A stretch of DNA of 35,040 bases from a virus: IMG/VR virus record IMGVR_UViG_3300035682_000102, positions 1 to 35,040 of that record. One strand, written 5' to 3'. The position numbers were made by a program, and so were the translations under genes. Under the pieces are notes generated by a model. That model was given only the letters and a program-made list of their open reading frames with translations. It searched no databases and was not told the origin of the DNA. This document shows, in pieces, positions 1 through 35,040 of the stretch; within the stretch, counting starts at the first letter, position 1; every line of letters starts with the position of its first letter.

Positions 1-1
1 G

Positions 2-139
2 GCTTACATGCTGTCCTTAAAGTACGCGCCCGAGCGTATGGTTTCATTAAAACAAATATACGAAGAAGACTTTCAACGCGCAGCTTTGGCTGACCGAGAT
101 ACCGCGAGTGTGCATTTTGTCCCTGATCTAGGGTTCTAA
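2..139 (+). CDS. 3' end of a tail/adaptor structural gene (partial)
   Basis: An open frame runs in from the left edge and stops at TAA 137-139, one base before the next ATG. The 45 visible residues include a helical stretch with LSLKYAPERM and IYEEDFQRAAL, and end in VPDLGF. From memory, such C-termini occur in head-tail connector or tail-tube-A-like proteins of short-tailed aquatic phages, which fits the adaptor-like gene two places downstream. The fold cannot be judged from this fragment. The start lies outside the window. Confidence 0.7.
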   Translation, partial: AYMLSLKYAPERMVSLKQIYEEDFQRAALADRDTASVHFVPDLGF

Positions 140-140
140 A

Positions 141-491
141 ATGGCTTTCGCAACGGGCAAATTCTCCTACGGCCTCTGTGATTATTGCGGTCAGCGGTAC
201 GCGTACAATGTTTTGCGCAAGAACTGGCGTGGTTTTATGGTTTGCCCAGAGGATTACGAGCCAAAAGAGCCGCAGCTTGAGCCTTTAAAGTATCGCGGAG
301 ACTCGATTGCACTACGTGATCCGCGCCCAGACCGTATTGAACCAATGTCCGTGTTTGTTGGGGCGCCAGGCTTTACTGCATTTCAGAGTTTAGGTAGTGC
401 GAATGGTGGCACGAACATGCAGCCTTATCCTTCTGCTAACGATGTTGTTGGGATAAGCTCCGTTGGCAAAGTTACAGTGGTGACAACATGA
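141..491 (+). CDS. small putative zinc-binding structural-module protein
   Basis: 116 residues. The N-terminus has a CxxC pair (CDYCGQ, residues 13-18) followed about 20 residues later by a lone Cys in the MVCPED stretch, resembling a degenerate zinc ribbon. A basic/proline region LRDPRPDR follows. Similar short proteins sit between adaptor genes in many aquatic podovirus-like phages, but I know of no established function. The start follows the upstream stop by one base, and its TGA overlaps the next ATG (ATGA at 488-491), so it is probably translationally coupled. The coding call is sound; the role is unknown. Confidence 0.8.
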   Translation: MAFATGKFSYGLCDYCGQRYAYNVLRKNWRGFMVCPEDYEPKEPQLEPLKYRGDSIALRDPRPDRIEPMSVFVGAPGFTAFQSLGSANGGTNMQPYPSANDVVGISSVGKVTVVTT

Positions 492-1138
492 CATATGACG
501 AATTAGTCACGAACATTCGCAATTACACCGAGGTAGACGCTAACGTCTTTTCAACCGCGGTAATTAACACGTTCATTACGCTTGCCGAAAACCGGATTTT
601 GCGGGATATTGATCTGGATGTGTTCAAGCTTGAGGTGGCCGGCTCAATGACGAGTGGGAACAAGTTCCTGACGGCGCCTTCAGACATTTTGACGCATCGC
701 TACATGATGATTACGTCAGGCACCAATCAGATTTTTTTGGATTTCCGAGATACTTCTTTTATGAAGGAGTACTGGCCAAACGGCGCTACTACAGGGACGC
801 CAAAATACTACTCCGTATGGGATCAAAACACGTTTTACGTGGCGCCTACGCCAAATGCAAATTTTTCTGTTGAGCTCGGGTACATTTACCGCCCTGCACA
901 ACTCTCTCCTGCAACGCCCACGACGTGGATTAGCACAAACGCTCCCGAAGCGCTTTTTTATGCGTGTTTAATTCAAGCTTACAGTTACACTAAGGGACCG
1001 TTGGAGATGCTGACGTACTTTGAAAACAGCTATAAGCAGGCGGTTCAGGGTCTAGGCATTGAGCAACAAGGACGTCGCCGTCGTGATGAGTACAGAGACG
1101 GAATGGTGCGTATAGTCCTTAAATCAGAGAGCCCGTAA
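488..1138 (+). CDS. head-tail adaptor / connector-like protein
   Basis: 216 residues. The N-terminus MTYDELVTNIRNYTEVD, then LAENRILRDIDLDVF, then a beta-rich middle with FLTAPSDIL and GTPKYYSVWDQNTFYVAPTP, is the pattern I associate with adaptor proteins joining portal to tail in short-tailed aquatic phages (similar in role to tail tubular protein A or P22 gp4/gp10). The C-terminus is basic (QGRRRRDEYRDG). It starts in an ATGA overlap with the upstream gene and ends two bases before the next ATG. It is a structural virion component by family resemblance. The exact adaptor ring is not determined here. Confidence 0.75.
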   Translation: MTYDELVTNIRNYTEVDANVFSTAVINTFITLAENRILRDIDLDVFKLEVAGSMTSGNKFLTAPSDILTHRYMMITSGTNQIFLDFRDTSFMKEYWPNGATTGTPKYYSVWDQNTFYVAPTPNANFSVELGYIYRPAQLSPATPTTWISTNAPEALFYACLIQAYSYTKGPLEMLTYFENSYKQAVQGLGIEQQGRRRRDEYRDGMVRIVLKSESP

Positions 1139-1140
1139 TC

Positions 1141-1428
1141 ATGAATTTAAATCCCGCTTCTGTTTTAGTAAAACCAGTCTCTGTTTCTACCACCTCGGGG
1201 CGTGGTCACACGCCTGAGGAATTAGCAGAACTCTTTGTGAACAAAATTATTCAGGTTGGAAATAGTTCTCATCCTGTAATACGTGATCAGGCGATTGCAT
1301 TTCGTGAGTCGGTCAAGCAATTAGCCGTAATTTATTTACGAGAAGCGGTAGTCCAAGACCGTGCAACTTTGGCACACAGGATGAAGAAGGCGGGTCAGCC
1401 TGATTTAGTGAATTTTTTAGGGGATTGA
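1141..1428 (+). CDS. conserved small phage protein, function unknown
   Basis: 95 residues. After a Ser/Thr-rich start it is nearly all helical: HTPEELAELFVNKIIQV, then IRDQAIAFRESVKQLAVIYLREAVVQDRATL, then a Leu/Ala-containing end. Similar short helical proteins lie in the adaptor/tail region of related aquatic phages. No catalytic or membrane motif is visible. A scaffold or minor structural role is possible from context only. It ends one base before the next gene. Confidence 0.7.
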   Translation: MNLNPASVLVKPVSVSTTSGRGHTPEELAELFVNKIIQVGNSSHPVIRDQAIAFRESVKQLAVIYLREAVVQDRATLAHRMKKAGQPDLVNFLGD

Positions 1429-1429
1429 T

Positions 1430-1876
1430 ATGGCGTTTACGGGAAATTTTATGTGTACAAGCTTTAAGGTGCAAATCCTTGAGGGCGTTCACGACTTCCG
1501 CACTGCGGGCGGAGACATTTTTAAGCTTGCCATGTATGACAACAGCGCCTCGTTTACTGCGGCGACTACTGCGTACACGGTTACAAACGAAGTAGCAAAC
1601 TCTGGCACCTATGCAGCAGGCGGTGGCACACTGACGCAAGTCACTCCTACTTCTAGCGGCACGACGGCCTTCACGGACTTTGCTGACCTGTCTTTTACAA
1701 GTGCAACAATTACCGCATTTGGTGCGTTGATCTATAACACCACTCCTAGCCACACTTACTCAAACCCTACGGTTGCCGTGTTGGACTTTGGAGGTGCAAA
1801 GACCTCGACCAACGGGACGTTTACCATTATTTTCCCGACTGCTGATGCGACTAATGCGATTATCCGCATTGCCTAA
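1430..1876 (+). CDS. beta-rich minor structural protein
   Basis: 148 residues, rich in Thr, Ala, Ser and Gly with alternating hydrophobics and no cysteine except one near the N-terminus. Recognisable elements are FKLAMYDNSASF, YTVTNEVANSGTY, a GGGTLTQ turn and LSFTSATITAFGALIYN, suggesting an all-beta decoration or tail component. AGGGG about 7 nt before the ATG is a good Shine-Dalgarno. Its position between adaptor genes and fibre genes supports a virion role. The fold is not proven. Confidence 0.75.
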   Translation: MAFTGNFMCTSFKVQILEGVHDFRTAGGDIFKLAMYDNSASFTAATTAYTVTNEVANSGTYAAGGGTLTQVTPTSSGTTAFTDFADLSFTSATITAFGALIYNTTPSHTYSNPTVAVLDFGGAKTSTNGTFTIIFPTADATNAIIRIA

Positions 1877-1887
1877 TAGGGGGTGAT

Positions 1888-2586
1888 GTGGCTGATGTGC
1901 GGATCGCGCTTGGTGGGTTCGGATCCGAGGGCTGGGGAGATGCAGCCTGGGGTGAAGGAAGCGTTTCTGTCTCGGCAACGGGGCAGGTGGGATCCGTCAC
2001 GGTTGCGGCAAATAGTGATGTTACGCTTACAGGTGTTTTTGCCACAGGGCAGGTAGGAAGCGTTGCGGTTACTGCAACGGCGGACGTTCCTGTTGCGGGG
2101 CTGTCGGCCACAGGTCAGGTAGGAAGTGTCTTAGTCACGGGCCAAGCCAATCTAACTCTTACGGGTGTGGCTGGAACAGGGCAAGTTGGTTCTGTGGTCG
2201 TGACCGCCGCATCTGATGTTCCTGTGACAGGTGTTTTTGCTACAGGAAGTATAGGCGCGGTACAGGTAACGGCAAATGCGGATGTGTTTGCCGTAGGGTC
2301 GCAGGCGCTAGGCGCAGTAGGAAGCGTTGTTGTTACTGGAACAGCAAATATCCCCGTTGTAGGATTGTCTGCAACGGGCTCAGTTGGATCAGTGTTTGTC
2401 ACGGCGGACGTAGATGTATTTGTCACGGGTGTGCAAGCGCAGGCGCTTATTAACCCCGTTTTGGTATGGGGCGTGATTGATGACAATCAGACCCCTAACT
2501 GGCAAAATGTGGACGATGCGCAAAGTACAAGTTGGACCCCAGTAAATGATTCTCAGGCAGTAGTCTGGACTAAAATAGCAGCATAA
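1888..2586 (+). CDS. tail-associated repeat protein (GTG start)
   Basis: 232 residues from a GTG at 1888, preceded by a G-rich Shine-Dalgarno (1878-1883); no ATG is better placed. After an N-terminus with GGFGSEGWGDAAWGEG come seven perfectly sized 22-residue beta repeats (consensus ATGxVGSVxVTAxADVxVTG, residues 30-183). The C-terminus has three 11-residue units of the form (I/V)(D/N)DxQxxxW, ending WTKIAA. This architecture recurs in tail-fibre regions of aquatic phages. It probably forms an elongated beta rod or acts as a fibre-attachment protein. The role is inferred from architecture and from the fibre gene next door. Confidence 0.8.
   Translation: MADVRIALGGFGSEGWGDAAWGEGSVSVSATGQVGSVTVAANSDVTLTGVFATGQVGSVAVTATADVPVAGLSATGQVGSVLVTGQANLTLTGVAGTGQVGSVVVTAASDVPVTGVFATGSIGAVQVTANADVFAVGSQALGAVGSVVVTGTANIPVVGLSATGSVGSVFVTADVDVFVTGVQAQALINPVLVWGVIDDNQTPNWQNVDDAQSTSWTPVNDSQAVVWTKIAA
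1975..2436 (+). repeat. seven tandem 66-bp (22-residue) coding repeats
   Basis: Seven in-frame units of exactly 22 codons begin at the GCA of 1975. The ATGQVGSV core opens units 1-3, with variants GTGQVGSV, ATGSIGAV, ALGAVGSV and ATGSVGSV in units 4-7. Units alternate between two endings (near TLTGVF and VPVAGLS), which suggests duplication of a two-unit block. DNA identity between units is partial, so the array is old or under diversifying change. Confidence 0.85.
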
Positions 2587-2598
2587 AGGAAGATCAAC

Positions 2599-5500
2599 AT
2601 GGCAATCAACTACACAACTTTACTTGGCCTTGCACAACCTGTCACGGGCACTGAATCCAACGTGTGGGGGGACGCTGTTAATGATCAAATTACCGCACTT
2701 TTAGACAGTGCGATTGCGGGTGCGGCTACGATTAGCGTGACTGCAGGAAACGTGACGCTCACGGATTTAGATGGTGCAGCGGATCAGGCGCGGATGGCGA
2801 TTCTTATTTTGACAGGAACGCCTGGTACAACGCGAAACGTGGTGGCGCCTTCACGAAGCAAGACATATATTGTTATTAACCAGTCGGACGCTTCTGCGGT
2901 CATCAAAGGTTCGGCGACCACGGGTGTTACGGTGCGCGCGGGTCAAGCGGCCACCTGCGTGTGGAATGGGACTGACTTTGAGATTGTGGCTTCGGGCGAT
3001 GTTGACGGTCCCGCCTCAGCAACAAACACTGCCGTTCCCACGTTTGATGGCACAACGGGCAAGCTAATTCAGAACAACTCAGGCGTGACGATTGCTGCTA
3101 ACGTCGTGACTGCCACTGGGTTCACGGGTGCTTTAAACGGCACTCTGGGCGCAACCACTCCAGCCACAGTCGTTGCCACGCAAGTAGACATCACAGCTCA
3201 AGGCGACTTGCGCCTGCAAGACACCACAGGCGGGCAGTATGTAGCCTTACAAGCCCCCGGAACGATTGCTACTAGCTACACCCTTACCTTGCCTACCGAT
3301 GATGGCACAGCGGGTCAGGCGCTGATTACAGATGGCTCAGGTGTGTTGTCATGGTCTACCGCTGCATCAGGCGATGTTTATGGTCCCGCCTCTGCAACAG
3401 ATAACGCCGTAGCTCGGTACGATGGCACAACGGGCAAACTGATTCAAAACTCAGCCGTTACCATTGCTGACGATGGCGCGACTGTCATTGCTGCTAATAG
3501 TGCGTCTGATGGTCTGAGAATCACGCAGATTGGTGCGGGTAACGCTCTGTTGGTTGAGGATAGTGCTAATCCTGATGCAAGTCCGTTTGTGGTGACTGCC
3601 GATGGAACTGTGATTCGTGGGTATACAAGTCCTGTCGTAACTGATAATTATGTAGGTACGCAAGGAACTCCACTTATTCAAACTCACGCTAACGCTACCA
3701 CTGCTTCTGGGTTAGCTAGTTTTGTGTGGGAATCTTCAGCAGTATCTCCAGCACCATCTGTGATACTTAGCAGAAGCAGAAGCGCAACTATAGGGTCTTT
3801 TTCTTCTGTTGCCAGTGGCGATGCTATCGGGGCAATCAATTTTAACGGTGACGATGGAACTGCTTTTGTTGTTGGCGCATCAATTCTTGCATCAGTAGAC
3901 GGAACCCCGGGCACAAATGATATGCCCGGTCGCTTGGTGTTCAACACCACGGCTGATGGTGCGTCTAGCCCGACTGAGCGGATGCGGATTAGCTCGTCTG
4001 GAGCAATCGGTATTGGTACGGCGTTAACACAAGTCAACCTGTACAACACAAGAAACCTTTCGGGCAACGTCACATCATACGGCAATTATTTACAAGCTAC
4101 TATTCAATCCGATGTTACAACATCGGCGATTGGTTACAGGTCTGCGCTTAGTACGGTTGCGAGCGCTTTTACTTTAAGTTCTCTGTACGGATTTTATTCT
4201 GGACAAGGGACAATTGGCGCTGGCTCAACTGTTACAAATCAATTTGGTTTTGTAGCAGACTCATCCCTCACAGGCGCAACCAACAACTACGGATTCTACA
4301 GCGACATCGCAAGCGGCACAGGTCGTTGGAACTTCTACGCTGCGGGTACGGCAAGCAACTACATGGCAGGTAATTTAGAGATTGCCTCTACAAATGCCAC
4401 TGCGTTGTCCGTGGTTGGCGGTGCAACAATTGGAAATGCAACGGCGACAACTGGCTTAACAGTTCAAAGCGCAATCAATTGGAACTTTTCACCTTTAAAT
4501 GTTATTAGGTCAGCAACAAATACGTCTACGCCTAGACTGATTGCTATGCCTTTAGGCGGCGACAGTTTATCGTCTGCATCAATAGGTGACTACAACGCTA
4601 TTTGGGGTATTTACAACGCATCACCATCAGCCGCATCAACTTCTTCCGCACTTCAAGGCGAGATGGCTCTTGCCGCATACTACGGTCATCGTTGGTATGT
4701 AAATGGTATTGAGCGTGGTCGAATATCAAATACTGGCGTATGGTCATTGGGGGCTACAGCAGGCACAGAATCCCTGCGTGTCACGCCTGTTGCTAGTGCG
4801 GTGAATTACGCAGAAGTTAGGGGCAATGTAACAAGCGGCAACCCTTTAATATTTGCAAACGGTTCTGATACAAATATTGGATTAAATTTATCAAGCAAGG
4901 GTGTAAGCGGCAATCTGTTCTACACAAACGCTGGTGCTAATTTGCAATTTGTAGTAGCCCACACAGCCTCAGCAGTTAATTACATTTCCGTATTTGGCGC
5001 ACCAACAGGAAGTGGTGGATACCTACAAGCGTCTGGCTCAGACACAAACATACCGCTTGTTTATTCTTCTAAAGGCAATCGAGAACACGCTTTTTACACA
5101 GATGGCAATTCTTTTACTCAACAATTCCGCATTTCCCACACAGCCTCAGCAGTTAACTACTGGGTTTTGACAGGCGCAGTAGCCACAGGTCAACCGTCAC
5201 TACAACCCGCTGGTAGCGATACAAATATCAGCGCGGCATTTACAACTAAAGGGACTGGAAGTCACGTATTTTATACAAACAACTTAAACTCAGTCGGTTT
5301 AGTCATATCCCACACAGCCTCAGCAGTTAACTATCTGCAAGTGACGGGTGGTGTAACAGGCGATAGCCCGTCACTTAGCGCACAAGGTTCTGATGCAAAC
5401 GCAACAATCAAGTACCTATCTAAAGGTACTGGCAATCATTTCTTCTACACAGGCACATCACCTGCTTTACAGTTTGTTGTAGCACCTACAGCCTCAGCAG

Positions 5501-5715
5501 TTAACTACCTGCAAGTGACGGGCGGGGCTACGGGTAATGCTGCCACGATGTCGGCAGCAGGCTCAGACACCAACATCGACTTAGCCCTTACCCCAAAAGG
5601 CACAGGCAACGTCCGTTTTGGCACACTCACAGCCAACGCAGACGCACCCGTCACGGGCTATATTCTTATAAAAGATTCTGGTGGTACTACTCGTAAACTA
5701 GCTGTTATTGCTTAA
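2599..5715 (+). CDS. tail fibre protein
   Basis: 1038 residues. The N-terminus (INYTTLLGLAQPVTGTESN then VWGDAVNDQ) is a typical virion-attachment start of aquatic phage tail fibres. It is followed by two copies of a GPASAT-x-NAV / DGTTGKLIQN block (near residues 135-160 and 260-285). The centre has PGRLVFNTTADG and ERMRISSSGAIGIG, then five degenerate repeats marked HTASAVNY and KGTGNxxFYT in the C-terminal third. The end, APVTGYILIKDSGG, resembles fibres that finish without a peptidase S74 chaperone, and no S74 domain is visible. It should mediate host recognition. AAGGAAG lies about 7 nt before the ATG. Confidence 0.9.
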   Translation: MAINYTTLLGLAQPVTGTESNVWGDAVNDQITALLDSAIAGAATISVTAGNVTLTDLDGAADQARMAILILTGTPGTTRNVVAPSRSKTYIVINQSDASAVIKGSATTGVTVRAGQAATCVWNGTDFEIVASGDVDGPASATNTAVPTFDGTTGKLIQNNSGVTIAANVVTATGFTGALNGTLGATTPATVVATQVDITAQGDLRLQDTTGGQYVALQAPGTIATSYTLTLPTDDGTAGQALITDGSGVLSWSTAASGDVYGPASATDNAVARYDGTTGKLIQNSAVTIADDGATVIAANSASDGLRITQIGAGNALLVEDSANPDASPFVVTADGTVIRGYTSPVVTDNYVGTQGTPLIQTHANATTASGLASFVWESSAVSPAPSVILSRSRSATIGSFSSVASGDAIGAINFNGDDGTAFVVGASILASVDGTPGTNDMPGRLVFNTTADGASSPTERMRISSSGAIGIGTALTQVNLYNTRNLSGNVTSYGNYLQATIQSDVTTSAIGYRSALSTVASAFTLSSLYGFYSGQGTIGAGSTVTNQFGFVADSSLTGATNNYGFYSDIASGTGRWNFYAAGTASNYMAGNLEIASTNATALSVVGGATIGNATATTGLTVQSAINWNFSPLNVIRSATNTSTPRLIAMPLGGDSLSSASIGDYNAIWGIYNASPSAASTSSALQGEMALAAYYGHRWYVNGIERGRISNTGVWSLGATAGTESLRVTPVASAVNYAEVRGNVTSGNPLIFANGSDTNIGLNLSSKGVSGNLFYTNAGANLQFVVAHTASAVNYISVFGAPTGSGGYLQASGSDTNIPLVYSSKGNREHAFYTDGNSFTQQFRISHTASAVNYWVLTGAVATGQPSLQPAGSDTNISAAFTTKGTGSHVFYTNNLNSVGLVISHTASAVNYLQVTGGVTGDSPSLSAQGSDANATIKYLSKGTGNHFFYTGTSPALQFVVAPTASAVNYLQVTGGATGNAATMSAAGSDTNIDLALTPKGTGNVRFGTLTANADAPVTGYILIKDSGGTTRKLAVIA
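4770..5640 (+). repeat. five diverged ~57-residue repeats in the tail fibre C-terminal third
   Basis: Five units carry (H/P)xASAVNY, then xGSD(T/A)N, then KG(T/x)xxxxFYT. The DNA core CCTCAGCAGTTAA is identical in four of them, around 4969, 5147, 5317 and 5493. Near-identical short cores within otherwise diverged units could allow recombination that changes unit number. Confidence 0.75.
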
Positions 5716-5725
5716 AGGAAATCAA

Positions 5726-5890
5726 TTGAAAGTAACTCTTACACTAGAAGTAGAACAAGTTAATGCTATCTTGCAAACGCTCGGACAACTTCCAACCTCA
5801 AGCGGTGCGTTTCCCTTGATGGTAGAAATTAAAAAACAAGCAGACGAGCAAGTAAAAGCCAACCAACCAATCCCACAGGTGAAACTATGA
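5726..5890 (+). CDS. short conserved phage protein (TTG start)
   Basis: 54 residues: an N-terminal strand-like KVTLTLEVEQVN, a short helix, then a Lys/Gln-rich tail. I place the start at TTG 5726 because AAAGGA at 5714-5719 is 6 nt upstream; an earlier TTG at 5708 would overlap the tail fibre end and has no site. Such a protein directly follows fibre genes in related phages. No function is known to me. Its TGA overlaps the next ATG (5887). Confidence 0.65.
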   Translation: MKVTLTLEVEQVNAILQTLGQLPTSSGAFPLMVEIKKQADEQVKANQPIPQVKL

Positions 5891-6231
5891 ACTGGATCAT
5901 CAACTCACTCTCTGTCATGAACACGCCCGAACCCGAAACGGTGGTCATGTCTAACTTCACAATCAACGACACACAAAGTGGGCTGACAGGCTCGGTGACG
6001 TACTCGGTGAACTTGCTGCCTAATGACGGCAAAAACTTCATCCCCTACTCTGACATTACACAAGTTGAAGCCGTTCAATGGACGCAAGACGCTCTGGGTG
6101 CTGATCGTGTAGCGGCAATGGAAGCTGAAGTGCAAGCCCAGATTGACGCACAGAAAGTGCCGACACCACAGCCTGCACCGTTGCCTTGGGTTGCTCCTGA
6201 AACCGTACCCGCAGATGTTGTCCCTGCTTAA
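5887..6231 (+). CDS. conserved phage protein following the tail fibre
   Basis: 114 residues. It starts MNWIINSLSVMNTPEPETVV, continues with a beta stretch ending GSVTYSVNLLPNDGKNFIPYSDI, then a helix with QVEAVQWTQDALGADRVAAMEAEVQAQID, and ends in a proline-rich tail. Small proteins with this MNW start and a central FxPYxxLT-like element are common between fibre and lysis genes of marine phages. No enzymatic motif is seen. A fibre-associated or assembly role is speculation from position. It starts in an ATGA overlap. Confidence 0.7.
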   Translation: MNWIINSLSVMNTPEPETVVMSNFTINDTQSGLTGSVTYSVNLLPNDGKNFIPYSDITQVEAVQWTQDALGADRVAAMEAEVQAQIDAQKVPTPQPAPLPWVAPETVPADVVPA

Positions 6232-6337
6232 AAACTGTGTGTGCCTACTGGGGGCGCTTGCGCTGCTCCCAATTATTTTAATTGCTATGACAGCCTTGAT
6301 TCCGTGGGCAATCTACGCAATATTTAAGGACGTATGA
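6215..6337 (+). CDS. 40-residue single-TM peptide, lysis cassette
   Basis: From ATG 6215 the peptide has a short N-terminus (MLSLLKNCVC) and then one long hydrophobic stretch to WAIYAIFKDV. It overlaps the end of the previous gene by 17 nt, and its TGA overlaps the next ATG (6334). A longer reading from 6143 is less credible because its extra 24 residues are out-of-frame readings of the upstream gene. The size and place fit a small holin/antiholin-like or membrane accessory peptide. No family was recognised. Confidence 0.55.
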   Translation: MLSLLKNCVCLLGALALLPIILIAMTALIPWAIYAIFKDV

Positions 6338-6591
6338 TGGATTGGCAAATAATCATCAATATCGGTGCAGGCTCACTACTGACTATTGGTGGTTGGTTTG
6401 CCCGTCAGTTATGGGATTCTGTTAAAGAACTCAAGAAAGAGATTGCCGATCTGCGCCTGCACGTTAGCGAAACTTACACCAAGAAGTCTGAGGTTGACAC
6501 CCTGCGTGGTGAGATGGATAAACGCTTTGACCGCCTTGAGCAAATGATTGCTCGACTCTATGACAAGATTGATGCTAAGGCAGATAAATGA
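6334..6591 (+). CDS. membrane-anchored coiled-coil protein of the lysis cassette
   Basis: 85 residues with N-terminal membrane segment IIINIGAGSLLTIGGWFA, then a charged helical region (VKELKKEIADLRLHV, then MDKRFDRLEQMIARLYDKID) predicted as coiled coil. ATG 6334 and ATG 6337 are both possible starts; the first overlaps the upstream stop. Similar proteins accompany holins in aquatic phages. The N-in anchor plus coiled coil would suit an inner-membrane spanin component or a holin partner, but no outer-membrane lipoprotein partner is visible. The role is inferred. Confidence 0.7.
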   Translation: MMDWQIIINIGAGSLLTIGGWFARQLWDSVKELKKEIADLRLHVSETYTKKSEVDTLRGEMDKRFDRLEQMIARLYDKIDAKADK

Positions 6592-6671
6592 CTTACTTAA
6601 AAGCAAAGTGGGAAGCGTTCAAAGCGTGGTGCTGGCGCATGGTGGCTTGGTTTAAAAACGTGAGGTTCTGA
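6588..6671 (+). CDS. 27-residue Trp/Lys-rich peptide
   Basis: ATG 6588 overlaps the upstream TGA (ATGA), and the stop TGA 6669-6671 is one base before the holin ATG. The peptide is amphipathic and basic, with four Trp (MTYLKAKWEAFKAWCWRMV, then AWFKNVRF). It fills the only gap in an otherwise fully overlapped cassette, which supports real translation. It looks like a membrane-surface-binding helix. Function unknown. Confidence 0.5.
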   Translation: MTYLKAKWEAFKAWCWRMVAWFKNVRF

Positions 6672-6672
6672 C

Positions 6673-7089
6673 ATGTTTCCAATCATGGATATTCTTGGCA
6701 TTGGCATGAAGGTCTTAGATAAGTTTTTTCCTGACCCTGAGCAGAAAGCCAAAGCCCAGCTTGAACTCATGCAGATGCAGCAAAATGGCGAGCTTGCAAA
6801 AATGCAGGCTGATATGCAAGAGCAAGGCGAGCTTACCAAGCGCCAAGAAAACGACATGCGATCAGACTCTTGGCTCTCCAAAAACATTCGCCCTATGACG
6901 CTCATAGCCATTCTTGTAGGCTATTTTATCTTTGCCATGATGTCAGCGTTTGATCTTGATACAAACGAGAAGTACGTTGAGTTGCTTGGTCAGTGGGGCA
7001 TGTTAATTATGAGCTTTTACTTTGGTGGTCGCACCCTTGAGAAGATCATTGACATGAAAAGCAAAACGCCCGAAAAGAGCGACAAGTAA
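6673..7089 (+). CDS. holin, three-TM (GTA-holin-like) family
   Basis: 138 residues. The N-terminus is short and hydrophobic (MFPIMDILGIGMKVLDKFFP), then a Gln/Met/Lys-rich coiled segment (residues 22-65), then KNIRPMTLIAILVGYFIFAM and a second membrane segment near WGMLIMSFYFGGRTLEKI. The RPMTL motif before a TM and the GGRTLEK end are typical of the 3TM holin family of gene transfer agents and phages. It should form inner-membrane lesions that release the downstream endolysin. The charged C-terminal tail KSKTPEKSDK is typical too. Confidence 0.8.
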   Translation: MFPIMDILGIGMKVLDKFFPDPEQKAKAQLELMQMQQNGELAKMQADMQEQGELTKRQENDMRSDSWLSKNIRPMTLIAILVGYFIFAMMSAFDLDTNEKYVELLGQWGMLIMSFYFGGRTLEKIIDMKSKTPEKSDK

Positions 7090-7751
7090 TGGTAACGGCT
7101 AAAAAACCTGCGGTTAAACGAGCGCCAGTCAAACGGGTTGCAAAACCTGCGCCCGTCAAAAGCCCAGACTTTACCGATAAGGTCATTGATCTTATTAAGT
7201 GGGTAGACAGCCCGTTTAAACTGATCTCGGTGGTGCTGATTGCGTTTGTTGCGTTTGCTGGATACTTTGCTTGGGACTCACGGCAAGTCATCCTCGGTGC
7301 AATTAGTAGCAAGAAGACAGAGTTAAAAGAACCGTTGCTGGTTGAGGCTATTGCCAAGTCTTTGATTTACGATCTGAGCGCAGATGTGGTGGTTGTGAAC
7401 GCTGTCAATCTTCAGTCAAACAGCCGCACAACCATCTTGGCAATGAGCAATCAGGGTCGTGAGAAATCGCTTGAGGGCGTAATCAACGCTTTGTTTACCA
7501 GTTCGCCTGAACGCAACCGTGCAGTCATCACAATGTTTCAAGGCGAGGTGCATTGCGAAACGTTTGTCCCAAGCTCAAAGATTGGTGAGTACGTTGTCAA
7601 GCATGGTGTGACGTACATGTGTCGTGGCGCTATACCGCCTGAACAAGGCAGGTTTGTAGGCTACATTGCGGTGGGTTTTAAAATACCGCCTAAAGATATT
7701 ATCCAAGCGAAGACTCGCATCAACTTAGCAAGCACGGAGATGAGTAAATGA
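7089..7751 (+). CDS. single-TM membrane protein between holin and endolysin
   Basis: 220 residues. A Lys/Pro/Ala-rich cytoplasmic N-terminus (residues 1-25) precedes one TM (ISVVLIAFVAFAGYFAW, about residues 47-63) and an outside domain of about 150 residues with two Cys (HCETF and YMCRG). That domain has mixed alpha/beta character (ADVVVVNAVNL, RAVITMFQGEV, GRFVGYIAVGF), slightly reminiscent of a GAF-like sensor. The start overlaps the holin stop (TAATG) and the stop overlaps the endolysin start (ATGA). It may regulate or assist lysis; this is inference from place. Confidence 0.65.
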   Translation: MVTAKKPAVKRAPVKRVAKPAPVKSPDFTDKVIDLIKWVDSPFKLISVVLIAFVAFAGYFAWDSRQVILGAISSKKTELKEPLLVEAIAKSLIYDLSADVVVVNAVNLQSNSRTTILAMSNQGREKSLEGVINALFTSSPERNRAVITMFQGEVHCETFVPSSKIGEYVVKHGVTYMCRGAIPPEQGRFVGYIAVGFKIPPKDIIQAKTRINLASTEMSK

Positions 7752-8284
7752 TTAGCAACTGGGATCAAGCGTTTAAACAGATGTTAGCAAGTGAGGGCGG
7801 CTTTACAGACGACGAGCGTGATGACGGCAACAAGTTACCAGACGGGCGCAAAGGCTCAACCATGCTTGGCGTGACTCAGTTCAACTGGGAACAGCACGTT
7901 GGACACCAAGTCACCCATGACGATATGCGTAAGCTCACTCCTGCGGATGTTGAACCTTTGTACAAAAAGAAGTACTGGGACGTTGTGCGGGCTGACGAAT
8001 TGCCTTCTGGGATTGATTACCTTGTGTTTGATATGGGGGTCAATGCGGGTCCGGGTCGTGCTATCAAGCTCTTGCAAGCGGCTGTAGGTACAACGCCTGA
8101 TGGTGGACTAGGACCAATTACTCTGTCGGCTGTTTGGGCGGCTGACCCTGTTGTGTTAATTGATAAGTTTAGCCAAGAGAAAGAAGCCTTTTACCGCAGT
8201 CTGAATGATTTTAAAACTTACGGCAACGGTTGGCTTAATCGTGTCGCAGCAGTTAAACTGAAAGCCTCAAGTATGCTTGGGTAA
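7748..8284 (+). CDS. endolysin, GH108 lysozyme with C-terminal peptidoglycan-binding part
   Basis: 178 residues. The N-terminal SEGGFTDDERD (Glu16 as the likely catalytic acid) and the following GVTQFNWEQ are hallmarks of glycoside hydrolase family 108. YKKKYWDVVRADELPSGIDY and VFDMGVNAGPGRAIKLLQ match the family core. The C-terminal half (DGGLGPITLSAV, then FYRSLNDFKTYGNGWLNRV) is the usual peptidoglycan-binding extension. No signal peptide is seen, so release through the holin is expected. It cleaves the glycan backbone of the cell wall. Length is normal. Confidence 0.92.
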   Translation: MISNWDQAFKQMLASEGGFTDDERDDGNKLPDGRKGSTMLGVTQFNWEQHVGHQVTHDDMRKLTPADVEPLYKKKYWDVVRADELPSGIDYLVFDMGVNAGPGRAIKLLQAAVGTTPDGGLGPITLSAVWAADPVVLIDKFSQEKEAFYRSLNDFKTYGNGWLNRVAAVKLKASSMLG

Positions 8285-8288
8285 ACAA

Positions 8289-8504
8289 ATGAAACAAATC
8301 ATACAAGCCACCGAAGTAGACGGTCAAATCCGGCCCGCACATGAGATTGAGATTTTTTGCTCCCACTGCAGCTATGACCTTGATCCGTCAGAAGTGCAGC
8401 GTGACACCTGTGCCGATTGCGGTGCAACATTAAACCTTGGTCAGAGCGTCTCGATCCATGCAACGAGCGTGCCTGCTGCAGGCGCGCGGACCATGGGGCT
8501 TTGA
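8289..8504 (+). CDS. small zinc-ribbon protein
   Basis: 71 residues from ATG 8289; an upstream TTG at 8277 would extend it by four residues. Two CxxC pairs (CSHCSY and CADCGA, 17 residues apart) form a classical four-Cys zinc ribbon. The tail is neutral and unstructured. It sits between the endolysin and a large tail gene. The function may be DNA/RNA or protein binding; nothing more specific is visible. Its TGA is one base before the next ATG. Confidence 0.65.
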   Translation: MKQIIQATEVDGQIRPAHEIEIFCSHCSYDLDPSEVQRDTCADCGATLNLGQSVSIHATSVPAAGARTMGL

Positions 8505-8505
8505 T

Positions 8506-10371
8506 ATGCCTTACATTCGTTTAGCGCTCAAGCCTGGCATTGACAAACAGAACACGGAATACGGTGCGGAAGGCGGCTGGACGAATAGTGACTTTGTACG
8601 TTTCCGTTATGGTTTGCCTGAGAAGATTGGCGGGTGGATGCCTTTTGATGGCACCGAAACTTACCTAGTTGGGATGGCTAGTGATGTTTTTACTTGGAAT
8701 GATTTAGATGGCTTGGCGCATACAATTGTTGGCACCAATAGAAAACTCTATGCGTTTACGGGTGGGCTGTGGGGGGATATTACCCCTATTCGCGCTGTTT
8801 CAACGGCAGGCGCCGCAACCTTTGCGGCCACCAACGGCTCTACCACCCTCACTGTTACACAGGTCGCGCATGGTGCAATTCAAGGTGATTTTGTCACCTT
8901 TTCGAGTGCTGTGTCTTTAGGGGGTACGATTACTGCGCCTGTATTAAACCAAGAGTACGAGATTACGCTTGTTGTTAGCGCTAATACGTATCGAATTACG
9001 GCGCCTGTGGCGGCAAATGCCTCTGACGTGGGTAATGGCGGTGGTGCAACGGTTGCCACGTATCAGATTAACGTAGGTACAGATGTAAACTATTTTGACT
9101 ACGGTTGGGGCATAGGCACTTGGGGTCTGTCTACCTGGGGCACACCACGCCCCGCAAGTGCTGCCGTGCAGCTCGGTTCGCGAGTCTGGCAGTTTGACGC
9201 TTTTGGCGAGGACGTAATCTGTCAACTAGTGGATGGCAGGATATACCTGTTTGACACAAGCGCAACAGTTCTTGTCCGTGCAACGGCGATTGCGGGAGCG
9301 CCTACCAAGAGTAAGTATGCGCTAGTGTCCACACCAGACAGGCACTTGGTGTGTCTGGGCACGGAGTCTACGATTGGCGACCCAAGCAGTATGGATCCGA
9401 TGTTTGTGCGGTTTTCAAACCAAGAGGATATTAATACCTTTACAGAGTCTGCAACAAACACTGCAGGCGGTCAGCGCTTGACGGACGGAAGTGAGATCGT
9501 CACGGGCCTCCGTTCACGCGGTCAGATTCTGATTATGACGGACACGGCTCTACATGGCATGCAGTATGTGGGCGCTCCGTTTACCTTTGGCTTCCAGCAG
9601 TTGGGGGCTAATTGCGGCTGTATTGGACCCCACGCGGCGGTAGATGTAAACGGCCTGGCGTTCTGGATGGGTACAGAAGCGTTTTATCTGTTTGATGGTA
9701 CGGTCAAGAAACTAGCCTGTACGGTTCAAGATTATGTCTTTAAGGACTTGAATATTGTCCAAGGCACCAAGGTTTTTGCTGGCATTAACTCCCAGTTCAA
9801 CGAGGTCACTTGGTGGTACTGTTCGTTTACCTCTGACTATATCGACCGTTACGTGTCTTATAATTATTTGGAAGGAGTCTGGTCAACAGGCACGATGGCT
9901 CGCACTGCTTGGGCGGATATTGGTACATACCAGAAGCCTTTGGCAACCGACTATGAGCCTACAGGCACCGAAGCCACACTCACCACGATCCAAGGCTTAA
10001 CGGCAGGCAGAAGTATCGTCTACAGCCAAGAAGAAGGGTTTGACGCCAATGGGGCGCCTATCCATGCGTTCATCGTCTCGGGATACTTTGACTTGGGTGA
10101 TGGCGACAGCATGCTGTTTATGAAGCGCTTTATCCCTGACTTTAAAAATCAGGTGGGCGATTTGACAGTAAGACTCTTGCTCAGACCTTATCCACAAGCG
10201 AGCGCAAGTCCAAGTTCCTTGGATCCTTACGTCATTACGCCTACCACACAAAAGGTAGATACGCGCGCACGCGGGCGACAGATTAGTCTGACCATTGAGA
10301 GTACGGAGCTTAATACGAACTGGCGCTTTGGTACGCTCAGAATTGATGCTCAACCTGATGGCTTAAGGTAA
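8506..10371 (+). CDS. large tail/stabilisation structural protein
   Basis: 621 residues from ATG 8506. A frame-extending start at 8437 would only read through the previous gene. The N-terminus PYIRLALKPGIDKQNTEYG, then EGGWTNSDFVRFRYGLPEKI and GGWMPF, is a strongly conserved opening of a large beta-propeller-like virion protein of aquatic podovirus-like phages, comparable to P22 DNA-stabilisation proteins. Later elements include YGWGIGTWGLSTWG, DRHLVCLG, TNTAGGQRLTDGSEIVTGL and FNEVTWWY. It is probably part of the tail hub. The exact equivalent is uncertain. Confidence 0.8.
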   Translation: MPYIRLALKPGIDKQNTEYGAEGGWTNSDFVRFRYGLPEKIGGWMPFDGTETYLVGMASDVFTWNDLDGLAHTIVGTNRKLYAFTGGLWGDITPIRAVSTAGAATFAATNGSTTLTVTQVAHGAIQGDFVTFSSAVSLGGTITAPVLNQEYEITLVVSANTYRITAPVAANASDVGNGGGATVATYQINVGTDVNYFDYGWGIGTWGLSTWGTPRPASAAVQLGSRVWQFDAFGEDVICQLVDGRIYLFDTSATVLVRATAIAGAPTKSKYALVSTPDRHLVCLGTESTIGDPSSMDPMFVRFSNQEDINTFTESATNTAGGQRLTDGSEIVTGLRSRGQILIMTDTALHGMQYVGAPFTFGFQQLGANCGCIGPHAAVDVNGLAFWMGTEAFYLFDGTVKKLACTVQDYVFKDLNIVQGTKVFAGINSQFNEVTWWYCSFTSDYIDRYVSYNYLEGVWSTGTMARTAWADIGTYQKPLATDYEPTGTEATLTTIQGLTAGRSIVYSQEEGFDANGAPIHAFIVSGYFDLGDGDSMLFMKRFIPDFKNQVGDLTVRLLLRPYPQASASPSSLDPYVITPTTQKVDTRARGRQISLTIESTELNTNWRFGTLRIDAQPDGLR

Positions 10372-10384
10372 GCGACGATAAGCC

Positions 10385-11344
10385 ATGGCAAAGATTAATA
10401 ACGTACGACTACCTAATGCGGCGCCGCTGCAGTATAGCGCCGAGCAGTTCAACCAACTGGTGCGCTCGCTGGAGCAGATTGTTCTGCAACTCAATACGAC
10501 CTACACTCCCACGGCTTCGGACAACATTGCGGCCGCTTCTTCGTGGTTCGCGGGCGGCGGAGGGAGCGCAGGTGGCGGTTTTGCGGGGGGTGTGCGGGGC
10601 TTTCAGCCAAGCAGTGGAATTATGCTGCCGTACGGCATGTTCATGGATACGCTGGATCACAAAAGTCTTGGGGTAACGGCAGAGAATATAGTGACGTTTA
10701 ACACTCCTGTGTTTGGGAGTGGCATACGCGTGGGTAGCCATCAGGCGAGTTTTACGGCAACCATTAATGATGGCACGCCTCCTGGGGCGGGAACCGTGAT
10801 GACTGTCTCTGCGGTAGCCTCCGGCATCCTTTTGACAGGCATGACCTTGACCGGCACAGGCGTGACTGCGGGCACAAAGATTGCGGCACAAGTGAGCGGC
10901 ACGACGGGCGGGGTGGGTGTATACACAGTCACTATCTCGCAAGAGAGAGCTAGCACCGCAATCCTCGGCGCGCGAGCCTCGAAGCTACTTTTTGACTATG
11001 CTGGACAGTATCTAATTAACGTCAGTATTCAAGCAGCAAACCATGAAAACGCAATTTCAGAGTTTGAGCTTTGGGCGAAGAACACGGGCGTAAACTACCC
11101 CTTGAGTAACACACGATTTGATCTGCCCGAGCGTAAAAGTGCGTCTATTTGGGGGCATGCCACACCTGCTATTGTGGGGATTTTCACGGTCAACGACCCT
11201 GCCAATGAGTACTTAGAAATGGCGTGGTGGGCGGAATTGCCAGATGTTTATCTAGAGCATTATGCGGCAGGTACAAGCCCGACGCGCCCAGAAATACCTA
11301 CTGTTATTCTGACTGCTGCGTTTATTTCAGCAGAAAACGCATGA
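10385..11344 (+). CDS. tail/fibre-like protein with jelly-roll C-terminus
   Basis: 319 residues. The N-terminal 45 residues are helical ([19 protein letters not shown]), probably a trimerising or docking segment. A Gly-rich linker follows (residues 55-72). The C-terminal part ([14 protein letters not shown], then [15 protein letters not shown] and YLEMAWWAE) resembles a TNF/C1q-like jelly roll used in receptor binding. About 72 residues (121-192) interrupt it with a separate Thr/Gly/Val-rich beta domain of a type widespread in tail proteins. A virion surface role is likely. Confidence 0.7.
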
Positions 11345-11366
11345 ACGGGCATAAAGGCACAACACC

Positions 11367-11699
11367 ATGTCAAATAAATATTTTAGAAAAAACCTAATTC
11401 CTGTTGCTGCAACGGAAGCCACGCTTTATACGGTTCCGGCGGCGAACACGGCGGTTGCCTCGTCGTTGCGCATCACAAACGCCAATTCAACAAGTTCGAT
11501 TTTGGACGTGATTGTGTATCCTTTAGGGGGTGCAACCCCGTATTATTTGTTAAAAACCTACTCTTTGCCTGTCCACGGAACAATGGACGCTTTGAGTGGA
11601 GTACCCCTTGTGTTGGAAGCGTCTGATGAGCTTGCGATAGAGTCCTCAGAAGCGGATGTCACCTTCTATTTGTCCTATTTAGAGATGGACAGAAACTAG
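11367..11699 (+). CDS. small beta-rich virion protein
   Basis: 110 residues. YFRKNLIPVAATEATLYTVP, then SSLRITNANSTSSILDVIVY and DELAIESSEADVTFYLSYLE, is an all-beta pattern common to small conserved structural proteins encoded next to tail genes in aquatic phages. No transmembrane or catalytic motif is visible. It follows the fibre-like gene by 22 bp and is followed by an 88-bp gap, one of the larger gaps in the late region. Confidence 0.7.
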   Translation: MSNKYFRKNLIPVAATEATLYTVPAANTAVASSLRITNANSTSSILDVIVYPLGGATPYYLLKTYSLPVHGTMDALSGVPLVLEASDELAIESSEADVTFYLSYLEMDRN

Positions 11700-11787
11700 G
11701 TTTTTAAAGCATAATGAGCCCATCTTCGCGTCCTTTCCCGGCGCGCGACCCCATGTGGTCACTGGCTATAATTGGAAAGGTAAAAAC

Positions 11788-13908
11788 ATGGCTGAAGCGA
11801 TGCAAGGAATAATGGCGCTCCAAGGGGCGTCGGACATGGGCGGACAAGCCGCTCCTGAACTAAATGTAACCCCTGAGCAGATGGCGGCGTTTGAATCGGC
11901 GCGTGGCCAGATTGATCCCGTTGAGTTTGGAAGCGAGTTGCTCAGAGCGGGGGAGCAAATTGATCCGATGGAACTAAAAAGCCTGCGAGACATGCTCAAG
12001 CAGGCTAATTTGTCTCCACAAATTATTGACGCTATCGGTCAGATGGTAGACACGGTTTTAGCCGAACCAGAAAAATATCAAGAAATTCGGGCAAGGTTTT
12101 TGGCAGAAGGCGTGCCAGAGGATCTCTTGCCGGCGCAGTTTGATGCAGAATTTTTTGCCGCGTTGAATTTGGCATTGGATCAGGTTAACACTTCTTTTCC
12201 GCAGGACAACCCCATGCAGGGAGGCATTGCATCAATGCCTATGGGCGCTGCGATGCCGATGGTTGAGCCTCAGGCGTTTGCTTTGGGCGGACTGGCTTCT
12301 CTAAAACCCATTCCCGCAGGTCTTGCAAAAATGGGTCGAAATGGCGACACCATGCTTGCACACATTACGCCGTCTGAAGCACGATTACTGCGTCGTCGAG
12401 GCGGTAGCGGCACGGTTAACCCTGCAACAGGGCTGCCAGAATTCTTTTTGGACAAAGTCTTTAAGTCGGTTGGAAACGCCTTTAAGGCTGTTGGAAAGGC
12501 TGTTGTTTCAGGGGTCAAGGCTGTTGCTAAGGGCGTAAAAAGTTTTGCAAAAAGCACCGTGGGCCGTGTCGTAATTGCAGTGGCACTTGCTTACTTTCTG
12601 GGTCCTGCTGCAGCCAGTTTCTTAGGCGTCACGTCAACGGTAGGTGTGGCCGCAGTGGGTGGTTTTATTGGTGGTTTTGGCTCAACTTTGGCCGCGGGAA
12701 AGGGCTTTAAAGAGGCCTTAAAAGTAGGTGCAATTGGTGGCGTAGGCGCAGGGATTGGTGCAGGTGTGATCGGTGGCGCTAGTGCATTTTCAGCAGGTAG
12801 TTACGCAGGCCCTACTACGGTGGGCGGACAGTTTGATAACCTTGTGTCTGGCGCCAAGGGCTTGGTAGGGGTAACCCCTGCGGCACCCGGCGCAGAAGCC
12901 TTGCCCGTACCCGCTCCCTCTTCCCTGTCAGGAACAACTGACTTGTCTGCCTTACCCATGCCTAGCCCTCCTCCTGTAGAGGTTTCCTCACTATCCCCTA
13001 CCAACGTGGCCTCCGCACCGTCTGTTAACTTAGACAATTTAAATTATCAGCCCCCTTCTTTTCCAGGGCAGGGCAATGTAGCAGGTGTGGGTAGAGAAAT
13101 GGGAATGTACACGCCGGGGGAGACTTCCTACGGCTCATCCGCCGTACCTGTCACCCCGCCTGCGGCAACCCCTGACGCAGTAGATATATACGGTCTACGT
13201 ACAACCCCAAAAAATGCTTTTTCATTCAGCACAGCTTCACCTACTCCACCGCCCCCACCCGGCGGGGCAGAAAAAGGGTTTTTGGGAAACCTTTTTGACA
13301 AGATTAGTCCTTCTACTCCTTCGGATACGGCGCTTGCTCAAATAGGGGACAAAGCAGTAAAAGCATTAGGAGAAGGTGCTTCGGAACAAGCTAAGAGATT
13401 TGCTTTTGACAACGCCGTCAAAAACGCTACGCCGAGCTTGCTAAGACAATACGGCCCGCTTGCTTTAGGCGCTTTAGGTCTGACAGCGGTTTCTGGGGGC
13501 TTTAAACAGCAACCCGTAGAACCACCGAATCTCACCGGCGGGGTGACAGGGGAACAACTGCTTGAGCAAGATCCGGCAAAGTATCGTCCGTTTTTTGGAG
13601 GCGTGAGGCGCGTAGCCTCTACGCCTACCTCGTACTACACTCCCTCGACTTACACAAACGACGTACGCCCCGTAGAACCTGTCCGTAATTTTGCACAAGG
13701 CGGCATCACTAGCCTAGATGGATATCCCAAAAAACAAGGCGCGATTAACGGCGCGGGAACAGGGACGTCTGATTCAATCAAAGCGTTGCTTTCGGACGGA
13801 GAATTCGTGTTCACGGCCAAAGCGGTACGGGGCGCGGGCCAAGGGTCACGCAGAAAAGGCGCTAAACGGATGTATCAGCTCATGAGATCCCTAGAAGGAA
13901 AAGCATAA
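11788..13908 (+). CDS. large membrane-active virion protein, possible internal/ejected protein
   Basis: 706 residues from ATG 11788, with GGAAAGG 7 nt upstream. An acidic helical N-terminus (1-150) is followed by FALGGLASLKP and MLAHITPSEARLLRRRGGSG. Then comes a Lys-rich amphipathic region (about residues 220-265: FKAVGKAVVSGVKAVAKGVK), a hydrophobic segment (VVIAVALAYFLGPAAASFLG) and a glycine-zipper run (about 285-340). The middle is Pro/Ser-rich. The C-terminus carries NFAQGGITSL and the tape-measure-like LLSDGEFVFTAKAVRGAGQG. The combination suggests a virion protein inserted into the host envelope during DNA entry; this is inference. The stop overlaps the next start (TAATG). Confidence 0.7.
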   Translation: MAEAMQGIMALQGASDMGGQAAPELNVTPEQMAAFESARGQIDPVEFGSELLRAGEQIDPMELKSLRDMLKQANLSPQIIDAIGQMVDTVLAEPEKYQEIRARFLAEGVPEDLLPAQFDAEFFAALNLALDQVNTSFPQDNPMQGGIASMPMGAAMPMVEPQAFALGGLASLKPIPAGLAKMGRNGDTMLAHITPSEARLLRRRGGSGTVNPATGLPEFFLDKVFKSVGNAFKAVGKAVVSGVKAVAKGVKSFAKSTVGRVVIAVALAYFLGPAAASFLGVTSTVGVAAVGGFIGGFGSTLAAGKGFKEALKVGAIGGVGAGIGAGVIGGASAFSAGSYAGPTTVGGQFDNLVSGAKGLVGVTPAAPGAEALPVPAPSSLSGTTDLSALPMPSPPPVEVSSLSPTNVASAPSVNLDNLNYQPPSFPGQGNVAGVGREMGMYTPGETSYGSSAVPVTPPAATPDAVDIYGLRTTPKNAFSFSTASPTPPPPPGGAEKGFLGNLFDKISPSTPSDTALAQIGDKAVKALGEGASEQAKRFAFDNAVKNATPSLLRQYGPLALGALGLTAVSGGFKQQPVEPPNLTGGVTGEQLLEQDPAKYRPFFGGVRRVASTPTSYYTPSTYTNDVRPVEPVRNFAQGGITSLDGYPKKQGAINGAGTGTSDSIKALLSDGEFVFTAKAVRGAGQGSRRKGAKRMYQLMRSLEGKA

Positions 13909-15458
13909 TGGCTACCGAATACGTCGAATCGATCCAACGGGAAGCGCCAGAGATTGAAGCCCGAAAACTCGGGCTATTAGACGAAGCGCGGCGCCTGTAT
14001 GGGACTCAGCTTGCACTCCCCGAGTATCGCGCAGCGGGGCTTGCCCCTTCTACTTTGCGTGCGATTGACCTTGCCTCTCAGGGCGTGGGGGCATATAAGC
14101 CTTTTATTGACGCAGCAAGTGCGGGTATTTCGCAGGGTCAAAACCTTGCACAGCAGGGCGCGCGAGGCATTGGCAGTATCAACCTGTATCCCGAGTTTTC
14201 TCAGGCACAGAATGCGCAACAACAAGCACTTGCCGTTGCCGGACAAATCCCCCGATACGCGGATGTTGCGGGGCTGGGCTATGGCTCTGTTGCGCAAGGC
14301 ATGGAGACGGTAGCCGATGCAACGGGCACGGCCAGACAATACGAGCAAGCAAACCTCGCGCCCTCACAAGCGCTGCTAGGTGAGGCTGCACAACGCACGG
14401 CAGGTGTTTCGCCCGTATTTGCTCCTGCTCAAGGCACGATTGCACAAGGTATCGGAGGGATTCAAGGCGCTGCACAAGCCTATGACCCGAGTGCTGTCAG
14501 CAGTTTTATGAATCCGTATCAACAGTTAGTGACGCAACAAGCGCTTCAAGAGATGCGCCGGCAAGCCGACATTGCTAAAACAGCAGCCGCATCTCAGGCC
14601 GTTCGCGCAGGCGCGTTTGGCGGCACACGCGAAGGCGTGCAGCGAGCAGAAACGGAGCGTGGCGTACAAGACGTGATGGCTCAACGTGCTTTTCAAGATT
14701 ACGCGCAAAATTACGCGCAAGCGCAACAAGCGGCCACGGGCACTTTTGAGCAACAGCAGCAACGCCAACTGGCTGCCTCGCAGGGGCTGTCTCAAATGGG
14801 CTCGCAACAAGCCGCCGTGGAAGCGCAGAAAGCTCAATTAGGTCTTGCCGGAGCAGGGCAACTCGCAAGCATTGGCTCGACCCTTGGCCAACAGGGGCTG
14901 CAGCAAACACAGCTCGGTCAATCTGGTGCGCAATTAGCAGGAAGTCTTGGCGCGCAACAAGCACAGTTAGGACTTTTGCCGGCTCAGATAGCCTCACAAC
15001 AGGCGGGTATCGCAGGTCAGGGTGCGCAACTGTATGGCGCCATCGGGCAGGGCATTGGAAGTCTGGCGGCACAAGAAGGCGCACTAGGCTTACAACAGGG
15101 CACGGCGCTTGGGCAATTAGGCGCGACAATCGGACAACTAGGTACCCAACAGGGAGCCGTGGGCCAAGCGGGGCAACAAATGCAAACAGCCGATATTAGC
15201 AACCTGACACAACTCGGCGGTTTGCAGCAGCAAAACGAACAGGCACGTCTAGAAGCGGAGCGCGCAACAACTTTGCAAGAAACGATGGCGCCTTATCAGC
15301 AACTGGGCTTCATGTCCGACGTTTATCGCGGTGCGCCCACTACTCAATCTACGCTGACTGCGCAGTCCGCGCCCTCCGTCTCGCCCTTAGTCCAAGCTGC
15401 GGGATTGGGGATTTCCGGTTTGAGCGCCGCAGCAGGCGCTCAAAAACTATTTGGGTAA
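13908..15458 (+). CDS. Gln/Ala-rich helical virion protein
   Basis: 516 residues. It has extreme Ala, Gln and Gly content, with recurring QQ-A-Q-L-G-x-A-G units between residues about 230 and 450 (GSQQAAVEAQKAQLGLAGAG, SLGAQQAQLGLLPAQIASQQ). It is predicted to be long alpha-helix or coiled coil, with an N-terminal segment EYVESIQREAPEIEARKLGL. Position between two other large virion proteins and coupled translation suggest an internal or ejected protein. The repetition is at protein level, with imperfect DNA identity. Real function unknown. Confidence 0.7.
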   Translation: MATEYVESIQREAPEIEARKLGLLDEARRLYGTQLALPEYRAAGLAPSTLRAIDLASQGVGAYKPFIDAASAGISQGQNLAQQGARGIGSINLYPEFSQAQNAQQQALAVAGQIPRYADVAGLGYGSVAQGMETVADATGTARQYEQANLAPSQALLGEAAQRTAGVSPVFAPAQGTIAQGIGGIQGAAQAYDPSAVSSFMNPYQQLVTQQALQEMRRQADIAKTAAASQAVRAGAFGGTREGVQRAETERGVQDVMAQRAFQDYAQNYAQAQQAATGTFEQQQQRQLAASQGLSQMGSQQAAVEAQKAQLGLAGAGQLASIGSTLGQQGLQQTQLGQSGAQLAGSLGAQQAQLGLLPAQIASQQAGIAGQGAQLYGAIGQGIGSLAAQEGALGLQQGTALGQLGATIGQLGTQQGAVGQAGQQMQTADISNLTQLGGLQQQNEQARLEAERATTLQETMAPYQQLGFMSDVYRGAPTTQSTLTAQSAPSVSPLVQAAGLGISGLSAAAGAQKLFG

Positions 15459-15470
15459 TAAGGAAATACC

Positions 15471-17573
15471 ATGAAATCAAAGGTAATGGATCGCCCTCTT
15501 TTCAAGGGTCCTACGGTCCCCGACGATCAGGTAGAGAATGTCGGCATCATGCAGGGGTTTTTGGATGATGAGGATGATCTTGAGTTGATGCTCGGGCGCG
15601 ATGAGGATGAAGAGGAAACCAGCGAAGAGGATCAGAACAATGAGTCGATGAGCCGCACGCCTCGCACGCCTGAAATCCTTATGAACAACTTGCGTGGCGA
15701 CATGCGCTCAATGGATGCGCGGGTCGAGGAGCTTGCTGACTTAGTGGGCTACAACGCTGCGATGGACACACCTGAAGAGGTGTTGATGTTGTTGCAGCCA
15801 GTGTTGGCAAAGCAAGGGATTGGCGGCTTGCCTGCGGGTGGTGTCGGTGGCGCAGCACCTGCAATGCCTCCCGCAATGCCCCCAGCTATGGGTGCAATGC
15901 CTCCTCCTCCTGCAATGCCTCCCGAGATGCCTACTGCAATGGAGCCCGCCGCACCGGGCGCCGCGGGCATTGAATCTTTGATGGCACCTCCTGCCCCACC
16001 GCCCATGGACCAAGCGCCTGTGCAAATGAGGGACGGGGGCTATGTTCAGCGTTTTCAAGCGGGGTCCGATGAGGAGGGCGTGACCCCAGCAACAACATAT
16101 CCTCCAGAGATGGTTAAGTATGCGCAAGAGCAGTTGATGGCGCAGCGCGGGTCAGGCAACTTGAAACAAGCTGTTGCCGATGTTATGCCGACTTACCGAG
16201 ACATTCTTGGTGGCGGAGATCGTCGCACGATGCAGGGTCAGGCGCTGATGGACATTGCACAGGCGGGCTTACGGATGGCTTCTGGCCGTAATGCGCAGGG
16301 AGCGAACATTGCAGGAGGCTCTTTTGCCTCGCAATTAGCCTCTGCTGCCGAAGGGTTGCCCGGCAAACTTGCCGAGCGCGCAGGACAGTTTCAGCAAGAA
16401 GAGCGGGCTATTAAATTAGCGGCATTGAAGTCTGCTGAAACAAGCGTGGAAGGGCAGCGTAAACTTTTTGCACAGATTGTGAAGAGCGCGGGGCAGAGCC
16501 CATTTGGTAAAGGTGACTGGGACTTTGCTGTCTTAAATCGTCCAGGTCTTTTGCAGAAATACGCAGATGGTAAGACTTCTCCGGAAGAGGATAACCTGAT
16601 TGATTCTGCTATCACCAAGATGCAGGCTCCAAGGACAGAATTTAAAACTAATCCCGATACAGGCATCGTAGAGCCGCGCCAAATACAAGGTGTGTTGCCT
16701 CCTTTTGTGGCGGCGGCAATTAATACGCGCAGGGGTGGTGGCGGCACTTCCACTACTACGCCTACCGCTACTGTCTCCAAAACCGGAGATTTGTATGCAA
16801 TAGGTAGCCCCACGGGTGTACCGGACACCTTCTTTGGCGAGAATAATACGGTTGTTGACAAAAAAGGTAATGTTGTATTTGATGCCTCGATTCGTAATTC
16901 AGCGGGAAAGATTATTGACGTAGCAGTACTTCCAGATAAATTTAATCCAGAAAAAAAAGCTTCCCTAGCTAACAGGGGTGTTGGCGTCGTTCAAGCCGGA
17001 ACACCAGCCTCGCCTCAGACGCCGCAGGTGCAGGAAAAACCGCCTATTGTGTTTGAACAAAACACTCCTACCCTTTATAACTCAGCAGCGTTGGGATCAG
17101 GTGTGGTCATTCCTGTTGCATGGGCAAGATCAAAAGTTATCCTTGGAGATTTATTTCCTGAAAGTTTGGATGAGTCTATCCAACGCAATCAATATCTTAA
17201 ACTTTCCGTTTTTGGTCTTAATAGATCTCTTGCAAGTAGCCCAAGATTTGCAGAAGGGGAACGTAAACAACTGCAAAATGCAATGAACTTAGACCCTGAA
17301 ATCTTGACGCGTCCCGAGGCTCTTCAACAACGCATTATTGGTATAGATGATGTATTTTTGCAAATCAGAAGAAACGCTGTTAATACCTTAAAAAATGCAG
17401 GTAAGGTAACTGTTGAAATGCGTAAAGAGGCGCTTGAAAAAGTGCAAGAAATTGATAATGCCCGTATGATTCTTGGTGTGCCACCTCGCGCTTACACTCA
17501 AGCTGAGGTCGCTGAACTGCCTTCTGGAACACGCTTTTTATGGAAGGGAAAACGTCTTATGGATCGGGATTAG
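15471..17573 (+). CDS. large virion protein with acidic and Met/Pro-rich regions
   Basis: 700 residues. Residues 30-60 are highly acidic (DDEDDLELMLGRDEDEEE). A helix (MRSMDARVEELADLVGY) follows, then a low-complexity Met/Pro/Ala stretch (about 125-180, PPAMPPAMGAMPPPPAMPPE). MRDGGYVQRFQAGS follows, a short motif like those in the neighbouring virion proteins. The rest is mostly helical with RTMQGQALMDIAQAGLRMAS. AAGGAAAT precedes the ATG. It belongs to the same run of large late proteins and is probably internal to the virion. No enzyme domain is visible. Confidence 0.7.
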   Translation: MKSKVMDRPLFKGPTVPDDQVENVGIMQGFLDDEDDLELMLGRDEDEEETSEEDQNNESMSRTPRTPEILMNNLRGDMRSMDARVEELADLVGYNAAMDTPEEVLMLLQPVLAKQGIGGLPAGGVGGAAPAMPPAMPPAMGAMPPPPAMPPEMPTAMEPAAPGAAGIESLMAPPAPPPMDQAPVQMRDGGYVQRFQAGSDEEGVTPATTYPPEMVKYAQEQLMAQRGSGNLKQAVADVMPTYRDILGGGDRRTMQGQALMDIAQAGLRMASGRNAQGANIAGGSFASQLASAAEGLPGKLAERAGQFQQEERAIKLAALKSAETSVEGQRKLFAQIVKSAGQSPFGKGDWDFAVLNRPGLLQKYADGKTSPEEDNLIDSAITKMQAPRTEFKTNPDTGIVEPRQIQGVLPPFVAAAINTRRGGGGTSTTTPTATVSKTGDLYAIGSPTGVPDTFFGENNTVVDKKGNVVFDASIRNSAGKIIDVAVLPDKFNPEKKASLANRGVGVVQAGTPASPQTPQVQEKPPIVFEQNTPTLYNSAALGSGVVIPVAWARSKVILGDLFPESLDESIQRNQYLKLSVFGLNRSLASSPRFAEGERKQLQNAMNLDPEILTRPEALQQRIIGIDDVFLQIRRNAVNTLKNAGKVTVEMRKEALEKVQEIDNARMILGVPPRAYTQAEVAELPSGTRFLWKGKRLMDRD

Positions 17574-17582
17574 GAAAACAAC

Positions 17583-20500
17583 ATGACCACACCATCAAAC
17601 ATTCCTGAAGAACTTATTGGGTTAGCTAAAAATCCTCAAGAGCCCCCTGAAGCGAGTCTTCCAGAGGGTGCTACAGCAGTAGAATCTGACTACGGCCAAA
17701 AGTTGGAGGCAGCAGGAGTCGGGGGCTTGCGCGGCGCAGTAGAAGGCGCCACTCTTGCAGGATCCACGGTGGCGGGTGCCAAGCTTGGAACTTTGGCTGC
17801 TCCTTTCGCAGGTCCTCTAGCACCTGCTATGCCTGTTATCGGAGGTCTTGGGGGTTTTGCTTACGGTCTTTACGCCTCCGACGCAGTAGGTAAGCTGTTT
17901 CCCACGGCAACAAAAAAAGACGTAGAGCCTTTTTATGAGGGCGCTCGAACCTTTAGTGGCGGACTTGCTTTTTCCCCTGCGGTTATGTTTGCTAAAGCGG
18001 CAAAAACAGGAGCAGGTGTTGTAAGTCAAACAATTGGTGCGATAGGGGAATTTGCCCGCGCTAATCCAGGCAAGTATTTTGCCGCAGAGGGTTTGTCTAA
18101 TTTTTATGCAGGTCTTGCAGGGGGTTCTGCAGTTGCTAAATTTCCTGATCAGCCTTTAGTTAAGGCAGGAGCAGAAATCACTGCAGGAGTAGCAGGCAGC
18201 TATCTTTCGCCGGGACGTTTGGCCATTACCTTGTCAGGTACCGTAAGCGATGCACTTACTAGTGCACTATCGAGTACAACTGGGCAGGGTTTTTCAGACA
18301 GTACAACGAACTATGTCATCAAGCAGTTGCTTCCAAATATCAAGGCAGCAGGGGAAGACCCAAAGGCTATATTAAAGGCGATTGATGAGACGCTTGCTGT
18401 AGGAAAAGCAGAGGGTGTGGTTACCACAGGCACGGTTGCTCAAGCATCTGGCTCTCCTTTCATGACAAAACTTCAGAGCACCCTTGCGCGCTTTAACGCA
18501 AAGTTTTCTGGCGACACAAAGGAAATGGGCGAGGAAGTCATAAAAGCATATGGCGAAGCTGCTCGTAAGCTTGAGTCTACAGGCGACCCGGCTCTCTTAA
18601 AAGCAGCGGCAGAATTGCGCAAGACCGCGTTTGCCGATCAATTTCAAAATGGCTTTAATATTGCGCAAACAAACGCTGCTGATAAGGCGTCCAAGCTTGG
18701 TGCAAAAGGTTCTGAAAATCGCGCTGTGGTCGGAAATATTCTTAAGACAGAGATGGAAGACCTTCTTAAACTTGCACGGGAATCAGAATCACAGCTTTGG
18801 AAAAAAGCTGAACTAGACATGTATCAACAAGCGGGCGGCAAGTTAAAACCCGTTAAAATTGTTCCATCCAAGTTTGCAAATGCGTTATACGATGTCATGC
18901 AGTCTTCTACGCGTGGTCAAAGGGCAGAGGATTTTGCAGGAATTGGTGGGGACTTATCTGTTCTTGGTTTTAATGCAAAAAAGATTAAGCAATTAAACAA
19001 GATACCTGTTACAGAAGATTTTTTACAGACACGGGTGGTGGCGCCAGAAGATATTGCTGGGCTAGGACTCAAACCTAAGTCTGCGCCTGAAATGGTGAAG
19101 TTGCGGGGAAGCCTATTGGAAAAAGCACGTGTGGCAGGTGCTGAAGGCAACATGGCCGCGGCTCGTCGTTATGGCATATTGGCTGAATCTTTACTTGATG
19201 ATTTAGACGCAATTCCAGGAGGCGCGTACAACGACGCGCGAACCTTTAGCCGTGAATTAAACAATGCTTTTACGCGTACCTTTGCGGGCAAATCCTCCAA
19301 AACAGATAGGACAGGCGCAGAGGTGTTTACGCCTGAAGTGCTTGTTAAACGAGCCTTTGGTTCAGAAGCAGACACTACGCTCATGCGTATGAAAGATCTT
19401 ACAGAGGCGGCTAACTTTGTTGATCCAACAGGAGCCGCTGCTGTTTCCGTGCGCGATGCGGAGCAAAAGGTTATTCGTTCCTTGGCCGCTGAAGTTTTAG
19501 ACGAGAAAGGCAATGTTGACCTAAGCAAGCTTGACGCATTTAGAAGTAAGAATGCCGACACGCTTAAATACTTGGGCATGGAAAATGAATTTAATGATAT
19601 CGCAAGCACACAGCGCGCGTTGTTAGAGGCCTCGGACCCAAACTCTTTGTTAACAAAAAGAATTAAGGACGAAAAAGCGTTTTCATCACTATTGGAAGTC
19701 GATGATCCTGCGACTGCGGTTTCACAAGCCTTGACGGACACAATTTCGCCCGTTAAAAACTTTAAGTCTCTTGTTGCGACAGCATCATCCCCTACGGATC
19801 CAATCGAGAAAGCAGCCGCGCGCAACGGGTTATTGTCCACGATTTACCAGTACGCTTATCAGACTGCGAACAAAAGCGGTACGTTTAACGCAAACGTGTT
19901 TAATGACATTTTGTTTAAGCCGTTGTCCCCAAACAATCCATCGTTATCACAATTAATGCGTTCTTCTGACCTAGTGTCAGTAGATGAAGTTGCTCGCTTA
20001 AAGCGAATGACCACCACTATGACAAGAGTGGAGGACACCTTAAATACACAAGCAAGAATAGTCGATCCCAACATTGTTTTTACGCCCCAAGATGCATTAG
20101 AGGATCTTGCAGTCTCCATGTTGGGCGCTAAGTTTGCGGGTGCAATTAGTCCAGGGGGACCAGGGTCTCTTTCTATTGCGTCCCGAACAATAAACATGAC
20201 GAGAAACTTCTTTAACCGAGCGCCTCAACGTCAGCGTTTACTGTTATTAGAAGAAGCGGTTAAAGATCCTGCGCTCTTTCGCCAGTTAGTAGCACGTGGT
20301 ATCACGGAAGAAGAAAGTAGCAATATGGTCTCCGGTATCTTGCGCCGCTTGCACTCTCCTAGCGTATACCCAACGGTGCTGGATCGTTACGTGGATGTTT
20401 TGGAAACAAAAGAACCCACTCCTGAGGAAATACAACTCAATAAAGAAAAACAGCAGCGGCCGTATTTTCGCAACCCTCCGCTTCTACCCGCGCGCACCGG

Positions 20501-20690
20501 TTCCTCGCAGTCGCAACAAATGCTCAGATCCTTGGCTGTTGCGCCACAGACAAGAGGAATGCCCACGTTAACCCCAAAACCACAGAGCGCGGCTCCCGCA
20601 CCGGGACCACAAAGCGCGGCCCCTTCAGAAAGCCGAAAAATGCTTGCCTCTCTCTTCCCAGAGGATCGTATGTTGCAGGGAGCACAGTAA
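17583..20690 (+). CDS. very large helical virion protein, likely ejected
   Basis: 1035 residues. The N-terminal quarter has glycine-zipper/membrane-like segments (GVGGLRGAVEGATLAGSTVA, APAMPVIGGLGGFAYGLYAS, ITAGVAGSYLSPGRLAITLS). A long, mostly helical body of about 700 residues has no recognised catalytic motif. The C-terminus is Pro/Ser-rich with two SAAPxPGPQSAAPS-like units and a repeated (Q/R)(M/K)(L)xSL element (QMLRSLAV and KMLASLFP). The stop abuts the next ATG. By size, gene order and membrane-like start it resembles the large internal proteins that short-tailed phages eject to build a DNA channel; this is inferred, not shown. Confidence 0.7.
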   Translation: MTTPSNIPEELIGLAKNPQEPPEASLPEGATAVESDYGQKLEAAGVGGLRGAVEGATLAGSTVAGAKLGTLAAPFAGPLAPAMPVIGGLGGFAYGLYASDAVGKLFPTATKKDVEPFYEGARTFSGGLAFSPAVMFAKAAKTGAGVVSQTIGAIGEFARANPGKYFAAEGLSNFYAGLAGGSAVAKFPDQPLVKAGAEITAGVAGSYLSPGRLAITLSGTVSDALTSALSSTTGQGFSDSTTNYVIKQLLPNIKAAGEDPKAILKAIDETLAVGKAEGVVTTGTVAQASGSPFMTKLQSTLARFNAKFSGDTKEMGEEVIKAYGEAARKLESTGDPALLKAAAELRKTAFADQFQNGFNIAQTNAADKASKLGAKGSENRAVVGNILKTEMEDLLKLARESESQLWKKAELDMYQQAGGKLKPVKIVPSKFANALYDVMQSSTRGQRAEDFAGIGGDLSVLGFNAKKIKQLNKIPVTEDFLQTRVVAPEDIAGLGLKPKSAPEMVKLRGSLLEKARVAGAEGNMAAARRYGILAESLLDDLDAIPGGAYNDARTFSRELNNAFTRTFAGKSSKTDRTGAEVFTPEVLVKRAFGSEADTTLMRMKDLTEAANFVDPTGAAAVSVRDAEQKVIRSLAAEVLDEKGNVDLSKLDAFRSKNADTLKYLGMENEFNDIASTQRALLEASDPNSLLTKRIKDEKAFSSLLEVDDPATAVSQALTDTISPVKNFKSLVATASSPTDPIEKAAARNGLLSTIYQYAYQTANKSGTFNANVFNDILFKPLSPNNPSLSQLMRSSDLVSVDEVARLKRMTTTMTRVEDTLNTQARIVDPNIVFTPQDALEDLAVSMLGAKFAGAISPGGPGSLSIASRTINMTRNFFNRAPQRQRLLLLEEAVKDPALFRQLVARGITEEESSNMVSGILRRLHSPSVYPTVLDRYVDVLETKEPTPEEIQLNKEKQQRPYFRNPPLLPARTGSSQSQQMLRSLAVAPQTRGMPTLTPKPQSAAPAPGPQSAAPSESRKMLASLFPEDRMLQGAQ

Positions 20691-23687
20691 ATGGCACAAG
20701 CAAAAGAGATGTTAGATGAGCTTAAGGACAAGGCACCTGAGGCAGACCCTTTTCCCACGATCCGTGAGTCATTAGCCGAGCTTGGCACAAATCCAGACAA
20801 GTACGAAAAGATTCTGGCCAAGACAGATGAAAAAATGCACTGGGAAAAGGTTTTCCGCCCCAAGACTACGCTTGAAGCAGGTGCTATTACGTTGCTTGCT
20901 GCTGCAAAACAATCGGGTGCCGAGCCTAATGAATATCTGTCACGCTTGGCGCCCTACTTTGACTCTCGTATCCGGTCCTTGCCTGATATGTACAATGTCT
21001 CTGGCTATGTCCATCCAGACGAACCTAATCGTGCGGTGATGACACGTACAGCAAGAGAAATGCAGACTTCTGGCTCCACTTTGCCACATGAGTTAGAACA
21101 TACCCTTCAAGGGTTTGATCCAAACAATTTTCCTCGCGTACAAGTGCCAGGTAGACCAAACCCTGTCTTGCGTTTTGATTATGCAGATAGTTTAAAGTAC
21201 GATTTACAAAAGCGTCTTGCAGACATCCCCGAGGAAGAGCGCGAGGAAATCACAACCTCACATCCGGTTTTTGGACAATACTTATCGAGTGGCAAGGAGC
21301 TGTTTGCGCGCATCCGTGCTAAAGACATGCTGGATTCGGCAAAAGGTGGAGACTTCTTGCAGACGGAATTAGGGCAAAAATTATTTCCCACGGACCGTGA
21401 TCGCTCCTATTTTATTGGCTCTACGCTTCCAGGTGTGCCTACAATCACGCCCCCATATACCTTTGAGTCCACCGACGAAAACAAAAAACCTTTGACCGAT
21501 CCAAAGACTTCGTACGCACGCCAGTTGTATAACAAGTTGACCGCCCCCAAGGAATATCAAGAAGGCGGGGAGGTAGAGATGCCCGAGGTGCAAGATGCTC
21601 CCGTCACTGAGGCCGGTAAAAGCTTGGCGCAATACAAACAAACTGCTGCGCCGGTGAAAAAAGAAGAGAGCGTTACACCACCCTTTGTGATGGATGGTGC
21701 GGCACTGACGCGCGCCGCGGAATCTGGTAATGACTACAATGTGGGATTTAATCGAGCAGGGACAAGTGATGCCTTCGGTGCTTATCAGATTTTAAGCAAC
21801 ACTTATAAAGCCATTCAGGCCGAAGATCCTTATTTTATTAATAAGAAACAAACCACTTTGACCCCTGAAGAACAAGATCGTGCTAATCAAGTCCTGCGCA
21901 ACATGAACAGCAGGGGGCTCCTTGCCTACAATGTGGCGGCCACAGAGCCCAACCTGCAATTAGCTCATTTTTTAGGGGCAAAGGGAGCTGCGTTATTTCT
22001 AAAGGACAGGTACATCAGCCCTGCAGCGGCGGCGGCAAACGGGGGTCTTGAAAACGCTCTAAAAATTGCAGACCAAAGGCTTGCTATGGGCCAATCAATT
22101 CAAGAGCAAAAAGCGACGAACGCGCCTAGTGCACCACCGACTCAAGAACCGCCCCGCGCGGCTCCTGCGTCCCCCATGGCGCGTCAAACAGCGAGTGCGG
22201 CACTTCCCCCTTTGAATCCACAAACCAAGGCGGCAGCCTCAAGCGCCAACGATGATTTAGCACGTTCCATTGCCGCATTTAAAGTGGCAACACAACCCCC
22301 GAAAACCAATAAACCAGCTGTTTCAAAAAAGTCAAAAACCACAAAAAAACGTTTTGCAGAAGGCGGCGAGGTCACAGAGTTTCCTGAAGAAACGGGCGCC
22401 ATGCCTGACCAAAGCCCTTCGCAGTCCGCCATACGGTTGCGGGCTTACAAGCAATCGGTCGCCCCTAAGTTGCCCCCAGGTGTTGTGCCCGACACGGGAC
22501 AATTGGACGGTATATACCAAGAGCCCACCGTGGCCAGCGAAACAGCACGCGTGTTTGGAATGAAGCCGCGAGATGATCGGTTGACTATTTTGCCCTACTA
22601 CAGTCGCGCAACAGGATTTGTAGCGCCAGAGATGCTGTACGATGCTGCGCGCGCTATTACAGCACCAAGTGTCGCGGCTCGCGGCTATGAAGTCGCGCCC
22701 GAGGAGGCAGTAAACACTGCTCTTAACTTTATGGGCGCAGGCGTAGGAACCAGTGCGGCCATGAAAAAGCCAGCAGGTGAGGGCGGTAAAAACTTAGGCA
22801 TGTTTGTTGGGCAGAAGTCTGACACTTGGGACATGGACAAGTATACGTCTGCACTTGATTTTGAAAAAGCAGGGGTGAGTCCTGCTGAAATCAATCGCTT
22901 AACAGGTTATTGGAAGAACCCCTCAAGCAAGGTGTGGTCGCAAGAAATCACTGACCATACCGCAAGTATCATCCCTAATAGTATACCCAAGACCCTCCAA
23001 GACACCGCCCTGATTACCGATGTATTAAGTCATGAGCCTTTGTTTAAAGCGTATCCGGATTTGAAAAATGTTACCGTCAAACGGATTTCAGGGGTTGACG
23101 CAGAAGGCGCGAAGTTTGATCCAATGACCAACACTATTTTTATTGGAGACAAGGTTACGGGTCCCAAGACACAGTTGTCTTATATGCTGCATGAACTTCA
23201 GCACTGGGTTCAGACCAAAGAAAACTTCCCTCGCGGCACTTCTCCCGAGGAAATAGCTAAGATCGAAACGCCTGAAATGGCAAAGATTAACGCGCGCTTA
23301 GGGCAGCTTTTTTATGGGGAAAAAAGAGATGCCAAAAATACACAAGAATTTACAGAATTAATGTCGCAATTAAGAAATCTCAAGAGAATACAGAAGGATA
23401 ATTCTTTTGAACTCTACAGCCGCACGGAAGGCGAAGCACAGGCGCGCGCTATGCAGGAAAGAATTGACATGGACGAGCCCACAAGACGCTTGTCTGATCC
23501 CCTCGGTAACTTTGATGTGCCGGTATCAGAGCTTATTCAAATGGGTAAGTACGGTGAGCTTGCAGAGACGTCTAGAGTACCAGGCGCACCTGCTCCTCTT
23601 AATCCACCCATGAAAATGACGCTCCCTTCAAGCACCACGGCCCGTGAGGATTTGGTGAAGGTGCCTAAAACACCAAAGGCGAAGTAG
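20691..23687 (+). CDS. multidomain virion protein: two HExxH metallopeptidase-like sites and a lysozyme-like domain
   Basis: 998 residues. HELEH at residues 133-137 sits in a metallopeptidase-like context (TLPHELEHTLQGFDPNNFP). A transglycosylase/lysozyme-like domain spans about 335-465 (TRAAESGNDYN with a candidate catalytic Glu near 344, then SDAFGAYQIL). Pro/Lys linkers carry RFAEGGEV. A second HExxH, HELQH at 834-838, lies in a domain that ends with RTEGEAQAR near 911, where a third metal ligand would be. The HELQH-to-RTEGEAQAR layout resembles domains found in the large polyvalent proteins of phages and conjugative elements. It is the last gene of the late operon and probably acts on the cell wall or cell proteins at infection. 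Confidence 0.75.
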   Translation: MAQAKEMLDELKDKAPEADPFPTIRESLAELGTNPDKYEKILAKTDEKMHWEKVFRPKTTLEAGAITLLAAAKQSGAEPNEYLSRLAPYFDSRIRSLPDMYNVSGYVHPDEPNRAVMTRTAREMQTSGSTLPHELEHTLQGFDPNNFPRVQVPGRPNPVLRFDYADSLKYDLQKRLADIPEEEREEITTSHPVFGQYLSSGKELFARIRAKDMLDSAKGGDFLQTELGQKLFPTDRDRSYFIGSTLPGVPTITPPYTFESTDENKKPLTDPKTSYARQLYNKLTAPKEYQEGGEVEMPEVQDAPVTEAGKSLAQYKQTAAPVKKEESVTPPFVMDGAALTRAAESGNDYNVGFNRAGTSDAFGAYQILSNTYKAIQAEDPYFINKKQTTLTPEEQDRANQVLRNMNSRGLLAYNVAATEPNLQLAHFLGAKGAALFLKDRYISPAAAAANGGLENALKIADQRLAMGQSIQEQKATNAPSAPPTQEPPRAAPASPMARQTASAALPPLNPQTKAAASSANDDLARSIAAFKVATQPPKTNKPAVSKKSKTTKKRFAEGGEVTEFPEETGAMPDQSPSQSAIRLRAYKQSVAPKLPPGVVPDTGQLDGIYQEPTVASETARVFGMKPRDDRLTILPYYSRATGFVAPEMLYDAARAITAPSVAARGYEVAPEEAVNTALNFMGAGVGTSAAMKKPAGEGGKNLGMFVGQKSDTWDMDKYTSALDFEKAGVSPAEINRLTGYWKNPSSKVWSQEITDHTASIIPNSIPKTLQDTALITDVLSHEPLFKAYPDLKNVTVKRISGVDAEGAKFDPMTNTIFIGDKVTGPKTQLSYMLHELQHWVQTKENFPRGTSPEEIAKIETPEMAKINARLGQLFYGEKRDAKNTQEFTELMSQLRNLKRIQKDNSFELYSRTEGEAQARAMQERIDMDEPTRRLSDPLGNFDVPVSELIQMGKYGELAETSRVPGAPAPLNPPMKMTLPSSTTAREDLVKVPKTPKAK

Positions 23688-24387
23688 TAATGCTGCGCTG
23701 AGTACTTAGGTAACCCTCCACCCGCCGCATCCACTCCGCCTTGTACTGCTGAAACTCGCGTCCAGAGGTCGTGAATTCTTGGGTCGTGCCATCCTGCACC
23801 GAGATCAAAAGAGCGCCCTGCTCGATTGACGTGCCGTGAACCGTGTCGTGCGCTAAAGCGTAAGCTGCCAACTGGTGAAAGTAATCCCGTATCCACTCCT
23901 TCTTCTTAGGCTTGACCGACTGCTTAAAGTCCACGATACAGGGCTTGCCACGATACACGCATATCATGTCCGCAGTCCCCGCATAGCGACCAGGGTAATA
24001 AAGCGCCACCTCCGAGCCCCAAATCTCATCCACATTAGGAAAGAACGTATTAATCAACCGATACCCCATCTCGTAGCCGCGCAGCATGAGCCAGTTGGTG
24101 GGGCGCGGCAGATCACGGCACGCAATCATCCGGTCCATGACCATGTGCATGTGTGTGCCCACAGTTGCGGCCTCGTTTTTAATCGTAGCGGCACGCTCCT
24201 GCCCCACGCGCTCGGCCCACGCCTCAAGCTCCTTGTTGTCCTTTGTCGCAGAAAGGATGGTTGTCACACTCGGTAGTTTGGTGTCTCCGTACACGTACAC
24301 CCGCCCCTCTGGCCGATCTTCACGGACCAAGGACTCATAGAGATACTTCTTACGCACGGGAATAATATCAATCATTTCTTGAGCCAT
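23665..24387 (-). CDS. PD-(D/E)XK exonuclease, RecB/MGME1-like
   Basis: 240 residues on the minus strand. Nuclease residues are in order: Glu126 (WGSEVALYY), Asp140 (AGTADMICV) and Asp153-x-Lys155 (CIVDFKQS). The N-terminal LPSVTTILSATKD and GTHMHMVMDR are typical of MGME1/Cas4-like exonucleases. It should degrade or resect DNA for recombination or host DNA breakdown, and is paired with the SNF2-type helicase upstream. Two starts are possible: 24387 (used here) or 24375, which overlaps the helicase TGA as ATGA. Its 3' end overlaps the plus-strand virion gene by 23 nt. Confidence 0.85.
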   Translation of the reverse strand: MAQEMIDIIPVRKKYLYESLVREDRPEGRVYVYGDTKLPSVTTILSATKDNKELEAWAERVGQERAATIKNEAATVGTHMHMVMDRMIACRDLPRPTNWLMLRGYEMGYRLINTFFPNVDEIWGSEVALYYPGRYAGTADMICVYRGKPCIVDFKQSVKPKKKEWIRDYFHQLAAYALAHDTVHGTSIEQGALLISVQDGTTQEFTTSGREFQQYKAEWMRRVEGYLSTQRSITTSPLVF

Positions 24388-25826
24388 TCCTTTGCCTTCT
24401 CACCCATCACTTCGTTGGCCACATCCATCTTTTTTAAAAGGGCTGTCACGATCTTTTCGTCCACCGTCTTTGGCGACACCAGATCAATGTAAGTCATCTT
24501 GTTTACCTGACCAAAGCGGTCAATACGCGCCTCGGACTGCAAGCGCACCTCTAGGTCATAGCCGTTGGAGTAGTAGATCATCGTATGCGCCTCGGTGAGC
24601 GTCAAACCATACCCACCCGTGCGCGGCTGGCCAACAAAGAAACGCAGCTCGCTCTTTGCGTCTTGAAATTTCGCTACGATCTCGGGGCGCTCGTCCGCTG
24701 GTGTGTCACCGTAATAAGTGGCCACACTATTCATGCCGTATTCTTTCTGCAGCGCAACTTTGATCGCGTCAATATCATGCCTAAAGTGCGCCCAGATAAT
24801 AATCTTGCCGTTCGACTCTTCAATGGCTGCAAAGAGTTCATTCATGCGGTTGTTAGGCAGGCTCACCACCTCCCCAGAATCAAGGGTCACGTGCCCACAC
24901 ACGATTTGTTGCAAGCGCATGATTTGTGTGAGCGCATTCACGGTGGAGGTCAACCCTTGGTCAAACGTGGCCAAGGCAAGCAAGCGCATCTGCTCATAGG
25001 CGCGTCGTTGCTCAATAGTTAACTCCACTTCTCTTTTCAAAAACACCTTATCGGGCAAGTCCAAACACTGCTCCTTGGTCACGCGAAACGAAAACTTAAC
25101 CAAGCGCTCCTGCAATTCGTCCAAGTTGCGATAACCAAGGATCTGCTTGAATGAGTGGGTCGCCAAGTTGCGCTCTTGCGTAATGGCGTAGCGATTCTGA
25201 AAGGTAAAGTAGCTGCAATGGCCAAGAAGCTTTGGATCCAAGAAAGCGCACTGCTGGTACAGGTCCATGGGGCTTTTGGTCACAGGCGAGCCCGTCATGA
25301 TGCGTCGATACTTGGCGTTGCGCGCAACCTTCAACGCATTTCTTGATCTCTGTGCGCGAGTGTTTTTAATCGTGGTGCTTTCATCTACAGCAATAAAACT
25401 TTCATGCGCCAACAAGAATCTACCTGCGTACTTCGTGCCCTTATCCGTGGAGAACGCTTCAATGTTCATGACAAGGATTTTTAAATCCTCTGTCACCATG
25501 AACATCTCGCTTAACGCTTCGGCTTCTTTTTTGTTAGGTGCAGGATCCCAGAGCGCCATGCGATACACCACGTGCGCCGGCATATGCTTTGGGATTTCTA
25601 CGCTTAACCAATTGCGATACACGCCCTTGGGTGCGATGATGACTGCGGCATTAATTTCGCCTTTGTCGTATAGCATGGCGATATTGTTGATGACCATGTA
25701 GGACTTACCCGTACCCATGTCTGCAAAAAGCGCAGAGTAGCGTTTGTCCCAAAAGCGTTGCAAATAGGCCTCCTGGTGAAGGAACGGCTTATTCTTATAC
25801 GGATAGTTTGCGAGATATTCATCCAT
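24372..25826 (-). CDS. SNF2-type superfamily 2 helicase/translocase
   Basis: 484 residues from ATG 25826, chosen because a purine-rich GAAAGAAAGAAA stretch lies just upstream; a TTG at 25862 would add 12 weak residues. Motifs: Walker A ADMGTGKS (35-42), motif Ia VIIAPKGVYRNW, Walker B VDEST, motif III MTGSPV, then GYGLTLTEAH and QSEARIDRFGQ (motifs V and VI). This is the compact SNF2 helicase found in many phages, predicted to move on double-stranded DNA. It forms an operon with the exonuclease, suggesting a joint role in recombination or replication restart. It is transcribed opposite to the rest of the window. Confidence 0.9.
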   Translation of the reverse strand: MDEYLANYPYKNKPFLHQEAYLQRFWDKRYSALFADMGTGKSYMVINNIAMLYDKGEINAAVIIAPKGVYRNWLSVEIPKHMPAHVVYRMALWDPAPNKKEAEALSEMFMVTEDLKILVMNIEAFSTDKGTKYAGRFLLAHESFIAVDESTTIKNTRAQRSRNALKVARNAKYRRIMTGSPVTKSPMDLYQQCAFLDPKLLGHCSYFTFQNRYAITQERNLATHSFKQILGYRNLDELQERLVKFSFRVTKEQCLDLPDKVFLKREVELTIEQRRAYEQMRLLALATFDQGLTSTVNALTQIMRLQQIVCGHVTLDSGEVVSLPNNRMNELFAAIEESNGKIIIWAHFRHDIDAIKVALQKEYGMNSVATYYGDTPADERPEIVAKFQDAKSELRFFVGQPRTGGYGLTLTEAHTMIYYSNGYDLEVRLQSEARIDRFGQVNKMTYIDLVSPKTVDEKIVTALLKKMDVANEVMGEKAKEWLKK

Positions 25827-25902
25827 TTTCTTTCTTTCTAAAAAAAAGTTGCACATCAACAAAATGAAGTATACACTTCGATTTCAGTTCTAGAAAGGAG
25901 AA
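25827..25902. promoter_or_regulatory. divergent promoter region with inverted repeat
   Basis: This is the 76-bp gap between divergent genes. Rightward candidate: TTGCAC (25849-25854), 17-bp spacer, TACACT (25872-25877); both hexamers are imperfect. The opposite strand reads TATACT over the same place. GAAGT-ATAC-ACTTC (25866-25879) is a perfect 5-bp inverted repeat centred on both candidate -10 boxes, so a bound protein could control both directions. AAAGGAG (25894-25900) is the Shine-Dalgarno for the rightward gene. Start-site mapping is lacking. Confidence 0.5.
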
Positions 25903-26256
25903 ATGAAAGTGCCCAAAGTTTACGTTGTTTCGGAAACTGCACAACACAACATTACGTCTGCCATGGCTTTTGGTGACATAGAAACTCTCTTGCCTCCCAA
26001 CGCACAGATTGCTTTTTCCGTGGTGCCAACCGTTCGTCGCATTCAACGCAAGCTTGAAAAGTTTACCGATGAAGATTATCTTTTGTTTATCGGTGATCCA
26101 ACAGCTATTGCAATTATTAGCGCTATTGCCTCGGCGAAGAATCACGGACGCTATAAGTGTTTGAAGTGGGATAGATTTGAACGGATGTATATCCCCATCC
26201 AAGTTGACCTCAATCCAAAGAAAGGAGAATTTGATGACTTTGACGACTTTGTTTGA
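25903..26256 (+). CDS. conserved phage protein at head of replication operon
   Basis: 117 residues. VYVVSETAQHNITSAMAFGD, then VPTVRRIQRKLEKFTDEDYL and FIGDPTAIAIISAIASAKN with KCLKWDRFERMYIPI, is a pattern I recognise as common in early regions of aquatic phages but cannot name functionally. The terminal FDDFDDFV is acidic and aromatic, of the kind that binds partner proteins. ATG 25903 is only 2 nt after AGGAG; GTG 25909 has better spacing (8 nt) and may be the true start. It overlaps the next gene by 23 nt. Confidence 0.7.
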   Translation: MKVPKVYVVSETAQHNITSAMAFGDIETLLPPNAQIAFSVVPTVRRIQRKLEKFTDEDYLLFIGDPTAIAIISAIASAKNHGRYKCLKWDRFERMYIPIQVDLNPKKGEFDDFDDFV

Positions 26257-26788
26257 AACCGACTCGGAAGCCTTTGCGCTTGCCGATGATCAGTTATCCG
26301 GTATCGCCGCGCTCGGTAAACGCGCAAAACTTTTGGAAAAAGAGCTTGAGGAGTATGAGCTTGAATTCAAGAAACGTAAAGAGCAGTATCGCAAGATGAT
26401 TGAAGAGAGCATCCCCGAGGCACTCGCAAGCTTGGGCATGAAGTCCTTCAAAATGGATGATGGCTCGTCCATTGAAGTTAAACCGTTTTATGGCGCCAGC
26501 ATCACAGAGGCTCGTCGTGCAGAGGCTTTTGAGTGGCTGCGCGAGCACGGCTTTGACGACATTATTAAAAACACCGTGAGCGTGCGCTTTGGCCGCGGTG
26601 AGGACGAGCTCTGCGCTCGCCTACTTAATTTGCTTGGGGAGAAAGGCTATCCTGCTGATCAATCCGAGAAGATCGAACCAATGACCTTAAAAGCATTTGT
26701 TCGTGAACAACTGGAACGAGGCAACGAGTTCCCGACCGAACTTTTTGGCGTCTTTATCGGCCAAAAAGCAATCATTAAATCCGTTTAA
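26234..26788 (+). CDS. conserved coiled-coil replication-region protein
   Basis: 184 residues from ATG 26234, with AAAGGAG at 26220-26226. Residues about 28-60 form a Glu/Lys-rich coiled coil (KLLEKELEEYELEFKKRKEQ). Then SFKMDDGSSIEVKPFYGASI, then FEWLREHGFDDIIKNTVSVR with FGRGEDE, and a C-terminal TLKAFVREQLERGNEFP. Similar proteins lie beside single-stranded DNA-binding and polymerase genes in aquatic phages. The function is unnamed; a replication accessory role is suggested by place. The stop is followed by a 30-bp gap. Confidence 0.7.
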   Translation: MTLTTLFETDSEAFALADDQLSGIAALGKRAKLLEKELEEYELEFKKRKEQYRKMIEESIPEALASLGMKSFKMDDGSSIEVKPFYGASITEARRAEAFEWLREHGFDDIIKNTVSVRFGRGEDELCARLLNLLGEKGYPADQSEKIEPMTLKAFVREQLERGNEFPTELFGVFIGQKAIIKSV

Positions 26789-26818
26789 CGAAGTCTAACG
26801 AATCAAGGATCTAGAATC

Positions 26819-27589
26819 ATGGCAAAGAACGACTCGGCAGTCGCAGTACAAGGTACCACAGCACTGGCAATGGCCTCTACTTTTGAAGAGGATGCACACG
26901 CCGGATTTGACGGGATGAATCAGGAAGATTTTGCGCTTCCCTTTTTACGTCTCCTCACCAACGTGTCGCCTGAAATCGGGGTAGTCGAAGGTGCAATGCC
27001 TGGCATGGTGTACAACACCGTTTCGGGTGAGCTGTACGACGGCAAGAAAGGTATCTTGGTGGTCCCAACCGTATACACTCGTGTCTATATCGAGTGGGCA
27101 CCACGTGGTAGTGGGAGCGGTGCACCCATAGCAATTTACCCCAGCAGCAGCGACATCTTGTCCAAGACTCACCGGGAAGCCGGCGAGAACAAAGACTATC
27201 TGGACAACGGCAATTACATTGAAAACACCGCCAATCACTACGTGTTGGTGTTGGATGAAAATGGCGTGCCAAATCCTGCCTTAATCGTTATGAAGTCCAC
27301 ACAACTCAAGAAGTCGAGAAAGTGGAACACCATGGCGATGTCAGTGAAACTGCAGGGCAAGAACGGTCTGTACACTCCGCCGATCTACAGTCAGATATAT
27401 CGACTGACCACGATCCAAGAGTCTAACGACAAGGGTAAGTGGTTTGGTTGGGAGATTGAGCGTGTGGGCACCATTGAGGACGCAAGCGTCTATCAAGCTG
27501 CGAAAACTTTTGCTGCATCCGTTAGCTCTGGTGAAGTCAAAGTTAAGCACCATGACGAAGCCTCCGCAGTAGAAACCAACCCGTTCTAA
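26819..27589 (+). CDS. probable single-stranded DNA-binding protein
   Basis: 256 residues. FALPFLRLLTNVSPEIGVVEG, then NTVSGELYDGKKGILVVPTV and MKSTQLKKSRKWNTMAM, then PIYSQIYRLTTIQESNDKGK, follow the layout of phage proteins placed as ssDNA-binding proteins in replication operons. The C-terminus AVETNPF ends in Phe, as many SSB tails do, but is only weakly acidic. The assignment is by resemblance and gene order (ahead of primase, helicase and polymerase), so moderate. It is followed directly by an intrinsic terminator. Confidence 0.55.
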   Translation: MAKNDSAVAVQGTTALAMASTFEEDAHAGFDGMNQEDFALPFLRLLTNVSPEIGVVEGAMPGMVYNTVSGELYDGKKGILVVPTVYTRVYIEWAPRGSGSGAPIAIYPSSSDILSKTHREAGENKDYLDNGNYIENTANHYVLVLDENGVPNPALIVMKSTQLKKSRKWNTMAMSVKLQGKNGLYTPPIYSQIYRLTTIQESNDKGKWFGWEIERVGTIEDASVYQAAKTFAASVSSGEVKVKHHDEASAVETNPF

Positions 27590-27595
27590 GGTTCT

Positions 27596-27624
27596 GGGGG
27601 CAGGGCGCGCCTTGCCCCCTTTTT
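27596..27624 (+). terminator. intrinsic terminator after the ssDNA-binding gene
   Basis: GGGGGCA pairs with TGCCCCC and the stem extends inward through a G-T wobble and GGC/GCC, leaving a small loop; a run of five T follows. It lies 7 bp after the upstream stop and 15 bp before the primase ATG. It should give high expression of the upstream three genes and lower readthrough into the replication enzymes. Confidence 0.85.
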
Positions 27625-27638
27625 ACAGAGAAAGAAGA

Positions 27639-29168
27639 ATGACCGACATCACACGGTTCAAGGCAATCTTCACAGGCCTAGAGATTGCCTACGGTACCTA
27701 TCGCATTGAAAAAGAAAAAGACAATGGCAAGCAGGCCGGCAAAGCTGTTGTTGTTCGCAAACCCCCCACAGATGATCTCTGGGTCAAGCACTTAGAAGGC
27801 GTAGACCCAAGCCTTGGCATCATTCCTATCCGCGCAGATAACACCTGCATATGGGGTTGCGTGGACATTGACCAATACCCGCTAGACTTGGCTGGACTGG
27901 TCAAGAAAGTCCGAGCGTTAAAACTACCCCTTATTGTGTGCCGCAGCAAGTCTGGCGGCGCGCACGTATTTCTCTTTACCACCGTCCCCGTCTCTGCCTA
28001 CGATATGCAGAAATATCTAAAAACTGCTGCCGCATTACTGGGCGAAGCGGGACGCGAGATCTTTCCTAAGCAAACAGAAATCTTGGTTGAGCGCGGCGAT
28101 ACGGGTAACTTCTTGAACCTGCCGTACTTTGGCGGTGATGACGGGTTGCGCTATGGCATCAAGGATGATGGCACCTCGGCCACCATGCAAGAGTTCTACG
28201 AGATGTACGACCAGTACGTCCAGACCCCTCCTCTGGCCTTTCCAGAGGAGCCAAAGCAGGCAGAGCACCCAATCAAGGACGGCCCACCGTGCTTGCAAGC
28301 GCTTTGTGCACAGGGCTTTCCTGAAGGCACACGCAACAATGGCCTCTTTAATATAGGCATCTATCTCAAGCGCGCTGTGGACGGCGGTTGGGAGGACAAG
28401 CTCATGGATCACAACATGAAGTACTTTGACCCGCCGCTTGGCATGTCAGAGATTGGGGTCATCACCAAGCAACTTCAAAAGAAAGACTATAAGTACAAGT
28501 GCAAAGACGCGCCGATTAATTCTTTTTGTAATTCAGGGCTTTGCCGCACACGCAAGTTTGGCGTAGGGGCGGACGCACCGGACGCACCACAAATCAGCTC
28601 CCTGTCAAAGTACAACAGCGAACCCCCACTCTGGTTTCTGGACATCAACGGCAAGCGCATGGAGCTTGAAACAGAAAGCCTCTTTAATCAACTTGCGTTT
28701 CAAAAATCCTGTATCGAGAAAATCAATACGCTGCCGCCCACCCTGCGTAAGCAAGATTGGGAAACCTTGCTCAACGCTTTGCTGCGTGAAATGGTGGAGC
28801 TTGAGCAGATCATTGAAGCGTCAGGCGATACAAGCATTAGCGGCAAGTTCTCTGATCTGGTGGAGGAGTTCTGCACGCACTTGCAACAGGCCATGGACCG
28901 CGATGAGATTCTCTTGGGGCGCCCGTGGACGAATGATGATGAAGGCAAGGTCTACTTCCGGATCAAGGATCTTGAGCCGTTCTTGCGCCGCAATAACTTT
29001 GTTGGACTGTCTTCGCCCAAGATGGCGCAGCGCTTGCGTGAGATGGGTGGCGAGCCCTTTAGCTTGTTTTTAAAAGGACGCACCACGCGCACTTGGCGCC
29101 TTCCGATGTTTGCGCGCCAAGATGCGCCGTTTGACACACCGGAGATGAAGAAGGATGCGCCCTTCTGA
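27639..29168 (+). CDS. primase, archaeo-eukaryotic (PrimPol-like) type
   Basis: 509 residues from ATG 27639; an earlier TTG at 27612 would begin inside the terminator. The AEP metal site is seen as VDIDQY (Asp76, Asp78) and the nucleotide-binding motif as SKSGGAHVFLF (His109), with a later NFLNLPYFGG segment. A C-terminal helical domain (GFPEGTRNNGLFNIGIYLKR and KKDYKYKCKDAPINSFC) matches the usual extension, with clustered Cys that may bind metal. It should make primers for the family A polymerase. Its TGA overlaps the helicase ATG (29168). Confidence 0.85.
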   Translation: MTDITRFKAIFTGLEIAYGTYRIEKEKDNGKQAGKAVVVRKPPTDDLWVKHLEGVDPSLGIIPIRADNTCIWGCVDIDQYPLDLAGLVKKVRALKLPLIVCRSKSGGAHVFLFTTVPVSAYDMQKYLKTAAALLGEAGREIFPKQTEILVERGDTGNFLNLPYFGGDDGLRYGIKDDGTSATMQEFYEMYDQYVQTPPLAFPEEPKQAEHPIKDGPPCLQALCAQGFPEGTRNNGLFNIGIYLKRAVDGGWEDKLMDHNMKYFDPPLGMSEIGVITKQLQKKDYKYKCKDAPINSFCNSGLCRTRKFGVGADAPDAPQISSLSKYNSEPPLWFLDINGKRMELETESLFNQLAFQKSCIEKINTLPPTLRKQDWETLLNALLREMVELEQIIEASGDTSISGKFSDLVEEFCTHLQQAMDRDEILLGRPWTNDDEGKVYFRIKDLEPFLRRNNFVGLSSPKMAQRLREMGGEPFSLFLKGRTTRTWRLPMFARQDAPFDTPEMKKDAPF

Positions 29169-30667
29169 TGAAGATCAATAAGGTGTTTGGTCCTCCAGGC
29201 TCCGGCAAAACCACCTACCTGTTGAACGTCGCACAGGCGGAGCTAGAGCGGGGGATTGCACCACAACGCATTGGCTACTTTTCGTTTACACGCAAAGCGG
29301 CCAACGAAGCCAAAGGGCGTGCAGTGGCCAAGTTCCCCGAATTGCAAGAAGACACCGACTTCCCGTGGTATCGCACGCTGCACAGCCTCGCCTACCGATG
29401 CTTAGGGATCAGCACCAAGGACATGATGACGCCTGAGAATTATCGTGAATTTGCGAAAGAGGCAGGCATTGAGCTAAATGTGGAAACAGGGGAGGAGGAG
29501 TACGCTGTTCGAGCCGATCACCCCATCCTGAGTGAGATCAACATTGCGCGCATTCGTGGCGAGGATCTACGCACCTACTACAACCACTCAGTCATGGAGA
29601 TTGAGTGGTACCACTTTGAGTACGTCGAGCGCTGCTATCGCCACTACAAGCAAGCAAACAACCTACTAGATTTCACCGACCTGCTTGAGCGCTTACTGCT
29701 TGAGCCCCACCGCTTGCCGCAACTTGAAACCGTGATCATCGACGAGGCACAAGACCTCTCGCGCCTGCAGTGGGATCTGGTGCTTGAGCTCGCTGCGCGT
29801 TGCAACCAGGTGTATGTGGCCGGTGACGACGACCAAGCCTGTTTTAATTGGGCGGGGGCAGACGTGCAAAGCTTTCTGGGCATCGAAGGAAACATCAAAG
29901 TTCTGGAGCAATCCTACCGCGTGCCCGCCAAGGTACACAGACTGGCCAACAGTGTGGTGCGCCGCATCCGCGTAAGGCAAGAGAAGTCCTGGAACCCGCG
30001 CGACACCGAAGGCGAGGTGCATTACTACAGCCACTTTGAACAGGTCGATGTCACCCAAGGCGAGTGGCTCATCATGGCGGCCACGAACTACATGCTTAAC
30101 GATATGTACGCCTGGCTCAAGAGCCAGGGGCTGTTATTTGAGCGTAATGAGCAAAAAAGTATTCCTGACCCTATTCTCGTTGCGGTGCTCGGATGGGAGG
30201 CGTTACGAAAGGGCAAAGAGATTCCCTTTGCTGTGGTCAAACAAATTTATAAGTACTTGGGCTCTGATTGTATTAAGCGAGGATTTAAAACACTCATAGG
30301 CGCAGACGCAGAAGCGGTCTATACGATGGACACATTGCGTGAGAAGCATGGGCTTGTCTCTGAGGACATCTGGCACGCGGCGCTTTCTAAGATCGGTGAG
30401 GATAAGCGCGATTACCTGATTGCGCTGCTTCGACGCGGCACGCGCGTCACGGGCAAGGTCAACATAAAACTCTCCACCATTCACGGCGCCAAAGGCGGCG
30501 AGGCCGACAACGTCTTGCTGCTCACGGATCTGTCCACCAAGTTCGCAAAAGAATACGACCGCAATGCCGATGACATCCACCGCTTGTTTTACGTGGGGCT
30601 CACCCGTGCTCGCGAATCACTGCACATTGTGCTACCCAAGAATGAACAAAAAGGTTTCAGACTGTGA
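29168..30667 (+). CDS. UvrD/Rep-like superfamily 1 DNA helicase
   Basis: 499 residues. Motif I GPPGSGKT (8-15), motif Ia FSFTRKAANEA, motif II IIDEAQDLS, motif III VAGDDDQACFNWAGA, motif IV VLEQSYR, motif V LSTIHGAKGGEADNV and motif VI RLFYVGLTRARESL are all present, so it should be an active 3'-5' helicase. It is shorter than cellular UvrD, as usual for phage versions. It is translationally coupled on both sides (TGATG with the primase; GTGA with the polymerase). It likely unwinds DNA at the replication fork or in repair. Confidence 0.93.
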   Translation: MKINKVFGPPGSGKTTYLLNVAQAELERGIAPQRIGYFSFTRKAANEAKGRAVAKFPELQEDTDFPWYRTLHSLAYRCLGISTKDMMTPENYREFAKEAGIELNVETGEEEYAVRADHPILSEINIARIRGEDLRTYYNHSVMEIEWYHFEYVERCYRHYKQANNLLDFTDLLERLLLEPHRLPQLETVIIDEAQDLSRLQWDLVLELAARCNQVYVAGDDDQACFNWAGADVQSFLGIEGNIKVLEQSYRVPAKVHRLANSVVRRIRVRQEKSWNPRDTEGEVHYYSHFEQVDVTQGEWLIMAATNYMLNDMYAWLKSQGLLFERNEQKSIPDPILVAVLGWEALRKGKEIPFAVVKQIYKYLGSDCIKRGFKTLIGADAEAVYTMDTLREKHGLVSEDIWHAALSKIGEDKRDYLIALLRRGTRVTGKVNIKLSTIHGAKGGEADNVLLLTDLSTKFAKEYDRNADDIHRLFYVGLTRARESLHIVLPKNEQKGFRL

Positions 30668-33492
30668 AGACAACACCATTGTTCCCAATGCACTCCGAGT
30701 GGCTGCCTCCGCAGTCCTTCCCCGATTTATCTCAAGCAAAGGAAATTGCAATTGATCTCGAAACCTGTGACCCAAATCTGGAAAAGTTCGGCCCCGGATG
30801 GCCAAGACGAGACGGCTACATTGTCGGTTACGCCCTCGCTGTTGACGGATGGAAAGGGTACTTTCCTGTTGCTCATCAGGGCGGAGGGAACTTGGACAAG
30901 CGGCTCGTCGAGCGGTACATTCAAAAAGTTCTGGCGACGAACGCTGACAAAGTCATGCACAACGCCGCCTACGACTATGGATGGCTCATGGCTCATGGAT
31001 TTACCGTTAATGGTCGTATCTACGACACCATGCTCGCGGCCGCCGTCTTGGACGAGAACCGTTACTCGTACGCTCTCAACAGCCTGGGCTTCGATTACCT
31101 CAAAGAGGTCAAGTCCGAGCAAGGACTAAAGGAGGCGGCCGCCGACTTTGGCGTACACCCGAAAAAGGACATGTGGAAACTTCCCGCCATGTACGTGGGC
31201 GACTACGCCGAGCAGGACGCGGCGCTCACGCTCAAGCTCTGGAACCAATTTAAGATCCTGCTGCGCAAAGAGGAAGTCGAATCCATCTTTGAGCTAGAAA
31301 CCAACTTACTTCCCGTGCTCGTCAAGATGACCTTCCAGGGCATCCGCTTTGACCGTGAAAAGGCAGAGCGCTGTATCAAGGACATGAAGACGCGCGAGGA
31401 GGCGCTTCAGAAAGAGATCAAAACGGCCGCTGGGATGTCCGTAGATATGTGGGCCGCCGTGAGTATTGCGCGCGCCTTCGATGCGCTTGGCGTGGCTTAT
31501 CCGCGCTCCCAAACGGGGTTGCCTAGCTTTACCAAGTCGTTCCTTGACTCCAACCCCCATCCCCTGTCAAAAATGATCTTGGAAGCACGTGAGCTGAACA
31601 AGACTCACGGCACGTTTCTGCAGCCCTACCTAGACTTCTCTGACGTGGACGGGCGTATACACCCCCACGTGAATCAGTTGCGCTCCGATGGCGGAGGGAC
31701 GGTTACTGGCAGGCTAAGTATGTCTGAGCCTAATCTACAGCAAGTGCCCGCGCGCCACGAAGTGATCGGCCCCCTGGTTCGCTCCCTCTTTCTCCCAGAA
31801 GAAGGGCAACTGTGGGCAGCAAATGATTTCTCCTCTCAAGAACCACGGATCTTGATTCATTACGCCAACCTCCTGAACCTCCCCGGTGCGGACAAAGTGG
31901 CCGAAGCCTACAGGAGCGACCCGGCCACCGACTTCTACCAAATTGTGGCCAACGCGGCGAGCATCTCGCGCAAAGAAGCCAAGACCTGTATTGCGGAAGG
32001 TCAGCTTGTTTTAACTGAGCGTGGGTTAGTGGCGATTGAAAACATAACAGTAGACGATAAAGTATGGGATGGGGTAGAATGGGTGAACCACGATGGCGTG
32101 GTCTATATGGGCGAAAAAGAGGTAATTAGCTATGGCAATCTCACCGCAACACCGGATCACGACGTCTGGACCGTCCAATGGGGGAAGATACCTTTCGGGA
32201 TCGCAGCATCAAGACTGGATGCACTTGTACCCACCGGAAATGCTGAACAAGCAATTCAATATGTGGACAATCATCAGCAGGGAAATACAGCGCAAAGGTC
32301 ATCACCACTACATCAAAGCTCGATGTGCCTGTGGGAAAGAGGACTGGAAGTGCTTAGACAATTTAAAAAGTGGCAAATCAACAATGTGCCACAGATGCGC
32401 AACAAAAAATCGTCACATAAGGGAGGGGAATCTGGATGTAACCTCGAAAGAGGTTGGGTACTTACAGAACCGTGCAACGTCTATTTTCCAACGATGCAAC
32501 AACTCCAACGACAAGGGCTACAAACGATATGGAGCACGTGGAATAAATTGCGCATTCGATTCGGTCAAGGAATTAGTCGAATACTTGATAACTCTTGCTC
32601 CAGCAAAAGATTGGATAGGAAATACAATCGACAGGATAGACAACGACAAGGGCTATATGCGTGGCAATTTGCGATGCATCAGTGTGTCGGGCAACAATGC
32701 CAACCGACGCAATACAGTGTTCGTGTCTTATCGTGGCCAGAAAGTATGCATAGGGCATGTTTGGCATTTGATCAGGCACGACAATCCACAGTTCACTTTT
32801 GGAAATATGTATACGCAGAAAATACTCAGAAGAGGAATGACTCCGGAAGAAGTGTTGAACAAACCAAGGGTCGGAAATCGAAGGTCTACGACATTATCAA
32901 TGCCGGACCCCGCAATCGTTTCACTGTATCGGGAGTGCTAGTTTCCAATTGCTCTTTGGGTATGATGTACGGCATGGGTAAGAATAAGCTTGCCGGACAG
33001 CTAGACATGCCCGTGGATGAGGCCTCTGAGCTCATCGCCACCTTCCACCAGAAGGTGCCCTTTTTGCGCGGCACAGTAGACGCCGTCATGCGTCGCATAG
33101 AGCACCCCGCCTCGGGCGGCGCCATCCGCACGCTCTTGGGCAGGAAATGCCGCTTCCCACTCTGGGAGCCCACCGCGTGGGGCATCAACAAGGCACTCCC
33201 CTACGAGCAAGCCATGGTGGAGTACGGCCCACGGATCAAGCGCGCCATGACCTACAAGGGCCTGAACAAGCTTATCCAGGGGTCGGCCGCCGATCAGACC
33301 AAGGCCGCCATGGTGGCGCTAGATCGCGCAGGATTTCGCGTGCTCCTCCAAGTACACGACGAACTGGCCGTGAGCGTGAATAGCCGCGAAGAAGCAGAAG
33401 AGGCTGCGCGCATTATGTGCACCGCGGTTGAGCTAGAGGTGCCCTCCCGCGTAGACGTGGAAATAGGCCCTTCTTGGGGTGAAGCAAAATAA
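30664..33492 (+). CDS. polA: DNA polymerase I (family A) with intein in motif B
   Basis: 942 residues from GTG 30664 (overlapping the helicase stop, with AAAAAGG upstream). The proofreading exonuclease is intact: Asp31 and Glu33 (AIDLETCD), Asn100 and Asp104 (HNAAYDYGW), Tyr181 and Asp185 (GDYAEQDA). Polymerase motif A is WAANDFSSQEPRI (Asp388); motif C is QVHDELAVSV (Asp899). Motif B is split: KEAKT, then the 321-residue intein (442-762), then CSLGMMYGMGKNKL. Joined, the two sides give AKT-CSLGMMYGMG, a normal O-helix. The spliced enzyme is 621 residues, usual for phage versions without a 5' nuclease. It replicates the phage genome and needs splicing to be active. Confidence 0.95.
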   Translation: MKTTPLFPMHSEWLPPQSFPDLSQAKEIAIDLETCDPNLEKFGPGWPRRDGYIVGYALAVDGWKGYFPVAHQGGGNLDKRLVERYIQKVLATNADKVMHNAAYDYGWLMAHGFTVNGRIYDTMLAAAVLDENRYSYALNSLGFDYLKEVKSEQGLKEAAADFGVHPKKDMWKLPAMYVGDYAEQDAALTLKLWNQFKILLRKEEVESIFELETNLLPVLVKMTFQGIRFDREKAERCIKDMKTREEALQKEIKTAAGMSVDMWAAVSIARAFDALGVAYPRSQTGLPSFTKSFLDSNPHPLSKMILEARELNKTHGTFLQPYLDFSDVDGRIHPHVNQLRSDGGGTVTGRLSMSEPNLQQVPARHEVIGPLVRSLFLPEEGQLWAANDFSSQEPRILIHYANLLNLPGADKVAEAYRSDPATDFYQIVANAASISRKEAKTCIAEGQLVLTERGLVAIENITVDDKVWDGVEWVNHDGVVYMGEKEVISYGNLTATPDHDVWTVQWGKIPFGIAASRLDALVPTGNAEQAIQYVDNHQQGNTAQRSSPLHQSSMCLWERGLEVLRQFKKWQINNVPQMRNKKSSHKGGESGCNLERGWVLTEPCNVYFPTMQQLQRQGLQTIWSTWNKLRIRFGQGISRILDNSCSSKRLDRKYNRQDRQRQGLYAWQFAMHQCVGQQCQPTQYSVRVLSWPESMHRACLAFDQARQSTVHFWKYVYAENTQKRNDSGRSVEQTKGRKSKVYDIINAGPRNRFTVSGVLVSNCSLGMMYGMGKNKLAGQLDMPVDEASELIATFHQKVPFLRGTVDAVMRRIEHPASGGAIRTLLGRKCRFPLWEPTAWGINKALPYEQAMVEYGPRIKRAMTYKGLNKLIQGSAADQTKAAMVALDRAGFRVLLQVHDELAVSVNSREEAEEAARIMCTAVELEVPSRVDVEIGPSWGEAK
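32118..32122 (+). promoter_or_regulatory. Shine-Dalgarno for the nested endonuclease
   Basis: AGAGG lies 9 nt before ATG 32132, inside intein codons for KEV. The other in-frame ATGs (32219 and 32240) have no comparable site. This supports independent internal initiation of the endonuclease on the polymerase message. Confidence 0.55.
32132..32941 (+). CDS. HNH-type homing endonuclease nested out of frame inside the intein
   Basis: 269 residues in the +1 frame relative to the polymerase. A zinc finger is seen at Cys65, Cys67, Cys86 and Cys89 (RCACGKE and MCHRCAT). The core is RCNNSNDKGYKRYGARGI (121-138) and TIDRIDNDKGYMRGNLRC (165-182), then NNANRRN (188-194), the signature of phage HNH homing endonucleases of the T5 F-Tfl type. 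A C-terminal GMTPEEVLNKP resembles a DNA-binding tail. ATG 32132 has AGAGG 9 nt upstream; the family-like part begins at Met37 (32240), so residues 1-36 may be extra. The stop lies 8 nt before the intein ends. It probably cuts intein-less polymerase genes and so spreads the intein. Confidence 0.88.
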   Translation: MAISPQHRITTSGPSNGGRYLSGSQHQDWMHLYPPEMLNKQFNMWTIISREIQRKGHHHYIKARCACGKEDWKCLDNLKSGKSTMCHRCATKNRHIREGNLDVTSKEVGYLQNRATSIFQRCNNSNDKGYKRYGARGINCAFDSVKELVEYLITLAPAKDWIGNTIDRIDNDKGYMRGNLRCISVSGNNANRRNTVFVSYRGQKVCIGHVWHLIRHDNPQFTFGNMYTQKILRRGMTPEEVLNKPRVGNRRSTTLSMPDPAIVSLYREC

Positions 33493-33517
33493 TTCTAGCT
33501 TTTTTGTAAAAATGATT

Positions 33518-33550
33518 TATGATACCAATTAATCCAATAACCGTATCATA
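33518..33550. promoter_or_regulatory. 8-bp inverted repeat, candidate operator
   Basis: TATGATAC (33518-33525) and its exact reverse complement GTATCATA (33543-33550) flank a 17-bp AT-rich spacer. The element sits 19 bp before a probable ribbon-helix-helix gene. Each arm also contains a -10-like hexamer (TATGAT and TATCAT), but no convincing -35 was found. Autoregulation by the downstream product is an inference. Confidence 0.45.
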
Positions 33551-33569
33551 TTAAACAGACACCGCAGCC

Positions 33570-33857
33570 ATGACATACGATCAAAAAAAATACCCTCGCC
33601 CCGCGTGGAAACAAAAGCCCACGTCCCCCGCCAATCGCAAAGAAGCGTGGGCCACGATTGTGATTCGTAGCCCCTTTTACACCATGCTGCGCGAGCTCGC
33701 AGATTTTCATCACATCACGATTGGCCAAGCCGCCATGTTTGCTATCGAAAAGGATTTCCGAGAGGTACTGACTGGCAAACAAGGTCCCATGGAAAACCCA
33801 CCGCCCTTGCGCCGCGGGCGCCCTAAAACAAAGGTGCTATATGTCCCGAAGTTCTAA
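33570..33857 (+). CDS. probable ribbon-helix-helix regulator with C-terminal AT-hook
   Basis: 95 residues. Residues about 26-64 read as strand-helix-helix (WATIVIRSPFYTMLRELADF, then HHITIGQAAMFAIEKDF), the layout of ribbon-helix-helix DNA-binding domains. The C-terminus has RRGRPK (81-86), a match to the AT-hook core that binds the minor groove of AT-rich DNA. The N-terminus is basic and proline-rich. It is the first gene after polA and lies behind an 8-bp inverted repeat. I infer a transcription regulator; no family was confirmed. It overlaps the next gene by 17 nt. Confidence 0.6.
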   Translation: MTYDQKKYPRPAWKQKPTSPANRKEAWATIVIRSPFYTMLRELADFHHITIGQAAMFAIEKDFREVLTGKQGPMENPPPLRRGRPKTKVLYVPKF

Positions 33858-34086
33858 ATCCGCGTACCTCTCTTCACGGCTCACGGTGGACGTCACCATG
33901 CAATATGAAATTTTGCCCCCCGAGGAGGATCTACCACTACAAATCGATATCACCGCTGTGTACCTTGTACTTTCTACCGAACGACCAGATAAATTTAGAC
34001 GTATCAATATCCTTGCCGCATTATCCGAGTCAGAAATTATTAACCTTGAAGACGAAATACTTACCCATACTGGAGAAATATCATGA
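33841..34086 (+). CDS. small protein, function unknown
   Basis: 81 residues from ATG 33841, with AAAGGTG just upstream. A Ser/Arg-rich start leads to beta-like VDVTMQYEILPPEEDLPLQI and DITAVYLVLS, then an acidic helix (SESEIINLEDEIL). It overlaps the previous gene by 17 nt and the next one by ATGA (34083-34086), consistent with coupled translation. An alternative frame at 33905-34093 is less likely (low-complexity, no ribosome site). I recognise no family. Confidence 0.55.
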   Translation: MSRSSKSAYLSSRLTVDVTMQYEILPPEEDLPLQIDITAVYLVLSTERPDKFRRINILAALSESEIINLEDEILTHTGEIS

Positions 34087-34298
34087 CCTTTGAACAACTA
34101 CTCGCGCAGTACTCAGACCCTGCCACTCAAGACGCCATGCGCGCCGGCTGGAATGCCGCTAATACTGCCGCGCTTAACGCAATCCTTGATCGCGCCTCCG
34201 AGGCGTTGAGCGCTGGCCAAGGCGACACAGGACGGCATTTGTTGGCTCTTGCCGACGACCTGATTAAAGGCAATCTTGCCCTGAAGGTGCCCGCATGA
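34083..34298 (+). CDS. small helical protein, function unknown
   Basis: 71 residues, Ala/Leu-rich and helical: FEQLLAQYSDPATQDAMRAG, then LDRASEALSAGQGDTGRHLL. No cysteine or membrane segment is seen. It starts in an ATGA overlap with the previous gene, and its TGA overlaps the next start. Probably an early host-interaction or accessory gene, judged only by size and place. Confidence 0.6.
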   Translation: MTFEQLLAQYSDPATQDAMRAGWNAANTAALNAILDRASEALSAGQGDTGRHLLALADDLIKGNLALKVPA

Positions 34299-34492
34299 AT
34301 AAGCATAACTGGCCTTTCCTGACAGACCTTGGCGACCCTAACTGGACGGGTCGAGTGTCGCGCACCATGCGCCACCAAACACGCTACTCACGGGCTGACG
34401 AGCGCATACCCGGCATTGCGTGGGTCGTGGGGTTGCTGATGTTGGCGCTTGTGTTTGGTTTCTTTCCACTTCTGTCTTTGGTGATGCTATGA
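34295..34492 (+). CDS. small single-TM membrane protein
   Basis: 65 residues. A polar, basic N-terminus (residues 1-40, rich in Arg) is followed by one TM, IAWVVGLLMLALVFGFFPLL, ending LSLVML, so positive-inside topology predicts the N-terminus in the cytoplasm. It starts in an ATGA overlap. Function unknown; a membrane-targeting early protein is possible. Confidence 0.6.
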   Translation: MNKHNWPFLTDLGDPNWTGRVSRTMRHQTRYSRADERIPGIAWVVGLLMLALVFGFFPLLSLVML

Positions 34493-34528
34493 CTGACAAA
34501 CGATTGGCCATTTAAAACTAAATCAACC

Positions 34529-34550
34529 GCCCCCCTCAGGGGGGCTAGGG
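34529..34550 (+). promoter_or_regulatory. GC hairpin abutting a Shine-Dalgarno (copy 1)
   Basis: GCCCCCC-TCA-GGGGGGC forms a 7-bp stem with a 3-nt loop (34529-34545), immediately followed by TAGGG (34546-34550), which is 7 nt before ATG 34558. No T run follows, so it is not a normal intrinsic terminator. The same arrangement recurs about 350 bp downstream. Confidence 0.6.
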
Positions 34551-34557
34551 ATGAATC

Positions 34558-34878
34558 ATGAAAACAGTAAACGACAAAGGATACAAAGAAATCCGTGGCT
34601 ACCTGTCCGATCTGCATAAGCAAGAAACTTTCACAGATGCTGAAGTGTCGCAGTTTGCAGCCGAGGTTGCCGACTCGTTGAACGAGCTCGGGACTGCGCA
34701 GTTTGTGATTGCAGCGCACGAGTCAAAAACAGGCCTGGACGAAGTGTGCACCATAGACGACGAGGGCTACGACATTGAGTATTTTGACATGGACCCAACT
34801 CCCCGTGGGCGCAATCACCACAACACGCACGACTGCGAGCGCTACGCTTGCAGAATTTGCGTGGCCTTTGAACATTAA
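34558..34878 (+). CDS. small acidic protein with Cys/His-rich C-terminus
   Basis: 106 residues. A helical start (EIRGYLSDLHKQETFTDAEV) leads to an acidic middle (TIDDEGYDIEYFDMDP) and a C-terminus with NHHNTHDCERYACRICVAFEH-like clustering of His and Cys that could bind a metal. ATG 34558 is 7 nt after TAGGG next to a strong hairpin. No family was recognised. It is followed by the second hairpin/ribosome-site unit. Confidence 0.6.
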   Translation: MKTVNDKGYKEIRGYLSDLHKQETFTDAEVSQFAAEVADSLNELGTAQFVIAAHESKTGLDEVCTIDDEGYDIEYFDMDPTPRGRNHHNTHDCERYACRICVAFEH

Positions 34879-34885
34879 ACCAACC

Positions 34886-34905
34886 GCCCCTACGGGGGCT
34901 AGGGG
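34886..34905 (+). promoter_or_regulatory. GC hairpin abutting a Shine-Dalgarno (copy 2)
   Basis: GCCCC-TACG-GGGGC forms a 5-bp stem closed by C-G around TACG, a UNCG-type stable tetraloop in RNA. TAGGGG (34900-34905) follows directly and is 6 nt before GTG 34912. It shares CAACCGCCCC and GGGGGCTAGGG with copy 1. Confidence 0.6.
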
Positions 34906-34911
34906 TTCAAC

Positions 34912-34989
34912 GTGACATCAAGCGAAGTGATTGAGTGGGTCGGGTACTTCTACCTTGCGGTCTGTCTAATTTTATGGGTGATGAAATGA
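34912..34989 (+). CDS. 25-residue membrane peptide (GTG start)
   Basis: From GTG 34912, with TAGGGG 6 nt upstream: MTSSEVIEWVGYFYLAVCLI, then LWVMK. Nearly the whole peptide is one hydrophobic helix. Its stop TGA (34987-34989) overlaps the next ATG. It is too short for confident assignment, but the well-placed ribosome site and the overlap support translation. Confidence 0.45.
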   Translation: MTSSEVIEWVGYFYLAVCLILWVMK

Positions 34990-35040
34990 ACGAAGCAAAA
35001 GAACTCCATATTGCGATTAATGGTTTTGAGCGATTTGCAA
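34986..35040 (+). CDS. 5' end of a further small gene (partial)
   Basis: ATG 34986 overlaps the previous stop (ATGA). The 18 visible codons read MNEAKELHIAINGFERFA and run off the window. A short helix followed by a polar stretch is all that can be seen. No function can be assigned. Confidence 0.5.
   Translation, partial: MNEAKELHIAINGFERFA

Follow-up and report, generated by a model that had tools for sequence, protein, structure and literature searches.

Large inteins carry their endonuclease, of the LAGLIDADG or the HNH type, as an in-frame domain between the N- and C-terminal splicing blocks, and they show a presence/absence distribution at conserved sites of replication genes. In fractured genes, a free-standing endonuclease gene is located between the halves of a split intein. 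HNH genes are also often carried by group I introns, and free-standing HNH genes of phages can act in the competition between co-infecting phages. The closest published precedent for the arrangement reported here is the hidden HNH gene of the ShiLan insertion in mycobacteriophage methylases, which is out of frame, is not accompanied by intein motifs and shows no recognizable ribosome-binding site (Arsenault, Gosselin and Gogarten 2025, PMC11855218). The insertion is thought to remain in the methylase, and its patchy distribution suggests homing (PMC11855218). The same paper cites a preprint on actinobacteriophage inteins, referring to a non-canonical architecture (10.1101/2025.01.02.630785). 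In the literature searched, outside the scope of which this preprint falls, an intein with a nested out-of-frame endonuclease is not described. The same literature holds no description of the dual-coding arrangement of P45/P46 in APSE-1, for which the RefSeq record (NC_000935) annotates P46 as an HNH endonuclease inside the P45 DNA polymerase; PMC549080 cites the APSE-1 genome paper for phage inteins.

The sequence analysed is the IMG/VR virus record IMGVR_UViG_3300035682_000102, the whole of which (35,040 bases) is called the window here. Its family-A DNA polymerase (Pfam DNA_pol_A, 3.6e-51, and DNA_pol_A_exo1; phrog_17, 2.9e-111) is encoded by a single ORF of 942 codons with zero stops, which contains an intein in polymerase motif B (Table 1). 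The Cys1 codon occupies positions 31987-31989, the codon of the terminal Asn ends at 32949, and the next residue is a Cys, in agreement with the initial annotation, which had noticed both intein ends in a polymerase frame free of stops for 321 codons. The motifs CIAEGQLVLT, TATPDH, KVYDIINAGPRNRFTVSG and VSN/C (the slash marks the splice junction) are all present in this frame. Thus, the insertion has the N-terminal Cys, the block B TxxH, the C-terminal Asn and the Cys+1 of an intein, in frame with the host gene; C1, T55-H58 and N321 are invariant in a polymerase-frame alignment of nine homologues, and Cys+1 is present in the window sequence. The penultimate residue in this intein family is Ser, the usual one being His. 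A precise empty site, KTIGLGLMYGMG, exists in phage DSL-LC04, and motif B is likewise empty in most metagenomic polA relatives. The region is indeed more AT-rich than its surroundings, as had been pointed out before, with a GC content of 0.459 (core 0.442) vs 0.556 and 0.606 in the flanking polymerase.

Table 1. Features of the polymerase locus of the window (positions refer to the 35,040-base record)
Feature	Position	Strand	Evidence
Family-A DNA polymerase precursor (intein-containing), phage, 942 aa	30664..33492	+	Pfam, PHROG, unbroken ORF
Intein, 321 aa, in polymerase motif B (RKEAKT / C...N / CSLGMMYG)	31987..32949	+	Splicing residues, empty sites
Shine-Dalgarno-like site AAAGAGGT, 8 nt before nested ATG, made of KEV intein codons	32116..32123	+	Sequence
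Nested HNH endonuclease ORF, +1 vs polymerase, 269 aa, stop TAG 32939-32941	32132..32941	+	phrog_374, synonymous-divergence pattern
N-terminal extension of nested ORF, dual-constrained, overlaps intein block B	32132..32239	+	Both frames conserved
Four-Cys zinc-binding motif of nested protein (C65, C67, C86, C89)	32324..32398	+	Cysteines invariant in nine-sequence nested-frame alignment
HNH nuclease core of nested protein	32480..32716	+	phrog_3377 and phrog_374 matches
C-terminal splicing blocks F/G (KVYDIINAGPRNRFTVSGVLVSN)	32881..32949	+	Invariant or nearly so in polymerase frame
C-terminal polymerase extein, starting with Cys+1	32950..33492	+	Sequence, Pfam

The +1 frame of the intein contains a complete protein of 269 codons with four Cys residues and an HNH signature, as had been recognized from the letters alone. 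It matches PHROG 374 (HNH endonuclease) with an E-value of 9e-25 and carries the motif IDRIDNDKGY..GN..NRRN; beside the zinc-binding cysteines, D167 R168, N179, N188 and N191 R192 R193 are invariant in the nine-sequence alignment of the nested frame, so that profile and conserved catalytic and zinc residues both identify an HNH endonuclease of the PHROG 374 type. The coordinates proposed for it initially need a correction: position 32240 holds as the beginning of the HNH core proper, but the ORF itself starts at 32132, in the block B region of the intein. At its other end, blocks F/G are read in +1 as the last part of the nested protein, as far as 32938. The nested HNH had no Pfam match at E <= 1, a first HNH search among viral contigs, in which the protein of the window was the query, returned distant matches only, and PDB sequence searches gave nothing useful. 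Because the AlphaFold models were weak (pLDDT 65.7, a middling value, for the nested HNH and a poor 32 for the intein frame) and a PDB fold search with the HNH model found no real match, we make no structural claim.

Like the ShiLan insertion, the one in the window harbors an out-of-frame HNH gene, leaves the frame of its phage host gene open and is patchily distributed. However, it is an intein with all splicing residues, it resides in an active-site motif of a polymerase, and a Shine-Dalgarno (SD)-like site precedes its nested ATG, so the presence of splicing blocks sets it apart from a ShiLan-type element. With large inteins it shares the splicing blocks at its ends, the endonuclease between them and the presence/absence at conserved sites of replication genes; here, in contrast, the endonuclease is a separate protein in +1 (in relatives also +2), and the in-frame middle is an unconserved linker, in which no PHROG match was found. 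The resemblance to fractured genes lies in a free-standing endonuclease gene associated with intein halves, but the polymerase of the window is one ORF with an unsplit intein, and it is this intein that the endonuclease gene overlaps, in a different frame. APSE-1 P45 also has a nested +1 HNH ORF in a polA intein, yet at another polA site and with an HNH of a separate lineage.

Relatives of the polymerase were gathered by extein sequence, and therefore the set is unbiased towards HNH. Motif B was empty in 121 locus hits and occupied by an intein at or near the window's site in 13 hits (nine contigs); all nine intein-bearing contigs had the HNH in the +1 frame and no stop in the polymerase frame. 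The same layout was found in about 40 partly redundant polA inteins from metagenomic phages, prophages and isolates, the latter including phages of Streptococcus, Gardnerella, Caulobacter, an aphid symbiont and Salmonella. The HNH frame was +1 or +2 in all loci examined, and an in-frame HNH was never seen. At a motif B site a few residues downstream, it is +1 in Gardnerella phage AB1, Streptococcus phages Javan255, Javan113 and PhiSdyV1524 and Bacillota prophages; it is also +1 at a second polA site in Caulobacter phage GB2A, APSE-1 and Shewanella phage SFCi1. The +2 frame is used in Jerseyviruses, Sodalis phage SO-1, Pseudomonas phage MR14 and EBPR siphovirus 2.

Stops were absent from the polymerase frame of every nested locus examined (19 plus about 23 more, in redundant sets). 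As a null model, we shuffled synonymous codons of the nested ORF and counted stops in the polymerase frame: shuffles of the window sequence averaged 13.4 stops and left the frame open in 0/3000 cases, and across the members tested 2.7-16.4 stops were predicted, P(open) ranging from 0 to 0.017. The third frame had 11-27 stops in loci found with the Streptococcus-type query. Free-standing HNH homologues contain, with few exceptions, many stops in both other frames, e.g. 9 and 17 or 22 and 44 in two from cultured phages; in L200-L207, the matched fragment by itself already contains 7-19 stops in the corresponding frame. The nested arrangement is thus neither chance nor a sequencing error.

Both frames also bear the marks of selection. 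Before the nested ATG, differences between homologues concentrate at codon position 3 of the polymerase frame, and in the HNH core they concentrate at polymerase position 1, i.e. position 3 of the nested frame. Amino acid identity of diverged pairs in the HNH core amounts to 0.60-0.73 in the nested frame, which is nearly twice as conserved as the polymerase frame (0.32-0.47); the latter value is about equal to that of the non-coding third frame. In the polymerase frame, the middle of the intein behaves as an unconserved linker, in line with the initial annotation. Among the eleven distinct inteins of the Bacillota/Gardnerella family, polymerase-frame divergence at four-fold sites is 0.67 in the extein and 0.67 in the intein before the nested ATG, falls to 0.27 in the N-terminal extension and 0.04-0.12 in the HNH core, and is 0.22 in block F/G and 0.66 in the extein after the intein; +1-frame divergence rises up to 0.61-0.65 in the HNH core. 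The onset of the fall, near nt 144-156 of the intein, coincides with the position of the ATG. The window's family has the same pattern, with a collapse from the nested ATG to the nested stop, and provides an internal control: divergence in block F/G is 0.20 where the nested ORF runs through, and block F/G is free (0.75) in a short form whose nested ORF ends earlier. In the Jerseyvirus/SO-1 set the coding pattern appears in the +2 frame, not in +1. Simultaneous constraint on both frames is seen in the N-terminal extension, where nucleotide identity is mostly 0.77-0.96 with few polymerase-frame synonymous changes, and in block F/G of the long form. This collapse and recovery of synonymous divergence at the ends of the nested ORF, together with the rise in the nested frame, provides direct evolutionary evidence for translation of both frames. 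The divergence profiles show that both have evidently been maintained, with the boundaries of the nested ORF being the places where synonymous constraint starts and stops.

The nested ATG is an out-of-frame reading through the Tyr codon that follows the KEV motif of the intein, and the SD-like site occurs at the same spacing in most +1 members at the window's site; a perfect AAGGAGGT is present at this position in two related loci (L011 and L050) and Gardnerella AB1. As KEV encodes GAGGTN, the SD-like site comes free with the intein motif. Its strength shows no excess over a null of synonymous recoding of the conserved KEV motif, and we have dropped SD strength as a sign of selected initiation; the site alone is no proof of it. 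A conserved splicing block nonetheless appears to double as ribosome-binding site and start for the nested ORF.

We consider the locus to be, very probably, a mobile intein in which the homing endonuclease, instead of forming a domain, has its own gene in a different reading frame of this DNA segment; a separate out-of-frame HNH gene in an unbroken intein, with one segment giving two proteins, was already the core of the initial annotation, and stops, shuffles, frame identity and synonymous divergence all speak for it. Translation in the polymerase frame would yield a precursor consisting of N-extein, N-splicing block, arbitrary linker, C-splicing block and C-extein, which would splice itself to give active polymerase. 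Internal initiation at the SD-like site and ATG (32116-32134), supplied by intein block B codons, would produce a free HNH endonuclease able to cut intein-free polA alleles, whereupon the whole intein would be copied. Selection on the essential polymerase would purge every stop from its frame, and selection on homing would preserve the HNH frame. The Ser in penultimate position, the ordinary strength of the SD-like site and the weak AlphaFold models count against this view. Splicing, internal initiation, cleavage and homing are steps we infer from comparative data, those speaking for homing by the nested HNH being the patchy distribution and a close empty allele.

Several other explanations were weighed. 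The nested HNH could be real and translated but have lost its homing role, serving for instance the competition between co-infecting phages, of which free-standing phage HNH genes are capable; we regard this as improbable, since homing accounts better for the patchy presence, for the related inteins at sites nearby (L076/L149) and for the existence of a close relative without intein. Somewhat less credible still is a programmed +1 frameshift out of the polymerase frame, which would make a fusion of extein-N, intein-N and HNH and no free enzyme. SD-like sites can also stimulate frameshifting, as in prfB, and one lies just upstream of the start region of the nested ORF. On the other hand, the window and most close relatives have an in-frame ATG at 8-nt spacing, the drop in synonymous divergence starts at about this ATG, and the +1 and +2 families would each require a frameshift signal of their own.

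The possibility that a group I intron rather than an intein is the HNH-bearing element is very remote. HNH genes are frequent in such introns, and in Sodalis phage SO-1 (L223, 2333-3091) the nested HNH ORF is annotated within a type I self-splicing intron (gp38/gp39). But the SO-1 locus has the sequence of an intein and no intron in Rfam, none of seven nested loci matched at Rfam curated thresholds and the window region did not even at relaxed E; furthermore, every intein splicing residue is conserved and all members keep the frame open, which introns do not need. Lacking a match to the intron RNA core, this explanation was rejected. The probability that sequencing or assembly indels have displaced an ordinary in-frame endonuclease domain is close to nil: the window is a metagenomic assembly, but identical frames recur across metagenomes of independent origin, complete phages from isolates and genomes of bacteria, and the constraint signatures require a long history. 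Compensating indels, which had been named as a possible refutation, are excluded because independent assemblies and isolates have the same frames. The suggestion in the initial annotation that the locus is a missing link between mini-inteins and split inteins found no support and is given a low probability, a little below that of the frameshift. A free-standing endonuclease gene in an intein is the geometry expected before fracture, but no split derivative occurred among the loci examined, and the derivatives seen are inteins in which the HNH is missing or decayed and the polymerase frame is intact.

Returning to the proposed mobile dual-coding intein, its nearest polA relative (L010) shares about 84-88% nucleotide identity over polA and the upstream neighbour gene and is without intein. 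L076 and L149 have a related nested intein at a position of this polymerase motif that lies five residues further downstream than the window's site, which suggests site shifting of the insertion. Intein-bearing alleles at the window's site have a common flanking extein type, TDFYQIVA...AKT/C; most empty alleles have a different flank, TDFHQMVADMAG...AKTIGLGLMYG. As the intein-type flank also occurs in six empty hits, it may result from co-conversion, from a site preference or from precise loss. L043, L049, L051 and duplicates are empty polA genes whose flank, TDFYQIVADAANVPRKVAKTCTLAIMYSAG, hardly differs from the flanks around the intein of L050, and represent, possibly, a precise loss or a pre-invasion allele. 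In L162 and L215, the nested HNH frame is broken by a stop and the polymerase frame is open: the homing gene has decayed and the intein has been retained. The HNH is reduced to remnants in several others (Javan422/S. porci L164/L199/L219; S. sciuri L220, L221), and Ruminococcus phages L165/L166 probably represent HNH deletions too. Some of the mini-inteins in this set, at least, seem to descend from nested inteins and not to be ancestral to them.

The nested arrangement is widespread and old. In the nuclease tree, the root of which is uncertain, the second-site family (GB2A, APSE-1, SFCi1) lies among free-standing HNHs and apart from the others, and this, together with the frame difference, suggests two or more origins. 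It seems rather likely that phage polymerase inteins include widespread, repeatedly evolved dual-coding mobile elements with an out-of-frame homing endonuclease, with no fewer than two origins, given the HNH lineages of two polA sites, and probably a third one in the +2 family, kept in Bacillota, Actinomycetota and Pseudomonadota phages, and using block B as built-in ribosome-binding site and start codon. The finding, very probably a dual-coding mobile intein, is real and more general than first thought. Splicing and homing of a mobile intein then do not require one polypeptide, or even one reading frame; an endonuclease may be hidden in phage "mini-inteins" or in inteins whose large insert lacks an explanation, and the routes of endonuclease genes into and out of inteins become testable. 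The loci further provide a natural, well-replicated case of a long same-strand gene overlap under measurable dual selection.

Some additional observations were made along the way. The window polymerase matches the NCBIfam model of DpoZ, an aminoadenine-incorporating polymerase (E 2.6e-91), well below the model cut-off, and NCBIfam searches with ten further proteins of the window gave no match to PurZ or DatZ. Three long ORFs (516, 700 and 1035 aa) at 13908-20687 of the window had no PHROG match at 1e-5. In T5-like Escherichia phage ST4 (L169, 687-4109), DNA polymerase I consists of two ORFs with an HNH-like gene (2501-3157) between them; no group I intron was matched in this locus, which was considered as a candidate split intein and could be another element type. 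Moraxella phage Mcat21 (L174, 2159-3091) has a short intein without HNH in an extein that looks like a flavin-dependent thymidylate synthase. In the record of Jerseyvirus Ent3, the polA intein is marked as splicing domains only. The neighbouring helicase gene of this Salmonella phage (L222, 4673-5678) has an annotated LAGLIDADG intein, so that two intein types are present in one replication gene cluster.
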